Shown here: piece after piece, positions 1 through 64,000 of the stretch
Position numbering within the stretch: the stretch's first letter is position 1
Layout of the letters: every line of letters begins with the position of its first letter
Assembly: GCF_001458775.1 (NCBI RefSeq)
Contig: NZ_CZPZ01000012.1
Span: 186,001 to 250,000 of the forward strand
DNA length: 64,000 nucleotides
Direction: 5' to 3'
Source: Candidatus Nitrospira nitrificans
GTDB taxonomy: Bacteria > Nitrospirota > Nitrospiria > Nitrospirales > Nitrospiraceae
Made by a program: the position numbers and the translations under genes
The notes under the pieces: model-generated
Told to the model about the DNA's origin: nothing
The model's database searches: none
What the model saw: only the letters and a program-made list of their open reading frames with translations

Positions 1-1127
1 TCGCCCCTGGCGTCAATACCCGCCAATCGGTTCGGGAGCCATTGCAGACCGGCATCAAGGCCATCGATGCCATGATCCCCATCGGACGCGGACAGCGCGA
101 ATTGATCATCGGCGATCGTCAGACCGGCAAGACCGCAATCGCCGTCGATACGATCATCAATCAAAAGGGCCTGAACGTGTTCTGTATCTACGTCGCCATC
201 GGCCAAAAGCGGTCGACCGTCGCGCGCGTCGTCAAGACCCTTGAAGAAAACCATGCGATGGAATACAGCATAGTGGTCTCGGCCAGCGCCAGCGACCCTG
301 CGCCGATGCAGTTTCTGGCGCCATTTTCTGGCGCCGCGATCGGCGAGTATTTCCGCGACAACGGCAAGCATGCGTTGATTGTCTATGACGATCTATCCAA
401 GCACGCGGTCGCCTATCGTGAGCTCTCCTTGTTGCTCCGCAGACCGCCGGGCCGCGAAGCCTATCCGGGCGATGTCTTTTATCTGCACTCCCGCCTGCTC
501 GAACGCGCGGCAAAATTGAGCGACAAGCTCGGCGGCGGCAGTCTCACGGCGTTGCCGATTATCGAAACCCAGGCCGGCGACGTGTCGGCCTACATCCCGA
601 CGAACGTCATTTCAATCACGGACGGACAGATCTATTTGGGCAGCGATCTCTTTTACTCCGGTATCCGCCCGGCGATCAATGTCGGTCTGTCGGTCTCCCG
701 GGTCGGAGGATCCGCGCAGATCAAAACCATGAAGCAGGTGGCCGGTACGCTCCGTTTGGACCTCGCGCAATATCGCGAAATGGCGGCGTTCGCCCAGTTC
801 GGCAGCGAACTCGACAAGGCGACGCAGATGCAGCTGGCTCGCGGCGTCCGCATGGTCGAGCTGTTGAAGCAGGGGCAGTACAAACCGATGCCGGTGGCCG
901 ACCAGGTCCTCTCGATTTATGCCGGGACGCAAGGTTTCCTCGACGATGTGCCGGTCGACAAGGTGCAGCAGTTCGAGAGCGATCTGCTCCACTATATCCA
1001 GCAGAACCACGCGGAGCTGAAAAAAGAAGTCACCACCATCGGCAAGATCGACGACAAGGTCGGCGGTCGCGTGAAAGAGATCATCACGACTTTCAAGCAG
1101 AAGATGGGGTACGGAGCGAAAGCGTAA
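1..1127 (+). CDS. atpA: F-type ATP synthase subunit alpha (3' part)
   Basis: Alpha subunit of the F1 catalytic head, cytoplasmic face of the membrane. The gene begins outside the window: the reading frame is open from base 3 and already encodes the segment just before the nucleotide-binding domain, so an apparent start near base 42 is internal. The P-loop GDRQTGKT is visible, followed by the conserved segments [20 protein letters not shown] and [19 protein letters not shown], and the C-terminal helical domain. About 375 residues are present of the roughly 500 usual. It is the first gene seen of an atpA-G-D-C cluster; a heptamer repeat array fills the gap to atpG. Identification is secure. Confidence 0.98.
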
Positions 1128-1133
1128 AGCCAT

Positions 1134-1222
1134 GTCATTGGTCAGCGGTCATTCGTCATTGGGCGAATGAAGGCGGCTTCAAGTTGCTCCGTCACAATGA
1201 CCAGTGACTATTGACCATTGAT
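1134..1222. repeat. Heptamer repeat array, TGAC-type, inverted arms
   Basis: The left arm (1134-1168) is a run of seven-base units beginning GTCA: GTCATTG, GTCAGCG, GTCATTC, GTCATTG, GGCGAAT. The right arm (1195-1222) is units ending TGAC: CAATGAC, CAGTGAC, TATTGAC, CATTGAT. The arms are approximate reverse complements and could fold as a hairpin between atpA and atpG. Similar arrays occur at several other places in the window. Confidence 0.75.
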
Positions 1223-1235
1223 CTGAAGTACATAC

Positions 1236-2114
1236 ATGCCAAGCTTACAAAGTTTGCGCCGCAAGATCGCGGCGTTTAAGAATACCCAGAAGATCACCAA
1301 GGCCATGAAGATGGTGGCCGCGGCGAAACTCAAGCGGTCGCAAGACCGCATTCTTGCCGCGCGGCCCTATGCCCATAAAATGCGCGGGGTGCTGAGTAAC
1401 CTGAGCCAGCGCGTGAACCGGTCTTCTCATCCGCTTCTGCAGAAGCGCGAAGGAAGGAAGATCGAGGTGCTCGTCGTCACGAGCGACCGTGGGTTGTGCG
1501 GCGGTTTCAACGGCATCATCGTTCGCAAAAGCTCGGAATTCGTCCGGCAGTGCGAAGCGCGAGGCGTACAAGTCCATTTGAGCCTCATCGGTCGCAAAGG
1601 CCGCGACTATTTTCGACGGCGGAACTGGCCGATCCGTCAAGAGTGGACCGGCATCTTCGATAAGTTGAGTTTCGAGCATGCGATCGACATCGGCGGAGAT
1701 CTGACGGATGGTTTCGTGAAAGGCACGTTTGACGAACTGTACGTCGTGTACAACGAATTTAAGTCCGCCATTCAACAACGCGTGATCATCGAAAAGCTGT
1801 TCCCCGTGGATGCGCAGGTTGAGTTCGGTGTCGCGCAAGCGGAAGGACCGACCAGCGGCAGTTATCTGTACGAGCCGGATGAAGCGGCGCTGCTGAGCGC
1901 CTTGGTGCCGAAACATTTCCAGGTACAGGCGTACCGGATTTTATTGGAGTCCGCGGCCGCTGAACACGGCGCCCGCATGGCCGCCATGGATGGGGCGACG
2001 CGCAACGCCGGCCAACTCATCAAGAAAGTCACGCTGTATTACAACAAGACCAGACAGGCTGCGATTACGAAAGAACTGATGGATATCGTCGGCGGCGCCG
2101 AAGCGCTGAAATAG
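1236..2114 (+). CDS. atpG: F-type ATP synthase subunit gamma
   Basis: Central stalk subunit that couples rotation of the c-ring to catalysis in the alpha/beta head. The N-terminus SLQSLRRKIAAFKNTQKITK and the C-terminal segment with NAGQLIKKVTLYYNKTRQA are the hallmark coiled-coil helices of the family, and the motif TSDRGLCGGFN sits in the central Rossmann-like domain. The length of 292 residues is normal. The ATG at 1236 begins right at the family N-terminus, although no strong ribosome binding site is visible. It lies 108 bases after atpA and 30 before atpD, consistent with one operon. Confidence 0.98.
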   Translation: MPSLQSLRRKIAAFKNTQKITKAMKMVAAAKLKRSQDRILAARPYAHKMRGVLSNLSQRVNRSSHPLLQKREGRKIEVLVVTSDRGLCGGFNGIIVRKSSEFVRQCEARGVQVHLSLIGRKGRDYFRRRNWPIRQEWTGIFDKLSFEHAIDIGGDLTDGFVKGTFDELYVVYNEFKSAIQQRVIIEKLFPVDAQVEFGVAQAEGPTSGSYLYEPDEAALLSALVPKHFQVQAYRILLESAAAEHGARMAAMDGATRNAGQLIKKVTLYYNKTRQAAITKELMDIVGGAEALK

Positions 2115-3590
<1,476 letters not shown>

Positions 3591-3605
3591 GTAGTCGGGC
3601 GAACC

Positions 3606-3720
3606 GAGCGTCCTCCTTGCTCGCGCGACGCGCGGTCTCAAAAGACCTCACTGGGGAACGACGCGTCTTGGCGCGTCGAGAGGTGGGTGGGTGAGATGTC
3701 GCGCGCAGTAGAGGGCGCTC
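3606..3720. repeat. Structured inverted-repeat element in the atpD-atpC gap
   Basis: Outer arms at 3606-3629 and 3698-3720 are imperfect reverse complements (about 19 of 24 positions by eye). Between them lie two small perfect hairpins: GGTCT-caaa-AGACC near 3633-3647 and GACGCG-tcttgg-CGCGTC near 3660-3677. No T-run follows, so it is not a classical terminator. It could be a palindromic mobile repeat or an RNA structure that tunes atpC expression relative to atpD. Function is unknown. Confidence 0.5.
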
Positions 3721-3763
3721 GATTGCCCGCCTGTTGGCGGTGAAGGAAGACTGAGGAAAGAAG

Positions 3764-4186
3764 ATGGCGGGGAAGATTCTCTTAGAAGTCGTGACGCCGG
3801 AGAAGCAGCTGCTGAGTCAGCAGGTGGATGAAGTCATTGCCCCTGGGTCTGAAGGAGAGTTTGGCGTGCTCCCGGGGCACTGTCATTTCCTCTCGACCCT
3901 TCGCATCGGCGAACTTCGGTACCGTGTTGATAATCACACGCATTCCATGGCCGTGCTGTGGGGCTTTGCCGAAGTCACCCCCACCAAAGTCACCATCATG
4001 GCTGAAATTGCGGAGCAGGCCGAAGACATTGATGTGGAACGGGCCACCGCCAAAGTCGCTGAAGCGGAGCGACGTCTTCAAGCGGGCGGCTTGCCGTCCG
4101 AAGTGAAAGACGCGCAGGTCAGCCTGGAAAAGGCTCGGCTCCGCAAAAAGATTGCGGAACGTACAAGAAAGACCGGCCACGCCTAG
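3764..4186 (+). CDS. atpC: F-type ATP synthase subunit epsilon
   Basis: Epsilon subunit of the F1 stalk, which links gamma to the c-ring and can restrain ATP hydrolysis. The N-terminal beta-sandwich is recognisable from LEVVTPEKQLLSQQVDEVI and GSEGEFGVLPGH. The C-terminal region is a helical hairpin rich in charged residues (about residues 85-140). The length of 140 residues is normal. The start ATG follows a GAGGAAAG-like site. It is the last gene of the ATP synthase cluster; the gap before it contains the structured repeat at 3606-3720. Confidence 0.96.
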   Translation: MAGKILLEVVTPEKQLLSQQVDEVIAPGSEGEFGVLPGHCHFLSTLRIGELRYRVDNHTHSMAVLWGFAEVTPTKVTIMAEIAEQAEDIDVERATAKVAEAERRLQAGGLPSEVKDAQVSLEKARLRKKIAERTRKTGHA

Positions 4187-4319
4187 TGCGGCCGACTCGC
4201 CCTCGCTCTTTGCCAGGCCCACTACGTTCAGTCGCTGGCCTGCCCCTACGACAATACGACGCTCTGAGCCGCTTCATCTCATTTGAAATCAGCCTCTCCT
4301 CCACAGTAGCGTAAAATCC

Positions 4320-5324
4320 ATGATTACGGAGTTTCTGGTCACATCCGGGGAGCAACCCAAGCGACTCGACCTCTTTCTCGTCAATCGAGAACGAGACATT
4401 TCGCGGTCGGCGTTGCAGCGTCTGATCGAGCTGGGACGTATCCGCATCAACGATCAGATCGTGAAACCGAGCCACAAGATCAAGCCCGGCGATCGGATCA
4501 CCATGGATGTCCCCAAGCCTGAGCCGCTCTCGATCAAGGGAGAGGCGATCCCGCTGGAAGTCCTGTTCGAAGACGAATCCCTGCTGGTGTTGGAAAAACC
4601 ATCCGGCATCGTTGTGCATCCTGCCCCGGGGAATTGGACCGGCACGCTGGTCAACGCGCTGCTCCATCATTTCCAAACGTCGGGGGGATCGATTTCGGCC
4701 ATCGGGGGGAAAGAGCGACCCGGCCTCGTGCATCGACTGGACAAGGAAACGTCCGGCGTCATGGTGATCGCCAAAACTGATACGGCCCATCGTGCCCTCG
4801 CGGCGCAGTTCAAGCTCCATACCATCACCCGCGTCTATGAGGCATTGGTCTGGGGCGTGCCCAAGAAAGGCCGAGGAATGATCGAACTGGCGATCGGTCG
4901 AGACGTCAAAGACCGCAAGACCTTTTCATCGAGAACGACCAGTCCCAAGGAATCCGTGACCGAGTATGTGGTGGACCGCCGGTATGGCAAAGTGGCGGCC
5001 CATGTGTTGCTGTACCCGCGAACAGGGAGAACGCATCAGCTTCGGGTTCACCTCACTTCATTGGGACATCCCATTCTGGGAGATCACACGTACGGCGGGC
5101 GGAAGGTCTGTACGGTCGATGGAGTGGAGATTCCCCGGGTCATGCTCCATGCCAGAACCCTCGGCTTTACCCATCCGGCGACCGGTCAGGCGGAGGACTT
5201 CACAAGGTCGGTGCCGAGCGATATGGGAAAAGTGATGTCTGCGCTCGAACAGCTCGGCCTCCCTGGAGAGAAGAAGTCACCTGGACCACTCGCTGATAGC
5301 CATGTTGCGGAGGATAGATGCTGA
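4320..5324 (+). CDS. rluD: RluD/RluA-family 23S rRNA pseudouridine synthase
   Basis: Converts uridines of large-subunit rRNA to pseudouridine in the cytoplasm. An N-terminal S4 RNA-binding domain (about residues 15-65; SRSALQRLIELGRIRINDQ) is followed by the RluA catalytic domain with the signature GLVHRLDKETSG, whose aspartate is the catalytic residue, and with the RTHQLRVHL motif. Length 334 is typical of RluD. The ATG at 4320 gives a family-like N-terminus but has no clear ribosome binding site. It overlaps the next ORF by 7 bases. The exact target site (RluD versus RluC-like) is inferred from S4 plus overall similarity. Confidence 0.9.
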   Translation: MITEFLVTSGEQPKRLDLFLVNRERDISRSALQRLIELGRIRINDQIVKPSHKIKPGDRITMDVPKPEPLSIKGEAIPLEVLFEDESLLVLEKPSGIVVHPAPGNWTGTLVNALLHHFQTSGGSISAIGGKERPGLVHRLDKETSGVMVIAKTDTAHRALAAQFKLHTITRVYEALVWGVPKKGRGMIELAIGRDVKDRKTFSSRTTSPKESVTEYVVDRRYGKVAAHVLLYPRTGRTHQLRVHLTSLGHPILGDHTYGGRKVCTVDGVEIPRVMLHARTLGFTHPATGQAEDFTRSVPSDMGKVMSALEQLGLPGEKKSPGPLADSHVAEDRC

Positions 5325-5740
5325 CCGGCGAAGTCCTTGATGCCGTGGGAGGATTGACGTCTCACATCAAGTCCTATGCCGCCAAACTTCCGCCTATTGT
5401 CCACTTGAGCGCCGTGCCATCGGCCGTCAAACCTTCCTTCGAGGCGGTTGAGGGATATGAAACCATCGTATCTCGTGTTCGAAGCCAGAGCGCTGGGACT
5501 CCGTACAAGGCTCTGAATGAACCCTTCGTGTCATCGCTGGAAGCGTTTGAAATCGGAAACCTTCTTGGGGCCGTTCAGCCATTGCTCTCCGTCTTGGATC
5601 ACTTGGAGCGAATGCGGCGGGATCAAGAAATCGAGGCCGGGCGGATGGACGAAAAGCGACTCAACGAATACCGCGCCGTATTGCACAAGATACTTCCCGG
5701 CAATCGGCCGGAATTGGATGGCGCGGGAGGAGGCCTGTAA
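5318..5740 (+). CDS. Conserved small hypothetical protein, coupled to rluD
   Basis: A 140-residue soluble protein that I do not recognise. Its ATG lies inside the end of the rluD-like gene (7-base overlap) behind a good GGAGGA ribosome binding site, so translational coupling is likely. The second half (about residues 75-125) is predicted helical and charged (HLERMRRDQEIEAGRMDEKR). No signal peptide, membrane segment or cysteine motif is seen. Function cannot be assigned; co-translation only suggests a shared expression programme with the pseudouridine synthase. Confidence 0.7.
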   Translation: MLTGEVLDAVGGLTSHIKSYAAKLPPIVHLSAVPSAVKPSFEAVEGYETIVSRVRSQSAGTPYKALNEPFVSSLEAFEIGNLLGAVQPLLSVLDHLERMRRDQEIEAGRMDEKRLNEYRAVLHKILPGNRPELDGAGGGL

Positions 5741-5828
5741 TACCGTTCTGGTGGCTTCTGAGCGGCTCGCCATGAGCTTTTCAGAGGCAGTCCACCTCCG
5801 ACACGACGATCAAAACTCAGCGACGCGA

Positions 5829-6008
5829 TCAATGGCCCATCTTGGGCCCTAACGCGTTCGCTCCAACAGTGACGAGTTTGAAGCGAGCCGCGCTACCACA
5901 GTGGGGGCACTTCGCTCGAACGGTTTCCTCGTCGAGCACTTCGTACTCATCCGCCTTCAGCCACATCAGCTGGAAGCACTTTGGACAGGTTCGGACTTGC
6001 GTTGACAT
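5829..6008 (-). CDS. Small zinc-ribbon protein
   Basis: A 59-residue protein with two CxxC knuckles, CPKC and CPHC, spaced about 28 residues apart, the layout of a zinc ribbon. The ATG at 6008 is chosen over the longer frame beginning at 6035 because GAGGA lies 6-10 bases upstream and the shorter form starts close to the first knuckle. It is divergent from the GNAT gene at 6058 with only 49 bases between, so the two must share a compact promoter region. Partner and role are unknown; the fold suggests a structural or nucleic-acid-binding role. Confidence 0.75.
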   Translation of the reverse strand: MSTQVRTCPKCFQLMWLKADEYEVLDEETVRAKCPHCGSAARFKLVTVGANALGPKMGH

Positions 6009-6057
6009 CGGTTTCCTCGTACACTCCAAGACCATTCGGGGGATACTCTAGTATAAG

Positions 6058-6489
6058 ATGCCTCCAACCCTCAAGTCCGCTGTCACCTACTCCCAATGCG
6101 AGCCCCCTGACGCGTCCCAGCTCCTTGGGCTATTCCACCAAGCCCCCTGGGCCAAGGGCCGGTCGCTCGAAGACGCGAAGGCCATGCTCCTCCATACAGA
6201 TTTGACGCTCTGTGCTTGGGATGGGGAGCGTCTCATCGGGTTCGGTCGAGTCCTCACCGACTTTATCTATCGCGCAACGATCTGGGATGTGATCGTCGAC
6301 AGGGCATATCAGGGACAAGGCGTGGGAACCGAGATCGTTCAACGCATCCTGAAGCATCCACGACTCGAGCGGGTGGAGCTCTTTTGGCTTTGCACCCGAC
6401 GACCGGGTTTTTATGAAAAACTAGGCTTCAGCTCGAAAGAACAGATAGGGCTGGTGTGGAGTCGAAGCAAGCAAGCCCGCATGGAGTGA
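6058..6489 (+). CDS. GNAT-family N-acetyltransferase
   Basis: Acetyl-CoA-dependent N-acetyltransferase of 143 residues, cytoplasmic. The acetyl-CoA binding motif A appears as VDRAYQGQGVGTEIVQ (the Q/R-x-x-G-x-G pyrophosphate loop), preceded by the beta strands IGFGRVLTD and ATIWDVIV and followed by FYEKLGFSS, the usual motif B tyrosine region. The substrate is not predictable. Its stop codon overlaps the ATG of the next small exported protein by one base (TGATG). Confidence 0.88.
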   Translation: MPPTLKSAVTYSQCEPPDASQLLGLFHQAPWAKGRSLEDAKAMLLHTDLTLCAWDGERLIGFGRVLTDFIYRATIWDVIVDRAYQGQGVGTEIVQRILKHPRLERVELFWLCTRRPGFYEKLGFSSKEQIGLVWSRSKQARME

Positions 6490-6767
6490 TGCCGAGTATG
6501 CGCATCCTTAATTTAGTACTTTTCCTCTTGTCCGCCACAACCGCCGGGTGTTTTCCTGCCACTCATGACAAAAATGGGAATCCGCACAGTCAGGTTCCTG
6601 GAAGGGGAGTTGAGTGTTCTTGGATGACTCAGAAAACACTCGGATGTCCGGAGATTGTTGGCCCCGTGCAAAAAGGCCCATTGGGGCAAACGTGCCAAAC
6701 CCTCAAGCGGGGGAATGATTATGAGACACGTTGTGACGACGGTGTTTTATCGCCAAACCCGTATTGA
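6489..6767 (+). CDS. Small exported cysteine-containing protein, possible lipoprotein
   Basis: A 92-residue protein beginning at the ATG overlapping the GNAT stop codon. The N-terminus MRILNLVLFLLSATTAGC is a signal peptide ending in a cysteine that could be a lipobox, although the -3 position is threonine or alanine rather than leucine. The mature part carries four more cysteines (ECSW, GCPE, TCQT, RCDD), which suggests disulfides in the periplasm. No family is recognised. The longer frame starting at 6456 lies inside the acetyltransferase and is not favoured. Confidence 0.6.
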   Translation: MPSMRILNLVLFLLSATTAGCFPATHDKNGNPHSQVPGRGVECSWMTQKTLGCPEIVGPVQKGPLGQTCQTLKRGNDYETRCDDGVLSPNPY

Positions 6768-6853
6768 TAGTGAGCCGGTATCCTTCAACGACAGGGTTGG
6801 TACCCTCGCCAAGTATGAGTGGTGTAACCTCTCACGCTTGAGCTGGCATGTGT

Positions 6854-7483
6854 CTAGAAGAACATCTTTCCTCCGAATAGAAAGCCAAACGAGGATGCAT
6901 TCCAGTCATCGTTCCGTCCGCCGGTGCCGGTCGTATGGCCGTCGTTTCGTTTGTACGCCCATTCTGCATTGAGCGCGAACCGTTCACTGAGCTTGTAGTC
7001 CGCTCCCCACCCGAGTCGCCAGGCAAAGGTATTGCTCGGGCTGATGCGACCAGCCGTATCCTCGCCGAAACTGTTCACATTCACGCCAAAGCTCATATTC
7101 ACATAGGGGATAACCTGGCCTAATTTGACCGGTCGTATTTCCAGGGTCGGCAGCACCGATACGGTGTCTTGATGGCCGAGATCCGCCTCCGGCCTCTCCA
7201 GGCTCACACCATGTCGCTCCCACTCAAGCATCATTCCGACCAAAAGCCACGTATTGAGGCTATACAGCCCTTGAAAATTGACCAGGGGGCCGATCGATGT
7301 TGAGGTATTGTCCGAGAGCTGTTGAGTCAGAGGAGCGAAACCCACACGAAAGCCGAGCATCCATTGGCCCGGTTCAGTCCCGCCGAACTCTTCGGCCGGA
7401 ACGGGTGATGGAAGTGCAAATAGGATAGTGGAGACAGCGAGCAGTACTCCGATCGATCGCGCTTTGAACGACCCCTTACGCAT
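6854..7483 (-). CDS. Outer-membrane beta-barrel protein
   Basis: A 209-residue exported protein. The start at 7483 is chosen because GGGAGG lies just upstream and a clear signal peptide follows (RSIGVLLAVSTILFALPSPVPAEE). The mature protein shows alternating amphipathic strands (WMLGFRVGFAPL, GLYSLNTWLLVGMMLEWERH, FALNAEWAYKRN) and ends in aromatic residues, GGKMFF, as barrels inserted by the BAM machinery do. It is a paralogue of the divergent gene at 7750; both share the core GPLxNFQGxYxLN followed by VGMMLEW. Ligand and role are unknown; the size fits an 8-stranded OmpW/OmpA-like barrel. Confidence 0.8.
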   Translation of the reverse strand: MRKGSFKARSIGVLLAVSTILFALPSPVPAEEFGGTEPGQWMLGFRVGFAPLTQQLSDNTSTSIGPLVNFQGLYSLNTWLLVGMMLEWERHGVSLERPEADLGHQDTVSVLPTLEIRPVKLGQVIPYVNMSFGVNVNSFGEDTAGRISPSNTFAWRLGWGADYKLSERFALNAEWAYKRNDGHTTGTGGRNDDWNASSFGFLFGGKMFF

Positions 7484-7749
7484 GAATGACCTCCCTCTCC
7501 TACGGTGAGATGACCAGGCGCAGCGCTGATTCAGTATGATCGCACACTTCAGCCCCGTCATGCACGAACTGACTTGCTGTCGATGAACCAGAAGAAACTT
7601 TGGTTTCAGAAGAAGATCTAGGCCGTGAGTGCCGAGGGTATCACGAAGTCGGTTGGCGCATGCTCAAGAATCCTTCCGCACGATTGCAAGCGGAATGGGG
7701 GCTCAGTTACAGTGCACCGTCCAGAATGTTTTGCCACACAGGAGGGGTT

Positions 7750-8403
7750 ATGCATAGGATCAGCCACCACTTGGCCGTTGTCGCTCTCGTCTTCAGCCTC
7801 ATGACCGGGACCGCCGAAGCCGCCAATTTGATCTGGGTCCACGGACCAATGGAGGATGAAGGGAAGATGCCCGGCCTCGCGATCGGTGCCGCCAAAACCA
7901 CCGATTTGAGCTGGGTTCACGAAGGGATGGCAGAAGAGGGTAAAATCACCGCCGGGTTTCGAGTGGGGCCGAGTTTCACCACCCAAAGTTCAGGCCTATC
8001 GACCGTTGGGCCGCTCCTCAATTTCCAAGGCATGTACGGGCTCAACAGATGGTTCCGTGTCGGAATGATGCTCGAATGGCAAAATCATGGGGTTGACCCG
8101 GGAACCGGATCAGTCAATACGGTCACGCTTCTGCCCGTTAACTTAGAGTATCGCCCCGGACATTTTGGGAACCTCATTCCCTATCTGACCACCGGGATCG
8201 GGGTCAACATCAACACAAAGAACGTCTCGGATACGTTCGCCTGGCGGCTCGGCGGCGGTCTCGACTATGCCGCCACCAACTGGTTCCCGAACGCCCCAAG
8301 CGGCATGATGTTCAATGTCGAGGCGGTCTGGAAACGGAACCATCCATCGGGTGGTGATGCTTCCACCATGGGTTTGCTCTTCGGTGTCCGGCATACCTTT
8401 TGA
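7750..8403 (+). CDS. Outer-membrane beta-barrel protein with N-terminal 26-residue duplication
   Basis: A 217-residue exported barrel paralogous to the gene at 6854-7483. The ATG at 7750 has GGAGGGG upstream and begins a signal peptide (HHLAVVALVFSLMTGTAEA). The mature N-terminus carries two copies of a 26-codon unit (bases about 7822-7899 and 7900-7977), reading NLIWVHGPMEDEGKM and DLSWVHEGMAEEGKI. The barrel follows and ends VRHTF, with a terminal phenylalanine. Longer in-frame starts upstream lack any ribosome binding site. Function is unknown; the two barrels are transcribed divergently from a 266-base intergenic region. Confidence 0.8.
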   Translation: MHRISHHLAVVALVFSLMTGTAEAANLIWVHGPMEDEGKMPGLAIGAAKTTDLSWVHEGMAEEGKITAGFRVGPSFTTQSSGLSTVGPLLNFQGMYGLNRWFRVGMMLEWQNHGVDPGTGSVNTVTLLPVNLEYRPGHFGNLIPYLTTGIGVNINTKNVSDTFAWRLGGGLDYAATNWFPNAPSGMMFNVEAVWKRNHPSGGDASTMGLLFGVRHTF

Positions 8404-8456
8404 GCTGGGGATGTGCAAAGGAGGAGCGGCAAGGAGGGACGAACGAGGCAAGCCGC

Positions 8457-9287
8457 CTAATGCGTATGAACGAGCCTGGTGCGCCTCACGCGTTTTGGCG
8501 AGAAGAAGACCGCGATGAAAAATATAGTGGTAGCTAAGAGCACGATGGCCGGCCCTGAAGGCACATCCCACAGCGCGGAAATCAAGACACCGGCAATCGA
8601 GGTGAATATCCCGATCGTTGCGGAGTACAGAGTCAGTGTTGCAAGGCTATGCGTGAGTTGGTAGGCGGTCGAGGCCGGAATCAGGATCATGGCAAATACC
8701 AAGATGGCGCCGACCGTTTTGAGGGAGACCACCACCGTCAAGGCGACCAACGTCAAGAGGAGAAAAAAGACCTGGCGCGCGGGTATGCCGGACGCTTCGG
8801 CCATCTCTTGGTCGAAGGCGATGAAATAGAGTTCTTTCGAGAACAGCAGCAGGAGGCCTAACACGAGGACGGTCAATGCGCCGATGATACTCAGTTCCTC
8901 AGGGGTGACCGAGAGAACGCTGCCGAATAAGTATCCATATACCTCGGCGTTGTAGCTTTTCATCAACCCAATGAAGAGAATACCCAGTGCCATCGTCGTG
9001 GTATAGAGAATGCCGATCGAAACATCCAGTTTCATCCTGCCACGTTCTTCGACCCAGCCGGTAATCCAGACCGTCGCAAGGCCGAACACAATGGCCAGCA
9101 ACAAGGGCGGCCATCCTATTAAGTAGCCGAGTGCCACACCTGCAAACGCCGCGTGGGACGTCCCTGCTCCCACGAACGCCAGTCCCCGCAGGACGACGAA
9201 CACCCCGATGACGGAGCAGAGCCCCCCGACCATCGCGGCGGCGAGGAGGGAACGTTGCATGAAATCGTAGGCGAGGAGGTCCAACAT
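8457..9287 (-). CDS. znuB: Zinc/manganese ABC transporter permease
   Basis: Inner-membrane permease of the ABC-3 family (ZnuB/MntB/TroC). The 276 residues contain about eight to nine hydrophobic segments. The N-terminal stretch GLAFVGAGTSHAAFAGVALG and the later LKTVGAILVFAMILIPAST match the conserved cores of the family. It is the last gene of a minus-strand operon after znuA and znuC, 16 bases behind znuC. Zinc is preferred over manganese because of the histidine-rich features of the two partner proteins, but the metal is inference. Confidence 0.92.
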   Translation of the reverse strand: MLDLLAYDFMQRSLLAAAMVGGLCSVIGVFVVLRGLAFVGAGTSHAAFAGVALGYLIGWPPLLLAIVFGLATVWITGWVEERGRMKLDVSIGILYTTTMALGILFIGLMKSYNAEVYGYLFGSVLSVTPEELSIIGALTVLVLGLLLLFSKELYFIAFDQEMAEASGIPARQVFFLLLTLVALTVVVSLKTVGAILVFAMILIPASTAYQLTHSLATLTLYSATIGIFTSIAGVLISALWDVPSGPAIVLLATTIFFIAVFFSPKRVRRTRLVHTH

Positions 9288-9303
9288 TTCCTGAAGTCCG
9301 TTC

Positions 9304-10095
9304 TTAATGGTGATGGTGGTAATCTTCGACGATGACGAGATCTTTCTCCGTAATCACCAAGTCTTTGCCGTATACCTGGTGAAGAATCTCCGGCTTGAGG
9401 ACCTCTGTGGGGGGGGCGGCGGCGAAGAGTCTGGTTTTGAGAAGAACCAATCGATTGACCCGCGAACGAATCATATTAATATCATGAGTAATCAAGAGGA
9501 CGGTCAATTTGAGTTCGTCATGCAGCTGTTGCACGAGCTCGATGAGATTGTGTTGAGCGGTCATATCCAGACCGGTTGTCGGCTCATCCAATAGTAAGAC
9601 CTTGGGCTGCTGTGCGAGGGCCCTCGCAATAAAGACGCGCTGTTGTTGACCACCGGACAGTTGCCCAAGGGCATCATCCCTATGAGAATCCATGCCGACC
9701 TGCGCGAGGGCCTCCAGGGCGATGTCTCGGTCCTTCCTTCCAGGCCGCTTGAACAGGCCCAGCGCTCCATAACGGCCCATCATCACGGTTTCGAGGACCG
9801 TCACCGGAAAGTTCCGATCGACGACCCCTTTCTGCGGGAGGTAGCCGATCTTCGCGCGATGGTGGCAGCGGAGTTCGTCGCAGGCACAGTCGAAGATATG
9901 GAGATGTCCTTCCACGGGAGCGAGGAGGCCCAGTACGGCGCGACACAACGTTGTTTTGCCTGATCCGTTTGGGCCGATGACCCCGACGAACTCACCTTCA
10001 TAAATATCCAGCGAAATGTCCTTGAGCGCGATGAGCCCAGGAAATCCAAAGGAGGCATGGTCAAAGCGGATGATCGGCTCGCGGGGATCAGACAC
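9304..10095 (-). CDS. znuC: Zinc/manganese ABC transporter ATP-binding protein
   Basis: Cytoplasmic ATPase that powers metal import. Walker A GPNGSGKTT, signature LSGGQQQR, Walker B VLLLDEPTTGLD and the switch histidine in LLITHDIN are all intact in 263 residues. The C-terminus ends DYHHHH, an unusual four-histidine tail that could bind zinc. It lies 39 bases after znuA and 16 before znuB on the minus strand. Confidence 0.94.
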   Translation of the reverse strand: MSDPREPIIRFDHASFGFPGLIALKDISLDIYEGEFVGVIGPNGSGKTTLCRAVLGLLAPVEGHLHIFDCACDELRCHHRAKIGYLPQKGVVDRNFPVTVLETVMMGRYGALGLFKRPGRKDRDIALEALAQVGMDSHRDDALGQLSGGQQQRVFIARALAQQPKVLLLDEPTTGLDMTAQHNLIELVQQLHDELKLTVLLITHDINMIRSRVNRLVLLKTRLFAAAPPTEVLKPEILHQVYGKDLVITEKDLVIVEDYHHHH

Positions 10096-10134
10096 GGAAT
10101 CTGCCGCTCCTTTCAGTGGTCGTGATGGAAACGA

Positions 10135-11085
10135 CTACGAGGTCGTTTCCAATGCGACGGCCAATTGGAGCACATTGTAGCGTAGCATGTCGAGGTAGGT
10201 TGCCGTTCCAGCCAGCCCGCCGGGCAGGGTCGTCAACACGACGATGCGGGCCTTGGTCTCTCTTGCGAGGAGTTCCGGGATGCGCTGACTCAGCTGGACT
10301 TCGGATGCGACGACTTTGATATTGTCCCGCCTCATCTTCTGGATGAGCGATTGCAGATGGAGGGCGGATGGTTCCGTGCCGGACTGCAGATGGATGGTGC
10401 CGACAATGTCAAGGTTGAATCGCTTCGCCAAATACGGCCACGCCGGATGATGGGCGATGAAACGTCGGTCGGAGAGCCGCTGCGTACGCGCGGACAGTTC
10501 CTGTTGCAACTGACTCAGCTGTCGGAGGTAGGCCGCGTGGTTACGTTCGAATTCAGCCGCATGACCTGGATCCACTTCGATGAGGGCGTCGGTGATGTGG
10601 CGCAGCATGATGGCCACATTCTCAGGATCCAGCCAAATATGGGGATTTCCGTGAGTGTCTTTGTGATGCGCCCCGTCGGAATCCTCAGTCTCATCTCGAA
10701 TCAGCTCCACTCCGTGAGAGGTTGTGATCACGCGCAACGATCGCCCTCCCGCATTCTTCACCAGGGATGAAACCCACACCTCCAGTCCCATGCCGATCTC
10801 CAACAACAGTCTGGCCTTCCGGACGGCGATCAGATCGGTGGGCTTGGGTGAATAAGTATGCTCGTTTTCATAGCCGCTCAATAACGATGTGACTCGGACG
10901 TGGGGGCCGCCGACTTGCTCCGCCAAATCTTTCAGGACGGGAATCGTGACCACGATAGGAATCGGGTCGCGGGCCTCCGTCATGGTGCTGAAAAGGGGGA
11001 AGAAACCGACTAGCAGGACGAAGAGAACGAAGGCAGGCGCTTTCCGTACATGATTGACAGGAAACATCGGCGGGGACGGTACCAT
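10135..11085 (-). CDS. znuA: Zinc ABC transporter substrate-binding protein
   Basis: Periplasmic binding protein of the cluster A-I metal family, 316 residues. A signal peptide (FVLFVLLVGFFPLFSTMTEA) is followed by the two-lobed fold; metal-ligand histidines are plausible in YENEHTYSPKPTD, GNPHIWLDPENV and IAHHPAWPYLA. A short acidic/histidine loop, DGAHHKDTHGNPH, resembles the charged loop of ZnuA proteins and supports zinc specificity. It is the first gene of the znuACB operon. I did not see a convincing Zur operator in the 147 bases shared with the divergent anmK. A downstream ATG at 11067 is an alternative start. Confidence 0.9.
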   Translation of the reverse strand: MVPSPPMFPVNHVRKAPAFVLFVLLVGFFPLFSTMTEARDPIPIVVTIPVLKDLAEQVGGPHVRVTSLLSGYENEHTYSPKPTDLIAVRKARLLLEIGMGLEVWVSSLVKNAGGRSLRVITTSHGVELIRDETEDSDGAHHKDTHGNPHIWLDPENVAIMLRHITDALIEVDPGHAAEFERNHAAYLRQLSQLQQELSARTQRLSDRRFIAHHPAWPYLAKRFNLDIVGTIHLQSGTEPSALHLQSLIQKMRRDNIKVVASEVQLSQRIPELLARETKARIVVLTTLPGGLAGTATYLDMLRYNVLQLAVALETTS

Positions 11086-11232
11086 CCGCCTATGGCGGTG
11101 TCAACGACGTCCTGAGGCCCTACCGCTCATAGGCCCTGTCCATTCGTCTCCTTGACCGTACACGAAAGATCGATTAGCGTAGGACCCTCGTAAGCCGCTC
11201 GGTAGTTGCGCGATTGTGAAAGGATATCGGAG

Positions 11233-12432
11233 ATGAACGTCGTTGGATTGATGTCAGGAACCTCGGCCGACGGAGTCGACGCCGCCCTGGTGACCATCAT
11301 CCGCCAGAAAACCGGTCTCAACGTCGAGATGGTCGCGTTTCATTCGCTTTCCTATCCGCGCTCGTTGCAGCAACGCATTCTCTCAGCCTCGGTATCCGGA
11401 ACGGTGACGGATATTTGCCATCTGAATGCGCTCTTAGGTGAATGGTTCGCCGACGCCGCCTTAGGAGTCATTCGGTCGGCTCAATGGTCGCCGGAGGACG
11501 TGGATCTGATCGGATCTCATGGCCAAACCGTGCACCATCTGCCGCATGGCATCAAAGATACCGGCGTCGGCGCCATCCGTTCGACACTGCAAATCGCCGA
11601 GCCGGCCGTCATCGCTGAACGTACCGGGATTACGACAGTGGCCGATTTTCGTCCGCGCGATATCGCGGCCGGCGGGCAGGGAGCGCCGCTGACGCCGGGG
11701 GCGCATGCGTTGCTGTTTCGCCACCCGCGCCGCGCGAGGCTGATCGTGAATCTCGGGGGCATCAGCAACGTGACCTATCTTCCCCGGGGATCAAGCTCCG
11801 CGGAGCTTGCCGCGTTTGACACGGGTCCGGCAAATATGGTGCTCGATGGGCTCATGTCTCGCATCACGAATGGGCGGGCCTCGATGGACCGCGAAGGGCG
11901 TTTGGCGGCCAAAGGCCAAGTTGATTCACGATTGCTCGCCAAACTTCTCGCCCATCCGTATCTGTCTCAGGCGCCGCCAAAATCGACCGGCCGAGAAGCC
12001 TTCGGAGCGAAGATGTTGGACGAACTGCTCAATTGGCAACACACGCGTCGGTTATCGGTTGAAGATCTTCTGGCGACGTGTAGCCGCTGGACCGCCGAAG
12101 CGGTCGGGACGGCCAGGCGGTGGATCAAGGGAGGAATCGATGACGTGATCGTGGGGGGGGGCGGGGTTCGGAACCGGGCGATCATGGGACATTTAACGGA
12201 CATTTTCGCTCCGGTGCCGGTCACGTCATTTGAGTCTCACGGGTGGGACAGTAAGGCGCTGGAATCGGTGGCGTTTGCCGTTCTGGCCTATCAGACCGTG
12301 ACGGAACAATGCGGGAACGTGCCGTCGGTGACAGGGGCGGCATTCCCGAGATTATTGGGTTGCATCGTCCCAAGCGGCCCGCAGTGGTATGAACGGCTAC
12401 GATTGTGTAAAGGCGGACGCAAAAAGAAATGA
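11233..12432 (+). CDS. anmK: Anhydro-N-acetylmuramic acid kinase
   Basis: Recycles cell-wall sugar by converting 1,6-anhydro-MurNAc and ATP to MurNAc-6-phosphate in the cytoplasm. The N-terminus VGLMSGTSADGVDAALV is the family ATPase signature; SHGQTVHHLP, NLGGISNVTYLP and FDTGPANMVLDG are further conserved blocks, and the C-terminal GGGGVRNRAIM is the adenosine-binding motif. The ATG at 11233 fits the family N-terminus; the 27 bases upstream in frame begin with a weak TTG. The 399-residue length is slightly above the usual 370. Its stop overlaps the next ATG by four bases. Confidence 0.94.
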   Translation: MNVVGLMSGTSADGVDAALVTIIRQKTGLNVEMVAFHSLSYPRSLQQRILSASVSGTVTDICHLNALLGEWFADAALGVIRSAQWSPEDVDLIGSHGQTVHHLPHGIKDTGVGAIRSTLQIAEPAVIAERTGITTVADFRPRDIAAGGQGAPLTPGAHALLFRHPRRARLIVNLGGISNVTYLPRGSSSAELAAFDTGPANMVLDGLMSRITNGRASMDREGRLAAKGQVDSRLLAKLLAHPYLSQAPPKSTGREAFGAKMLDELLNWQHTRRLSVEDLLATCSRWTAEAVGTARRWIKGGIDDVIVGGGGVRNRAIMGHLTDIFAPVPVTSFESHGWDSKALESVAFAVLAYQTVTEQCGNVPSVTGAAFPRLLGCIVPSGPQWYERLRLCKGGRKKK

Positions 12433-12932
12433 AACTTCTTCTGGTCGGGGCGGTCATCGCGGGGATCATCATGCTTTGGCGTTATCTGAGGAGGACACGA
12501 CGGAGAAAGAAGCGGACAACCCCGTTTGCCGTTCCTTCCGGCGTCACGATCGAGTCTACCCGATTGCTTGAGGAAGAAGAAATCGCGTTGTATAGCCTCC
12601 TGCAAATGGCTGTCCAAGAACGCTACCTCGTCTTCAGTCAGGTGCCGCTCTGGTCCTTTGTCGACGTTGAGGCGGAGGCAAAGGTGCGTTCCGATCTTTT
12701 GAGGGAGATTGCACTCAAGCGAGTCGATTTTGCCTTAGTCCATCCCGGGTCGTGCCGCGTTGAATGGGTGGTGCAAATCGAGCGATCTTCCCATCCTCAT
12801 CATGACGATCGGCAGCAGGTCATCGAGTCGGTGCTCGACGCGGCGGGGATCAAACTGACCAGGTTGCAGCCCAAGAAGCACCACACATTGCCTGATCTGA
12901 CCGCTCGATTGGGGATCACTGCAGAGGAGTGA
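12429..12932 (+). CDS. DUF2726-like membrane-anchored protein
   Basis: A 167-residue protein with one N-terminal membrane helix (LLLVGAVIAGIIMLWRYL) followed by a basic patch RRTRRRKK. The rest matches the general pattern of DUF2726: LLEEEEIALYSLLQMAV, a middle segment KRVDFALVHPGSC, a strand VEWVVQIE and a helix QQVIESVLDAAGI. DUF2726 resembles a restriction-endonuclease-like fold, but the usual catalytic pattern is not clearly intact here. It is translationally coupled to anmK (ATGA overlap). Function unknown. Confidence 0.75.
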   Translation: MKLLLVGAVIAGIIMLWRYLRRTRRRKKRTTPFAVPSGVTIESTRLLEEEEIALYSLLQMAVQERYLVFSQVPLWSFVDVEAEAKVRSDLLREIALKRVDFALVHPGSCRVEWVVQIERSSHPHHDDRQQVIESVLDAAGIKLTRLQPKKHHTLPDLTARLGITAEE

Positions 12933-12968
12933 CGGAAGGCGAGTCGCGCCAAGCAAACGCGCGGATTG

Positions 12969-13460
12969 CTACGGCGATGGATTCGCCGGGTCTTCGGGAC
13001 TTGAGGTCGGCTCGATAGCTTTGCGAGCGACTTCTGCCTCCGAGCTATCCGGGTATTGGTCCACGACTCGGTCGAACATCAGCCGCGCCGTCTCATAATC
13101 ACCCAGTTTCGTGTACGTCTGACCGAGCTTCAACGTGGAAGCCGCCGATTTCGGGCTGAGCGGGTAATTTGATACGACATCATAGAATGACTTGAGGGCG
13201 TCTCGATATCGCCCCATCCGATATTGGCATTCGCCGATCCAATATTGCGCGTTGGCTGCCAAGGCGGACTCGCTGTGCAGCTCGACGAAAAGTTGGAAAC
13301 CTGCCATAGCTGCTTTATAGTCGCGGTGCTTAAATTCATCCATGATGCGATCGTATAATCGACGGGTCGTATCTTGCCGCTGAGTGGGGGCAGCGAGGGA
13401 CGGGCCAACCGAGAAGAACATGACTAGGAGCAGGAGAATTCCAATACATTTCTGGTGCAT
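12969..13460 (-). CDS. YbgF/CpoB-like periplasmic TPR protein
   Basis: A 163-residue exported protein. The ATG at 13460 is preceded by GGGAGG and starts a signal peptide (CIGILLLLVMFFSVGPSLA). Three TPR units follow (LYDRIMDEFKHRDYKAAMAG, YWIGECQYRMGRYRDALKSF, LKLGQTYTKLGDYETARLMF), the layout of the C-terminal domain of CpoB/YbgF in the Tol-Pal system. No tol genes lie nearby and the N-terminal coiled coil of CpoB is missing, so a direct Tol role is only a possibility. The C-terminus is a proline/serine-rich tail. Confidence 0.8.
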   Translation of the reverse strand: MHQKCIGILLLLVMFFSVGPSLAAPTQRQDTTRRLYDRIMDEFKHRDYKAAMAGFQLFVELHSESALAANAQYWIGECQYRMGRYRDALKSFYDVVSNYPLSPKSAASTLKLGQTYTKLGDYETARLMFDRVVDQYPDSSEAEVARKAIEPTSSPEDPANPSP

Positions 13461-13726
13461 GCCAGGCCTCCCTCGTCTCATACTGCAGACAAGGGGCTTA
13501 TCTACGCAATCGGTATGCCAGACCCCTAACCATCCACGAACGAGAAACGTTGAAAAAACAAGATTTTTCCCGATCACCCAAGCCGTTCGCCTCGAGGGGG
13601 TTTCAAAGGCGTGTGAATGAAGACACAGTTTCGTACAATGTGGTTCAGGTCTCTTACTTGTCGCGCAAATGATTTTCCGCTCGCGCTAACTCCATCAAGA
13701 ATCAATCTCCATCTCGCGAAGGGGAC

Positions 13727-14521
13727 ATGGTGAGCGAAGAGGACATTCCGGCCAACCCCTTGGGTGGACGAACATTGGTTGTCGATCCCGTTGATCCTCG
13801 CTGTTATCCGATTCCCAGTGCCGCGCTGAAGGATGCCGGTGAATCCGACCAAGTCTATGTCCGTCCCGGGATCTATGAGGATAAGCTTGTGATCACTCAG
13901 CGACCGGTGCGGTTAGTCGGCGCCGGGCGAGATCGCGTCCAAATCTTCTCCCGGCGTAGCGGGCCGTTGTATCTACAAGAGGTGCCGGAAGGGTGGATTA
14001 CCGGCATCACGTTCCGCTATGTCGGTAGCGATCAACATTCGGCGCTCAACATCCTCAACTCCACCTGCATCATCACGCAGTGCCGAGCGATGGAAGGAAT
14101 TTTGTCGGGCGTCGTGTTGTATGGCCCTGAATGTCGGGTCGCCTTCACCGACAATGAAGTGTGCCGCAATCGGGAGTCCGGCATTTTCGTGTTTGCCGGC
14201 GCTCAACCTCGGGTGGCCGATAATCGTTGCGTCGAGAATCACCATTTCGGCATCGCCGTCCGAGACCCGGGCAGCCGTCCGGAACTGGTGCGGAATCTCT
14301 GTGAAGACAATATGCTGAGCGGCATGCTCTTGTTCCAACAGGCCGAAGGGCTCATTGTCGATAATGTCTGCCGGAACAACCAGCACTGGGGGATTCTCCT
14401 GACGCCCGATTCACATCCCAACCCGGCGCCGGCGACGCTTCCCACGATGAATCGACTCGAACTGAATCTGATCGGCGCCTATTCAATCACCGATCAACCA
14501 CTGGCTCAGATCGGTCGGTGA
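13727..14521 (+). CDS. Right-handed parallel beta-helix protein
   Basis: A 264-residue protein with no signal peptide. From about residue 40 onward it shows pectate-lyase/NosD-type coils: repeated short strands with N-rich turns such as CRNRESGIFVFAGAQPRVAD, CVENHHFGIAVRD, CEDNMLSGMLLFQ and CRNNQHWGILL, the PbH1 repeat pattern. The N-terminal segment VYVRPGIYEDKLVITQRPV is the usual entry into such helices. The ATG follows GAAGGGGAC. It could be a carbohydrate-binding or F-box-associated-like beta helix; no catalytic residues can be pointed to. Confidence 0.75.
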   Translation: MVSEEDIPANPLGGRTLVVDPVDPRCYPIPSAALKDAGESDQVYVRPGIYEDKLVITQRPVRLVGAGRDRVQIFSRRSGPLYLQEVPEGWITGITFRYVGSDQHSALNILNSTCIITQCRAMEGILSGVVLYGPECRVAFTDNEVCRNRESGIFVFAGAQPRVADNRCVENHHFGIAVRDPGSRPELVRNLCEDNMLSGMLLFQQAEGLIVDNVCRNNQHWGILLTPDSHPNPAPATLPTMNRLELNLIGAYSITDQPLAQIGR

Positions 14522-14562
14522 GAGCAGCCTCGAGCTCTGCCGAAGGGTCGATGAATGTGGGC

Positions 14563-15480
14563 TTACGCGGGCGAGGAAGGCGAATCGGCGGGAATGTGAA
14601 ACTGAAAAGAACTTCCCCCTTGTTGTTTGGCCCGATACATGGCGGCATCGGCATGCTTCAACAGCTCATCGACTTCGTGGTCATCGGTCGGATAGACGGT
14701 AATGCCGATACTGACGCCGATCACCGCCTTGTGTTCCCCAAGGTGGAACGGTTCCGCCAATGACGTGGTGATTCGCTGCGCGACAAGCGTGATATCCTCT
14801 TCGCACGTCAAGCCTTCAAGGATAATCGTGAACTCATCTCCGCCCATGCGGGCGACCGTGTCCACTTCGCGCACACATTCTTGAAGCCGCTCAGCGACGG
14901 ACTTTAACAGCTGATCACCGACATTGTGACCCATGGTATCGTTCACGGGTTTGAATTGATCCAGATCGAGCAGCATGAGACCGAGAGGCTGTTGGAGCCG
15001 TTTACTACGCGCCATGGCTTGGATAAGGCGATCACGAAACAATGTGCGATTCACAAGGCCTGTCAGCTGATCATATTGGGCCTGGTAGGTCAGCCGCTCT
15101 TCAGCCCGTTTTCGCTCGATGGCATAGCGGATTGAGCGAGCCAACAGCTCCGACTGCCCCTGTCCCTTGACGAGGTAATCCTGCGCCCCATTCTGAACAG
15201 CTTGTAACGCAAGCGTTTGGTCATTGAGCCCACTCAGCACGATGATGGCGATTGTCGGATTCGCGGCGTGCATTTGACGCACGGTCGAGAGCCCGTACCC
15301 GTCGGGAAGCGACAGGTCGAGAAGAACGGCGTCAAAACGCGCGCGAGCCAGGTGCGTGACCGCGTCACTCAGACGGGTCACATGGATGATATCGAATTCT
15401 TCCATGCCCCATTCCGCCAGAATATCTTGAGTGAGGCGCGCATCGACGTCGTTGTCTTCGACTAGTAAGATCTTGATCAT
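14563..15480 (-). CDS. Response regulator with GGDEF diguanylate cyclase domain
   Basis: A 305-residue cytoplasmic signalling protein. Residues 1-120 are a REC domain (ILLVEDNDVD; phospho-acceptor aspartate in VLLDLSLPDG; lysine in DYLVKGQG). Residues 140-300 are a GGDEF domain with the intact active site MGGDEF. The product-inhibition site RxxD (REVD) lies exactly five residues before it, so it should be an active, feedback-controlled c-di-GMP synthase. The ATG at 15480 has a GGAG site upstream. No partner kinase is adjacent. Confidence 0.92.
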   Translation of the reverse strand: MIKILLVEDNDVDARLTQDILAEWGMEEFDIIHVTRLSDAVTHLARARFDAVLLDLSLPDGYGLSTVRQMHAANPTIAIIVLSGLNDQTLALQAVQNGAQDYLVKGQGQSELLARSIRYAIERKRAEERLTYQAQYDQLTGLVNRTLFRDRLIQAMARSKRLQQPLGLMLLDLDQFKPVNDTMGHNVGDQLLKSVAERLQECVREVDTVARMGGDEFTIILEGLTCEEDITLVAQRITTSLAEPFHLGEHKAVIGVSIGITVYPTDDHEVDELLKHADAAMYRAKQQGGSSFQFHIPADSPSSPA

Positions 15481-15669
15481 CGCGCTCCGGGCGTAAGCCG
15501 GTCGTCTAGCCAACTACCCCTTTTTACGCATGAGATAAGTATAGCTAAAGACACTGATTCAACAAGTGATTTACCGAAGTATCGCGCAGGAATACGCGCG
15601 CCGGCGCAATCGGTTCTTCCGTTGTCGTCGAATGACTGAAGCGAAGAAAAGATACGGCGAGAGATTCGA

Positions 15670-16005
15670 TCACAAACCGCGGACGCGAGGACGGCCCGGG
15701 TACGAGCCGATGGGACCCTGTTCTGGGCCGATCGCGGCCTCACAGGCATACCCCGCTTCGAAGGGCCAGAGCATCGAACGGCCGACGGCGGTGCCACGAA
15801 TGTGAATATATCGCAAGGTGACACCCATGCGGACGGCGTCGTCCTTTACCTTCTCAGTGCATTCACTTGGTGAGTAACCTCGACGCGAAATCAAGAGCGG
15901 CTCACCCGATGCGCTGAGGACGGAGAATTCGCTTGCGCATCCTGTCATCGAGAGCACGACGCACAGAACACCGCCAAGTCGACCGAGCACTCTTTTCCGA
16001 CTCAT
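15670..16005 (-). CDS. Small lipoprotein
   Basis: A 111-residue putative lipoprotein. The start at 16005 has GGGAG eight bases upstream and leads a signal peptide ending in VVLSMTGC, a reasonable lipobox. The mature part contains two further cysteines (SECTEKVKDDA and YACEAAIG) that may form a disulfide. A strand-rich middle (VTLRYIHIRGTAVG) is seen. No family recognised; probably anchored in the periplasm or outer membrane. Confidence 0.7.
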   Translation of the reverse strand: MSRKRVLGRLGGVLCVVLSMTGCASEFSVLSASGEPLLISRRGYSPSECTEKVKDDAVRMGVTLRYIHIRGTAVGRSMLWPFEAGYACEAAIGPEQGPIGSYPGRPRVRGL

Positions 16006-16156
16006 GTGAATCGCTCCCATGCAGCGGGTTTGTCCACGGGCGCACCGATTACATCACCTAAACCATAACACGAACACCCCCTCTCAATCGACTGAGCGAT
16101 ATCGCCTGAACAGCTCGGCGAAGATGACCGCGCGCGGTCTTCGAACATCGGCCGAA

Positions 16157-16354
16157 TCAGACCGGCTTCTCCGCGACGTATTCGATGTACTTCCACAACT
16201 GTTTGGCTTCCTCCTCGTTCAGGACCACCGGCGTGTTATTGGCTGCCCCTGTCATATAGATCTTGACCGACATCGCATCATGCCAGACCTGTACCTCGCA
16301 GTGAGAGATCAGATCCAGATTGAACGCACGGTTTCCGATTCGGACAAAGTGCAT
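16157..16354 (-). CDS. Small hypothetical protein
   Basis: A 65-residue soluble protein. The ATG at 16354 is favoured over the longer frame at 16423 because a GAGGGC site lies about 7 bases upstream. The sequence reads as a small beta-sheet with one helix (MHFVRIGNRAFNLDLISHC, then VVLNEEEAKQLWKYIEY). It resembles the short proteins often found in Nitrospira genomes, but I cannot name a family or role. Confidence 0.6.
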   Translation of the reverse strand: MHFVRIGNRAFNLDLISHCEVQVWHDAMSVKIYMTGAANNTPVVLNEEEAKQLWKYIEYVAEKPV

Positions 16355-16469
16355 AACGTTGCCCTCTTTCCCAGTCGTCAACGAGGGGTGAGCATACACC
16401 AAGTTCCCATGCCTCAAAAGCAACGAAGAGTTTTGTGACGGCCACCGTGCTTCCGTGAGCGCTACAGAA

Positions 16470-16489
16470 CTTGCCGCCCTCTCGGCAAG
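16470..16489. other. Perfect hairpin upstream of the motor-like pair
   Basis: CTTGCCG and CGGCAAG form a 7-bp perfect stem around the loop CCCTCT. No T-run follows, so a terminator call is weak. It sits about 145 bases upstream of the ZorA-like gene and could be an operator or attenuator. Confidence 0.35.
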
Positions 16490-16634
16490 AACTTCCCTCC
16501 TGTCATGGCGTTATCCCAACCATGCAAGGATACGCGGCCATTTCTCGCATTTATCTTTGGCACAGAAATTGAGAGAAACGACCGAGCGTTGCTGTTGCTG
16601 AGAACGGCGCGCAGGCCCCGGCGAGGTTTGCCTG

Positions 16635-17864
16635 ATGGATGAAGTGGATCAGCTCACCGCTCTTTGGGAATGGCTCACTCGCGATGTCACGGTCGTCGGT
16701 GGGCTCCAGAGTCCCGCCCTTAGCTGGATCGGCGCTGCGGGGATCTTGACCCTGTGCATCTGGCATGGCGCAGTGCTTCTCAGGGGGTTGTTGCAAATCC
16801 AAGGGACGCTGGCGCGCTTTCACTCGTCTGTCGCGCCTCTGGTGCTGGCACGGCAACAGGTGTCGAAGGATTGGCTGGTTATCCCGGCGTTGGCAAAAAA
16901 ACGAGCGCGTCTTGATGTGTCGTCAGAAACGCGACGCGATCTTGACGATCTGCACGCATTGGATCGCGCGGTACGGTCGGAACAGGATTTTGCCAGAGAT
17001 TGGTTTTCATACCGCAAGACCCTCGCGGTAGAGCAGCCCGCCTGGTTCCTTGAGCCGACCGTCCATAGTCAGCGCGCGGCAAGTGAGTTTTTCTCGTTCG
17101 AATCTCTCTGCGCCGCCCATCTCAACGTCCGATTTTACCGACAACTTCCCGCCTTCATGACGGGCATGGGATTGATGTTCACCTTCCTGGCCATCTTGAT
17201 CGGCCTCAGCAAGCTCCATGCGAACGGGTCGGAGATCGATGGCATCCAAGGCCTGATCAACGGCCTCTCAGGAAAGTTTGTGACATCCATCGTCGGTTTG
17301 GCATGCGCCAATGCGTTCACCCTCCTCGAACATTCTTTCTGGCATCGGTTGGACAACCGACACCGGGAGTGCATTTCCCTCCTGGACGAAATGTTTCCGC
17401 AGAGGGCGACGGACCAACATTCCCCGGGGGCACCATCATCGAACGGATCTCCGGCGGCCCTCGTCGCTCCCATCCGACACGACACCGCGCATCAGCTGGT
17501 AGAGGTCGTGCAGCAGCGCCTCGGCTCAACCGTCGAAGCTCTGAACTCCGCCTCCAAGGCGCTCACGGCTTTGAATTCCAAACATTCACCGATGAAGCTC
17601 GATGATTTGCCCGTCGAGATCGGCCATGAGGTCCAGCGGGCATTAAGACCCATGATGAATCCCCTGCTGGAAGCCATTCACGCTCTCAACCGCTCGATGA
17701 AGGAGCGCGCCTCCCCGGTGCAGCTGTCTCAAGCCGAGATCGAAACGATGTTTCAGGATCTCAGAAACACGACCACGGTAACGACAGAACCTGCGCGTGT
17801 GGCGTCTAAAGATCGCCATTCAGGAAACCCATCTCAGCTACCTGAACGGGGACGGAGAGAATGA
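16635..17864 (+). CDS. ZorA/MotA/ExbB-like proton-channel protein
   Basis: A 409-residue inner-membrane protein of the MotA/TolQ/ExbB superfamily. Predicted membrane segments lie at about residues 29-53, 170-192 (MTGMGLMFTFLAILIGLSKL) and 212-234 (FVTSIVGLACANAFTLLEHS). The last two form the conserved MotA/ExbB core, with glycine and threonine positions typical of the channel. A large cytoplasmic loop (about 55-165) and a C-terminal helical tail (about 255-409) follow the pattern of ZorA from Zorya anti-phage systems, whose tail projects into the cytoplasm; here the tail is short. Its stop overlaps the start of the ZorB-like partner by four bases. A defence role is inference. Confidence 0.75.
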   Translation: MDEVDQLTALWEWLTRDVTVVGGLQSPALSWIGAAGILTLCIWHGAVLLRGLLQIQGTLARFHSSVAPLVLARQQVSKDWLVIPALAKKRARLDVSSETRRDLDDLHALDRAVRSEQDFARDWFSYRKTLAVEQPAWFLEPTVHSQRAASEFFSFESLCAAHLNVRFYRQLPAFMTGMGLMFTFLAILIGLSKLHANGSEIDGIQGLINGLSGKFVTSIVGLACANAFTLLEHSFWHRLDNRHRECISLLDEMFPQRATDQHSPGAPSSNGSPAALVAPIRHDTAHQLVEVVQQRLGSTVEALNSASKALTALNSKHSPMKLDDLPVEIGHEVQRALRPMMNPLLEAIHALNRSMKERASPVQLSQAEIETMFQDLRNTTTVTTEPARVASKDRHSGNPSQLPERGRRE

Positions 17865-18502
17865 AGGAGATGAAGTCGATGTTCGCACAGGACTCGCGCG
17901 ACGGCTCCGCCGTGGTGACAAGCGGGGTTGCCGATCTCATGACCTCGCTCGCCGTTATCTTCATTCTCTTGCTCGTGGCCTATATGACCCGCGTCGAGGG
18001 GGGAAATGCCGATCCGGCCAAGAGCCGTGGCACACCGACGGACATCACGCCGAGACGTGACCCCATTCACCCGCCACTGGAAGCCACAAGGCCGAATATC
18101 CACACGATCACGGTGCCGGATACGGCGATCAATTTTGAGTTTGGGAAGAGTACCTTGCTCCCTGCCGCCGACACGTTCTTGTCCGAGGCCATGCCGCACC
18201 ACGCCTCACTCATCTGCACGCCTGGAGAGCAAGAAGTGGAAGCCTTTGTGATCGAAGGTTACACCGACGATCTGGGTGACGATATACGAAATCTAAGACT
18301 CAGTCAGGAGCGCTCTTTTGCGGTACTGGCCAAAAGCTTGGAAGTGATCCGCGAGAAGCTTCCTTGGGCCTATGAGTGCTTCTTGCAGAAAGCCACCGCG
18401 AACGGGCGTGGAAAACAGAACCTTCTCCGCAATGATGCCGGACAGCCGGACCGCGATAAGAGTCGCCGCGTCATTTTCAAGATCCACATGCGCCCCACAT
18501 AG
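17861..18502 (+). CDS. ZorB/MotB-like stator protein with OmpA domain
   Basis: A 213-residue protein with one N-terminal membrane helix (about residues 24-43) and a C-terminal OmpA/MotB peptidoglycan-binding domain. Asp25 at the head of the helix (VADLMTSLAVIFILLLV) occupies the position of the proton-carrying aspartate of MotB and ZorB. The OmpA domain shows INFEFGKSTLLP, VIEGYTDDLGDDIRN, LRLSQERSFAVL and DKSRRVIFKI, preserving the aspartate and arginine that hold diaminopimelate. It is translationally coupled to the upstream channel gene. No flagellar, Tol or Exb genes and no zorC/zorD/zorE-like genes are adjacent. Confidence 0.78.
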   Translation: MKEMKSMFAQDSRDGSAVVTSGVADLMTSLAVIFILLLVAYMTRVEGGNADPAKSRGTPTDITPRRDPIHPPLEATRPNIHTITVPDTAINFEFGKSTLLPAADTFLSEAMPHHASLICTPGEQEVEAFVIEGYTDDLGDDIRNLRLSQERSFAVLAKSLEVIREKLPWAYECFLQKATANGRGKQNLLRNDAGQPDRDKSRRVIFKIHMRPT

Positions 18503-18605
18503 CACGCCGCCGCCGGTTTCCTAATCATCGCTGATTCGGGTGCAACCCGATCTCCGAGCGATTCGAGCCTCGTCTGCCATCGGCCTGCCTCATTGCCGGC
18601 GGTTG

Positions 18606-19427
18606 TTATTGATGAAGGTTTGAGGCGCTCGGCCTCTCTATTCGGCGAGTCAGCTCGATAAACTGCTCGATGGAAAGGGTCTCCGCGCGGGTGGAGTGAG
18701 AAATATTGAAGGAATCCAACGCCGCTGTCACCAGCGTTGGTTCGTACCCTTCATCTTTCAGCGAATTGATCAGCGTTTTGCGGCGGTGGGCGAAGGCCGC
18801 TTTCACCAGTGCGGCGAATTTGTGATTGTCCTCCTGGTTCAGTGCTCTCTGATGCTTGGTCTTCAGCAGAACCACAGCGGAGCCGACTTCCGGCCGAGGG
18901 CGGAAACATTGCGCGGAGACCTTGAACGATTTGCCAATGTCCGCCGCGTATTGAGCCATGACGGAAAGGACACCGTAGTCAGAGCTTCCCGGCTTCGCCA
19001 CGAGTCGGTCGGCGACTTCGTTTTGCAGCATCAGCACCATGCGGGCAAAACGGTCGCGTTGATCGAGAAGCCGGAAGAGGAGCGGGGTCGACAAATAGTA
19101 TGGAAGATTGGCGACGACGATGGTGCCGATTGGAAGGTGCTCGATGGGCGAAGTCATCGCATCGTCAAGGACGAGCGTGAGATTTGAAAACCGGGGCCGT
19201 CGCTCAGCCAGGTAGGCATGGAGCCGAGGATCGATTTCGATCGCCGTCACGTGGCCGGCGGCACGACACAGCGCGTCGGTCAGGATGCCGCGCCCTGGTC
19301 CGATTTCCAAAACGGCATTGGTCGGCGTGAGTTCGGCCAGCGTGACGATCTTGCGGACAATGTTGGGGTCGATGAGAAAATTCTGCCCGAGGCGTTTGAT
19401 CGCGGCGGGGGGGAGAGAAGAGTCCAC
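18606..19427 (-). CDS. rsmA: 16S rRNA (adenine1518/1519-N6) dimethyltransferase
   Basis: KsgA/RsmA dimethylates two adjacent adenines in helix 45 of 16S rRNA using SAM. Motif I is LEIGPGRGILTDAL, the catalytic NLPYY motif is present, and FRPRPEVGSAVV is conserved. I place the start at the GTG at 19427: it lies just past the stop of the upstream small gene, has GGAG six bases upstream, and yields 273 residues, the family norm. A longer frame from 19496 overlaps the upstream gene and adds an unlikely N-terminus. It is the last gene of the larC-CaCA-pdxA-unknown-rsmA chain. Confidence 0.93.
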   Translation of the reverse strand: MDSSLPPAAIKRLGQNFLIDPNIVRKIVTLAELTPTNAVLEIGPGRGILTDALCRAAGHVTAIEIDPRLHAYLAERRPRFSNLTLVLDDAMTSPIEHLPIGTIVVANLPYYLSTPLLFRLLDQRDRFARMVLMLQNEVADRLVAKPGSSDYGVLSVMAQYAADIGKSFKVSAQCFRPRPEVGSAVVLLKTKHQRALNQEDNHKFAALVKAAFAHRRKTLINSLKDEGYEPTLVTAALDSFNISHSTRAETLSIEQFIELTRRIERPSASNLHQ

Positions 19428-19429
19428 CC

Positions 19430-19747
19430 TCAACTCCGAGTTGGGGGGGGCTGGGCCAATTGCTTGGCCAATACACGCAGCGGCGTGCGATAGCATTCCA
19501 CAAGATCCGTAAACTCTTCAACCAAGTCGTGTGTGAACGACGGCCCGGGTTGAACGCTCGCGAAGGTTTGCCCTTCCCGATGGCCCACGCTCTCGGTAAG
19601 AAGCGCGACGGTGCGGGCTTTCCATTTTACTATGCGTTCTGTCCCGGCGACGGTGTTCAGGTCTTGAAGCGTCTGCTTCTCGAGCGTCTCCAATTCCGTC
19701 ATCTGCTGCCGAATCACGCTCAGGCCCTTTGAAGGATCAGGCGACAT
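19430..19747 (-). CDS. Small hypothetical protein between pdxA and rsmA
   Basis: A 105-residue soluble protein whose ATG at 19747 lies inside the 3' end of pdxA (11-base overlap) and whose stop is 2 bases before the rsmA GTG, so it is embedded in the operon. The N-terminal half is helical (IRQQMTELETLEKQTLQDL), the rest mixed (TDLVECYRTPLRVLAKQLA). No motif is recognised. Coupling to both neighbours argues that it is a real gene. Confidence 0.65.
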   Translation of the reverse strand: MSPDPSKGLSVIRQQMTELETLEKQTLQDLNTVAGTERIVKWKARTVALLTESVGHREGQTFASVQPGPSFTHDLVEEFTDLVECYRTPLRVLAKQLAQPPPTRS

Positions 19748-20819
19748 GTTTGGCTCGTCCCTTCTTGGTCGGAATCGCGGCCATTCTATGCTGCGCGATC
19801 TTGGAAGCCAACTTGACGGCCTCAATCAGACTGCCGGGATCCGCGACGCCTTTGCCGACGATATCAAAGGCTGTTCCATGATCCACTGACGTACGAATGA
19901 TCGGCAAGCCCACGGTGAGATTGACGCAGGTGCCGAAGGCGACAAGCTTGAGGGGAATGAGGCCCTGATCGTGGTAGAGGGCGACGACGCCGTCAAATGC
20001 CCCCTTCGCGGCCTTCCCAAACAATGTATCAGCCGGCAAGGGATCACTGGCCAGGATTCCCCGTTTTTGCGCGGCACGTGCCGCCGGGAGGATAACCCGC
20101 GCTTCTTCATCACCGAATAATCCATGTTCGCCGGCATGGGGATTGAGGGCCGCTACTCCTATTTTGGGGCGTTTGATCCCGAACAGCGTCGTCAGCGCCA
20201 ATTGGGCCAAGCGGATCGCTCGTTCAATCTGGGCTTGGGTGAGCCGCGCCGCGAGATCTCTGATCGCGACGTGTGTCGTGACGAACATGATGCGCAGCGG
20301 CCCGCCCACGATCATCATGCCTGACTCGGTCGCGTGGGTGAGGTCAGCCAACAACTCGGTATGGCCCGGGTACCGACAGCCGGCCATATTGATGGCTTCC
20401 TTGTTGATGGGCGCCGTCACCATTCCGTCGATACAGCCGATCTGCGCCAGTTCAACGGCCTTTTCGATGAAGGCGACTGAAGCGGCTCCAGTCTCCGCCG
20501 AGGCGATTCCTGGCTTGAACGTTCGCAGCGGTGTTTCCAGCGGATCCAGCACAGCCACCGTTCCTCTCCGCGGCGCCGTCGGTTCATGACCGTGAACGTG
20601 GACGACCTTCAGCTTGAGCTTCAGGGCCTTGATCGTTCGCTCCATGACGGGAAGCGATCCGATGACGACCGATCGACAGACGTTGCGCAAGTGAGCACCT
20701 GCCAGCGTCTTGGCAATGACTTCCGGGCCGATGCCGGCCGGGTCTCCCATCGTAATTCCCAACAAGGGGAGGTGAGGGGATGAGGAACGTGTGCGAGGCG
20801 ACCGTGGTTCAGTTGGCAT
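19737..20819 (-). CDS. pdxA: 4-hydroxythreonine-4-phosphate dehydrogenase
   Basis: Oxidises 4-phosphohydroxy-L-threonine in the DXP-dependent pathway to pyridoxal phosphate. The N-terminal signature LLGITMGDPAGIGPEVIAK, the motif PGHTELLADL with a metal-binding histidine, NPHAGEHGLFGDEE and VALYHDQGLIPLKL are all present. The 360 residues include a polar 18-residue N-terminal extension. It overlaps the CaCA gene upstream and the small gene downstream by 11 bases each, so this is a compact operon. Confidence 0.94.
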   Translation of the reverse strand: MPTEPRSPRTRSSSPHLPLLGITMGDPAGIGPEVIAKTLAGAHLRNVCRSVVIGSLPVMERTIKALKLKLKVVHVHGHEPTAPRRGTVAVLDPLETPLRTFKPGIASAETGAASVAFIEKAVELAQIGCIDGMVTAPINKEAINMAGCRYPGHTELLADLTHATESGMMIVGGPLRIMFVTTHVAIRDLAARLTQAQIERAIRLAQLALTTLFGIKRPKIGVAALNPHAGEHGLFGDEEARVILPAARAAQKRGILASDPLPADTLFGKAAKGAFDGVVALYHDQGLIPLKLVAFGTCVNLTVGLPIIRTSVDHGTAFDIVGKGVADPGSLIEAVKLASKIAQHRMAAIPTKKGRAKHVA

Positions 20820-21810
20820 AGAGATGCACCGTATAGCCGATATAGAATACAGCTCCGGCGGCGAGCAGCCACGGCCGCCATCGACCGCCGATCAGAATCT
20901 GCAGCAGGCAGAGTCCCACGGCCTGCACGGCTAAGATCATAGTGGTCAATGCCGACGGCGCAATCACCCATTCAGTTCCGATCAAGCCCAGAGCAACCGG
21001 GAAGGTGCCTTGAAAGACCATGGCGCCCGTGACATTGGCCACGGCGAGCCGGTCTTTCTTGCGATAGAGCCAGAGAAAGCTATTGGACATCTCCGGTAGC
21101 TCTGTGGCGAGCGGCGCGATAAGCAACGCCAAAATCAACGGCGACATGGCGAACAAGCCGGCCATCGATTCCGCGGCCATGACAAACAAATGGGCGCCCA
21201 TGATCAATCCACCCAACCCCAAGAGGGCTTGAAATCCGATCATCGCATAGGAGGGCGTGGCCGCGTGCTTGTCGAAAATCAACGGCTCCAGCTCACCCCC
21301 TTCTTCCCCCTCAGCCGGGGAGAATTTGAGCTTCATGTAGTAGATGTACAAGCAGATCAACACACCCGCCGCGATGAGGTGCATCAGTTTGGAGGGCACG
21401 AAGGCGCATCCCAAGGCGATAAAATACCCGATCATGAAAAACGTGAGGTCTGTCAGCACTTCACGATAGTTGAGATGAAATCGGGCGGTCCGTTTGCCGG
21501 CTCGCGCATAGAGCAGCAGAAGCACGGCCAGGATGGGCAGCACCAGTGTGCTGAGCATGAACGGCGCGCCCAAGATGGCGCCCAATCCGACCTCGACTTC
21601 TTCACGGCTGTCGCCGAAGAAAATCGCAATGATCGGGATCGAGGTCTCAGGCAGGGTTGTGCCGATTGCGGCAAAGACACTACCGACGGCCCCCTCGGAG
21701 ATGCCACGCCGCTTGCCCAGCCATTCAATGGCGTTGGTAAAGAGCGCGCACCCACCCAGCGTGACCGCGACGGAAACGACAAAGAGGAGGACGTAATACA
21801 CAACAGTCAT
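20809..21810 (-). CDS. CaCA-family sodium/calcium exchanger
   Basis: An inner-membrane cation/calcium antiporter of 333 residues with about ten hydrophobic segments in two inverted halves. Each half carries the alpha-repeat signature: GTTLPETSIPIIAIFFGDS in the first and APLATELPEMSNSFLWL in the second, with the ion-binding glutamates. The ATG at 21810 overlaps the end of larC by four bases and gives an N-terminal membrane helix directly; the longer frame from 21927 is inside larC. Close to YrbG in layout; the transported ion pair is inferred. Confidence 0.87.
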   Translation of the reverse strand: MTVVYYVLLFVVSVAVTLGGCALFTNAIEWLGKRRGISEGAVGSVFAAIGTTLPETSIPIIAIFFGDSREEVEVGLGAILGAPFMLSTLVLPILAVLLLLYARAGKRTARFHLNYREVLTDLTFFMIGYFIALGCAFVPSKLMHLIAAGVLICLYIYYMKLKFSPAEGEEGGELEPLIFDKHAATPSYAMIGFQALLGLGGLIMGAHLFVMAAESMAGLFAMSPLILALLIAPLATELPEMSNSFLWLYRKKDRLAVANVTGAMVFQGTFPVALGLIGTEWVIAPSALTTMILAVQAVGLCLLQILIGGRWRPWLLAAGAVFYIGYTVHLYAN

Positions 21811-23036
21811 GCCCGGCCTCGCGCGGTTGTGAGTCGCTTCTTTTTGAGTCCTCGTCGATAGGCCATCAGCGCTTCCTCCATCACTGTCTTGAGGGGGCGG
21901 CCGGTTCGTTGCGCGATGGCCTTGCAATCCTCATATTCGGGAGCTGTTTTTTCCCATCCGGCGCCGACCTCGGCGACTTTCATGCGAACGACTCCGCCTT
22001 GGGTTGTCACAGGAACGAATCGTCGGAGAAGGACCCGTCGGCGGACCTCATGAAGGCGCACTCCGAGCGTGGTCGTTTCCTGGAAGAGAACTTCGAGCAC
22101 GGCATTCGTCCGGCCCTCAGCGGCCAGGCAGCTCAGCACGATTCCTGGCCGGCTTTTCTTCATGACCACGGGAGCCAGCACAACATCGACGGCGCCGACC
22201 TGAAAGAGTTGTTCCATGATGTATTCGTAGGTCTGTGGGCTCAGATCGTCGAGATTCGTGTCAATCTGTATCATCCGGTCGGTCTGATCCGTCACCGACG
22301 CGGGCTCGTCCTCTAGAAACAGGCGCAAGGCATTCGACCACCCGTCTGGCTCTCGATCGCCGGCTCCGTAGCCCACGGCCGTACTCTTCATGGTCGGCAT
22401 CGGGCCGAATTCCGACGCCAATGTCCGAAGCAACGCCACCCCGGTGGGGGTGGCGAGCTCACAGCGCGGACCTTCGGCGTAGATCGGAATTCCCTTCGCC
22501 AACGCCGCCACGGCCGGTCCTGGAACCGGTAACAGCCCGTGCGAGGTTTGAATCGAGCCGGCCCCTACATTGATCGGGGACGATGTGACTCTGGTGGCGT
22601 TCAAGAGATAGCACCCCAGCACGCCTCCGACGACATCGATAAACGAATCCATCACCCCGACTTCATGAAAGTGAACATCCTTCACATTGACTCGATGGGC
22701 CAGGCTTTCGGCTTCAGCCAGTCGATCAAAGACCAACCGGCTACGTTCCTTGACCGGACCGGGCAACAGACTGTCGACAAGGATCTTGCGGATGCGGGAG
22801 AGGGGCAGCGGCCGTTGGAACCCTTGCTGAATGATCACATCGACTTTTATCGCCGGGAGCGCGCCACGATGCACCTCGCGCTTCCGCAATGTGTAGCCGG
22901 TGAGCTTGAGCCCTTTGAGGCCCTTGACCAAGTCGGTCCATGGTAAGCCTGCGCTCACCAATGCGCCCAGGACCATGTCTCCACTAACTCCCGAGAAACA
23001 ATCGAAGTGCAAATGACGGCCCACGCAGTTCCTCAC
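21807..23036 (-). CDS. larC: Nickel-pincer cofactor nickel insertase
   Basis: LarC inserts nickel into pyridinium-3,5-bisthiocarboxylic acid mononucleotide, the cofactor of lactate racemase and related LarA enzymes. The N-terminal signature HFDCFSGVSGDMVLGAL, the VHFHEVGVMDSFIDVVG segment, the ELATPTGVALLRTLA block and the C-terminal NLDDLSPQTYEYIMEQLF domain are present as one uninterrupted 409-residue frame, unlike species in which larC needs a frameshift. larB lies upstream on the same strand, separated by an oppositely oriented gene. No larA or larE is in the window. Confidence 0.92.
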   Translation of the reverse strand: MRNCVGRHLHFDCFSGVSGDMVLGALVSAGLPWTDLVKGLKGLKLTGYTLRKREVHRGALPAIKVDVIIQQGFQRPLPLSRIRKILVDSLLPGPVKERSRLVFDRLAEAESLAHRVNVKDVHFHEVGVMDSFIDVVGGVLGCYLLNATRVTSSPINVGAGSIQTSHGLLPVPGPAVAALAKGIPIYAEGPRCELATPTGVALLRTLASEFGPMPTMKSTAVGYGAGDREPDGWSNALRLFLEDEPASVTDQTDRMIQIDTNLDDLSPQTYEYIMEQLFQVGAVDVVLAPVVMKKSRPGIVLSCLAAEGRTNAVLEVLFQETTTLGVRLHEVRRRVLLRRFVPVTTQGGVVRMKVAEVGAGWEKTAPEYEDCKAIAQRTGRPLKTVMEEALMAYRRGLKKKRLTTARGRA

Positions 23037-23244
23037 ACGCGATGCGTAAAATGACCGGACATCTTACCGAAGGCGTCGACGAACGGCAATCGCTGGTTCG
23101 TTATCGACGCTTCGTTGACAGTCCAGGAACGCTATGTTATCCCCCTAAGGGTGCGGTTGAGTGCATCGCGCCGCACGCGACGCCTCCCACTCATGAAAGC
23201 ATGGTTCGGTGTCTTTGTTGAAAACGTCAAAAAAGTTCCATCGC

Positions 23245-23745
23245 ATGAGACTTCTGCTCGGGTTTTTTGCCCTATGTGGTTGCCTGACGGCATCCTTCCC
23301 TGCAGACAGCCTCTCGAAAGTGAAGCCGCCCCGCATTCCCAGGCCCGAGCCCGAGCTCAAAATTGTCGGCCTTAACATTGCCCCGACACCCTATATCCCG
23401 GGCAACGGGTCTCTTCAGTTTTCCGTCACCGTGCAACTCCCCAGAGAAGTGGATGGATCCGCGATTCTGGAGGTGACATCGCTCATCAGTTCTCCGTCAA
23501 AGACCTCGCTTCGGTTTCTTACCTATCGACAGCCCATCCACGTTCCCTCAGCCGTGGATGGGGAGACCGGACGATCGAAGGTATCCGTCGAACTTGCTTG
23601 GGATGGCCAGGATCACAGAAAGCAACCAGCCGGGGTGGGTACCTATTCGTATGAAGTGCGGACAAAATTGTTGGCAAACGGAGATAAGGGGTTACGCACC
23701 GCGATGGTCGCTTGGCCGAAGCGGGGACTGTTGGAAGTGCGCTGA
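23245..23745 (+). CDS. Exported protein with FlgD-Ig-like fold, possible lipoprotein
   Basis: A 166-residue exported protein. From the ATG at 23245 the N-terminus RLLLGFFALCGC is a short signal with an acceptable lipobox (LCGC). The rest is strand-rich, with PTPYIPGNGSLQFSVTVQLP and LAWDGQDHRKQPAGVGTYSY; the latter resembles the W-DG-G-YxY pattern of FlgD Ig-like domains. A GTG at 23209 is an alternative start. It sits alone on the plus strand between larC and larB, converging on larB, and ends at a heptamer repeat array. Confidence 0.65.
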   Translation: MRLLLGFFALCGCLTASFPADSLSKVKPPRIPRPEPELKIVGLNIAPTPYIPGNGSLQFSVTVQLPREVDGSAILEVTSLISSPSKTSLRFLTYRQPIHVPSAVDGETGRSKVSVELAWDGQDHRKQPAGVGTYSYEVRTKLLANGDKGLRTAMVAWPKRGLLEVR

Positions 23746-23749
23746 ATGA

Positions 23750-23813
23750 GTCACTGGTCAATGGTTACTTGGAAGCCGTGTTCTTCGATGACGAATGACT
23801 GTTGACCAATGAC
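23750..23813. repeat. Heptamer repeat array, TGAC-type, overlapping the end of larB
   Basis: The left arm has GTCACTG, GTCAATG, GTTACTT (23750-23770). The right arm has CGATGAC, GAATGAC, TGTTGAC, CAATGAC (23786-23813). The arms are inverted and could form a hairpin at the convergent gene ends. Translated on the minus strand, the array encodes about the last 16-17 codons of larB. Confidence 0.75.
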
Positions 23814-24562
23814 TGGGCTCCCAACATGTTAATGCGATGCGCGAGGCAGGCCGCGCCGAATCCGTTGTCGATGTTCATCACCCCCACACCCGCCGCGCAG
23901 GAATTGAGCATCGTCAGCAGCGCGGCGACTCCTCCGAAACTCGCGCCGTAGCCCCGGCTGGTCGGCACGGCAATGACCGGACAGTGGACCAAGCCTCCCA
24001 CCACGCTCGGCAGGACGCCGTCCATGCCGGCAGCGACGATCACGACCTTTGCATCAAACAGCCGATCTTTCTTTCCGAGCAGCCGATGGATACCCGCGAC
24101 CCCGACATCATATAGCCGCTCGACGTGGCTTCCCATCACTTCCGCAGTCACCCGGGCTTCTTCCGCCACGGGCACATCCGCCGTTCCGGCGGTCACGACA
24201 AGGATATGTCCATGTTGTTTCTGTTTGGACGCGCGAATCGCCACGATGCGGGCATCCGGATAGTACTGTGCTCGCCGATCCAGGCGGCGAATGGCGCGCG
24301 CGACCGATGGATCGGCGCGAGTGGCAAGAAACGGGCCCTGTTTCCTAATGAGGGCCCGAGCGATAGCGATGATCTGCGCCGTGGTTTTCCCCTCACATAA
24401 GACCACCTCGGGGAATCCTTGTCGCAACGATCGATGATGATCGAGCGAAGCAAAGCCCAGGTCCTCAAAGGGCAATGACCGCAGGCGCTGAAGCGCCTGT
24501 TCCACCGTGACGCCTCCTTGGCGGACTTGGTCCAACAGCTGTTCGAGTCCTTCCGGATTCAT
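23765..24562 (-). CDS. larB: Nickel-pincer cofactor biosynthesis carboxylase
   Basis: LarB carboxylates and hydrolyses nicotinic acid adenine dinucleotide, the first step to the nickel-pincer nucleotide. The 265 residues show the AIR-carboxylase-like C-terminal domain with VVTAGTADVPVAEEA, AAGMDGVLPSVVGGL, VIAVPTSRGYGASF and the end region MLNSCAAGVGVMNIDNGFGA. The ATG at 24562 overlaps the gpsA stop (ATGA) and has GAAGGG at the right spacing. The final residues SLVNSHSSSKNTASK are encoded by a heptamer repeat array and look like an acquired tail. Confidence 0.92.
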   Translation of the reverse strand: MNPEGLEQLLDQVRQGGVTVEQALQRLRSLPFEDLGFASLDHHRSLRQGFPEVVLCEGKTTAQIIAIARALIRKQGPFLATRADPSVARAIRRLDRRAQYYPDARIVAIRASKQKQHGHILVVTAGTADVPVAEEARVTAEVMGSHVERLYDVGVAGIHRLLGKKDRLFDAKVVIVAAGMDGVLPSVVGGLVHCPVIAVPTSRGYGASFGGVAALLTMLNSCAAGVGVMNIDNGFGAACLAHRINMLGAQSLVNSHSSSKNTASK

Positions 24563-25581
24563 GTCCATCCCTTCTCTGATTTTGCATCCCGTTCCATCAA
24601 ATCGGTAACGGCCTTCCTGCAAGATTTATCGTCATACAGCACGGCGTTGATTTCTTGAATGATCGGCATATCGATCTGATAACGACGGGCCAATGTCAAT
24701 GCCGCGCGACTTGTGCGAACGCCTTCCGCGACTGCCTGCATGCCTGCCAAAATCGTAGCCAACTTTTCTCCCCGGCCGAGCCGAACGCCTACCGAATGGT
24801 TTCGGCTGAGTGTGCCCGTACAGGTCAGTACCAGATCGCCGACCCCGGACAGTCCATAAAACGTTCGTGGATCGGCTTTCATTGCCACGCCGAGTCTGAC
24901 GATTTCAGCCAGGCCTCGAGTAATGAGCGCCGCGCGGGCATTGAGTCCGAGATCCAGACCGTCAATCACACCGGCAGCCAGCGCCATGACATTTTTCAAC
25001 GCCCCGCCGAGTTGTACGCCGATGACGTCCGTATCGGCGTACACACGCAAGACAGGCGTCATCAACGCACGTTGAAATCGATGCACCAATTGCTCATCAG
25101 AGCCGGCCAGACACACGGCCGTGGGTTTCCCGACACTGAATTCAGAGGCAAAACTGGGTCCTGAGAGGACCATGAGGGAGCGGTGCATGGACGGCGGCAA
25201 CTCGTCCTCCATGACCTGAGTCATCAACTTGGCCGTGTGTTCCTCGATGCCCTTGGTTGCGCACACCAACGGTAGGGGCTCTGAGATGCAGGGTGCCAAC
25301 TGATGCAACATGGATCGGGTGAGGTGCGAAGGAACGGCAAACAGAACCCCGTCACAGCCATGTACGGCCTCCATGAGTGAGGAAGTGGCCGACAAATTTG
25401 ACGGAAGATGGATGCCTTTGAGGAAGACAGGATTTTCACGAGAGGTGTTGATGGCGTGGACAACGTCCTGCTCATAGGCCCAGAGACGAACGTCGAGCCC
25501 TTTTTCGGCCAGATGTTTGGCTAGGGCTGTGCCCCAGGCTCCGGCTCCAATAACGCCGATCTTGTTGATTGTCGTCGGCAT
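24559..25581 (-). CDS. gpsA: Glycerol-3-phosphate dehydrogenase [NAD(P)+]
   Basis: Reduces dihydroxyacetone phosphate to sn-glycerol-3-phosphate for phospholipid synthesis in the cytoplasm. The N-terminal dinucleotide-binding loop IGVIGAGAWGTALA, the catalytic-region lysine in GALKNVMALAAGV, and the conserved GLSGVGDLVLTCTGTLSRN are visible. The ATG at 25581 gives a 340-residue protein with the family N-terminus. It is translationally coupled to larB. Confidence 0.95.
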   Translation of the reverse strand: MPTTINKIGVIGAGAWGTALAKHLAEKGLDVRLWAYEQDVVHAINTSRENPVFLKGIHLPSNLSATSSLMEAVHGCDGVLFAVPSHLTRSMLHQLAPCISEPLPLVCATKGIEEHTAKLMTQVMEDELPPSMHRSLMVLSGPSFASEFSVGKPTAVCLAGSDEQLVHRFQRALMTPVLRVYADTDVIGVQLGGALKNVMALAAGVIDGLDLGLNARAALITRGLAEIVRLGVAMKADPRTFYGLSGVGDLVLTCTGTLSRNHSVGVRLGRGEKLATILAGMQAVAEGVRTSRAALTLARRYQIDMPIIQEINAVLYDDKSCRKAVTDLMERDAKSEKGWT

Positions 25582-25842
25582 ACGCGTTTCTGCCTCATGG
25601 CGCAATCATTGCCCATCTATTCGGGAAGGCGGATTATAGGAAGGCCCTCAAGAGCCTGTCAACGAATGGAACACTCATACGATTTGTCACGCATGACCTA
25701 TTCACAAACGGAGATGCGACTGAGGACGAGGCGGCATGTCAGCGGTCCCTTTAGCCCGATTGCAGTAGCAGTGTTCATGAATAAGCGGGCTAGCATCTTT
25801 AGGGCATTTCCAGGTATGTAGACACGTACAGGGAATGAAGGG

Positions 25843-26202
25843 ATGCAAGTCTGTCCTGCCTGCAGCCGGTCACAACCGGAGATCAACCGTTTCTGTATCC
25901 AATGTGGTCGGCGGCTCGCCGATCGATCGGATGGCCGGCCGGCTACTCCACTCTCCAGCCACGCGGCGCCGGATCAACTCAATCTCGCGGTCCTCTATGG
26001 GATGGTCGTCGTGCTCATCCTGGCCGTCTTGTTCCCTCCCTGGGAGACGCCTCCGACGCAGCCCCCGGAGTTTCTCGGCATGTATTTCATCCTCTCTCCT
26101 CCAACTCCGGACGCCGTCGTGAGCCGCATGCTCCTGACGATTGAACTCGTCACGATTGCCATTGCCGGGATGTACGGGGCGTTTCTTTTTCGGAAGAAAT
26201 AG
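25843..26202 (+). CDS. Zinc-ribbon membrane protein
   Basis: A 119-residue protein. Residues 1-25 form a zinc ribbon with CPAC and CIQC knuckles. Two membrane helices follow at about residues 47-65 (AVLYGMVVVLILAVLFPPW) and 95-115 (MLLTIELVTIAIAGMYGAFL). The ATG has AGGGAATGAAGG upstream. The domain layout, a cytosolic ribbon on a two-helix anchor, is common among uncharacterised bacterial proteins; no function is known. Confidence 0.75.
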   Translation: MQVCPACSRSQPEINRFCIQCGRRLADRSDGRPATPLSSHAAPDQLNLAVLYGMVVVLILAVLFPPWETPPTQPPEFLGMYFILSPPTPDAVVSRMLLTIELVTIAIAGMYGAFLFRKK

Positions 26203-26212
26203 GACGTCAACC

Positions 26213-27049
26213 GTGGTTCAGTCGCTGGAAGATGAAACTAATACCGGCTTTCATGTCAAACACACTCGCCCAGCTCCTTTAACCGATGGAAACGCAGGAG
26301 CTCGTGGATTCGAGTGTATTGCCTGTTCAGATTCCAATCCTGAACTGCTCATTGTCGAAACGTTTACGGACAGCTCCGCGACCGTGGTTGCTCACCAGCG
26401 CCCGCAGTTCGCCGGGCGCATCCAGGTCGAACAGGTGGTCACTCCGCCTTTGGGGTGGTTTTGCATAACCTCGTGCATGTAAATTCGTGGAGGAAATCGC
26501 GGTAGATGGGTTGGCGCAAATGGAGAAGCGCGGTGGCCGTACGACACACCCCTTAGGGGCGGAGAGGAATTTGAACAAACACCCGGGTCCTGCGACGAAG
26601 GAGTCGATGAAGCCCATGTCCTGCGCTACCAGCAACGCCGTTTTCCTGACGTCCTCAAGCCCTGCAGCACGGTGGCGGCGCTTGAGATTATCGGTCCACA
26701 GCTCTGGTTGGGCACCGCAGCATTCGGTGAAGGGGGTGACGGGCCAGCCGAGGGGATTGTAGTGCAAGTATGGCACAAGCGGCAGAAACTTCAGTCGATT
26801 ACCGTCAAATCGAGGTTGAGCGGCGGGGTGATTCGGATGCTAAGGGATGATCCTTTGTCGAAGACCGTGTGGGCGGCCACGGAACGGGGCGTCAACCAAA
26901 TAGACCGTCGATTCCGAGTCATGTGGGGTGGTTACTGGTACGAAGAGTTCGAACCCTCGTCCCGGAAATCCATATCAGCTACCTCGTTTCAGAAACGATC
27001 CAATCAATATGTGTCTGTTTTCCGAATGACCATGACCGCTGACCAATGA
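26213..27049 (+). pseudogene. Decayed beta-propeller-like gene
   Basis: One frame is open on both sides of a single in-frame TAA at 26480-26482, from about 26213 to 27049. The 3' part reads as a protein fragment with propeller-like strands (GPQLWLGTAAFGEGG, GVIRMLRDDP, VWAATERGVNQIDRRF, WGGYWYEEFEPSSRK). No start with a ribosome binding site was found, and the last codons (RMTMTADQ) come from a heptamer repeat array. The 5' part (GFECIACSDSNPELLIVETF) may belong to the same gene or to an unrelated remnant. A protein search of all three frames would settle the extent. Confidence 0.45.
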
Positions 27050-27050
27050 C
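27024..27050. repeat. Heptamer repeat array, TGAC-type, single arm
   Basis: Units GAATGAC, CATGAC (six bases), CGCTGAC, CAATGAC lie at the 3' end of the decayed gene, five bases before the stop codon of the convergent arginine dihydrolase-like gene. Confidence 0.65.
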
Positions 27051-27055
27051 TCTTC

Positions 27056-27856
27056 TCAGTCGAGCGCCAGTGTCAGGCACTTGGCCGACCCGCCGGATTT
27101 CATGAATTCATCGAGCTGAACCGAGTGGGTTTCATATCCTTGCATACGGAGCCAATCCTGCGTGGCGGGACACCCAGCAGGGAGGACGACGTGTTTCCCG
27201 GCGCAGACGGCGTTGCAGGCGAACTTCAAGGCTTCCTCTTCCGGAACGGCAAGGCGCAGTCTGTCAGGAACACGTTCGGCGATCGCGACCTGCCCATAAC
27301 GATCAAAGGCCGCGGGGAAATAGAGGAGCTCGCCGCCGCTCAAGGGGCAGAGGCAGGTGTCCAGATGATAGAAGCGGCTGTCGACAAGTTCGAGGGGAAT
27401 GATTTCTCGGTGAAAACGCTCACTGAGGATCGGGAAGACTCGGATATCCGATCGTTGTCGATAACCACCGAACCAGTATTCCGGGAAGCCCAGGAGATCG
27501 CCTGCTCCCTCAAAGTACAGCTCTTTTCCTACTGTGAGCACGTCATAGCCCAGCTCACGGAACCGATTTTCAAAATGCGCCTCTTCGGGCTGACGTTCAG
27601 GATACCGGAAGCGGCTCACGACGGCGGTCCGACCGACTACGATGCCGCCATTGGCCGTAAAGACGAGATCGGGCAATCCTGGAATGGGAGTCATTCGCTC
27701 GAGCGCGACGCCCACGTCCTTTTCTAGGACACGCATCAATTCATGCCACTGTCGCACCGCCTGTCCGTGATCCACGCGATTGGTAAGACGCATCCAGGGA
27801 TTGATCTCATATTCAATCCCGAAAAACTTCGGAGGGCATACGAGGAGGCGGCTCAT
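27056..27856 (-). CDS. Arginine dihydrolase-like amidinotransferase-fold enzyme
   Basis: A 266-residue enzyme of the guanidine-modifying superfamily (DDAH/ADI/ArgZ). Substrate-binding and catalytic landmarks are PGLPDLVFTANGG, YFEGAGDLL, FYHLDTCLCPL (catalytic histidine) and the C-terminal nucleophile in GGSAKCLTL at about residue 260. The Cys position and the GGSAKCLTL string match the N-terminal module of cyanobacterial ArgZ/AgrE, which hydrolyses arginine to ornithine, two ammonia and CO2. Here it is a free-standing protein; its ATG overlaps the upstream LOR/SDH gene stop by four bases, and that gene encodes the rest of AgrE. Activity is inference from this context. Confidence 0.82.
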   Translation of the reverse strand: MSRLLVCPPKFFGIEYEINPWMRLTNRVDHGQAVRQWHELMRVLEKDVGVALERMTPIPGLPDLVFTANGGIVVGRTAVVSRFRYPERQPEEAHFENRFRELGYDVLTVGKELYFEGAGDLLGFPEYWFGGYRQRSDIRVFPILSERFHREIIPLELVDSRFYHLDTCLCPLSGGELLYFPAAFDRYGQVAIAERVPDRLRLAVPEEEALKFACNAVCAGKHVVLPAGCPATQDWLRMQGYETHSVQLDEFMKSGGSAKCLTLALD

Positions 27857-29097
27857 GTCGACTTCCCCAACAGCCTGGCAAGTTCCGACAGAAAGGATGC
27901 CGCATCCATGACCAGGCCGACCGCCTGAAAGCTGCCTCGATCCGCCAGCTTGGTCGGGACCGATGGATTGATGTCCACGCAGACGGTTGGAATGCCGGCA
28001 GGCAGCAGGTTCCCTGTGGCCACCGCATGCAGCGTCGATGCGATCAACAGGGCTAGGCCAACGCCGGGAATCATCGCCCGCATGGCATTCTGTGCCTGGA
28101 CGGAATCGGTGATCACTCCGGGCAAGGGACCATCGTCACGAATCGTTCCCGACATGACCACCGGCACCCGCTGCCGGATACAAGCTGCCATGATTCCTTG
28201 CTTGATCGTTCCCGACGTGACCGCCGCCTCGATGCTTCCGATCGTCCGAATCCGGTTGATGGTCCGCAAGTGGTGCTCATGGCCATGCGGGACCGTGCGC
28301 CCTGTTATGAGCCCGTGGCCGAGTGACGTGCCGAACAGATCTGCTTCCATGTCATGCGCAGCCAGCGCATTTCCGCAAAACAGGATATGAATGAATCCCT
28401 GCTCGATCAGCCACGTCATGGCTTCCCGGCCACCGGCATGGATGATCGCCGGTCCTCCGGCGAGCAAGACTTTGGAGTCTGGTTGTCCTTGCTGATGCTG
28501 CTCTCTCAATCGCCGCATTCGAGCGGCGATGTCGGCGATGATATGGCCATGGGGCCGTTCAGCCGAAACTTGAGACTCCATAAATCCAAAGATGTCTCGT
28601 TCGCGTGGCCGCTGCAGGGGGATGACACGCACTCCTTCTCGACCGACCACGATCGAATCCCCACGACGAACCGCCCCCATCGGCACGGCCTGAGCGACGG
28701 AGCCCGCCTCGCTGACTACAATGGCGAGGTCCATCTCGATTCGATCGACGTCCAGCCATCGACCGTTGAGCCGGATCTGGGTGGGAAGGTGTGTCGTGGC
28801 ATAGAAGTCATCGGGGAGCAGCCCATCCGCAGGCGCCCTGTCGGTACGGCAGTCGGCCTCACGTTCGATCGAAGCCCCGTGCGGCTGAATCGCCTTGAGG
28901 ATGTCGGCTAACTGGGCCTTGGATGTCGCTTGGATGACAATGCGGGCACGAGAGGGTTCTTCTCGTGTCTTGCCGATGTGCACGTCCTCTAAGTCAAACG
29001 TTCCTCCCATCATGTGGATACGGTCCAACACCTTGGCCAGCACGAGGGAGTCAATAATGTGGCCTTGAAGGCATACGCTTTCTTGGTGGAGACCCAT
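27853..29097 (-). CDS. LOR/SDH-domain (TIGR00300) ornithine cyclodeaminase-like protein
   Basis: A 414-residue cytoplasmic protein. The N-terminal 130 residues match the LOR/SDH bifunctional conserved region (GHIIDSLVLAKVLDRI, GGTFDLEDVHIGKT, DDFYATTHLPTQIRLNGRW). The C-terminal part is a dinucleotide-binding domain (KVLLAGGPAIIHAGG, HILFCGNALAAHDME, GHGLITGRTVPHGHEHHLR). Archaeal members of this family convert ornithine to proline, and the same module is the C-terminal half of cyanobacterial AgrE. Together with the overlapping downstream gene it would turn arginine into proline. Identification of the family is firm, the reaction is inferred. Confidence 0.86.
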   Translation of the reverse strand: MGLHQESVCLQGHIIDSLVLAKVLDRIHMMGGTFDLEDVHIGKTREEPSRARIVIQATSKAQLADILKAIQPHGASIEREADCRTDRAPADGLLPDDFYATTHLPTQIRLNGRWLDVDRIEMDLAIVVSEAGSVAQAVPMGAVRRGDSIVVGREGVRVIPLQRPRERDIFGFMESQVSAERPHGHIIADIAARMRRLREQHQQGQPDSKVLLAGGPAIIHAGGREAMTWLIEQGFIHILFCGNALAAHDMEADLFGTSLGHGLITGRTVPHGHEHHLRTINRIRTIGSIEAAVTSGTIKQGIMAACIRQRVPVVMSGTIRDDGPLPGVITDSVQAQNAMRAMIPGVGLALLIASTLHAVATGNLLPAGIPTVCVDINPSVPTKLADRGSFQAVGLVMDAASFLSELARLLGKST

Positions 29098-29169
29098 AGG
29101 TGTCGCTCACAAGATATGACGGTATTCTACCACCCAATGCCAGCGCGCAAAGGAAATGCGGATTAAACG

Positions 29170-30216
29170 CTAGGAAGTCGCGGGAGAAACTTTCATCAGC
29201 TCGCGGAGCACGCTCGTGGCATAAGCGCCGGGCGGGAGGGCAAAGGAAAGGGTGAGGATGTCGCCGGCAAGAGACCATTCCAGTTCAGTAAGAGGGATGC
29301 GGAACGCTCTGCGCTCGCCTCGGAACCCGCAGGCCTTCGCAGCGGCGACGAGACTCTCTTTGCTTGCGCCTGCTTCGGCAATGACGGTTTCCTCGATTTG
29401 ACCAGGTTCGCCGCTTGCCCACGATACCCGCGAACCAAAGAGGATGCCTGTTGGGCTGATTTCGAAGCGATCCGCTCGCGATTGTTCCTTCTCGGCATTT
29501 TCGACTTGAAAGCAGGCGCCATTGTCCAATTTCATGGCCCAATCCCCGATAAAAATCCGATCGAGATGATCGATACGTCGTGCCAGCATCCGATTGAACA
29601 AGAATGATTGGTAGGAGTTGAGATACCAGATGCGTGTGGCGCGATTCATCTTTTCACGCCGACGCGCATCTTGGAGGAGCGCGGCGCCGACTTGGTAGTT
29701 GTCTCCGGCTTTCCCTTGCCGTTGAGGACCGAAATAGTTGGGCACGCCGCGCCTGCTCAGGCGTTCAAGGACGGCGGGCACGGTGTCCGCCGCGTGGGCG
29801 GCAACATTGCGGATGACGAGACGGAAGTGATTGCCGGAGTGATGGCCGGTTCGTAGCCGATTACGATGGCGGCCGAGGACCTGAAGGCTCAAAACCATGT
29901 CATCGATCGTGAGGCCGGCGACCTGTTCTGGCGTGACTCCTTGCAAAGACACCATCTGGGTGGTGACTGCTCGAGCATCCTTCAAGCCCGCGATCCCGAT
30001 GGCCTGCGCCTTGATCCCCAATGACGATGAGAGCCGTCGGACGAGATCCGGCGTGGAAAGACCACGTTTGGTGATGGTGACATAGAGATGCTCTCCTTCC
30101 CCGCAAGGAAGATAGAGCGGCCGTTCTTCAACGTGAAAGTCTTCGGGTATGGTGCGAATGTCTCCGGCGATTCCAGGCAAGTCGCCGGTGAGGAAGGGAT
30201 CGATTGGTTGTCTCAC
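29170..30216 (-). CDS. truD: tRNA pseudouridine(13) synthase
   Basis: TruD makes pseudouridine at position 13 of tRNA. The catalytic motif IGIAGLKDARAVTTQ contains the essential aspartate, GNHFRLVIRN is the second conserved block, and VPNYFGPQRQGKAG is the characteristic TruD insertion entry. The length of 348 residues is normal. Its 5' end overlaps the frame upstream of the divergent phosphoesterase, but the chosen start of that gene leaves a 125-base gap. Confidence 0.94.
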   Translation of the reverse strand: MRQPIDPFLTGDLPGIAGDIRTIPEDFHVEERPLYLPCGEGEHLYVTITKRGLSTPDLVRRLSSSLGIKAQAIGIAGLKDARAVTTQMVSLQGVTPEQVAGLTIDDMVLSLQVLGRHRNRLRTGHHSGNHFRLVIRNVAAHAADTVPAVLERLSRRGVPNYFGPQRQGKAGDNYQVGAALLQDARRREKMNRATRIWYLNSYQSFLFNRMLARRIDHLDRIFIGDWAMKLDNGACFQVENAEKEQSRADRFEISPTGILFGSRVSWASGEPGQIEETVIAEAGASKESLVAAAKACGFRGERRAFRIPLTELEWSLAGDILTLSFALPPGAYATSVLRELMKVSPATS

Positions 30217-30341
30217 AGGTGTTCCTTCGTCGGGCTGACGGCAATCCGCGGAAATGTGTTGTCAAAATCTGGTGGGAAACACGCCCATGGTATACTTTTC
30301 CCGTCCATGTTGAAACGATCAGGCAAGAGACAGGTTGTGGA

Positions 30342-31181
30342 ATGAGCCGGCGACGGACGGTGTCATGGCCTGATCGCGCGCGATCGTTCATTGGATATTG
30401 CGTAAGCGAACCACTCTATCGGGCGTTCAGCCTTGCTCCTCATTGGGAATGGGGTTTGTCCGATCATGACGTGTCCCTCCTTACCCACCCGCATTCGTCC
30501 CTTGCCGGTCGCCGCGCCGTCCATCTTACAGATCTGCATTTGGACCGCTATCACCCACGGCATGATGGCATCCTCGACACCGTGAGGGAGCTTCGCCCTG
30601 ATTGGATTTTCATCACCGGGGACTTGCTCAACGTCCCGGAAGGTCTGCCCCATCTTTTTCGATTCCTCGAACAGCTACGCGCCATCGCCCCCGTCTACAT
30701 GACATTGGGCAATCACGACCACTACAGCGGTGTACCGGTGGCACAATATGCCGAACTGGCCGATCGACACAAGATCACGCTCCTGGTGAATCAACGTGCC
30801 ATCGTGTCAACGGAAAGGGGAGAGCTGGCGATTGTCGGCGTCGACGACCCTTCTCTCCATCGTGCGGATCTTCGATGCGTCCCGCCCCGCACCGATGGCC
30901 GTTTTACGTTGCTGCTGGCTCACGCGCCGAACATCCTAGATTATGTCGAAGAGCATCATGCCATTGACTTGATTCTCTGTGGCCATAGCCACGGGGGGCA
31001 ATGGCGAGTGCCGGGGATTCCCACCTTCTGGCTGCCCCCTGGATGTAATGGGCGCGTGGCGGGCTGGCACGAATCCGGCCGGCACCGGCTGTACGTCAAC
31101 CGAGGGATAGGTTGGTCTTTCCTGCCGTTTCGTTTCAACTGCCGGCCTGAAATTGCCGTGATTGAGTGGGTGCAGGAATAG
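30342..31181 (+). CDS. Calcineurin-like metallophosphoesterase
   Basis: A 279-residue enzyme with the five metal-binding blocks of the family: HLTDLHLD, FITGDLLN, TLGNHDHY, LLLAHAPN and LCGHSHGGQ. The layout is that of YkuE/YaeI-type phosphodiesterases, which act on membrane lipids such as lipid A or UDP-sugar derivatives; the real substrate is unknown. The ATG at 30342 is the first start after which the family homology begins; the frame is open further upstream but overlaps truD. The N-terminus lacks a clear membrane anchor. Confidence 0.88.
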   Translation: MSRRRTVSWPDRARSFIGYCVSEPLYRAFSLAPHWEWGLSDHDVSLLTHPHSSLAGRRAVHLTDLHLDRYHPRHDGILDTVRELRPDWIFITGDLLNVPEGLPHLFRFLEQLRAIAPVYMTLGNHDHYSGVPVAQYAELADRHKITLLVNQRAIVSTERGELAIVGVDDPSLHRADLRCVPPRTDGRFTLLLAHAPNILDYVEEHHAIDLILCGHSHGGQWRVPGIPTFWLPPGCNGRVAGWHESGRHRLYVNRGIGWSFLPFRFNCRPEIAVIEWVQE

Positions 31182-31205
31182 GTCGAGCCGCAAGCCGTAA
31201 GATCG

Positions 31206-31460
31206 TCATTCCCGCATCCGTTCCAGCGCTTCCCTGGCCCGGCTTCTCACGGTTTGATCCCAATCCTGTTCCATGACGGTCTTCAGTCGTTCGCGCGCTT
31301 GAGTCGCCGGAGTCGCCCAAGGCTGCGCAAGAACGCACGTAGGCATGGTCATCTTCCAGAGCCTTGACCAGCAGCGGCACCACCGACTGATCTTGCAACG
31401 CCCCCACATAGCTATCTCTCATCCCTTTGTGCTGAGAAATAAGTGTCAGGACCACTTGGG
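31206..31460 (-). pseudogene. Truncated, frameshifted copy of the HEAT-repeat gene
   Basis: This stretch is similar to the 3' third of the intact gene at 32320-32955, in the same orientation. Shared text includes ALEDDHAYVRSCAAL in one frame and ARERLKTVMEQDWDQT with SRAREALERMR in another. A net 8-base deletion relative to the intact copy (near 31308) explains the frame change. The similarity fades beyond about 31411 and the 5' two thirds are missing. It is a dead duplicate lying on the other side of the higBA module. Confidence 0.8.
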
Positions 31461-31483
31461 TAATACTCCGGCGCGCAGTGAAC

Positions 31484-31511
31484 GCATGACAGTTGACCAG
31501 TGTCACTTGTC
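31484..31511. repeat. Heptamer array / palindromic operator candidate before higB
   Basis: TGAC, TGAC, TGTC, TGTC occur at exact seven-base spacing (31487, 31494, 31501, 31508), so the array is also a palindrome: ATGACA at one end and TGTCAT at the other. It overlaps the putative -35 of higB and is a natural candidate binding site for the HigA antitoxin. Confidence 0.5.
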
Positions 31512-31522
31512 ATACGTATCAT
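31493..31522 (+). promoter_or_regulatory. Putative sigma-70 promoter of higBA
   Basis: TTGACC (31493-31498) and TATCAT (31517-31522) with an 18-base spacer. Transcription would start almost at the GTG of higB, implying a leaderless or nearly leaderless message, which fits the absence of a ribosome binding site there. Confidence 0.4.
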
Positions 31523-31527
31523 AGTTT

Positions 31528-31806
31528 GTGATCCAGGGATTCAAGCACAAGAAATTGAAGCGGCTTTTCGAGGAAGGTGATCGGAAGGGACTTCGCGCTG
31601 ATTATGTTGAGAAGATCGAAAACATTCTCGCTGTACTGAACCGAGCTCGTGCCGTCGAAGACATGAATCTGCCGGGCTTTCGCCTGCACGCCCTCAAGGG
31701 CGACCTAAAAGGGTTCTATGCCGTGACTGTCCGGGCGAACTACCGCATGATCTTCCGGTTTGTAAATGGCCACGCCTTTGACGTTGATCTTGTGGACTAT
31801 CATTAA
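31528..31806 (+). CDS. higB: HigB/RelE-type mRNA interferase toxin
   Basis: A 92-residue toxin of the RelE superfamily, type HigB, which cleaves mRNA at the ribosome. The N-terminus IQGFKHKKLKRLFEEGD, the middle MNLPGFRLHALKGDLKGFYA and the C-terminal NYRMIFRFVNGHAFDVDLVD match the plasmid-maintenance killer family. The start is a GTG at 31528 with no ribosome binding site, the only in-frame start that keeps the family N-terminus. The toxin-first order, 13 bases ahead of the antitoxin, is typical of higBA. Confidence 0.92.
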   Translation: MIQGFKHKKLKRLFEEGDRKGLRADYVEKIENILAVLNRARAVEDMNLPGFRLHALKGDLKGFYAVTVRANYRMIFRFVNGHAFDVDLVDYH

Positions 31807-31819
31807 GGAGCAAGAAATC

Positions 31820-32125
31820 ATGCGTATGAAAACCCCGCCGCATCCCGGCCGCATCGTTCGACAGGAGTGCCTTGAACCGCTGAATCTCACGGTGACAGCC
31901 GCCGCGAAGCACTTGCGTATTACGCGGCAGGCGCTTAACAATCTTCTCAACGAGCGCGCAGGGATCTCTCCGCAAATGGCTATCCGTCTCTCCAAGGCGT
32001 TCGGCAGCACACCGGAAGTCTGGCTTGGTCTCCAGCTTGACTACGACCTTGCGCACGCCGCCAGGATCGCAGGAAGACTTAAGATCAGTCGTCTCGAAGT
32101 GGATGAAGCCACACCAGCGGCCTAG
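31820..32125 (+). CDS. higA: HigA-type antitoxin with XRE helix-turn-helix
   Basis: A 101-residue antitoxin and repressor. The N-terminus PPHPGRIVRQECLEPLNLTV is diagnostic for HigA; the helix-turn-helix spans about residues 22-60 (AAAKHLRITRQALNNLLNER) followed by MAIRLSKAFGSTPEVWL. The ATG at 31820 has a perfect AAGGAG site nine bases upstream, stronger than that of the toxin, which favours excess antitoxin. It should neutralise HigB and bind the operator upstream of higB. Confidence 0.93.
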   Translation: MRMKTPPHPGRIVRQECLEPLNLTVTAAAKHLRITRQALNNLLNERAGISPQMAIRLSKAFGSTPEVWLGLQLDYDLAHAARIAGRLKISRLEVDEATPAA

Positions 32126-32319
32126 TAAAGACCGGCCTTGATCTCCAAAGATGCCAAATCAGAGTGAATCATATAAAAATCGGAAGGAGAACTTCCTCGG
32201 CTGGTTTAAATTCTGATGACCCAACACTCACTCAGTGTCAGGTCCGTGGATGGACTAGCCGGGATGATTGCGGTCTACTAGTCCCTTGCCAGGTTCGTTT
32301 ATTTAGCGCGCCGTGGTCC

Positions 32320-32955
32320 TTAGTTGCGCATCCGTTCCAGCGCTTCCCTCGCTCGACTCCTGGCGGTTTGATCCCAATCTTGTTCCATGACGGTCTTCAG
32401 TCGTTCGCGCGCTTCCGTAGCTCGCAGTCGTCCGAGCCCCAAGGCGGCGCAAGAACGCACGTAGGCATGGTCATCCTCCAGGGCCTTCATGAGCAGCGGC
32501 ACCACCGACATGTCTTGCAACGCCCCCAAGTGACTGGCGGCCATTCCTCTGATGCGATGCTGTTTATCACCCAACGCTCGCTGGATGGCTGTGACAAACA
32601 GCTCTTTTAAGGCCGGCACCGCGGACTCCAAGCCTTTCACGTGATACCCGTTCATCTCAAGCAACGCGAACGCCATTTCCAGCTTCTTGTCGTGAACGGT
32701 TTCTCGCTCGAACAATGACAGAAGCTTGGCTCGCGCTTGGGACTTTGCATGGCGGCGAAATCCAGCTCGAATCGGGATGAATAGCAAGATGGCAAGCACC
32801 AGACCGATCGCAGCCATTGGGATCGCTTCATCGATGATATAGTCTTGCGTGTCAGGCGATAGCCGTTTCCAGATCCACACGCCGGTCACAATCAGGCCGA
32901 GCAGCACGGCAAGCACCGTCAGATTTGCTTGCCCTTGGTCGCGATGGTCCCCCAT
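32320..32955 (-). CDS. Membrane protein with C-terminal HEAT repeats
   Basis: A 211-residue protein. Two membrane helices lie near the N-terminus (LTVLAVLLGLIVTGVWIWKR and IPMAAIGLVLAILLFIPIRAG). The cytoplasmic part from about residue 95 consists of HEAT/PBS-lyase-like repeats (IRGMAASHLGALQDMSVVPL, AYVRSCAALGLGRL, ARERLKTVMEQDWD, RSRAREALERM). The ATG at 32955 lacks a ribosome binding site; an in-frame TTG at 32994 is the alternative. A truncated frameshifted copy of the 3' end lies beyond higBA. Function unknown; HEAT repeats suggest protein binding. Confidence 0.75.
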   Translation of the reverse strand: MGDHRDQGQANLTVLAVLLGLIVTGVWIWKRLSPDTQDYIIDEAIPMAAIGLVLAILLFIPIRAGFRRHAKSQARAKLLSLFERETVHDKKLEMAFALLEMNGYHVKGLESAVPALKELFVTAIQRALGDKQHRIRGMAASHLGALQDMSVVPLLMKALEDDHAYVRSCAALGLGRLRATEARERLKTVMEQDWDQTARSRAREALERMRN

Positions 32956-33128
32956 ACGGTGGAGATCATACGAACGTGAAGGAGGGGCCGTCAATGAATC
33001 GCCTTTGAGACAGCTTCAGTTATGGGAATAATGCTCAGGTAATGTTCGCCGCAGCGGCCATAATTGACTTGCGATTATTGTGGTAGTCATACTCACCCTG
33101 CAATCCTCCTAGTTAGGCTCAGAAGACT

Positions 33129-35213
33129 ATGGAGAATCAACCTCAGAACAGCGCCATACGACGTGTTATGGTGGGCACTGATCGTTCGAAAACGGCTGAT
33201 CAGGCCGTCTTATGGGCCGCTCAGTTCGCTGAACGCTACGGTGCAGAACTGTTCGTCGTGCAGGTCATCCTGCCCCAGCATCCTTCCACCACCGAATTCG
33301 GCGCAGCAGAACACACCAGAGCTGCCGTTGCCAACGACGAACTGGGAAATTTCGTGAGACAGATCGCCGGAGAGCGCGGACATTCCGTCGCCGTCATCGA
33401 TCGTGATCCGGCCTCGGCCATCCTCCACGCCGCTGAGCAGGAAGCAATCGATGTCTTAGTCGTGGGTAATTCCGGAATGGCCGGACGAAAGGAATTTCTG
33501 CTCGGCAATGTGCCGAATCGTATCAGTCATAATTCGCGGTGCACGGTCATCATCGTGAATACCCGGTCAGCAGCAGCGGGACCCGGCGCGGAATTTCTAC
33601 ATGCTTCCAAACCATCGGTTGAATCCTCAGTCTCTCCCCCACATTTGGGAGCCCGAGCCGCGCACATCGCCACCGTGATGGCGAAACATGGCCTGAAAGA
33701 ACTGTTTGGCCGACCGGAGATATCGAATGCTTCCATTCGCCGCCAGCAAGCTCAGCGCCTACGGGCCGCGCTGGAGGAACTCGGGCCGACTTTCTCGAAG
33801 CTTGGACAAGTATTGTCGACGCGGCCGGACCTGCTCCCCCCGGAATACATCGAAGAACTGGCCATGTTGCAAAATCATGTCCCTCCTATGCCCGAGAGCG
33901 AGGTTGTTCAAGTCGCCGAACAAGAATTACGGGTGCCGTGGGAAGACGTGTTCGAATCCATCGACTCCAAACCGCTCGCGGCTGGGACCATCGCCCAAGT
34001 CCACCGCGCCACACTCGAGACCGGTGATCGGGTGGTCATCAAAGTTCAACGACCCACTGCCAGAGCCGAAATTGAACAGGATCTTGGCCTGCTCGAAATA
34101 TTCGCGCAGAAGGTCGGGCAACGACCTGCTCTCAATCAAGTGATAAATATGGAGGCCGTGTTTCAGCACCTTTCCACGTCGCTTCACCGGGAACTGGACT
34201 TTCATCAAGAAATCGGCAACATCGATCGGATGCGGACGGTTCTCGCGGACTATGATCATCTCGCTGTACCCTCCGTGCACCACAAGCTGTCGACATCTCG
34301 CCTGTTGGTGATGGAAGAGATTCAAGGTGTTCCGATTGCACAGGCTCCCGAAAGTCCGGAGCGTATCGAAGCCGCCCGCCAGCTCTTGGAAAGTTACTAC
34401 AAACAAATCATGGTCGACGGTTTCTTCCATGCCGATCCCCACCCAGGTAACCTCATGTGGTGGAACGATCGCATCTACATTCTCGATTTCGGGATGGTAG
34501 GCGCCGTAGATGCCAATGTACGGGAGCATCTCTTGTTATTGTTGATGGCGCTGTGGAAGGAGGACGTTGATTTCCTCAGTGATGTCACCCTGATGATGAC
34601 AGGTTCTCTCGATCGCAGCGATCTGGACATCCCCCTGTTCAAACGTGAAATCGGTGAAATCATGGCAAAATACCGCAAGGCGGCTCTGGTTGAGATGCAG
34701 ATCGGGCCGCTGCTTCAAGAAATGAGCGCGATCGGCTTTCGCCATGGAGTGCCGCTGCCGGCCTCGCTCACGCTTGCCGCCAAGGCCCTCGCCCAAGTAC
34801 AGTTGGCAACGGCGAATCTAGATCCAAAACTCGATCCGTATGAGGTGGCGGGCAAGTTCTTGATGCGCGTGACGGTCAAGCGGATGGGTGCTGCTCTCGA
34901 TCCTAAAACCCTATTGTATCAGTCGCAGAAGTTGAAAGTACGAGCTGAACGGGTGGTCGAAGCCATCGAGCACCTTATCGGTGCCCGTCCTGGTCAAAAG
35001 CTTGTCGTCAATTTTCGGGCTAATTCGCTCGAGGAGATAGTCCGCCGTACAGGCCGGCGGCTTACCTTGGGCCTAACTGCTGCGGCAAGCATTCTCGCCA
35101 GCGGGTTTACTGCTACCTCGGCAACAGCTGCTGAGTGGATTCCAGTGACGTTCGGGGTCGTCGCCGGGCTGCTGATTGTAGGGCTGTTCCTCGATTTGAT
35201 ATGGGAACGCTAA
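33129..35213 (+). CDS. UspA domain fused to UbiB/ABC1 atypical kinase
   Basis: A 694-residue protein with an unusual domain order. Residues about 8-140 are a universal stress protein domain (RRVMVGTDRSKTADQAVLWA) that keeps the ATP loop in the form VVGNSGMAGRKEFLLGN. Residues about 170-600 are a UbiB/ADCK-type kinase: the KxGQ signature is FSKLGQVLSTRPDLLPPEY, the modified glycine loop is AAGTIAQVHRA, and the catalytic and metal residues are in FHADPHPGN and ILDFGM. Two membrane helices close the protein (about 640-690). UbiB proteins support ubiquinone/isoprenoid-quinone synthesis or extraction; the stress-sensing fusion suggests regulation by nucleotide. Confidence 0.88.
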   Translation: MENQPQNSAIRRVMVGTDRSKTADQAVLWAAQFAERYGAELFVVQVILPQHPSTTEFGAAEHTRAAVANDELGNFVRQIAGERGHSVAVIDRDPASAILHAAEQEAIDVLVVGNSGMAGRKEFLLGNVPNRISHNSRCTVIIVNTRSAAAGPGAEFLHASKPSVESSVSPPHLGARAAHIATVMAKHGLKELFGRPEISNASIRRQQAQRLRAALEELGPTFSKLGQVLSTRPDLLPPEYIEELAMLQNHVPPMPESEVVQVAEQELRVPWEDVFESIDSKPLAAGTIAQVHRATLETGDRVVIKVQRPTARAEIEQDLGLLEIFAQKVGQRPALNQVINMEAVFQHLSTSLHRELDFHQEIGNIDRMRTVLADYDHLAVPSVHHKLSTSRLLVMEEIQGVPIAQAPESPERIEAARQLLESYYKQIMVDGFFHADPHPGNLMWWNDRIYILDFGMVGAVDANVREHLLLLLMALWKEDVDFLSDVTLMMTGSLDRSDLDIPLFKREIGEIMAKYRKAALVEMQIGPLLQEMSAIGFRHGVPLPASLTLAAKALAQVQLATANLDPKLDPYEVAGKFLMRVTVKRMGAALDPKTLLYQSQKLKVRAERVVEAIEHLIGARPGQKLVVNFRANSLEEIVRRTGRRLTLGLTAAASILASGFTATSATAAEWIPVTFGVVAGLLIVGLFLDLIWER

Positions 35214-35489
35214 CGAGCGCGCTGCGCACCATGCGTTGGTCTCAAAATTTCGTTCCGCCGCGCTTGATTGAACGGAGGATCACCCTCTCGAGCAGATACG
35301 CGATCACCGTCATTCCTACGGAGATGAAGCGATACTCTATTTGCCGCATGAAAGATCGATGAAGATTCTCCGTCGAGCCGTTGATCATATGGTTATTATC
35401 AATGAAGGCACCGCCGTCCGCAAGAGAGGCGGAGCCCTGCCCCAGCGCCTCATCGGTCCGCGCTCGAGCACGTGCGGCCGGTGTTGATC

Positions 35490-38400
35490 ATGGATGATCG
35501 CGTATCCGCATGGCTGGAGAGTCTGGGACTTGATTGCTACCGAGAAGCGTTTCAGCAGAATGCTATTACGTGGGATGTTTTGTCCGAATTGAAGGACGAT
35601 GATTTGACCTCGTTGGGCATTTTATTGGGCCACAGGAAAAGGCTCTTGCGCGCCATCGCACAATTGTCGCAAAGCGGTGAAGGGGATCATGCGGCCGCTC
35701 TGGCCATTCCCACCGCTCATACGATAGCGTCGCCCTCTTCCAATCGGGATCAAGCTGAGCGACGGCAATTGACCGTGATGTTTTGTGATCTTGTCGGATC
35801 GACAGCGCTGGCTCGTCGGTTGGATCCTGAAGATCTTCAAGAGATTATCAAGCGATTTTTGGACGACTGTGGTCAAGCCATCGGTCGATTCAACGGCTAT
35901 ATCGCAAAATATATGGGTGACGGACTCTTGGTGTATTTTGGGTACCCTCATGCCCATGAACACGATACAGAACGAGCGGTCCATGCCGGACTAGCCATAC
36001 TGGAATTAGTCAAAGCCTGTCCCCCCGATCATCCGTCATCTCAAGAACCGGAAATTGCGGTACGAGTCGGAATTGCGACAGGTCACGTCATCGTCGGGGA
36101 AATTATCGGACAAGCGGCTGCCAAAGAACGGTCGGTGTTCGGCGAAACTCCGAATCTGGCCGCCCGCCTTCAGGGACTGGCCGCGCCAAATCAATTAGTC
36201 ATTGATTCCGTGACGAAACGTCTGGTCGGGAGTGAGTTCGAGTGCGCGGATCATGGCACTTTTTCTCTTAAAGGATTCGACACACCCGTTCAGGTCTGGA
36301 GAGTGCTCTCGAGTAAACCATCGACGAGCCGGTTCGAGTCGTATCGATCCGGACGATTAGCCAACTTCATCGGCAGAGAGCAGGAAACGGCACTTCTTTT
36401 GGGTCGCTGGCGGGAAACTGTCGGCGGTGAAGGGCAAGTGGTTCTTCTTTGCGGTGAGGCAGGCATCGGCAAATCGCGACTGATTCGACATCTGCGTGAT
36501 CAACTTGCCCAGGACCATTACGAGGCGATCCAATCTCAGTGCTCACCGCATCATATCAATACAGCGCTCTATCCCGTGATTACGTATCTGCGGCAGGCAG
36601 CGGGACTGGCCAGTGAGGACAGCATCCCCACGCAACTGCATAAGCTTGACACTCTGGTGGTCGACAGAGGGCTCGGCGACCGCGTCACGGTTGCCTTGCT
36701 CGCGGAGCTGCTCTCGATCCGAGGAGACGAACGGCACCGGCTGTCGAACGTGTCGTCCGACAAACGCAAGGACATGACCCTGGAAGCGCTCGTGCAGTAT
36801 CTGCAAAGGCTGGCGGATCGCTCCCCTGTGTTGCTCATCGTGGAGGATGCGCATTGGCTTGATCCAACCACGCTGGACCTCTTGACGAGAGTCATCGATC
36901 GGATCAGGCAGATGCGCGTGTTGTTGCTGATCACCTTTCGGCCGGACTTCAGGCCGGTTTGGGCGGAATACAGTCACGTCACGTTTCTGACGTTGAGTCG
37001 GTTTCCGCGCCGACAGACCGCTGAGCTGATTGCCGCGATGACCAGAGGAAAGATGCTGCCGCAGGAGGTTCAGCAGGCGATTCTGGCAAAGACCGACGGG
37101 ATACCGCTGTATATCGAAGAGTTGACTGAGAACCTGCTGGAGACCGGATTACTGGCCGAGGGAACCGACGCATTTACCCTGAAGGCGCCGTTAAAGGAAA
37201 TGGTCATTCCTGACAGTCTACAGGCGTTGCTTATGGAACGGGTGGATCGATTAGGGCCGGTTAAGGAGATTGTTCAGATCGGAGCAGCCATCGGACGCGA
37301 ATTCACCTATGAGCTGCTACGGGGAACCGTCGACGTAACGGACAGCCAGCTCAACAGCGCACTTGATCTGTTTGTCTCTTCAGGGCTTATTCGGCAAGAA
37401 GGTGAGGGATCGCTGTCGCGGTATCGTTTCAAGCATATGCTTGTGCAGGAAGCGGCTTACAACACGCTCCCCAAGAAATCTCGCCGACTCCTCCATGCCC
37501 GCATTGCCAAAACACTGGAAGAACAGTTCGCCGAGCGCGTGCAGTTGGAACCGGAACTCCTGGCCTACCATTTTGAGCAGGCAGGCTTGACCCGTCCGGC
37601 CGTCACGTATTGGCGTCTCGCCGCCCAACGAGACGCAGATCGGTCGGCCAATGTCGAAGCGCTGAACCATTTCAATAGCGCATTGACGTTGCTGAACGAT
37701 TTGCCGGAAGGTACGGAGCGTGATGCATTGGAATTGGAGCTTCTCATCGCGCGCGGAGCCCCCATGGTGACGGTGAAAGGATATGCCTCTCAGGAGATCG
37801 AGCGTAATTATCTAAGGGCAAGAGAACTCTCCCAGGAAAGTAGCGGTTCCGAACATCGCTTTCTCGCTGTTTGGGGGCTGTGGGTCTTCCATCTGGTCAG
37901 GGGACCTCTCGCAACAGCCTGTGACTTGGCCGAACATCTCTTATCTCTCGCGAAGCTCGAGCAAAATCCCGATATGCTGATTCGGGCTCATGAGAGTGTC
38001 GGGTCGACCTATCTCTTCCTCGGCCGCTTTGATGAAGCCAAAGCCCATTTGCTTGCCGCAAAATCCCTGTATGATCCTGCGAGACACCGCTCACAGCCTC
38101 TACCCTACACCCAAGATCCCGGTATCACCGCGCGAATCATGTTGGCGAGAATCTTGTGGATCTTGGGAGAGCTTGATCAGGTCGAAACGCTGCTGATAGA
38201 GGCCATCGCCATGGCAAGGGAGTTGGAACATCCGTTCACCATAGCCTTTACATTAGCGACCGCTTCATGGGTCTATTCGACTCTCCACGACACCCATAGA
38301 ACGCTCAGCTTGACCGAAGAAGCAATCGAGCTGTCCACCAAGTATTCATTTGAAGTGCCTTTGGCATGGGCGATGTCTTGTCAAGGCTGGGCTCTGGCCG

Positions 38401-38891
38401 AACAGGGAAAGGAAAAAGGAATTGAACGGTTAGTGGAAGGACTCTCCGCTGCGCGGAGAGCCAAAGCGAGTCTCAACAACACCCATACCTTGGCGCTCCT
38501 TGCCGAGAACCATTTACGGAACCAACAGATAGCGGACGGTTTACTCGCCATCCAGCAGGCACAGGAGCTGGCCGCCACTCAGGGAGAGCTATGCTGGCAG
38601 GCCGAACTGCTTCGGCTGAAAGGCGAACTCTTACTGGCGCAATCCGATCAATCAATCTTTGCGGCAGAGCAGTGTTTTTCCGAAGCCTTGACGATCGCTC
38701 AGGACCAGCATGCAAGAATGTTAGAACTCCGAGCCGCAACGAGTATGGCGAGGCTGTTGAGAAAACTGAACAAGCCGGATATTGCCAAACGCCTCTTGAG
38801 TTCTGTCCGCTCCAGGGTTGGCACACAAGGTGCCAACCCTGACTTGCTGGAAGCCCAAACAATCCTTGATCAACTGAGCGTAGCTCCTTAA
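35490..38891 (+). CDS. SAM domain - class III adenylate cyclase - AAA ATPase - TPR protein
   Basis: A 1133-residue multidomain signalling protein. The N-terminal 60 residues are a SAM domain (VSAWLESLGLDCYREAFQQN, LTSLGILLGHRKRLL). Residues about 95-270 are a class III nucleotide cyclase with the metal aspartates in TVMFCDLVGSTALA and KYMGDGLLVYFGYP. Residues about 290-600 are an AAA/STAND-like ATPase with Walker A CGEAGIGKSRLI and Walker B LLIVEDAHWLDP. The remaining 500 residues are helical TPR-like repeats. The ATG at 35490 is preferred to the GTG at 35472, but neither has a clear ribosome binding site. The layout is that of SAM-cyclase regulators whose trigger is unknown. Confidence 0.9.
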   Translation: MDDRVSAWLESLGLDCYREAFQQNAITWDVLSELKDDDLTSLGILLGHRKRLLRAIAQLSQSGEGDHAAALAIPTAHTIASPSSNRDQAERRQLTVMFCDLVGSTALARRLDPEDLQEIIKRFLDDCGQAIGRFNGYIAKYMGDGLLVYFGYPHAHEHDTERAVHAGLAILELVKACPPDHPSSQEPEIAVRVGIATGHVIVGEIIGQAAAKERSVFGETPNLAARLQGLAAPNQLVIDSVTKRLVGSEFECADHGTFSLKGFDTPVQVWRVLSSKPSTSRFESYRSGRLANFIGREQETALLLGRWRETVGGEGQVVLLCGEAGIGKSRLIRHLRDQLAQDHYEAIQSQCSPHHINTALYPVITYLRQAAGLASEDSIPTQLHKLDTLVVDRGLGDRVTVALLAELLSIRGDERHRLSNVSSDKRKDMTLEALVQYLQRLADRSPVLLIVEDAHWLDPTTLDLLTRVIDRIRQMRVLLLITFRPDFRPVWAEYSHVTFLTLSRFPRRQTAELIAAMTRGKMLPQEVQQAILAKTDGIPLYIEELTENLLETGLLAEGTDAFTLKAPLKEMVIPDSLQALLMERVDRLGPVKEIVQIGAAIGREFTYELLRGTVDVTDSQLNSALDLFVSSGLIRQEGEGSLSRYRFKHMLVQEAAYNTLPKKSRRLLHARIAKTLEEQFAERVQLEPELLAYHFEQAGLTRPAVTYWRLAAQRDADRSANVEALNHFNSALTLLNDLPEGTERDALELELLIARGAPMVTVKGYASQEIERNYLRARELSQESSGSEHRFLAVWGLWVFHLVRGPLATACDLAEHLLSLAKLEQNPDMLIRAHESVGSTYLFLGRFDEAKAHLLAAKSLYDPARHRSQPLPYTQDPGITARIMLARILWILGELDQVETLLIEAIAMARELEHPFTIAFTLATASWVYSTLHDTHRTLSLTEEAIELSTKYSFEVPLAWAMSCQGWALAEQGKEKGIERLVEGLSAARRAKASLNNTHTLALLAENHLRNQQIADGLLAIQQAQELAATQGELCWQAELLRLKGELLLAQSDQSIFAAEQCFSEALTIAQDQHARMLELRAATSMARLLRKLNKPDIAKRLLSSVRSRVGTQGANPDLLEAQTILDQLSVAP

Positions 38892-38915
38892 ATCCGTGGC
38901 TGACATGTCCGCACT

Positions 38916-39671
38916 ATGCGTCTGACCATACTCGGTTCCGGAACCAACGTGCATCCCACGCGAGCGGCGGCCGGGTATCTTGTGCGCACAGACCAGCATC
39001 TTGTCTTGGATTTCGGTCCCCGCACCTTGATGAACCTGATCAAAACCGGGGTGAACCGGCATCGGATCACGCACATCCTATTTTCCCATTTTCACGCGGA
39101 CCACTTTTCCGATTTCATCACCTTCTTTTTCGATGCGGTCATTTATGCCAAATACGGAGGAGGACATCGCCCAGGGATGACGCTGATCGGACCGAAGGGG
39201 ACGATCCTCCTCCTCCGGTCGATCATGCAGAGTTTTCCTAGTTTTTCATCGGCGCCGTTCCGCGTGACCTTCCGCGAGGTATCCGGCAAGCCCTTCATGA
39301 TCGGAGAGACCCGTATCGTTCCCAAGCCGGTCGTCCACGTGCCAGATCTCTCGTCCGTCGCCTATCGGATCGAGTATCGGGGGAAGGCGATCGTGTATTC
39401 TGGAGATACGCAATATTGTGATGCGCTCGTCCGACTGTGCGCGGATGCCGACCTGGCCGTGCTCGATTGTTCGTTCCCCGCCAACCGTCCAGGGCCAGCC
39501 CATCTGCATGCCGGACAGTGCGGTCAGGTGGCAAAGGAGGCCGGGGTGGGCCAACTCGTCCTCTCGCATTTTTATCCCATTGCCGATCGATACGATGTCA
39601 AAGCACAGGCAGCGGAGTTGCATGGAGGCAAGATTTGGAAAGGAAAAGACTTGCTAACCCTTCGAGTCTAG
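38916..39671 (+). CDS. Metallo-beta-lactamase-fold, RNase Z-like hydrolase
   Basis: A 251-residue hydrolase. Metal-binding motifs are SHFHADH, the aspartate in VYSGDTQYC and the final histidine in LVLSHFYP; the fold begins RLTILGSGTNVHPTRAAAGY, the usual RNase Z-like opening. The flexible exosite arm of true RNase Z (tRNA 3' processing) is not evident, so it may be a different phosphodiesterase or hydrolase. The gene begins 24 bases after the cyclase. Confidence 0.83.
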   Translation: MRLTILGSGTNVHPTRAAAGYLVRTDQHLVLDFGPRTLMNLIKTGVNRHRITHILFSHFHADHFSDFITFFFDAVIYAKYGGGHRPGMTLIGPKGTILLLRSIMQSFPSFSSAPFRVTFREVSGKPFMIGETRIVPKPVVHVPDLSSVAYRIEYRGKAIVYSGDTQYCDALVRLCADADLAVLDCSFPANRPGPAHLHAGQCGQVAKEAGVGQLVLSHFYPIADRYDVKAQAAELHGGKIWKGKDLLTLRV

Positions 39672-39708
39672 CCTCGCGCACTGCGGCAAACTCGGTTGAT
39701 GCAGGATA

Positions 39709-40566
39709 CTAAAGTCCTTCTTCGCGGGGAGCCCCGCCGAGGATCTCGATGAATTTGGTCAAGCGGGAGGTTTTTCCACCGTCCCCCGACTTGGAGTAGA
39801 TGGCCAAGAGGTTTTTGATCATGCGAGACAGAATCGCCCGAACCGGGCTTTTTTGCAGGTACTGATCGTCGAACCCATAGCCGGCCTCGGTCAGAAAACG
39901 GGCGCAGTTTTTTTCGGTCAGCAAGGCCCCACCGTTGAAACAGTCGATGAAAATCTTGTACCGATCGGACTCGTACTTCACTAAGAAATGCCCCGGCATG
40001 CCGACGCCGAACAGGGGGAGCGCCAAACGTTGTCCGATCAAGAGATAGATGGCCGATAGACTGATGGGGATGCCGACCCGCCGATCCATCACGCAATTGA
40101 TGTAGCTGTTCTCAACCTCGTAATAGTTTTTAGTATTTCCCTTAAACCCTTGCTCGGTAAACAGGTATCGGTTGAGCGCGTTGACGGCTTCTTCACCGGA
40201 CGCTCGATAGCCGATCCGTGCTCGAACTTCGTCTGCCATCGTATCGAGTTGTTCACGATAGCGACCGACATCGAGCGCGGGATAGGCATAGCGCGCGATG
40301 AGAAAGGCGCCGGCTTCGAGGGGCATGGCGTCGTCCGCGAGGGTCGTCAGGCTCGTCAGTTCATCGGCCAGCTTGCTTCCTCGGATTTCCTCGAGGACGG
40401 ACGCGATCCGGTCGGCCATTTCCGGTTGCTCGATTTCCGCTTCCTGGAGAAGCGGAACGGCCGACGGGCCGATATCGATGAGTCTCCCGCTGATGGTGCG
40501 GACAATTCGGTCGTCCTCATCGGACAGCAGGCGAATCAGGGCACGAATTTGATTGTCCGGCATCAT
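39709..40566 (-). CDS. SirB1-family transglutaminase-like protein with HEAT-like N-terminus
   Basis: A 285-residue cytoplasmic protein. Residues 1-70 are HEAT-like helices (ALIRLLSDEDDRIVRTISGR, VPLLQEAEIEQPE). Residues about 85-250 are the SirB1/transglutaminase-like domain, with RIGYRASGEEAVNALNRYLF, CVMDRRVGIPISLSAIYLLI, LPLFGVGMPGHFLVKYE and FIDCFNGG. The cysteine in NCVMDRR and the histidine in GHFLVKY are candidates for catalysis or binding. The biochemical role of the family is not established. Confidence 0.85.
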   Translation of the reverse strand: MMPDNQIRALIRLLSDEDDRIVRTISGRLIDIGPSAVPLLQEAEIEQPEMADRIASVLEEIRGSKLADELTSLTTLADDAMPLEAGAFLIARYAYPALDVGRYREQLDTMADEVRARIGYRASGEEAVNALNRYLFTEQGFKGNTKNYYEVENSYINCVMDRRVGIPISLSAIYLLIGQRLALPLFGVGMPGHFLVKYESDRYKIFIDCFNGGALLTEKNCARFLTEAGYGFDDQYLQKSPVRAILSRMIKNLLAIYSKSGDGGKTSRLTKFIEILGGAPREEGL

Positions 40567-40669
40567 CTCCTACGACTCTCCGTCGCGCACAGGCTGACGT
40601 CTGGGGGTATTGAGTAATGATCCGATGGATTCCGTCGTCAGTCAAGCGGTCCAGTGGTTCATCATGAGA

Positions 40670-41449
40670 TTACCCCATCGCACGGCGGAATGCCTTGGCC
40701 CCGCCGTACAGACACAAGGCATCGAACACAAGCATGACCAAAACCACCATGCCCACGTGCGGCAACGCTTCCGTCCAGCCGGACAGAATCAACGGTCGCA
40801 CGGCATCGATCGCCCAGGTCATCGGGTTGAATTGCGCCAGAAAGCTCATCCAGCCCGGCATCGCCGTCAACGGCACCAACGCGGAGCTGAGGAAGATCAT
40901 CGGCAGCGAAAGAAATCCCAATACGGAAAAGAAATCACCGTGACTTTTCACGGAGAAGGCCATTGCCATGGAGATGGCCGTCAGGCCGACACCGAACATC
41001 ATGCCGATCAGCAAGATCGTCGCCACGCCGAGAAGGCCTGTCGCCGGTTGCACACCGAAGAGATACGCCACGCCGAGAATCACGAGGACCTGCATCGACG
41101 TGATCGCCATCACGAAGATAAAGCGGCTCAGGATGACGGAAGTTCGATGGATCGGCGTGGACATCAACCGCTCGAGGAACCCGTTTTCCTTGTCGAACAG
41201 CAGATCGACCCCGCCGGCCAAGCCGTTGTTCAGGACCGTCATCACGACGACGCCGGCCGCGAGGAAACTGATGTAATTGGGAGCCTGCATGACCTCGGTG
41301 TCCGCGGCTCGCTGAAACAGGTTGCCGAAGAAGATGAGCCAGAACAGCATCGGCTGCACCAAGGTGAACAGCATGCTGAATTTTTCCCGGCTCAACCGTC
41401 GAACCCACCGCATCGTCAACGCGCTGATCTCTTGCCAATAGTCTTTCAT
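40670..41449 (-). CDS. ABC-2 type transporter permease
   Basis: A 259-residue inner-membrane protein with about six hydrophobic segments, of the DrrB/ABC-2 export class. Typical features are the N-terminal LSREKFSMLFTLVQPMLFWL, the amphipathic FDKENGFLERLMSTPI segment and the late SLPMIFLSSALVPLTAMP. It pairs with the ATPase encoded just upstream at 41541-42506. The ATG at 41449 is placed at the conserved start; the 5' region is a heptamer repeat array rather than a ribosome binding site, which is odd. Exported substrate unknown. Confidence 0.9.
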   Translation of the reverse strand: MKDYWQEISALTMRWVRRLSREKFSMLFTLVQPMLFWLIFFGNLFQRAADTEVMQAPNYISFLAAGVVVMTVLNNGLAGGVDLLFDKENGFLERLMSTPIHRTSVILSRFIFVMAITSMQVLVILGVAYLFGVQPATGLLGVATILLIGMMFGVGLTAISMAMAFSVKSHGDFFSVLGFLSLPMIFLSSALVPLTAMPGWMSFLAQFNPMTWAIDAVRPLILSGWTEALPHVGMVVLVMLVFDALCLYGGAKAFRRAMG

Positions 41450-41450
41450 G

Positions 41451-41542
41451 ACGTGAAACGTGAAACGTGAAACGCGAAACGAAAAGCCCGGAGAGGGCAG
41501 GGCCTCTTGGAGCCTTTTGACGACGTTTGACGCTTGACGGTT
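41451..41542. repeat. Heptamer repeat arrays between exporter ATPase and permease
   Basis: Three perfect ACGTGAA units, one ACGCGAA and one degenerate unit (41451-41485) lie directly against the permease ATG. A second run, GACGTTT, GACGCTT, GACGGTT (41522-41542), runs into the stop codon of the ATPase gene. Both have a strict seven-base period, the second with a different unit. Confidence 0.8.
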
Positions 41543-42506
41543 ACTCCTCCTTCTGAATTTCGTCCTGAATGCGGCGCCCGGTATGTGCGATAAACACATC
41601 GTCTAAGCGCGGACGGTTATATTGAATAAACTCGATGCCGCAACCTAATCGATTGGCCGATTCGAGAATGGTGGGCAAGGCTTTTTCCGGAGATTCCACT
41701 CTGATATCCAAGCCCTTGGCGGTCGCCCTCACGGTCTTAATCGCCGGACGGCCGGTGAGGTCCGACTCCAACGACCGGATCCGATCCGTCTCTTTCAGCG
41801 TGAGCGACACGATATCCCCACCGAGGGCGATTTTGAGCTCGACCGGCGAGCCCAGCGTTTTGATCTTGCCTCCGTCGATGATCGCAAGTCGATCGCAGAG
41901 TTGATCGGCCTCATCCAGATAGTTGGTCGTCATCACGACCGTCATCCCCCGGGCTTTGAGCATCCGAATGTATTCCCAAATCCGGAGACGGCTTTGCACG
42001 TCGAGGCCGAGCGTGGGCTCGTCGAGAAACAAGATTTTGGGGTCGGGTAACAGCCCGCAGGCAATATCGAGCTTGCGTTTCATGCCGCCGGAATAGGTCT
42101 TGGCCGCCCGATCCGCATGGGCCTCCAGGTCGACCAGTTTGAGCAGCTCGGCAATGCGTTTGGCCGCTTCTTCTTTCGTCAGATGATAGAGCGCGCCCAG
42201 CAATTGCAAATGTTCGCGTCCCGTGAGGAACCGGTCGATCGCCCGTTCTTGAGGCACGTATCCGATGACGGTGCGAACCTTGTCCGCATCGCGCACCGTA
42301 TCGTACCCCATGACCGTCGCCGTGCCCGATGTCGGGTGCAGCAATGTGATGAGCGTACGAAGCGTGGTGCTCTTGCCCGCGCCATTCGGTCCCAGCAGGC
42401 CGAAAATCTCTCCTGCGTAGACTTGGAACGAGAGGTCATCGACAGCCTTATGGCTGTCATATGTTTTGGTGAGACGACTGACGTTGATTGCGATGGTTCG
42501 ATCCAT
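41541..42506 (-). CDS. ABC exporter ATP-binding protein (DrrA-like)
   Basis: A 321-residue ATPase. Walker A GPNGAGKSTTLR, Q-loop GYVPQERAIDRFLTG, signature TYSGGMKRKLDIA, Walker B ILFLDEPTLGLD and a C-terminal DrrA-type extension with LGCGIEFIQYNRPRLDDVF are intact. It powers the ABC-2 permease downstream. Its ATG overlaps the stop of the LON-domain gene by one base (TAATG), so these three genes form one operon. Substrate unknown: antibiotic, lipid or polysaccharide export are all possible. Confidence 0.93.
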   Translation of the reverse strand: MDRTIAINVSRLTKTYDSHKAVDDLSFQVYAGEIFGLLGPNGAGKSTTLRTLITLLHPTSGTATVMGYDTVRDADKVRTVIGYVPQERAIDRFLTGREHLQLLGALYHLTKEEAAKRIAELLKLVDLEAHADRAAKTYSGGMKRKLDIACGLLPDPKILFLDEPTLGLDVQSRLRIWEYIRMLKARGMTVVMTTNYLDEADQLCDRLAIIDGGKIKTLGSPVELKIALGGDIVSLTLKETDRIRSLESDLTGRPAIKTVRATAKGLDIRVESPEKALPTILESANRLGCGIEFIQYNRPRLDDVFIAHTGRRIQDEIQKEE

Positions 42507-43195
42507 TAGTACAAGCCTTTTGTGCCGTGAGGTTCGTGTAGCATGAATTGAACCAGATCGTTCAATCGACGGGCCCGTTGGTGGAGCCCGTCAGCTTCCA
42601 GCAAGAATTGTTTTTCCAAGGGGGTACAGTCCAGATAGGTTGAAAGGGTATTGACCAAGACTTCATCACTGACTTCTTCGCGAAAGAATCCTTGCCACGC
42701 CGCATTGTCTTCTCTCGCTTGGAGGTACCGTCCGAGCACATCGACCAGCGCTCGCCGGACGCCTTTCGCCAATCCCTCGTTGGAGCACATGGGCGTGATG
42801 CGAATCGTCGCTTCGCGATAGGGTTTGTCGAAGTGTTCTTCGGAAATTTCGCACCGTTCGAGCCCTTGCAGCAAGATATTGGAGCGCCCGTCCGGCAAGG
42901 GTTGCACACTCACGATGCGCCCGATGCACAGGGCGGGATAGATCGCCGGATTCCCATAGTAGTCCGGTTCCCACCCTTCTTTCAGGAGGGCCATGGCAAT
43001 GCATTGACCGCCCATCGTCACATCGGCGATCATCTGGCGATAGCGTGGTTCGAAAATGTGAAGCGGCAGGTACGTCCTAGGGAAAAAGACGACGTTGGGT
43101 AATGGAAACACCGGAAGGCGCTCGGGAATCGGAAACGGTTCGACATATTTCGACGAATTCCGATCAACCGGCCCTCGCTCACGATCAGTCTGCAT
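42506..43195 (-). CDS. LON substrate-binding domain protein
   Basis: A 229-residue free-standing N-terminal LON domain without the protease or ATPase parts. The opening LPVFPLPNVVFFPRTYLPLH followed by IFEPRYRQMI is the domain signature, and the C-terminal half is helical. Such proteins occur widely in bacteria with unknown targets. It heads an operon with the two ABC exporter genes, coupled by a one-base stop/start overlap. Confidence 0.9.
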   Translation of the reverse strand: MQTDRERGPVDRNSSKYVEPFPIPERLPVFPLPNVVFFPRTYLPLHIFEPRYRQMIADVTMGGQCIAMALLKEGWEPDYYGNPAIYPALCIGRIVSVQPLPDGRSNILLQGLERCEISEEHFDKPYREATIRITPMCSNEGLAKGVRRALVDVLGRYLQAREDNAAWQGFFREEVSDEVLVNTLSTYLDCTPLEKQFLLEADGLHQRARRLNDLVQFMLHEPHGTKGLY

Positions 43196-43345
43196 GACTC
43201 ACGATAGCTGAGCCGTGTGAAAATTGTCAACGCCGTTTGCCGGACGACGAGCTGTTAGGAAATGCAAAACACCGCTCTGAGACGGTCGATTGGTTCATGA
43301 GCCGGACGCGTGTTATAAACGATGTACGGGAGGGGTTGGGTTCTC

Positions 43346-44509
43346 ATGATCCACTTACGATCGGCTGACGAAACAAGGCGGTGCGCGACAGGCCGGAGAT
43401 GGATCCTAATGGTAGTCCCTGTCTTGCTGAGCGCGACGCTGTCGACGGCGTTCGGGGCAAGTTCCGCATCCACGCCTTTTCAGCCGGCAACCGCCGGATA
43501 CCGGTACACGTTCCCGAGAGACCATGGATCGCATCCGACCTATCGAACTGAATGGTGGTACTACACGGGGCATCTGCATTCAAAGAGCGGCCGGTCGTTC
43601 GGCTTTGAGTTGACCTTCTTCCGCCGGGGGGTACCGCCGGAAGAAATCAAAACCCTGCCGTCAAAATGGTCCGTGAAGGATTTGTATCTGGCCCATTTTG
43701 CCGTGACCGACGTCGATGGAAAGCGGTTTCATTTCTCGGAGAAGTTCAGCCGGGAAGGGTTGGGGAAGGCCGGGGCCGACGAGTCGAGGCTCCGCGTCTG
43801 GATCGACGGCTGGCGCGCGGAGGCATCGACGGAACCATCCGCGACACATACATTGGTCGCCCACGATGAAACCCATGCCCTCGCCCTCACACTCCAACCG
43901 GCCAAGCCGCTCGTCACCCACGGGGCGGCCGGCATCAGTCGAAAAGGAAAGGATGTAGGGCAAGCCTCGCACTACTATTCGTTTACCAGACTTACGACAA
44001 CGGGCAGCCTGACGATCCACGGCGAACAGTTCGAGGTGACCGGCCTCGCCTGGATGGACCATGAATTCGGGTCCACCGAACTCGGGGCGGATCAAGTGGG
44101 ATGGGACTGGTTCAGCATCCAATTGGAGGACGACACTGAACTGATGCTGTATCGGATGCGGCGGAAAGACGGCTCGTCCGATCTGGCTTCCAGCGGGACC
44201 GCCGTGTCGCCGAATGGACGCACTCGGCATCTGGAGGTCACCGACTTTCAGATCGAATCGACTGCAACCTGGACCAGCCCTGAGAGCAAGGCCGCGTATC
44301 CCAGCCGATGGCGGCTGACATTCCCGGCGCTCGACCTTACGCTGGATGTGACGCCGTTGCTTGCCGACCAGGAATTGCGTACCTCACGCAGTACCAAGGT
44401 CTCCTATTGGGAAGGGGCGGTAGCGGTGACCGGCACCAAACAAGGCCGACCGCTGAAAGGCCAGGGCTATGTCGAGCTGACCGGCTATGTCGAGCGCCTC
44501 AAGATGTAA
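43346..44509 (+). CDS. Exported CrtC/AttH-family lipocalin-like protein
   Basis: A 387-residue secreted protein. The ATG at 43346 follows a GGGAGGGG site and starts a basic signal peptide (RRWILMVVPVLLSATLSTAFG). The mature protein has the family opening FPRDHGSHPTYRTEWWYYTG, then FGFELTFFRRG, LYLAHFAVTDVDG, the GLAWMDHEFGS metal or catalytic-type block and QVGWDWFSIQLEDDTELMLY. The family includes carotenoid 1,2-hydratase and AttH; no carotenoid genes are nearby, so the reaction is unknown. It stands alone, divergent from the LON operon. Confidence 0.85.
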   Translation: MIHLRSADETRRCATGRRWILMVVPVLLSATLSTAFGASSASTPFQPATAGYRYTFPRDHGSHPTYRTEWWYYTGHLHSKSGRSFGFELTFFRRGVPPEEIKTLPSKWSVKDLYLAHFAVTDVDGKRFHFSEKFSREGLGKAGADESRLRVWIDGWRAEASTEPSATHTLVAHDETHALALTLQPAKPLVTHGAAGISRKGKDVGQASHYYSFTRLTTTGSLTIHGEQFEVTGLAWMDHEFGSTELGADQVGWDWFSIQLEDDTELMLYRMRRKDGSSDLASSGTAVSPNGRTRHLEVTDFQIESTATWTSPESKAAYPSRWRLTFPALDLTLDVTPLLADQELRTSRSTKVSYWEGAVAVTGTKQGRPLKGQGYVELTGYVERLKM

Positions 44510-44828
44510 GGGGCGCACCGGTTCGGGTTTTCAGCAGCTTTAACGTGTTGCCCGAAAGTTCCGATGTGCTCACGCATCGAATAGAATCACCTGTGGATTT
44601 TTGCCACTGGTAAAATCTCTTCGGGAGTTGTCCCAATTTTCTCATAAATTCTTCTGCACTAAAATTTTTCCCAACAGGCAGGCCACGTGCGCGGCGGGTG
44701 AGCGCCGGCTTGGCGGAGATCATCACCTGCGAGTGCCGGTTCCTCCCGCTCGAGAAGTCTGCACGAGCCTCCACAACCAAACAAATAGGGCCGATGCGCC
44801 GGACTACCTTTAACCAAAGGAGGATGTC
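44510..44828. other. Gene-free stretch upstream of a small membrane gene
   Basis: 319 bases without a credible ORF. A locally AT-rich part near 44620-44670 contrasts with the GC-rich flanks and could hold a promoter, but no pair of consensus boxes stands out. The last bases carry the strong AAAGGAGG site of the gene at 44829. Confidence 0.5.
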
Positions 44829-44963
44829 ATGGATAAGCTCTGGTTGTATGTCGGTGGGATTATTGTCGGAACGGCCGTGATGATTTATGCCGTGCTCACG
44901 ACGGTGAGTAATACGAATCCTCCGGCCAGTGACTTGAGGGCCGCGTACGAACAGTCGAAGTGA
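44829..44963 (+). CDS. 44-residue single-helix membrane protein
   Basis: A tiny gene: ATG at 44829, TGA at 44961-44963, with a near-consensus AAAGGAGG seven to eight bases upstream. The protein starts MDKLWLYVGGIIVGTAVMIY, a single membrane helix, and ends in a short polar tail (NPPASDLRAAYEQSK). It is likely a small accessory subunit or stress peptide of the inner membrane; no family is recognised. The strong ribosome binding site is the main reason to believe it. Confidence 0.65.
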   Translation: MDKLWLYVGGIIVGTAVMIYAVLTTVSNTNPPASDLRAAYEQSK

Positions 44964-45745
44964 TGAGCCGTTGTTGGGTTTGTCGAGAGTGACTCTTCTC
45001 GGAGTGCATGGTTCCAGCATCCCACATCACTCGTGCGTGGGCACCGGAGAGTGAGTCTGTGTGTAGGGAGCCTGCCACGCATGGTTAGGCATCACATCAT
45101 GCGTGGCAGGTTTCACATGGACCGGCATGTCTGGTACGTACAGGAGACTTACATGCCTCTGTAGCGATGACCGGCGTATGTGTGATGTGCGCGTTGCGGT
45201 TAGAACGCCATGGCATGAGGCGAATGAGGGGGATGTTCCCCTAGCTCAGTCTCAATCGTATCGCTCAGGGCATGCGCGGATGAGTGTCTTCCGAACACAG
45301 TCGTCTCATATGTGGATCGCTGTCACTGGTCCATTTCATCCAGGACTTCTTGCTACACACTGCGCTTGATCTTGAAGTTGGCACGGGCCTTACAGGCCAG
45401 CTTCTTATCAATGAAATGCCTCAGACGGACGTCTTTTCTCTAGCCCGTTATATCACTGATCTCAACGATCCTCTCTCCAGCCGTGATGAGTCTCTCAGCT
45501 ACCGGCCATGCCTTTGTGAGGATGGTCTTCAATTTGTTATTGGGCATCCCCATCGGCCGTCAAAGCTCATCGGCACCCACGCGGAGTATGATGCGATCGA
45601 TGTGACGACGAAGAAGCGCAAATCTCTCGCTCGAAATGATTCGTCGACTCCACCGCAAGTTGCACATTCCCCTGGAAAGCCTCATCGGTACCGCGGCCTA
45701 GTGCGCTACATGGGGCGCTTCTCGTCTTGACTCCCATCCAACCCT
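44964..45745. other. Gene-poor stretch of about 780 bases
   Basis: No convincing gene. Open frames at 45103-45369 and 45284-45730 lack ribosome binding sites, have low-quality composition and show no motif. Base composition is closer to 50% GC than the flanks, consistent with a decayed or foreign insert. Repeated CATGCGTGGCAGG-like words near 45090-45110 were noted but not resolved into a repeat. Confidence 0.45.
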
Positions 45746-46378
45746 ATGCTTAGGTCCTGCACCACAATGATGCTTCGTACCGTCGTGACATTGGCCTCGC
45801 TTCCCGTTTTGATCTTCTCTCTCGGTTGCCAAAAGAAGAGCGAGTCGATCGTCTCGATCGCGCTCCATCCGACCAACGCCAACATTCTCTATGTGGCCAC
45901 GAATGACGCAGTCTATAAGTCTCGCGATGGCGGTGGGACTTGGGAGCGATTCCCGAGTTTCAGTGCCCGCCGGGTGACGACGCTGGCGATCGATCCGCTG
46001 CTGCCGGCCACGATCTATGCCGGCACGATGGGGGATGCGGTCTACAAGAGTCCTGACGGCGGACAACATTGGCTTCCATATAACGTGGGATTAAAAGAAC
46101 ACGTGTCGTTCGTGAATCAGTTCGTGTTCCATCCGACAGTGAGCGAGAAGATCTATATCGCGACGACCGTCGGTGCCTTCTTCACGAAAGACGGTGGTCG
46201 CGAATGGGAAGAACGGATGAACGGGATGAAGGAAGTTCACATCGTGACGGCCATCGCCGTCGATTTCAAGGACTCCACCATCCTGTACGGCGGGACGACG
46301 GGCGGAATGTATCGATCAGACGACGCGGCGATGTCGTGGAAACGAATCAACAACGGGCTGATTCCCGACGCGAACTGA
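45746..46378 (+). CDS. Asp-box propeller protein, N-terminal part (split gene)
   Basis: A 210-residue exported protein, probably a lipoprotein: the signal peptide LRTVVTLASLPVLIFSLGC ends in a cysteine. It carries four Asp-box/BNR repeats (SRDGGGTWERF, SPDGGQHWLPY, TKDGGREWEER, SDDAAMSWKRI), each one blade of a beta-propeller, and stops at a TGA that overlaps an ATG in another frame. The downstream ORF adds three more blades, so the pair completes a seven-bladed propeller. The best reading is one gene broken by a frameshift near 46370, similar to Ycf48-like proteins. Confidence 0.75.
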   Translation: MLRSCTTMMLRTVVTLASLPVLIFSLGCQKKSESIVSIALHPTNANILYVATNDAVYKSRDGGGTWERFPSFSARRVTTLAIDPLLPATIYAGTMGDAVYKSPDGGQHWLPYNVGLKEHVSFVNQFVFHPTVSEKIYIATTVGAFFTKDGGREWEERMNGMKEVHIVTAIAVDFKDSTILYGGTTGGMYRSDDAAMSWKRINNGLIPDAN

Positions 46379-46800
46379 TGGCCTCGATGGCATTGGGGGT
46401 CAATGCCATCGAGCTCGATCGGGCGAATCCCACCATCGTCTATGCGGGAACGACAAAAGGGCTCTTCCGCACCACGAATAAAGGCGAGCAATGGGAGCGG
46501 ATCGGGCAATCCCTCCCTGATCCCTTTATCAGCAGCATTCTGCTCCACCCCAGGGAGCCGTCGCAGCTCTATGTCGGTGGGTCGAAGGGTATATGGAAAA
46601 GTTCGGATAGCGGAAAGACCTGGCAGGAAATGAACCAGGGGATTGCAACTCGGAATATTCTCGCCCTGGCCATGAACCCGAAAAATCCGCAACTGCTCTA
46701 CGCCGGCACGAACGGCAGTGGACTCTATCGGTCGACTGACGCCGGCGCGACGTGGGCGGCGGTGCCGCTCACTGCCGCGCCGGCTGAGATTCAAAGGTAG
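46378..46800 (+). CDS. Asp-box propeller protein, C-terminal part (split gene)
   Basis: A 140-residue frame carrying the last three blades (TTNKGEQWERI, SSDSGKTWQEM, STDAGATWAAV) and the closing NPQLLYAGTNGSGLYRS. It has no signal peptide, so on its own it would stay in the cytoplasm, which argues that it is normally joined to the preceding frame. The TGATG junction would also allow translational coupling. A heptamer array begins directly after the stop. Confidence 0.7.
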   Translation: MASMALGVNAIELDRANPTIVYAGTTKGLFRTTNKGEQWERIGQSLPDPFISSILLHPREPSQLYVGGSKGIWKSSDSGKTWQEMNQGIATRNILALAMNPKNPQLLYAGTNGSGLYRSTDAGATWAAVPLTAAPAEIQR

Positions 46801-46801
46801 C

Positions 46802-46897
46802 GTCACTGGTCATCAGTCATTTGTTATCTAACCGTCCATGACCGCTGATGATGACCTTCGCGCGCTTCACGCTTCACGAGATACGCTTCACGACTTT
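46802..46897. repeat. Two heptamer arrays (TGAC-type and CGTGAA-type) in tandem
   Basis: 46802-46829 carries GTCACTG, GTCATCA, GTCATTT, GTTATCT, with TGAC-containing units on the other arm around 46837-46856. 46863-46897 carries CGCTTCA twice, CGAGATA, CGCTTCA and CGACTTT. Both repeat classes meet between two gene ends, which join here head on; the last unit reaches the end of the lipoprotein gene. Confidence 0.75.
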
Positions 46898-47379
46898 TAA
46901 TACCCCGTCTTCGCCCCTGCGTTCCCGTGTTGATAACGGCCGCTATAGGCGACCATGCGGTCCGAAAGTGCCTTCCACTCATCGGCGGTCATCTGATCCT
47001 TCATTCTGAACCGGAGGCTCAGCACCCGGGCCGAGCTCTGCATCCGTTGAATGTTCGCCTCGTTCACGATTTTTGAAAATTCGTCCGGCGTCGCGGTATA
47101 GCTGGTGTTCAAGGTGTAGAGCTGCCGGTGATAGGCTCGTTCCTGTTCACGGCTCTCCTTGAGCTCCTTGATGATCTCGCCGACGAATGCATTCACCTGC
47201 TTCGCCTTCTCGGGATCCTGCACGGTGCGATTGATCAAGTTCTCCATGTCTTGCCGGCCCTTTTCCCAATACGCGTCACTCTTGCCGCCACCCATCATGC
47301 CGTGGTGGTGATGAGACGAGCATCCGACCAGCACCATCAGGGTAAGCGCACTGAGCACACCGCCAAACATCCGTATCAT
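46897..47379 (-). CDS. His-rich Spy/CpxP-like lipoprotein
   Basis: A 160-residue lipoprotein. The ATG at 47379 has GGAGG five bases upstream; the signal ends LMVLVGC, a clean lipobox. The mature N-terminus SSHHHHGMMGGG is a likely metal-binding stretch, followed by long charged helices (IIKELKESREQERAYHRQLY) and MTADEWKALSDRM, which recalls the LTxxQ-type helices of Spy/CpxP and periplasmic heavy-metal sensors. Metal handling or envelope-stress chaperoning is a reasonable guess only. Confidence 0.75.
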   Translation of the reverse strand: MIRMFGGVLSALTLMVLVGCSSHHHHGMMGGGKSDAYWEKGRQDMENLINRTVQDPEKAKQVNAFVGEIIKELKESREQERAYHRQLYTLNTSYTATPDEFSKIVNEANIQRMQSSARVLSLRFRMKDQMTADEWKALSDRMVAYSGRYQHGNAGAKTGY

Positions 47380-47431
47380 GCGTGCCTCCATTGAGAGTTG
47401 TTCCCTGCCTTCTTCATACCGTATTATCCGC

Positions 47432-47785
47432 ATGATTGCCATGGCCGATGCCGAACCTACCGTATCCGATCCGAGTCAGATCCTGAAGGAGGAGTTCCGC
47501 CGTCATCTGGAGATTTTCTATGCCCGTCTCAAATTGGCTCCGCCGTACGAGAGCGTGGAAAAAGCGATTCGGATGCTGATCACCATCGTGCATGCGCGGC
47601 CGAAGGAAGAACAACTTCGAATCGTCTCCGATCCTGCCTTGCAATGGGAGCAGTTTGGGCAGGCGTTTGATGCCTCAGGGCTTGCGAAGAAACATCGCGG
47701 GATCATTGCCGGCTTGGCCCGTAACCGGGCAGCGTTGAACTTGCCGGTTGAATATGATCACTTCCTGAACTTGTTTCTTGCCTAA
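47432..47785 (+). CDS. Small helical hypothetical protein
   Basis: A 117-residue soluble protein, mainly helical (ILKEEFRRHLEIFYARLKLA, YESVEKAIRMLITIVHARP, ALNLPVEYDHFLNLFLA). It is divergent from the His-rich lipoprotein gene. ATGs at 47432 and 47441 are both possible and neither has a clear ribosome binding site. No family recognised. Confidence 0.65.
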   Translation: MIAMADAEPTVSDPSQILKEEFRRHLEIFYARLKLAPPYESVEKAIRMLITIVHARPKEEQLRIVSDPALQWEQFGQAFDASGLAKKHRGIIAGLARNRAALNLPVEYDHFLNLFLA

Positions 47786-47789
47786 GGTG

Positions 47790-48009
47790 GAGGATGCTGC
47801 AAAAGTCCTCCAGCGTCGTTCCCCGCCTTTGCCGACGCGGCTTCGCGAGGCAGGTCGCATCGCTCAAGGCCTCAACGTACGGAAGGCGATGGCAAGGTGC
47901 TTATCCGTTCGCATATGATTGAAGCGAACGGTTCAAGCGAAGCTTGGTAGGTACCTCCTCGGCCTTTCGCTCGTTGCGGCCTTGCTGGGCGAACTTTTTC
48001 AGCATCCTC
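47790..48009. mobile_element. MITE-like element with 16-bp terminal inverted repeats
   Basis: The left end GAGGATGCTGCAAAAG (47790-47805) and the right end, read on the minus strand as GAGGATGCTGAAAAAG (48009-47994), match at 15 of 16 positions. The 220-base interior has no gene and holds GC-rich text with internal imperfect symmetry. This is the form of a non-autonomous miniature element or large palindromic repeat. No transposase or target duplication could be recognised. Confidence 0.6.
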
Positions 48010-48032
48010 AAAAGAGTCAGCCAGGTGGGTCT

Positions 48033-48665
48033 TTATGAGGGGCTAGGTTCCTCGATAGCATCTCGTAACTCGGCATAGACTTTCATGAGGCGGCTGTCTT
48101 CAAGTCGATACGCAAGGGCCATCGTGACGAGTCCAAAGGCCAGCACAAGGGCGGCGAGGGCGATGACCCCCACGCCGGTGAGGGTTCCTCCCAGTGATGC
48201 GAATCCTCCATCCATGGCATACTGCACTACGAAGGTCAGAGATCCGATCAAGACGAGCGCAAACCACAGGAGCGTCAGAATGGCCGACGACCACGGCATC
48301 CGTTTCACGCACAACGTGTTCAGCGTCTGATCCTGAGGCGAAAGATGGATAAGCCCTTTCACCGGCCAGGCGGTCCTGAACCGCCTGGAGAACAAGCGAT
48401 ACTGAGGGCGGATCGCAATTTGGGAGAGCCGTGGATAAAACCAGGCGACACCATGCGGAAGCAGCAGCACCCCCTCGGGCGTGAACCGATCGCCTAGAGT
48501 GGTGAACGTGGCTCCAGGCCACTGGTCCGGATTGGTTGCGACACGACACCCATACCGAATGGCGTCCGGGGTCGGCCGAATAAAATACAGCCAATCACCG
48601 ACAATCAGTCCGATAAACAAGAGCCCCGCGAAGAGGCCGGCCAGAATCATGGACGTAGCTATCAC
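48033..48665 (-). CDS. Hypothetical membrane protein
   Basis: A 210-residue inner-membrane protein with an N-terminal helix (MILAGLFAGLLFIGLIVGDW), a soluble domain (about residues 30-125) and two further helices (ILTLLWFALVLIGSLTFVVQ and VIALAALVLAFGLVTMALAY). The middle part is strand-rich (GVAWFYPRLSQIAIRPQY). No family recognised. Divergent from the methyltransferase gene at 48936; a palindrome lies between. Confidence 0.7.
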   Translation of the reverse strand: MIATSMILAGLFAGLLFIGLIVGDWLYFIRPTPDAIRYGCRVATNPDQWPGATFTTLGDRFTPEGVLLLPHGVAWFYPRLSQIAIRPQYRLFSRRFRTAWPVKGLIHLSPQDQTLNTLCVKRMPWSSAILTLLWFALVLIGSLTFVVQYAMDGGFASLGGTLTGVGVIALAALVLAFGLVTMALAYRLEDSRLMKVYAELRDAIEEPSPS

Positions 48666-48696
48666 ATAGGAACAAGCTCTGAATCAAGGCGGGTAA

Positions 48697-48733
48697 GTCC
48701 CAATGACCGATATGGCCCATATGTCCTTGGGAC
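48697..48733. promoter_or_regulatory. 37-bp imperfect palindrome, operator candidate
   Basis: GTCCCAA and TTGGGAC flank a core ATATGG-C-CCATAT. The whole is an almost symmetric palindrome placed between divergent genes, 33 bases upstream of the -35 box at 48766. It could be a dimeric regulator site controlling one or both genes, or a bidirectional hairpin. Confidence 0.5.
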
Positions 48734-48765
48734 AGTATTTCTTCCTCGGATCCCGCAAGAATCTG

Positions 48766-48795
48766 TTGACTCGCTGAAGAGAGATTGGCTACAGT
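48766..48795 (+). promoter_or_regulatory. Putative sigma-70 promoter of the methyltransferase gene
   Basis: TTGACT (48766-48771) and TACAGT (48790-48795), spacer 18 bases, about 140 bases upstream of the start at 48936. Confidence 0.5.
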
Positions 48796-48935
48796 ACCGG
48801 CGACTACGTTCCCGGCGGGCCTTGCACCATGTGGATTTCCCGCCTCAATTTTCCCCCCGCGTCGCCACGGCGGTCTGCCGCCTCTGACCGTGTGAGGTTT
48901 GCAGAGAGCGGATTGTGTGAGGTTTGGAGGAGAGC

Positions 48936-49673
48936 ATGGATCCCAACAAGATTGAGCGGGTGTACACGACTTATGCGGGGTTCTACGACAAGGTTTTTGG
49001 AAAAGTCTTCCATGAAGGGCGGGAATCGGCCATTCGTAATCTGAATGTGCAGCCCAACGAACAGATTCTTGAAGTCGGTGTGGGGACCGGGCTCGCCCTT
49101 CCCATGTATCCTCGACATTGCCGAATCATTGGGATCGATGTGTCCGAAGGGATGCTGGCCAAGGCAAAGGAAAAGGCGGAAGCGCATAGCCTCGATCACG
49201 TCCAGCTGCACCGCATGGATGCAGGCGCGATGGAATTCCAGGATGACAGCTTCGACACGGTCGTTGCGGCCTATGTGGTCACGGCGGTGCCGGACTATCG
49301 GACGGTGGTCAGTGAGATGATTCGGGTCTGCCGTCCCGGTGGCCGGATTATCATGCTCAATCACTTCAGCAACGGGAACAAGGTGATTGCAGCCGTGGAA
49401 AAAGTGATCTCCCCCCTGACCAAGCACCTGGGTTGGCGGACGGATTTGTCGCTCAATACCGTGTTGGAAGGGACGTCGCTCCGCATCGCTCGGAATCAAC
49501 GAGTGAACCCATTACGGCTTTGGGCCTTGGTGGAGTGCATCAACGGCAAGGACCAGCAGATAAACGGGAACGGCGCGTCCCACTCTGTGACAGAGTATGT
49601 GAACGGCAACGGTGCGCCAGGTTTTGCGGACGGGAACGGCAACGGACACTACTCTCCCAAGCACGCGCACTGA
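48936..49673 (+). CDS. Class I SAM methyltransferase (PmtA/UbiE-like)
   Basis: A 245-residue methyltransferase. Motif I LEVGVGTGLALPMYP, the acidic residue in IIGIDVSEGML, motif II-like FDTVVAAYVVTAVPD and motif III RVCRPGGRIIMLNH are intact. The opening YTTYAGFYDKVFGKVFHEGR is close to phosphatidylethanolamine N-methyltransferases, so lipid methylation is the best guess; UbiE-like quinone methylation is an alternative. The ATG at 48936 follows GGAGGAGAGC. The last 45 residues are a glycine/asparagine-rich low-complexity tail (NGNG repeats), unusual for the family. Confidence 0.85.
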   Translation: MDPNKIERVYTTYAGFYDKVFGKVFHEGRESAIRNLNVQPNEQILEVGVGTGLALPMYPRHCRIIGIDVSEGMLAKAKEKAEAHSLDHVQLHRMDAGAMEFQDDSFDTVVAAYVVTAVPDYRTVVSEMIRVCRPGGRIIMLNHFSNGNKVIAAVEKVISPLTKHLGWRTDLSLNTVLEGTSLRIARNQRVNPLRLWALVECINGKDQQINGNGASHSVTEYVNGNGAPGFADGNGNGHYSPKHAH

Positions 49674-49700
49674 TTCAGCGTCCTCCTCCTTCATTGAGGC

Positions 49701-50600
49701 TCATCGACTGTTTCGTGTGTGGTGTTCCCGAATCAACCAGCCCTCCCATTCGTGGCCGGGGATGATCGTTGTGCCGACGAGACAGTCACCGACGAACTGT
49801 TGGGTGATCTGATTCGCCAAGACTTCGAGGATCTGGCTCAGCCGCCGATCCTGAATCCCCATCACCCGCAGCATCAGACCAAAACCTTGCCCCTCCAGCG
49901 GACTATAGCCCATGACGTGAACCATATGCTCCCCGCCGGCCGTCGATTCGTCTGCAGGAATCAGATCACCTTCCCACCGCACCGCCGGATGAATCGCGAC
50001 GGTCCGCGCCGTTTCACGCCACGCGCAGGGCAGACCGGCTCGATCCAGTTTGTGTAACAGCCACTCCACCGTGGGGCCTTCGTCCGCTCGGCCTTGGAAC
50101 GTCCATCGAGCGAACTCGGCCGCCTGGTCGGCCGTCACGAACGGCGTGGCGATTTCATCCAGCGAGGCCTCATCGCATACCACGTAGAGCTCCCCTTGGG
50201 GATCGAACCAGAAGCGAAGTTTGCCCGCGCTGTATTCCGCCTGAATGGTGCCCAGCGTGGAACAATCGGCCCCATCTTGCTCGAAGATGGAAAAGTCCGT
50301 CACGCCGGTCATGGTGAGTTTGGCCGTTCGCACCATGTCGCGAATTTCATAGCGAATGGATACTGAGACGGTGGTGCCGGCCGGCACTTCTCGTCCGGAA
50401 CCTTCGTCAAAGAGACGGCGTTTCGACATCTGGACGTCGGTCACATACCCTGAGCGGAATCCGCCCGTATGGCCGATCAGCCACCGAAGATCCTCTGCGT
50501 TCTTGAGCGAGTGTTTCACGACGCCGATTCTAGCGCAAGGAATCGACTCAGGGCTAGGTGTGTGCGCGTGTGGCAGCGGGAAACGTGGGTTTGCCCGCAC
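49701..50600 (-). CDS. Hypothetical protein
   Basis: A protein of up to 299 residues that I do not recognise. The first 27 residues are proline-rich and poorly conserved in look; an in-frame GTG at 50519 is a plausible true start. The rest is mixed alpha/beta (VSVSIRYEIRDMVRTAKLTM, LRFWFDPQGELYVVCDEASL, TVEWLLHKLDRAGLPCAWRE). It follows the GH13 gene by 30 bases on the same strand, so a link to polysaccharide metabolism is possible. Confidence 0.65.
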   Translation of the reverse strand: MRANPRFPLPHAHTPSPESIPCARIGVVKHSLKNAEDLRWLIGHTGGFRSGYVTDVQMSKRRLFDEGSGREVPAGTTVSVSIRYEIRDMVRTAKLTMTGVTDFSIFEQDGADCSTLGTIQAEYSAGKLRFWFDPQGELYVVCDEASLDEIATPFVTADQAAEFARWTFQGRADEGPTVEWLLHKLDRAGLPCAWRETARTVAIHPAVRWEGDLIPADESTAGGEHMVHVMGYSPLEGQGFGLMLRVMGIQDRRLSQILEVLANQITQQFVGDCLVGTTIIPGHEWEGWLIREHHTRNSR

Positions 50601-50630
50601 GAATACCGCTGGGGGGAGCGTAACGGAATC

Positions 50631-52601
50631 TTACGGATGATTGACCGCCACGATTACAGCAGAAGGGGCCATCTTGCGGATTTCGACGAAGGCCGTGCCG
50701 TCGGGGCGGCGTTTGATGGGAAGTGGTGATCCGATCGGATGGGATACCTCCGTGGATGTTCCCATTCCCGATTCCACACTGTTCGCAATGACGGTCAGCG
50801 CCAGGCCTGGCTGGTTCAGATCCGCGTCCACCACGACATCGCCGCCACGCGTCTGAGTCCCATGGGCGTTGATCACGCACAGCGCCTCCTCATCGCTGAG
50901 AATCCTGGACCAGGAGACGAGCTCCCCCGGTCCTTGCCAGAGGAATGGTCCGTCGAACAGCGAGACCGGCCGTAAATATTGTCGCCCCACGCGCAGCGCC
51001 GGAAAGCGTCGGCGAACGGCAGCAAGGGCTGCAATCCGGCGATAGACATGAAAGTTCGGATCGAAGCAGTGGGCGCCCGCTGTTCCGAACGGACCGAATC
51101 CCGGCAGGGTCACGTCCAGCCCGTCGGTCACTGACAAGCCCGCCCGTCCTGGAGCCCGAGGATGTTCCGGGCCGAACATGGTTTCGCGCAGGTACCGATC
51201 GGCATGGTCACCACCCTTCCAACCGGGGAGAAATCGGCGCTCCGACTCCTCCGGCCCGGCGAATGATTGCTCTGTTCCGTAGTAGACGCAGGGGATGCCC
51301 AGCGTGAAGAGCTGCAGCGCGACGCCGGCCACCACTTGCTCCTCCGACGCCGCTTCGCTCGAGAAGCGGATCTTTTGACCGAAGACATGGTCGTGATCAT
51401 CCAAGATAGAGACATGCCGCAAGCCGATATTCCGGTGAGATCCCATTTCCGCATTGCCGGCGTCGAAGCCATCGAAGTAGGTCTGCGGAGGGGCCAACCC
51501 CTTCGCCACGTTGTGAAGGGTCATCCGCATCCCGCCGATATCGAGAGCGGCATCCAGATTGCGACCAAGCACATCGAGGTAACGATCTTGCGCGAAATCC
51601 CCTCCGGCGACTTCGCCGACGAGCAGGAAGTTTGTCTTGCCGAGATTGGCGGCGAATTCCTTGATCGCTCCACAGAAATTGCGTCCTTCTTCAAACGACA
51701 CATGCTTCAGCGTATCGATCCGGAAGCCGTCGCAGTCGGTCAGGGCGATCCAGTAGCGATAGCAAGCCGCCAGGTGATCCAGTACCCCTCGTGAGCTGAG
51801 CGAGAAGTCGCGCAGGGTAAAGAAGTCGGTTCGCTTATGTTCGGCGTTGGGATCATCCAGACTGCCGGCCCCGAGACTTCCGACGCCCGCTCTGGTATAG
51901 CAATCGATGGATTGCATCTCAGCCGGCCAGACGCCGGTTTCGAGATCTCCGACGGTAGGGCCTATTTCCTCGCCGTTCCGGCCAAGCCAGGAACCGAACG
52001 CGTAGTGATCCGGAAAAGATCTGTAGGCAGGTTCCCTGGCTCCTCCCGGATAAACCCAGTTGAACCCAGAATGGTTGAAGATAATATCCAGGACAATCTT
52101 CATGCCGCGGGCATGAGCCGCCTCGACCAGAGCCACCAGATCTTCTCTTGTGCCGAATCGAGGGTCCACATCCAAGAAATGCTGAATGCCATAGCCGTGA
52201 AAGGTATCAAGGTGACCACGTTGTTTGAACACCGGACTCAACCACAATGCGGTAATGCCTAGATCTCGGAGGTAGCTCAGCTTGGATTCCACGCCGCGGA
52301 GCGTTCCGCCTTGCCATCGATGGGCGCCTGATTCAGCCCAGCGATCCCACCGCCAGGGTTGCCCATCATGCCCACCGGGCCGAAATGTCGAGCGGCGGTT
52401 TCGATCGAGGAGCGGCCTGGAGGACTCCCGCCCATCGCTGAATCGATCGACCAAGAGAAAGTAGAGGACTTCGTCGCGCCAGTCCCCCGGCGACGAGTGA
52501 AACCGTGCGCGTCGTGGCAAGGCGATGTCCGTGAGGCTCCGAGGGACCGGACGGCTAAGGAGAGCTTGAGCAGGAGGTGGAGGCATGGGGCCCTCGTCCA
52601 T
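50631..52601 (-). CDS. GH13-family alpha-amylase-like glycosidase
   Basis: A 656-residue alpha-glucan enzyme of family GH13. The four conserved regions are visible: DIIFNHSG (region I), DGFRIDTLKHV with the nucleophile aspartate, LLVGEVAGGD with the acid/base glutamate, and ILDDHDHV with the third aspartate. The (beta/alpha)8 domain opens with DEVLYFLLVDRFSDG. No signal peptide is seen, so it probably acts in the cytoplasm on maltodextrin or glycogen. The C-terminal domain is typical beta-sandwich. Followed by a co-directional unknown gene. Confidence 0.9.
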   Translation of the reverse strand: MDEGPMPPPPAQALLSRPVPRSLTDIALPRRARFHSSPGDWRDEVLYFLLVDRFSDGRESSRPLLDRNRRSTFRPGGHDGQPWRWDRWAESGAHRWQGGTLRGVESKLSYLRDLGITALWLSPVFKQRGHLDTFHGYGIQHFLDVDPRFGTREDLVALVEAAHARGMKIVLDIIFNHSGFNWVYPGGAREPAYRSFPDHYAFGSWLGRNGEEIGPTVGDLETGVWPAEMQSIDCYTRAGVGSLGAGSLDDPNAEHKRTDFFTLRDFSLSSRGVLDHLAACYRYWIALTDCDGFRIDTLKHVSFEEGRNFCGAIKEFAANLGKTNFLLVGEVAGGDFAQDRYLDVLGRNLDAALDIGGMRMTLHNVAKGLAPPQTYFDGFDAGNAEMGSHRNIGLRHVSILDDHDHVFGQKIRFSSEAASEEQVVAGVALQLFTLGIPCVYYGTEQSFAGPEESERRFLPGWKGGDHADRYLRETMFGPEHPRAPGRAGLSVTDGLDVTLPGFGPFGTAGAHCFDPNFHVYRRIAALAAVRRRFPALRVGRQYLRPVSLFDGPFLWQGPGELVSWSRILSDEEALCVINAHGTQTRGGDVVVDADLNQPGLALTVIANSVESGMGTSTEVSHPIGSPLPIKRRPDGTAFVEIRKMAPSAVIVAVNHP

Positions 52602-52709
52602 CTATCTGAGGATTCTTCTCTTGCTGCCTTTGTAGGGACAGTGTATGTATCCACTCAGCGAAAGTCCAGGTCCTGACGCTCGGGGACGATCATTCAGCCG
52701 GACGTGTAC

Positions 52710-53396
52710 ATGCCAACAGCTATCTGTCTCCAACACGTTCCCTTCGAAGGTCCTGGAACGTTCACCACGGCTCTTGCCAAGCGTGGCGTGAGTCTCGACT
52801 ATTCTCTCGTCCCGAAGGAAGGCGTGCCGCACGATACAGGTGATCTCCTGATCGTCATGGGCGGGCCGATGTCGGTGAACGATTCCGACACATGGATCGC
52901 CGAAGAGGCCGCCTTCATCAGATCCGCCCTTCACGCCGGTAAGCCGGTGATCGGGGTGTGCCTTGGGAGCCAGTTCATGGCGAAGGCACTCGGGGGGACT
53001 GTGCGACCAGGCAAGGCGCTGGAGATCGGTATGACGCCTGTTCGGTTGACCGACGAGGGGAAAACAGACCCTGTGTTCGGGGCTGGCCCGGAGTCCTTCG
53101 AGGTCTTTGAATGGCACGGAGAGATCTTTGATTTGCCAAAAGATTGTGTGCCCTTGGCCGGATCGGACATTGCGCCATTGCAGGCCTTTCGTTATGGCGA
53201 TCGCGCCTATGGCCTGCTCTTTCATTTGGAAATGGAGGAAGACGGTATCGACTCGTTGTGCCGAGAATGTGCGCCGGATTTGATGAAAGCGCGTCTTGCC
53301 GCCCGGCAGGTCAAAGCGGCCGCATTGCCGCGGCTCCCGCAACTCCATGAAATGGCTGATCGGCTCATCGGCCATCTTCTTAGCCCTACACGTTGA
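52710..53396 (+). CDS. Class I glutamine amidotransferase (GuaA-like)
   Basis: A 228-residue free-standing class I glutaminase domain. The nucleophile is in GVCLGSQFMA, with WHGEIFDLP and the final histidine-glutamate pair in FHLEMEED, and the oxyanion region is MGGPMSVND. Such proteins (COG0518) hydrolyse glutamine for an unknown acceptor, or cleave gamma-glutamyl bonds. The ATG at 52710 matches the family start; a GTG two codons upstream is possible. It is divergent from the GH13 gene. Confidence 0.88.
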   Translation: MPTAICLQHVPFEGPGTFTTALAKRGVSLDYSLVPKEGVPHDTGDLLIVMGGPMSVNDSDTWIAEEAAFIRSALHAGKPVIGVCLGSQFMAKALGGTVRPGKALEIGMTPVRLTDEGKTDPVFGAGPESFEVFEWHGEIFDLPKDCVPLAGSDIAPLQAFRYGDRAYGLLFHLEMEEDGIDSLCRECAPDLMKARLAARQVKAAALPRLPQLHEMADRLIGHLLSPTR

Positions 53397-53524
53397 TTGC
53401 CGGCGCTTCCCTGAAGTAACCTACGCCTTCGGTTTGAACGTCTCACAATTAGAAGGTTCTTCTACGCGCTTTCTGACCTTGTCGCGTTCCCATAGGTGAA
53501 CTCATCTCGAAAGGAGCCAAAGGA

Positions 53525-54700
53525 ATGGCCGGTTTTCCGATCGAAGTTGCCACACGCATCAAAACGCTGCCTCCCTATTTGTTTGCCGCGATCGATAAGA
53601 TGAAGCAGGAGGCCATTGCCCGTGGGGTCGATATCATCAATCTCGGGATCGGCGATCCGGACTTGCCGACGCCTGCGCCGATTATCGATAGTTTGGCGAA
53701 AGCGGCGAAAGACCCCAAACATCACCAGTACCCCTCCTATGAAGGCATGCTGTCGTTCAGGAAGGCTGTAGCGGACTGGTACAAGCGTCGCTTCAAGGTC
53801 ACGCTCGATCCCACCAGCGAGGTCCTGACCCTCATCGGTTCGAAAGAGGGCATCGGGCATATCCACCTTGCCTTCGTCGATCCGGGCGATATCGTGCTGG
53901 TCCCCAGCCCCGGCTACCCGGTGTATCCCGTCGGCACCGGCTTTTCAGGTGGTGTGTCGCACATCATGCCGCTGACGAAAGCAAACGGATTCCTGCCGGA
54001 TCTGAGCGCGATCCCAAAGAATGTGGCCAAGAAAGCCAAGCTGATGTGGCTGAATTCTCCGAATAATCCCACGTCCGTGATTATGACGAAGGACTACTTC
54101 AAGCGGGCCATCGAGTTCGCGCAGGACAATCGGATCATCATCTGCCACGATGCGGCCTATTCGGAAATTTATTACGACGGCAAGCGTCCGGCGAGTTTTA
54201 TGGAAGTGGAGGGCGCCAAGGACGTCGGCGTGGAGTTCCACTCTCTCTCGAAGACGTATAACATGACCGGCTGGCGCCTGGGGTTTGTCGTCGGCAACAA
54301 GGAGGTTCTGGCCGGCCTCGGCAAGGTGAAGAGCAACCTCGACTCCGGTTGCTTTGAGGCGGTTCAAGAGGCCGGCATTACCGCGTTGGGCTTGGACGAC
54401 TCGGTCACCGACGGCATCCGAACGATCTACCAGGAGCGCCGCGATACCCTCATTCCGGGGCTCAAGCAGCTGGGCTTGGAAGTGGATGCGCCGCCAGCCG
54501 CCTTCTATATCTGGGTGACGGTGCCGAAGGGCTATACCTCCGCGTCCTTCACCGCCCATTTGTTGGAAAAAGCCGGGATTGTGACGACGCCGGGCAACGG
54601 CTTCGGCGCGCCGGGCGAAGGCTATATTCGCATGACGGTCTGCACGACCAAAGAGCGGTTGGCGGAAGCGGTCGAGCGAATTAAAAAAGTGGGATTCTAG
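53525..54700 (+). CDS. dapL: LL-diaminopimelate aminotransferase
   Basis: PLP-dependent aminotransferase (391 residues) of the class I/II group, most like DapL, which makes LL-diaminopimelate directly from tetrahydrodipicolinate for lysine and peptidoglycan. Landmarks are NLGIGDPDLPTP, YPSYEGMLSFRKAVADWY, LNSPNNPTSVI, HDAAYSEIYYDG and the PLP lysine in SLSKTYNMTGWRLG. The ATG at 53525 has AAAGGAGCCAAAGG upstream. DapL use is known for Nitrospira relatives; a different amino donor or acceptor cannot be excluded by sequence alone. Confidence 0.87.
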   Translation: MAGFPIEVATRIKTLPPYLFAAIDKMKQEAIARGVDIINLGIGDPDLPTPAPIIDSLAKAAKDPKHHQYPSYEGMLSFRKAVADWYKRRFKVTLDPTSEVLTLIGSKEGIGHIHLAFVDPGDIVLVPSPGYPVYPVGTGFSGGVSHIMPLTKANGFLPDLSAIPKNVAKKAKLMWLNSPNNPTSVIMTKDYFKRAIEFAQDNRIIICHDAAYSEIYYDGKRPASFMEVEGAKDVGVEFHSLSKTYNMTGWRLGFVVGNKEVLAGLGKVKSNLDSGCFEAVQEAGITALGLDDSVTDGIRTIYQERRDTLIPGLKQLGLEVDAPPAAFYIWVTVPKGYTSASFTAHLLEKAGIVTTPGNGFGAPGEGYIRMTVCTTKERLAEAVERIKKVGF

Positions 54701-54702
54701 AT

Positions 54703-54790
54703 CGTTATTCGTTCAACGTTAACCGGAATCGCATACTGAATCATCGTCGTGTCAGCGATTCACGAATAACGCTTCACGAGATACGCTCAT
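54703..54790. repeat. Heptamer repeat arrays between dapL and folK
   Basis: CGTTATT, CGTTCAA, CGTTAAC, CGGAATC (54703-54730), then CGATTCA, CGAATAA, CGCTTCA, CGAGATA, CGCTCAT (54756-54790). The last unit contains the first two bases of the folK ATG, so the start codon lies within the array. The string CGCTTCACGAGATACGCT is shared exactly with the array at 46863-46897. Confidence 0.75.
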
Positions 54791-55343
54791 GAGTGAGACC
54801 GTCTTCATCGGATTCGGATCGAACGTCGGCGATCGAGTCGATTTTTGCGATCGAGCGGTGACGTTGCTCGGCCTCCTCCCACATTCTCGCCTGCAGGGCG
54901 TCTCGCTGTTGTATGAAACAGAACCGGTCCGCGACCGGATCGATCCCGGGGAAGGATGGTTTCTCAATGGGGTGGTGCAGCTTGAAACGGACATTACTCC
55001 ACGCAGCCTCCTCACGACCCTCCAGGAAATCGAGCGCGCGCTGGACCGAGATGAAGACAATCGGTCCGGTCCTCGCACGATCGACTTGGACATCCTCTTT
55101 TATGGGGAGCGTGTGATCAAGGAACCAGGGCTGACCATTCCGCATCCTCGTCTCCATCAACGCCGATTCGTCCTCATGCCGATGAATGAACTCGATCCGC
55201 TCTGGGTCCATCCGATCCTCAATCAATCGATGGCTCAGCTGTTGACGGAGGCCAAGGACCAGTCTCATGTGCGTCTCCTGTTCCCTCAGCCTTCAACCAG
55301 ATACGGCTCGCGTCCTGCCTGTAGTTCACCGCCCGGCTCATGA
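54789..55343 (+). CDS. folK: 2-amino-4-hydroxy-6-hydroxymethyldihydropteridine pyrophosphokinase
   Basis: Transfers pyrophosphate from ATP to the pterin in folate synthesis. The N-terminus VFIGFGSNVGDR, the signature GPRTIDLDILFYG with the metal aspartates, and IPHPRLHQRRFVLMPMNEL are intact in 184 residues. The ATG lies in a heptamer repeat array and lacks a clear ribosome binding site. The gene overlaps panC by four bases (ATGA), giving a folate-pantothenate operon. Confidence 0.95.
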   Translation: MSETVFIGFGSNVGDRVDFCDRAVTLLGLLPHSRLQGVSLLYETEPVRDRIDPGEGWFLNGVVQLETDITPRSLLTTLQEIERALDRDEDNRSGPRTIDLDILFYGERVIKEPGLTIPHPRLHQRRFVLMPMNELDPLWVHPILNQSMAQLLTEAKDQSHVRLLFPQPSTRYGSRPACSSPPGS

Positions 55344-56206
55344 AAATCATTCGTTCACCCACGGCCATGACAGCCTGGAGCGAGCGACTCAGACGCGAGG
55401 GCGTGACGATCGGCCTGGTTCCGACGATGGGAGCGCTGCACGAGGGCCATCGGGCGCTGATTCGCGCGGCGCGGTTGCGATGCGACGCGCTCGCCGTCAG
55501 TATCTTCGTGAATCCGACACAGTTCGGTCCCCGTGAAGATCTGGCCAAGTACCCACGCCCTATCTCGCGGGACAGAGCCCTATGCCGGAAAGAAGGCGTG
55601 GATGTCTGTTTTGAGCCGACTGCAGGAGCGATGTACCCGAACGGATTTCAAACCATGGTGACGGTTCCGACCGTCGCGCGCCGGTGGGAAGGGGAGATAC
55701 GTCCCCATCATTTTTCAGGCGTCGCGACCGTCGTAACGAAACTCTTCGGGATTGTTCGTCCCCGGATCGCGCTCTTTGGGCAGAAAGATTTCCAACAATC
55801 GGCACTTGTGCGGCAGCTGGTGCAGGATCTGAATCTCGGAGTGGAGATCGTCGTGCATCCGACGGTGCGTGAAGAGGATGGGCTGGCGATGAGTTCGCGC
55901 AATGTCTATCTGTCGCAGGAGGAACGAAAACGCGCCGTTACGTTGTACAAGAGTCTGCGGGCAGGCGCCGAGGCAATCCGAAGAGGAGTGACTGAGGGGG
56001 CGGCAGTTCAGGAGGCGATGATCGAGGTCATTAAGAAAGAGTCTGCATTCAGTATCGACTATCTGGCGGTCTGCGATCCGACAACGCTCGAACCGCTTTC
56101 AACAGTGACCCAGAAGGCCGTGTTGCTGGGAGCCGTCCGTATCGGAGCAGTTCGGCTTATCGACAATATTCTGGTTCCCGCCAAACAGGCGCGGCGTAAG
56201 CGTTAA
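55340..56206 (+). CDS. panC: Pantothenate synthetase
   Basis: Condenses pantoate and beta-alanine with ATP to pantothenate, on the path to coenzyme A. The N-terminal LVPTMGALHEGHRALIR contains the HIGH-like ATP motif, FVNPTQFGPREDLAKYPR and FGQKDFQQSALVRQLVQDL are conserved, and MSSRNVYLSQEER is the KMSKS-equivalent block. The length of 288 residues is normal. Translationally coupled to folK. No panB or panD is in the window. Confidence 0.96.
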   Translation: MKIIRSPTAMTAWSERLRREGVTIGLVPTMGALHEGHRALIRAARLRCDALAVSIFVNPTQFGPREDLAKYPRPISRDRALCRKEGVDVCFEPTAGAMYPNGFQTMVTVPTVARRWEGEIRPHHFSGVATVVTKLFGIVRPRIALFGQKDFQQSALVRQLVQDLNLGVEIVVHPTVREEDGLAMSSRNVYLSQEERKRAVTLYKSLRAGAEAIRRGVTEGAAVQEAMIEVIKKESAFSIDYLAVCDPTTLEPLSTVTQKAVLLGAVRIGAVRLIDNILVPAKQARRKR

Positions 56207-56308
56207 TAAACCTATTCAGCGTCGGCCTCGCTTTTCTCACCCTGCCCTAGAAAGTGTTATTTCATAGTCCGTTCCTTTACAATTTGACTTGCTTGCCGGG
56301 GGACGCTG

Positions 56309-57688
56309 ATGGCTGGAAGAGTTTTGATCGTCGATGACGACGGAGATATTGTAAGCAGTTTGCAGAACCGCCTTGAATGGCTCGGTTACCAATGCCAGTC
56401 CGCTTCGAACGGAAAGGAAGCGCTTCGCATAATTCGCGAGAACGATCCCGATATCGTCCTCTTGGATCTTGAGATGCCGGAATTGGGCGGGATAGATGTC
56501 ATGAAACAATTGGCGGGTGACACAACAATGGCCGCTTCCTGTCGCCCCGCCGTGGTGATCATGACTGCCTTCGGCACGGTCGATCGGGCTGTGGAAGCCA
56601 TGAAGCTGGGCGCGCAGGAATTTCTGACCAAACCGTTCGATGCAGATCATCTCGCAATAGCGATCGACAAAATTCGCGAGCGTCAGGCCCTACAAGGGGA
56701 GCTGACACAGCTACGATCGGATGCGCTACGACGTTATGAGATGGTAGTCGGCAACAGCGATCGTATGACGGCGGTGATTGACATGGCGAAACAGGCATCG
56801 CCTTCGGACATGACCGTCCTGCTTCTTGGGGAAACCGGCACGGGAAAGGAAGTCTTGGCACGGTCGATCCACCGCTGGAGCCCACGCGCACGGAAGCCTT
56901 TGATGGCCATCAATTGTGCGGCGTTGCCTGAGCAGTTACTCGAAAACGAACTTTTCGGCCATGAAAAAGGATCCTTTACAGGGGCGCTCACGCGCATGAT
57001 CGGGAAGCTGGAAGCGGCTGAGGGCGGCACGGTGTTCTTGGACGAGATCGGCGACGTGCCGATCGGGCTACAGGGGCGACTTTTGCGAGTCTTACAGGAC
57101 CTCGAGTTTCATCGAATCGGCGGCACCAACCAGGTTCGCGTGAACGTCCGCTTCATTGCCGCTACCAATCGGGACCTGAAAGCGGCGGTACGCGCTGGAT
57201 CGTTCCGGGAGGATCTCTATTATCGGCTGAATGTGTTTCCAATCATATTGCCGCCGCTGCGTGAGCGAAGAAACGACCTACCGATCCTGATCGACCATTT
57301 TCTCAAACGCTTCTCCAAAACCGGCCGTGGGGCGGGGATGAGTATCGACGACCAAGCCATGAAGGTGCTGTCGGAATATTCCTGGCCCGGCAATATCCGC
57401 GAACTGGAAAATGTCTTGGCGCGGGCCGTCATTCTCTGCCGAAACAACACGATATGCCCGGAGCATCTTGGCCTGCAGCCGGCGGCGGTACCTCTGTCGG
57501 AATCAGATCCGACGGCGCTTCCCTATTATGCGGCCATGGAACGCTACAGTCATCTCGTGCTGTTCAACGCGTTGAAACGCGCCGAGTGGAATCAGACCAA
57601 GGCCGCGCAGTTGCTGGGACTCCAGCGCACCTATTTCACGAAACTCCTTCGACAAAGGAACATTCCCACCACGCCGAGCGACCAATAG
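56309..57688 (+). CDS. Sigma-54-dependent response regulator (NtrC family)
   Basis: A 459-residue enhancer-binding protein. REC domain at residues 1-120 (VLIVDDDGDIV; phospho-acceptor aspartate in IVLLDLEMPELGG). AAA+ domain at about 145-380 with Walker A LGETGTGKEVLARSIH, the sigma-54 contact loop in GSFTGALTRM, Walker B GGTVFLDEIGD and the arginine finger region FREDLYYRLNVFPI. A Fis-type helix-turn-helix closes the protein (NQTKAAQLLGLQRTYFTKLL). It should act with sigma-54 and with the kinase encoded convergently at 57749. Confidence 0.94.
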   Translation: MAGRVLIVDDDGDIVSSLQNRLEWLGYQCQSASNGKEALRIIRENDPDIVLLDLEMPELGGIDVMKQLAGDTTMAASCRPAVVIMTAFGTVDRAVEAMKLGAQEFLTKPFDADHLAIAIDKIRERQALQGELTQLRSDALRRYEMVVGNSDRMTAVIDMAKQASPSDMTVLLLGETGTGKEVLARSIHRWSPRARKPLMAINCAALPEQLLENELFGHEKGSFTGALTRMIGKLEAAEGGTVFLDEIGDVPIGLQGRLLRVLQDLEFHRIGGTNQVRVNVRFIAATNRDLKAAVRAGSFREDLYYRLNVFPIILPPLRERRNDLPILIDHFLKRFSKTGRGAGMSIDDQAMKVLSEYSWPGNIRELENVLARAVILCRNNTICPEHLGLQPAAVPLSESDPTALPYYAAMERYSHLVLFNALKRAEWNQTKAAQLLGLQRTYFTKLLRQRNIPTTPSDQ

Positions 57689-57748
57689 GCAGGTGAAGGA
57701 TATCCGCACATTCCATGAAGACGTTCGGCACTCGACCGGCAGGAGCCG

Positions 57749-59479
57749 TTATCCTGCGACAGCGGTCGAATCCATCGCGGGAAGCGTGACAGTGAAACAC
57801 GCCCCACCCCCGACAACGTTGTCGACCGAAAGCCGGCCATCGTGCAATTCGACGAGATGCTTGGCGATCATTAAACCCAATCCAGACCCCGCTATCGACG
57901 CTTCGCTCGATTTGGCTCGGTAAAACGGTTCGAAGATTCGGTCGATCTCCATGGGGTCGATGCCTCGGCCGTGATCCCGCACTCGGATTGTAAGAGCATG
58001 AGGACTCTCCGTGGCGTAGCTGATGATGACGGTGCTTCCGGTGGGAGAAAATTTAATGGCATTCTGAATCAGATTGGTGAAGACAAGCAGGAGTTTCGCT
58101 GAATCGCCAAGAATGGCCGGCACTGCCGCGAGCGTGTCATGCTCGATCACGATGTTGCGTTCCTGCGCCACCGGCGCCAAATTGTCGACGGCGGAGGACA
58201 CCACGCTTACCGGATTGACGGGGTTGCGGTTCAACGCCGCCTGTCCGGATTCGATCCGGGAGAGGTCGAGCGCTTCTTCGATGAATTGCTGCAGGCGATG
58301 GATGTTGGCCCTGACTCGTTGCAAGACCGAGGTTTGCTTGTCGGTTAAATGTCCTCCGACTCCATCAAGCAAATTGTCGAGATGCAGTTTAATCGAGGTC
58401 AGGGGCGTGCGAAGCTCATGAGAAGTGGTGAAGAGCGACTGAGATTTCCGTCGATCCAGTTCTTGTAGCTTTGCATTCGCTTCGGCCAGCGCGCGGGTGC
58501 GCTCCTTGACCCGCAATTCCAGGGATTGAGTGAGGCTCTCCAAGGCCGTGGTCATGCCGTTGAATACGTCCGTCAATCGACCAACCTCGTCTCCTCCATG
58601 GGGAACCACGCGGACGGAAAGATCGCCCTCGGAGGCGCGCGCCGCGGCTCTGATCAAGGCTTGAAGCGGTGTGGTCAAGCGCTTGGCGAACCACACGCTC
58701 ACGATGCCGGCCGCCAGCAGCAAGCCGACCGTGATAAGTATCGTCCTCTGAATCAGGGATTGAAGTTCTTGTTGAAGCGTGACCGTCGAGAGGCCGACGC
58801 GGACCAGCCCATCCACTCGAGCGGAGTCCGCAGTGATTCTCCCCTGGTCCTGTTCCAAAATCACGCCAAGCCCGGCATCCTGCTCGACGACCGGAGACGG
58901 GCGGCGAATAGGAACAGCGATGTCGTAAAACACTGGGACGGTTCGTCCAACAATAATGTACAGCAATTCCATCAGGGAGAGTAGGTTGTCCGTATCGAGT
59001 TGAGGTCGATCGTCATCGAACCGAATTTTAGCGATGGACTGCAAGGTGGGCCTGTGGTTCTTGGATGCCAGGGCTACCATTGGCGACGGCGGCAGAGTCA
59101 GTGCGGCCTCTTCTCGTTCAGAAAGTGGAAGCCAGCTCCCTTTGCCTTTGGCGGACAACGTCAGGCCCTGTTCCGTCCCAATGACGAGGTAGGCCACATG
59201 GTCCACGGCCAATGCCGTCTCGCTCAGTCGTTGGAGCGCAGGGGCGTCTCCGGCGAGCACACTGTATCGGCTCTCGATGGCTAGGTGTTGCCCCAAGACG
59301 GCACCGCTTTGCAAAAGACTCTGGATGGAGGACCGGCACAACTGCATCATGAACGCCGTGCTGAGCAGTCCGATCGCGACCAAGAGGGTAAGTAAGGTGC
59401 AGACGATGAGTTTGGTCTGCAAGGATGCGGCAGCCGAAGCCCGCCACTTCTTCATCGAGAGAAGGAGGGGAGTGGTCAT
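57749..59479 (-). CDS. Membrane sensor histidine kinase
   Basis: A 576-residue kinase. Two membrane helices (about residues 24-46 and 245-265) frame a 200-residue periplasmic sensor. HAMP lies around 266-320, a short coiled coil leads to the phospho-histidine in SQSLFTTSHELRTPL, and the ATPase has the N box LIQNAIKFSPTGS, the G1 box VRDHGRGI and GSGLGLMIAKHLVELH. Its ATG overlaps the stop of the ABC-binding-protein gene by four bases, so sensing may involve that protein. It is convergent with its presumed partner regulator, an unusual orientation for a cognate pair. Confidence 0.93.
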   Translation of the reverse strand: MTTPLLLSMKKWRASAAASLQTKLIVCTLLTLLVAIGLLSTAFMMQLCRSSIQSLLQSGAVLGQHLAIESRYSVLAGDAPALQRLSETALAVDHVAYLVIGTEQGLTLSAKGKGSWLPLSEREEAALTLPPSPMVALASKNHRPTLQSIAKIRFDDDRPQLDTDNLLSLMELLYIIVGRTVPVFYDIAVPIRRPSPVVEQDAGLGVILEQDQGRITADSARVDGLVRVGLSTVTLQQELQSLIQRTILITVGLLLAAGIVSVWFAKRLTTPLQALIRAAARASEGDLSVRVVPHGGDEVGRLTDVFNGMTTALESLTQSLELRVKERTRALAEANAKLQELDRRKSQSLFTTSHELRTPLTSIKLHLDNLLDGVGGHLTDKQTSVLQRVRANIHRLQQFIEEALDLSRIESGQAALNRNPVNPVSVVSSAVDNLAPVAQERNIVIEHDTLAAVPAILGDSAKLLLVFTNLIQNAIKFSPTGSTVIISYATESPHALTIRVRDHGRGIDPMEIDRIFEPFYRAKSSEASIAGSGLGLMIAKHLVELHDGRLSVDNVVGGGACFTVTLPAMDSTAVAG

Positions 59480-60456
59480 GGAATCAATGTCTCATTCGCC
59501 TCTCGTTTGGCGAAGCTGCCGGTCCCGTTGAAGATTTTCCCGGCTGCGCGGACGACCTGGTCCGGAGGCGTCAGGCCAAGATACGAGGCCACCTTTAGGT
59601 TTAAGGCTAGCTCGGTCTTTTCCGGAGGCACAAAGCGAGGGCCTTTCATCGGCTCTTTCCGCAGCAGGCGTTTGCCGATATGTCCGGCCTGGCGACCGGC
59701 CTCCGCTGCGTCGACTACGAGCGCGCCAAGCGCGCCCTGTCGTACCAAGGTCGTCGAAAAGGCGAAGACGGGCACCTTGGCGTCCAATGTGGTTTCCAGA
59801 ATGAACTGAATCGACTGTTCGGTTATCACGGTCTGGTCCTGAATGAGCCATAGGGCGTCAATTCTTGTGATGAGGGCGCGTAGCGCAGCCGGCAGATCGT
59901 CAGGAGTGGCAATGAGAGCGGGGACGAGCTGGAGCCCTTGTTTCTCGGCATGATGCGCGGCGTCCTGGATCATGGAGCCGGTAAAGCGCTCATCGTACAA
60001 AAGGCCGATCCGCTTGGCCTGCGGCATCACGGCATGCAGCGATGTCAGCTGTTGCTCAATCGGAACACGCATGTAAACGCCATAATGATTCGGCGCCGTA
60101 AATTCATACGACTCGGGGGCCATTACCATGCAGACGACGATCGGTGAATCGAAGATTTCCAACTTGGCGGCCAATGCCGCTTTCAGTCCAACGGCAATGA
60201 TCAAATCCGGCTGGTCGGCGCGGAGATTCTGGGCGATGCTCCGGCCGCTGGTCACGTTGCCGCGCAGGTCGTATATCGTAACCGTTGCATCCGCGGGCAG
60301 AACTTGTTTGGCTCCGGCAACGGACTCATTATAATAAGTGAGATCGTTCGATTTGAGAATCGCCACGTCCAACGCAAAAGCAGGCACCGGGAAGATCGGT
60401 CCCGGCAGGGACAGCAGAGCGGCTATAATCGCGCGAAAGATGAACATAGTCGGCAT
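59476..60456 (-). CDS. ABC-type substrate-binding protein (ABC_sub_bind family)
   Basis: A 326-residue exported two-lobed binding protein of the PF04392-like class. Signal peptide FRAIIAALLSLPGPIFPVPAFA; then a core with DVAILKSNDLTYYNESVAGA, GLKAALAAKLEIFDSPIVVC, KRIGLLYDERFTG and VPVFAFSTTLVRQGALGALV. No permease or ATPase is adjacent; instead it is coupled to the sensor kinase gene, so it probably works as a ligand-presenting sensor subunit. The start is uncertain: ATGs at 60456 and 60447 lie close together and neither has a clear ribosome binding site. Confidence 0.85.
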   Translation of the reverse strand: MPTMFIFRAIIAALLSLPGPIFPVPAFALDVAILKSNDLTYYNESVAGAKQVLPADATVTIYDLRGNVTSGRSIAQNLRADQPDLIIAVGLKAALAAKLEIFDSPIVVCMVMAPESYEFTAPNHYGVYMRVPIEQQLTSLHAVMPQAKRIGLLYDERFTGSMIQDAAHHAEKQGLQLVPALIATPDDLPAALRALITRIDALWLIQDQTVITEQSIQFILETTLDAKVPVFAFSTTLVRQGALGALVVDAAEAGRQAGHIGKRLLRKEPMKGPRFVPPEKTELALNLKVASYLGLTPPDQVVRAAGKIFNGTGSFAKREANETLIP

Positions 60457-60641
60457 AGAGAACAAGCAACTGAGTCAAATGTCGTCGCGAGTCCCAATTT
60501 TATAGGCTTTGTCTGAACAAACCCAGTCTTAAACCGCCATGGTTGCTCGCTCAGAATCTGGAGTTGGCGTCACTTTGACTATTCCGATTTCACACACCGT
60601 CTCCAGGCTGAATCTTCGTATTAGCCTTCTTCCGAGTTGGT

Positions 60642-62660
60642 TCACAATTTGAGCGTGAGCCAGCCCATCACGCGGCTGCCGAGAACGTCGGCCAACGGGT
60701 GTTCCTGGTGGCGTTCGTTCAAAGCATTGAAGACCGAGATCGCCGCCTCGGCGCGGTCGTGCCAGAAGCGGTAACCGCAACGCAGGTTGAGGAGGGTATA
60801 GTGTCCAACCCGGCTATTAGGGACGGCACTCGGCGGAATCAGACCGAGGCCCGCGAAGGTGTGGAAGTTTTGCTCCACTGGATAGAGTGCTGAATGCACA
60901 TGGTGAATCGCCAATTCGCCAGTGAGCCCATTGTTCCAATTGCCTTGGAGCCCTGCGTTAATCTTGATCCGCGGGGCTCCACGCTGACCCCGAAGGTCGA
61001 TAGACGTTTGATCTACTATCTCCTGGTAGGCAAAATTGGCAAACCCACGCAACCAAGTTGTGGCAAGAATCTCGACGCCGGCTTCGCCCCCATAGATATC
61101 CACCTGTCCCTGGTTCAAATAGAGTCCGCTGCCACTCGCATTAATTTCAATCGGAACGATGAGATCCGACAGACGATTGTAAAAGACATCAGCCCGTAGC
61201 CGGACTCGATGGGCAAAATACCATCCCTGATAACCGGCCTCATAGGAGACGATCTGTTCCGGCGCCAGGTTCTTGTTGCCGAACAGTGTGCTTGTATTGC
61301 TGAATCCAAACAGGGTGATCGTCGTTGGGATCTCTTGGAAGGTCTCTACGAGCGTGGGACTGCGGTATGCGACAGATCCTGAAAGTCGAATCGTATGATT
61401 TGGGATCGGCGAATAGATCAGGGCGACGCGCGGGCTGTAGGTGGGATTCAGTTCATTGTGCAAGTCCATACGAATGCCCGCGTTAAGCGTCAGCTTCGCA
61501 GTGAAGCGCCAGTCATCCTGCAAGTAAACGCCAAACCGATCCTCATGGCCGTTTTCCGTAAGTTGGGTTCCAGAAATGGTATTCCGTCTATAGTTTCCTC
61601 CGAGGATCAGCCGATGAGCAGGGTTGAGTTCGATCGTATGTTGCAATTCGGCATTGTAGGTATGACCGTTATAGGGGACTCCCCGCGAGCGGCCGAATTT
61701 ATCGGTTACTGCGATGAGTCCTGCAAGCGACGCCAATGGTTCGCTGTCAGTCGTGGTCTCATTTCCTTGCCAATTGAATCGCAAAAAGAAATTAGGTCGC
61801 TCGTACAATACTTCGCTGTATGCATAGGTGGATGGTGTATTGAGGTATAGAAAATCCGCAGATGCAAAGTCGAAACGGTTTGTGTCGGCGAGGCCGCCGG
61901 CAAACTTGATGGACGAGTCGCTGTCAATGCTATAGATGGCTTGTCCATTGAAACGATGAACGCGGTAACCGAGCGCACTCCTATCTCGCCACTGCTGCTG
62001 TTGGTCGCGGCCGATTGAGAGTCGATAGTCGAATTTTTTTCCAATGGTGCCGGCTTGGATGCCAGCGCTTCGCAGGGTCCCGAGTTCACCATACCCGGTT
62101 TGGAGGGTGGTTCCGGCCATCTCAGCTCCCGACTTGGTGATGATGTTCACGACTCCATCAAACGCGTTGAATCCGTAGATGGCTGAAGCCGGGCCTTTCA
62201 AAACCTCGATGCGTTTAATCTCCGGAAACGTAATAGGCAATTCCGTCCAGGGTGCTAGGCCTTGTCGGTCAATGTAAACCGATCGACCATCCACCAGTAC
62301 CAGAAGCTTGTTCGCCCGCTGCTGATTGTCGCCTCGCGCACTCACGTTGAACTCTCCAGCCGTCATCTGCATCACTTCCATCCCCGGCACGCGGCGCAAC
62401 AGCGTGGGAATGTCGGTGGCTCCGGAGAGGCGGATATCCTCTTCCGTGATGACATGGAGATTGGACGGTGATTGGGAAATCGGCTGTTCGCGGCGGATGG
62501 CGGTTACCACAGTCTCCTCCTGGAGATAGAGCGCTTCCTCTCTCAAGGCGGCTTCCGTCAACGACGAGGTGCGAGGGATAGGGGAAGTATCTGAAGCCAG
62601 GCAAGAACCGCTCCAGATGAGCAGAGATATGGTGATCGCAACCAGGGCTGGTGGAAACAT
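60642..62660 (-). CDS. TonB-dependent outer-membrane receptor
   Basis: A 672-residue receptor. After the signal peptide (PPALVAITISLLIWSGSCLA) comes a TonB box EETVVTA, then a plug domain with ITEEDIRLSGATDIPTLLRR, VPGMEVMQMT, LLVLVDGRSVYID and IEVLKGPASAIYGFNAFDGV. The barrel has the usual extracellular-loop variability and ends GWLTLKL. It imports an unknown ligand, perhaps a metal chelate, vitamin or oligopeptide. The start at 62660 is preferred because it opens directly on the signal peptide. It lies upstream of the binding-protein and kinase genes on the same strand with a 185-base gap, suggesting a surface-signalling locus. Confidence 0.92.
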   Translation of the reverse strand: MFPPALVAITISLLIWSGSCLASDTSPIPRTSSLTEAALREEALYLQEETVVTAIRREQPISQSPSNLHVITEEDIRLSGATDIPTLLRRVPGMEVMQMTAGEFNVSARGDNQQRANKLLVLVDGRSVYIDRQGLAPWTELPITFPEIKRIEVLKGPASAIYGFNAFDGVVNIITKSGAEMAGTTLQTGYGELGTLRSAGIQAGTIGKKFDYRLSIGRDQQQQWRDRSALGYRVHRFNGQAIYSIDSDSSIKFAGGLADTNRFDFASADFLYLNTPSTYAYSEVLYERPNFFLRFNWQGNETTTDSEPLASLAGLIAVTDKFGRSRGVPYNGHTYNAELQHTIELNPAHRLILGGNYRRNTISGTQLTENGHEDRFGVYLQDDWRFTAKLTLNAGIRMDLHNELNPTYSPRVALIYSPIPNHTIRLSGSVAYRSPTLVETFQEIPTTITLFGFSNTSTLFGNKNLAPEQIVSYEAGYQGWYFAHRVRLRADVFYNRLSDLIVPIEINASGSGLYLNQGQVDIYGGEAGVEILATTWLRGFANFAYQEIVDQTSIDLRGQRGAPRIKINAGLQGNWNNGLTGELAIHHVHSALYPVEQNFHTFAGLGLIPPSAVPNSRVGHYTLLNLRCGYRFWHDRAEAAISVFNALNERHQEHPLADVLGSRVMGWLTLKL

Positions 62661-63022
62661 GGTGCCGCCACCACACATGCGAAGAAAGAGAGAGATTCCG
62701 ATGGAGCGCCGGCCATTATACGGATAGGCAAGCAAATACGAAATGGTCCCGAGCTGGATAAATTTTTATTCATAGCTGAATGGATTTTTTTATTCACTGC
62801 GGCACCCAGGAATGAAGGCCTCTACTCCTTCCATGTTTACGTGACCTTCCAGAAGCAGCTGAATATGGCCTTGTAGCCCTGTCCACCTGTGATCATGAAC
62901 ATTCGTCCCGCGCTGGCACGGGGGTTGCCTAGAGACCTAGTGGTGCAGCTGAAGGAATTTGTTCATAAGTAAATCTGCTCGGGGTTATGGAATTTATTCG
63001 CCGGGAATAACGGGGAGGGGAT
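62661..63022. other. Divergent regulatory region between TonB receptor and SBBP protein
   Basis: 362 gene-free bases. They hold a near-perfect sigma-54 promoter (62914-62928) and an AT-rich tract with two TTTTTATTCA-like words near 62764-62795. No clear upstream activator palindrome was resolved by eye. Confidence 0.6.
62914..62928 (+). promoter_or_regulatory. Sigma-54 (RpoN) promoter
   Basis: TGGCACG-GGGG-TTGC matches the -24/-12 consensus TGGCACG-N4-TTGC exactly, with the invariant GG and GC at the right spacing. It points at the SBBP protein gene at 63023, 95 bases downstream. An NtrC-type activator is encoded in the same locus at 56309. Confidence 0.8.
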
Positions 63023-64000
63023 ATGTCAAACATGAATGGCCGCACGTTCCGTTGGATCACTTGCCTAGGCCTATTTCTTGGTAGTGTGGCAGCCCATAGC
63101 CTAGCCGCTGTTCCAATTAGCCCATCCATGAGTGCGGCGCCAGCTCTCAGTGCGAACCCACGGTTGACCGCGACCGTGCTCAATGCCCCGATACGCTTTG
63201 AAGCGAATCATGGACAAACCGATCCCAGCGTGAATTTCATCGCCCGCGGCGGCGGCTATACGTTGTTTCTCACTCCGAATGAATCGGTCATGGTGCTAAG
63301 CACACGTGAAGCGTCAAGCGTGAAGGGTGAAGCGGAGTCTGACCCGACACATTTCATTGGACAGGAGTCGCAGAAGTATAAGCACAGCGTCGTGCGGATG
63401 AAGTTGGAAGGCGCCAATCCTGAGCCAGTTGTCAACGGCATGGAGCAATTGCCGGGGATCGTGAACTATTTCATCGGCAACGATCCGGTCAAGTGGCGGA
63501 CGAAGATTCCCACCTACGCGAAGGTGAACTATCGAGAGGTCTACCCCGGCATCGATGTGGCCTACTACGGCAACCAAGGCAAGCTGGAATATGATTTCAT
63601 TGTGTCGCCTGGTGCCGATCCGAACCAGATCAAGCTGGCCTTCGAGGGGGTGTCGGAGATCAAAGTCGCCGAGAGCGGCGACATATTGCTAGCAACGGCG
63701 CTCGGAGACGTGCGGGTGCAAAAGCCGATCGTGTATCAGTTTGAAAAAGATGGGCACAAGACTTTGGTGGCGGGGAATTATGTTCTTCAGCCTAGCCTCT
63801 CCACGTCCTCACAGGGTGCGGACACAGGTAAAGGTACGCTTCCCGCTTCACACGAAGTCGGCATTCAACTTGCGGTTTACGATCATGACAAGACGCTCGT
63901 GATAGATCCGGTCCTAACCTATTCCAGCTATCTCGGTGGTGCCTTGGGTGAGGAGAGTAGGAATCGAGCTATTGCAGCTGATCCATCAGGTAATGCCTAT
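63023..64000 (+). CDS. SBBP-repeat surface protein (5' part, runs off window)
   Basis: The frame is open from the ATG at 63023 (GGGGAGGGG upstream) to the end of the window, 326 codons so far. It starts with a signal peptide (TCLGLFLGSVAAHSLA), has the DUF-like N-terminal domain typical of SBBP proteins (FEANHGQTDPSVNFIARGGG, NYFIGNDPVKWRTKIPTYAK, YPGIDVAYYGNQGKLEYDFI), and enters the first SBBP beta-propeller repeat at LTYSSYLGG and AIAADPSGNAY. A CGTGAA-type heptamer array encodes residues around 95-104, a repeat inside a coding region. Likely a large secreted or surface protein under sigma-54 control. Confidence 0.88.
   Translation, partial: MSNMNGRTFRWITCLGLFLGSVAAHSLAAVPISPSMSAAPALSANPRLTATVLNAPIRFEANHGQTDPSVNFIARGGGYTLFLTPNESVMVLSTREASSVKGEAESDPTHFIGQESQKYKHSVVRMKLEGANPEPVVNGMEQLPGIVNYFIGNDPVKWRTKIPTYAKVNYREVYPGIDVAYYGNQGKLEYDFIVSPGADPNQIKLAFEGVSEIKVAESGDILLATALGDVRVQKPIVYQFEKDGHKTLVAGNYVLQPSLSTSSQGADTGKGTLPASHEVGIQLAVYDHDKTLVIDPVLTYSSYLGGALGEESRNRAIAADPSGNAY
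63304..63331. repeat. Heptamer repeat array inside the SBBP gene
   Basis: ACGTGAA, GCGTCAA, GCGTGAA, GGGTGAA: four seven-base units of the CGTGAA type, translated as part of the SBBP protein N-terminal domain (TREASSVKGEA). Confidence 0.75.

What the first reader, a model, noticed from the sequence alone, without database searches (positions are those of the whole stretch)
16635..18502. Orphan ZorA/ZorB-like motor pair without known Zorya effectors
Two coupled genes encode a MotA/ExbB-like channel with a cytoplasmic helical tail and a MotB-like protein with the key helix aspartate (Asp25) and OmpA domain. Zorya anti-phage systems use such a motor to recruit ZorC/D or ZorE; none is adjacent, and no flagellar, Tol or Exb genes are either. 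It may be a minimal or diverged defence motor, a motor with an effector elsewhere, or a new proton-driven envelope machine.
Basis: partly seen in the sequence, partly recalled or inferred. Interest (0 to 1): 0.68.

Follow-up and report, generated by a model that had tools for sequence, protein, structure and literature searches.

The report
Domesticated Zorya-type motor of Nitrospira
Two overlapping genes encode an ion-driven, cell-wall-anchored membrane motor that descends from a bacterial anti-virus (Zorya) machine but has lost its long tail and its DNA-attacking partners, and is kept as an ordinary inherited gene pair throughout Nitrospira and related genera, so a defence motor seems to have been turned to another, still unknown job.

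Summary
16635-17864 encodes a 409-aa ZorA-type protein and 17861-18502 a 213-aa ZorB-type protein (ATGA overlap, Asp25, OmpA/peptidoglycan domain). Best profiles are ZorA1 (3.5e-18, motor part only) and ZorB1 (1.4e-31); best folds are type I ZorA structures. It is not an isolated curiosity. The pair is in 72/79 sampled Nitrospira genomes and in other genera of the order, mostly one copy per genome. It sits in about seven different housekeeping contexts without a conserved third gene, and the motor is under strong purifying selection. On a ZorA+ZorB tree these short pairs are one clade (98/99). They nest with Nitrospirota type I Zorya (100/100), and a clade of type I Zorya without them is rejected (AU p=0.0009). 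True Zorya loci in the same phylum keep ZorC/D and a ZorA with 418-547 residues after the channel; this clade has 166-243. No ZorC or ZorE, and only generic SNF2 matches to ZorD, were found in the window's genome, which separately carries Tol, Exb and flagellar motors. Best reading: a domesticated, effector-less Zorya I-derived 5:2 motor retained for an envelope function. Defence with a trans-encoded or absent effector is not excluded. Function is inferred, not shown.

The parts
16635..17864 (+). ZorA-like channel subunit, 409 aa
   Evidence: PADLOC ZorA1 3.5e-18; Foldseek top hits 8qyd/8vvn type I ZorA
16635..17399 (+). ZorA motor part, residues 1-255: long helices 28-80, 165-196, 204-253 and cytoplasmic beta hairpins; invariant T183, K214, T217, S218
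   Evidence: AlphaFold model, pLDDT mostly 80-95 here; invariant columns; dN/dS about 0.1
17418..17861 (+). shortened, proline-rich ZorA tail, residues 262-409, two to three short low-confidence helices
   Evidence: pLDDT 32-74; 7.8% Pro and tail-length comparison; dN/dS about 0.3
17861..18502 (+). ZorB-like subunit, 213 aa
   Evidence: PADLOC ZorB1 1.4e-31; PDB type I/II ZorB
17906..17995 (+). ZorB transmembrane helix, residues 16-45, with invariant D25 (17933-17935) in GxxDLMTSLA
18098..18490 (+). ZorB OmpA-type peptidoglycan-binding domain, residues 80-210; invariant D136, L147, R151, R202 and a pair of invariant cysteines C119/C173
   Evidence: Pfam OmpA; Foldseek OmpA/ZorB; invariant columns

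Best explanation
This is a stand-alone, domesticated Zorya-type motor. Shown by computation: ZorA and ZorB homologues are co-encoded; they form one clade nested among type I Zorya motors; the clade keeps the ion-pathway Asp, the Ser/Thr residues and peptidoglycan-binding residues under purifying selection; it has lost more than half of the ZorA tail; no neighbour is shared across contexts; and the pair is inherited with the Nitrospirales chromosome. Inferred: five ZorA surround two ZorB helices, cation flow past Asp25 turns or reorients the ZorA ring, and ZorB grips peptidoglycan when it is compressed or damaged. Without the long rod and without ZorC/D or ZorE, the motor no longer drives DNA attack in the known way. 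It is kept for an envelope role: sensing or relieving cell-wall stress, or working on the envelope through the short cytoplasmic region.
For: Pair, profiles and folds. Genus core: 72/79 genomes, 46/49 of high quality, with a second ZorB-like match in only two genomes. Same site between a lipoprotein gene and rsmA in 31 loci (the contig ends before rsmA in L032). Order-wide: 80 genomes at E<=1e-108 against 3 Zorya genomes at 1e-37 to 1e-56. About seven contexts without a shared third gene, the 3' neighbour often on the other strand. Tree nesting and AU test. Tail 166-243 against 418-547 residues; in Zorya I and II the ZorA cytoplasmic extension is required for defence (PMC11890865). dN/dS like neighbouring pdxA and rsmA. 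ZorC absent in own genome and in 74/77 genus genomes; own genome has no ZorE match, ZorD only as generic SNF2 matches. Separate Tol, Exb x2 and Mot motors in the genome.
Against: No direct evidence of an envelope phenotype or of motor activity. The pair is lost or decayed in some Nitrospira and missing from many genera of the order, so it is not essential. Nesting within Zorya rests on two to four type I sequences with long branches; the exact sister relation is weak (51/12). The direction of change (effectors lost, not gained twice) depends on the root. Other phyla could not be surveyed with the profile.
Confidence: 0.5

Rival explanations
1. Minimal stand-alone defence: on phage injection ZorB grips damaged peptidoglycan and the channel opens, depolarising the cell without any nuclease.
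For: Close kin of type I Zorya; peptidoglycan-binding residues kept. A proton-channel abortive-infection idea for ZorAB is reported in PMC8565338.
Against: [quoted passage not shown] The gene pattern is core, vertical, syntenic and under purifying selection, unlike patchy defence genes.
Confidence: 0.2
2. Defence motor with a diverged effector encoded elsewhere in the genome.
For: All searches here were for known effectors; a new effector would be missed. Nitrospira genomes hold a ~1,214-aa SNF2 helicase with a ZorD-like core.
Against: That helicase matches only the general SNF2 core and is absent from many genomes that have the pair. ZorC and ZorE are missing from the window's genome. The rod that is needed for defence in known Zorya is missing.
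Confidence: 0.2
3. A motor for motility, secretion or transport (flagellar stator, Tol, Exb or gliding type) misread as ZorAB.
For: Shared MotA/TolQ/ExbB ancestry.
Against: No Pfam MotA_ExbB match. Fold hits to Tol/Exb/Mot are far weaker than to ZorA. The tree separates it from the genome's own TolQ, ExbB and MotA. Not beside such genes in any context examined; dedicated Tol, Exb and Mot genes exist.
Confidence: 0.07

Closest known systems
Zorya type I ZorA/ZorB (E. coli 8qyd, Shewanella ANA-3 8vvn)
   Same: Motor fold, TM arrangement, cytoplasmic beta hairpins, ZorB Asp and OmpA domain; nearest on trees and in structure
   Different: Tail 166-243 instead of 418-547 residues after the channel motif and proline-rich; no ZorC/ZorD; core vertical inheritance
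Zorya type II (S. kujiense 8vvi; L125-L127 here)
   Same: ZorA of similar total length; ZorB fold
   Different: Type II has the channel helices near the N terminus, a long coiled tail and ZorE; the window's ZorA has about 165 residues before the second TM helix and no ZorE
Flagellar MotAB, TolQR, ExbBD
   Same: 5:2 ion-driven motor superfamily (inferred)
   Different: Distinct profile, fold score and tree position; the genome has its own copies elsewhere

Membership tests
Zorya defence system | ZorA-type channel subunit | tested here: met
   PADLOC ZorA1 3.5e-18, but only motor residues; below NCBIfam cut-offs (46.9 against 100 bits)
Zorya defence system | ZorB-type subunit with TM Asp and peptidoglycan domain | tested here: met
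   PADLOC ZorB1 1.4e-31; D25, R151, R202 invariant
Zorya defence system | Long ZorA cytoplasmic rod required for defence | tested here: not met
   Tail 166-243 residues against 418-547 in Zorya I; low-confidence short helices, 7.8% Pro
Zorya type I | ZorC and ZorD in the operon | tested here: not met
   No neighbour; no ZorC in own genome; ZorD only as generic SNF2 matches
Zorya type II | ZorE HNH nickase | tested here: not met
   No neighbour; no match in own genome, only weak HNH-region matches in the genus
Zorya type III | ZorF (DUF3348) and ZorG | tested here: inconclusive
   Not adjacent; DUF3348 search of own genome negative but no control rang; ZorG not searched
Zorya defence system | Phage protection | not testable with these tools
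   Needs plating assays
Flagellar MotAB | MotA_ExbB profile and flagellar context | tested here: not met
   No PF01618 match; no flagellar neighbour
TolQR / ExbBD | Profile, fold and TolA/TolB/Pal or TonB neighbours | tested here: not met
   Fold E 5.6e-3 or worse against 2.4e-7 for ZorA; these genes lie elsewhere
Gliding motors (AglRS, GldLM) | Sequence clade and gliding neighbours | not tested
   No reference sequences used; no gliding genes recognised among the neighbours annotated

The most novel reading that the evidence does not exclude
An entire bacterial order has taken over the motor of an anti-phage system as a housekeeping ion-driven envelope machine, the first ZorAB complex that works without a rod and without any effector.
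Probability: 0.4. Interest if true: 0.8.

Novelty: new variant of a known kind. Interest (0 to 1): 0.6.

Why it matters
ZorAB is known only as part of a defence system, and how its motor is activated and what its tail does are current questions. A natural, widespread ZorAB that has kept the motor and the peptidoglycan grip but lost the rod and the effectors separates these functions. It would also be a clear case of defence-to-housekeeping conversion in important nitrifiers, and it warns that a ZorA/ZorB annotation alone does not mean a Zorya system.

Tried and rejected
Conserved third gene: none across contexts. Small lipoprotein 15670-16020: conserved only in the rsmA-site clade, no Pfam or PADLOC match, so not a general partner. 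SNF2 helicase as ZorD: generic core only, does not follow the pair. Plasmid and phage carriage: no relative of the short pair in plasmids, only true Zorya, and none in phages. Prevotella and Nostoc plasmid hits first looked like new variants but proved to be Zorya II (ZorE) and a locus with ZorC. Single-gene ZorA tree gave weak monophyly (69/59); the ZorB and concatenated trees gave strong support. L108 ZorB behaved as an artefact (branch length 10) and was left out of the concatenated tree. Promoter scan uninformative. No paper on ZorAB as a stand-alone motor in Nitrospira was found. The Hu et al. Zorya paper is not held.

Full report
Observation. The window holds two overlapping genes at the coordinates given: 16635-17864 (409 aa) and 17861-18502 (213 aa), with an ATGA overlap. 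The first matches PADLOC ZorA1 profiles at 3.5e-18, only over the motor region (profile positions 49-222 of 663). The second matches ZorB1 over residues 14-211 at 1.4e-31. NCBIfam ZorA and ZorB models match below their cut-offs. Pfam recognises the OmpA domain of ZorB but not MotA_ExbB in ZorA. Solved relatives by sequence are type I ZorA chains and, weakly, ZorB chains.

Structure. The AlphaFold model of ZorA is confident for residues 1-80 and most of 100-260: long helices 28-80, 165-196 and 204-253 and two cytoplasmic beta hairpins. It is poor for the tail, with helices 283-316, 322-358 and 366-382 at pLDDT about 57-74 and coil below 50. Foldseek ranks type I ZorA structures first (2.4e-7), with Tol and Exb at 5.6e-3 or worse. 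ZorB has a TM helix at 16-45, a flexible linker at 46-75, and an OmpA-type domain similar to OmpA and ZorB. Asp25, the peptidoglycan-site residues R151 and R202, and cysteines C119 and C173 are invariant across 36 sequences. A C119-C173 disulphide is only a guess.

Distribution. The genome belongs to Nitrospira or a very close relative: the nearest named records are Nitrospira sp.. ZorB is found in 72 of 79 genomes of the genus, 46 of 49 of high quality; only two genomes gave a second match. In all 31 loci of the nearest clade the pair sits at the same site, downstream of a divergent lipoprotein gene and upstream of convergent rsmA; in L032 the contig ends before rsmA. With a ZorA profile, 80 of 345 sampled genomes of the phylum have a match at 1e-108 or better, all in two families of the same order, spread over seven genera. 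Three further genomes match at 1e-37 to 1e-56, and these are Zorya loci with long ZorA. The pair is missing from many genera of the order and decayed in some Nitrospira: G018 has a ZorB remnant with two stops and no ZorA at the rsmA site, and G041 has a ZorB fragment. So it is widely kept but not essential.

Neighbours. Across the order there are about seven contexts: rsmA; rseP-proS-T2SSE ATPase with mltC (also shared by another genus, L088, without mltC detected); a MacB/FtsX-like permease and an MscS-like channel; a PTPS and FGE-sulfatase neighbourhood; a VIT1 neighbourhood; an alcohol dehydrogenase neighbourhood; and a phosphatase neighbourhood. No gene other than the pair is shared by all. 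In contrast, Zorya loci in the same phylum show ZorA-ZorB-ZorC-ZorD (L050, L109, L110, L111, L112, L133) or ZorA-ZorB-ZorE-sized genes (L125-L127). ZorC (PF15611) occurs in 3 of 77 genus genomes, not in the window's. Two of these, G047 and G072, also hold the short pair.

Descent. A ZorA motor tree puts the short pairs with type I ZorA of the phylum (97/96). In the ZorB tree the short pairs are one clade (98/96) and join L050 and L109 at 100/98. Concatenated, the short clade has 98/99 and its union with L050 and L109 has 100/100. Forcing all type I Zorya into one clade without the short pairs is rejected (AU p=0.0009), with the caution that long branches are present. The simplest reading is that a type I Zorya motor lost its effectors and rod once in the Nitrospirales line.

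What changed. After the channel motif the short ZorA have 166-243 residues, type I Zorya 418-547; the window's tail is 7.8% proline against about 1% or less in Zorya I. The motor part evolves at dN/dS about 0.09-0.14, the tail at 0.25-0.42, ZorB at 0.11-0.16, pdxA at 0.10-0.13 and rsmA at 0.14-0.22. In Zorya I and II the cytoplasmic extension of ZorA, the peptidoglycan-binding domain and the ZorB Asp are all needed for defence (PMC11890865). Here two of these are kept and one is largely lost.

Mechanism. Supported: co-encoded motor subunits, conserved ion pathway and wall grip, loss of rod, absence of ZorC and ZorE. Inferred: 5:2 assembly, ion-driven rotation of ZorA around ZorB, engagement of peptidoglycan, and an envelope rather than DNA-attacking output. 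The genome has its own TolQRAB-Pal, two ExbBD-TonB sets and MotA, so those known jobs have dedicated genes. Defence by ion leak or by an unknown trans effector remains possible.

Limits. Only Nitrospirota genomes and named plasmid and phage collections were searched; other phyla were not surveyed with the profile. Gene calls in loci were mechanical and can miss overlapping genes (for example ZorB in L088 and L107). Function was not tested.

Noticed in passing
L047:9864-10172 (G018); L048:9383-9937 (G041): Decaying remnants of ZorB with ZorA gone, at or near the rsmA site: apparent losses of the pair.
   Followed up: partly
L050, L111, L112, L133: Genuine type I Zorya systems (ZorA 609-666 aa, ZorB, ZorC, ZorD) in three Nitrospira genomes; two of these genomes (G047, G072) also carry the short pair.
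   Followed up: partly
window 17861-18502, residues C119 and C173: Two cysteines invariant in the periplasmic domain of all 36 short-clade ZorB aligned; both also appear in the Zorya I ZorB of L050, only the first in L109. Possible disulphide.
   Followed up: no
L041:12366-13616: An MltC-type lytic transglycosylase gene lies just upstream of the pair in one Nitrospira lineage, a possible cell-wall link.
   Followed up: no
window 15670-16020 (-): Conserved small lipoprotein without Pfam match, divergent from the pair across the rsmA-site clade.
   Followed up: partly
L131 and L132 (own genome, C23 and C32): Two separate short ExbB (141-143 aa)/ExbD/TonB-like clusters in the same genome.
   Followed up: no
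G000:C23:124723-125982: A SNF2 helicase of about 1,214 aa with a ZorD-like core, found in many but not all Nitrospira.
   Followed up: no
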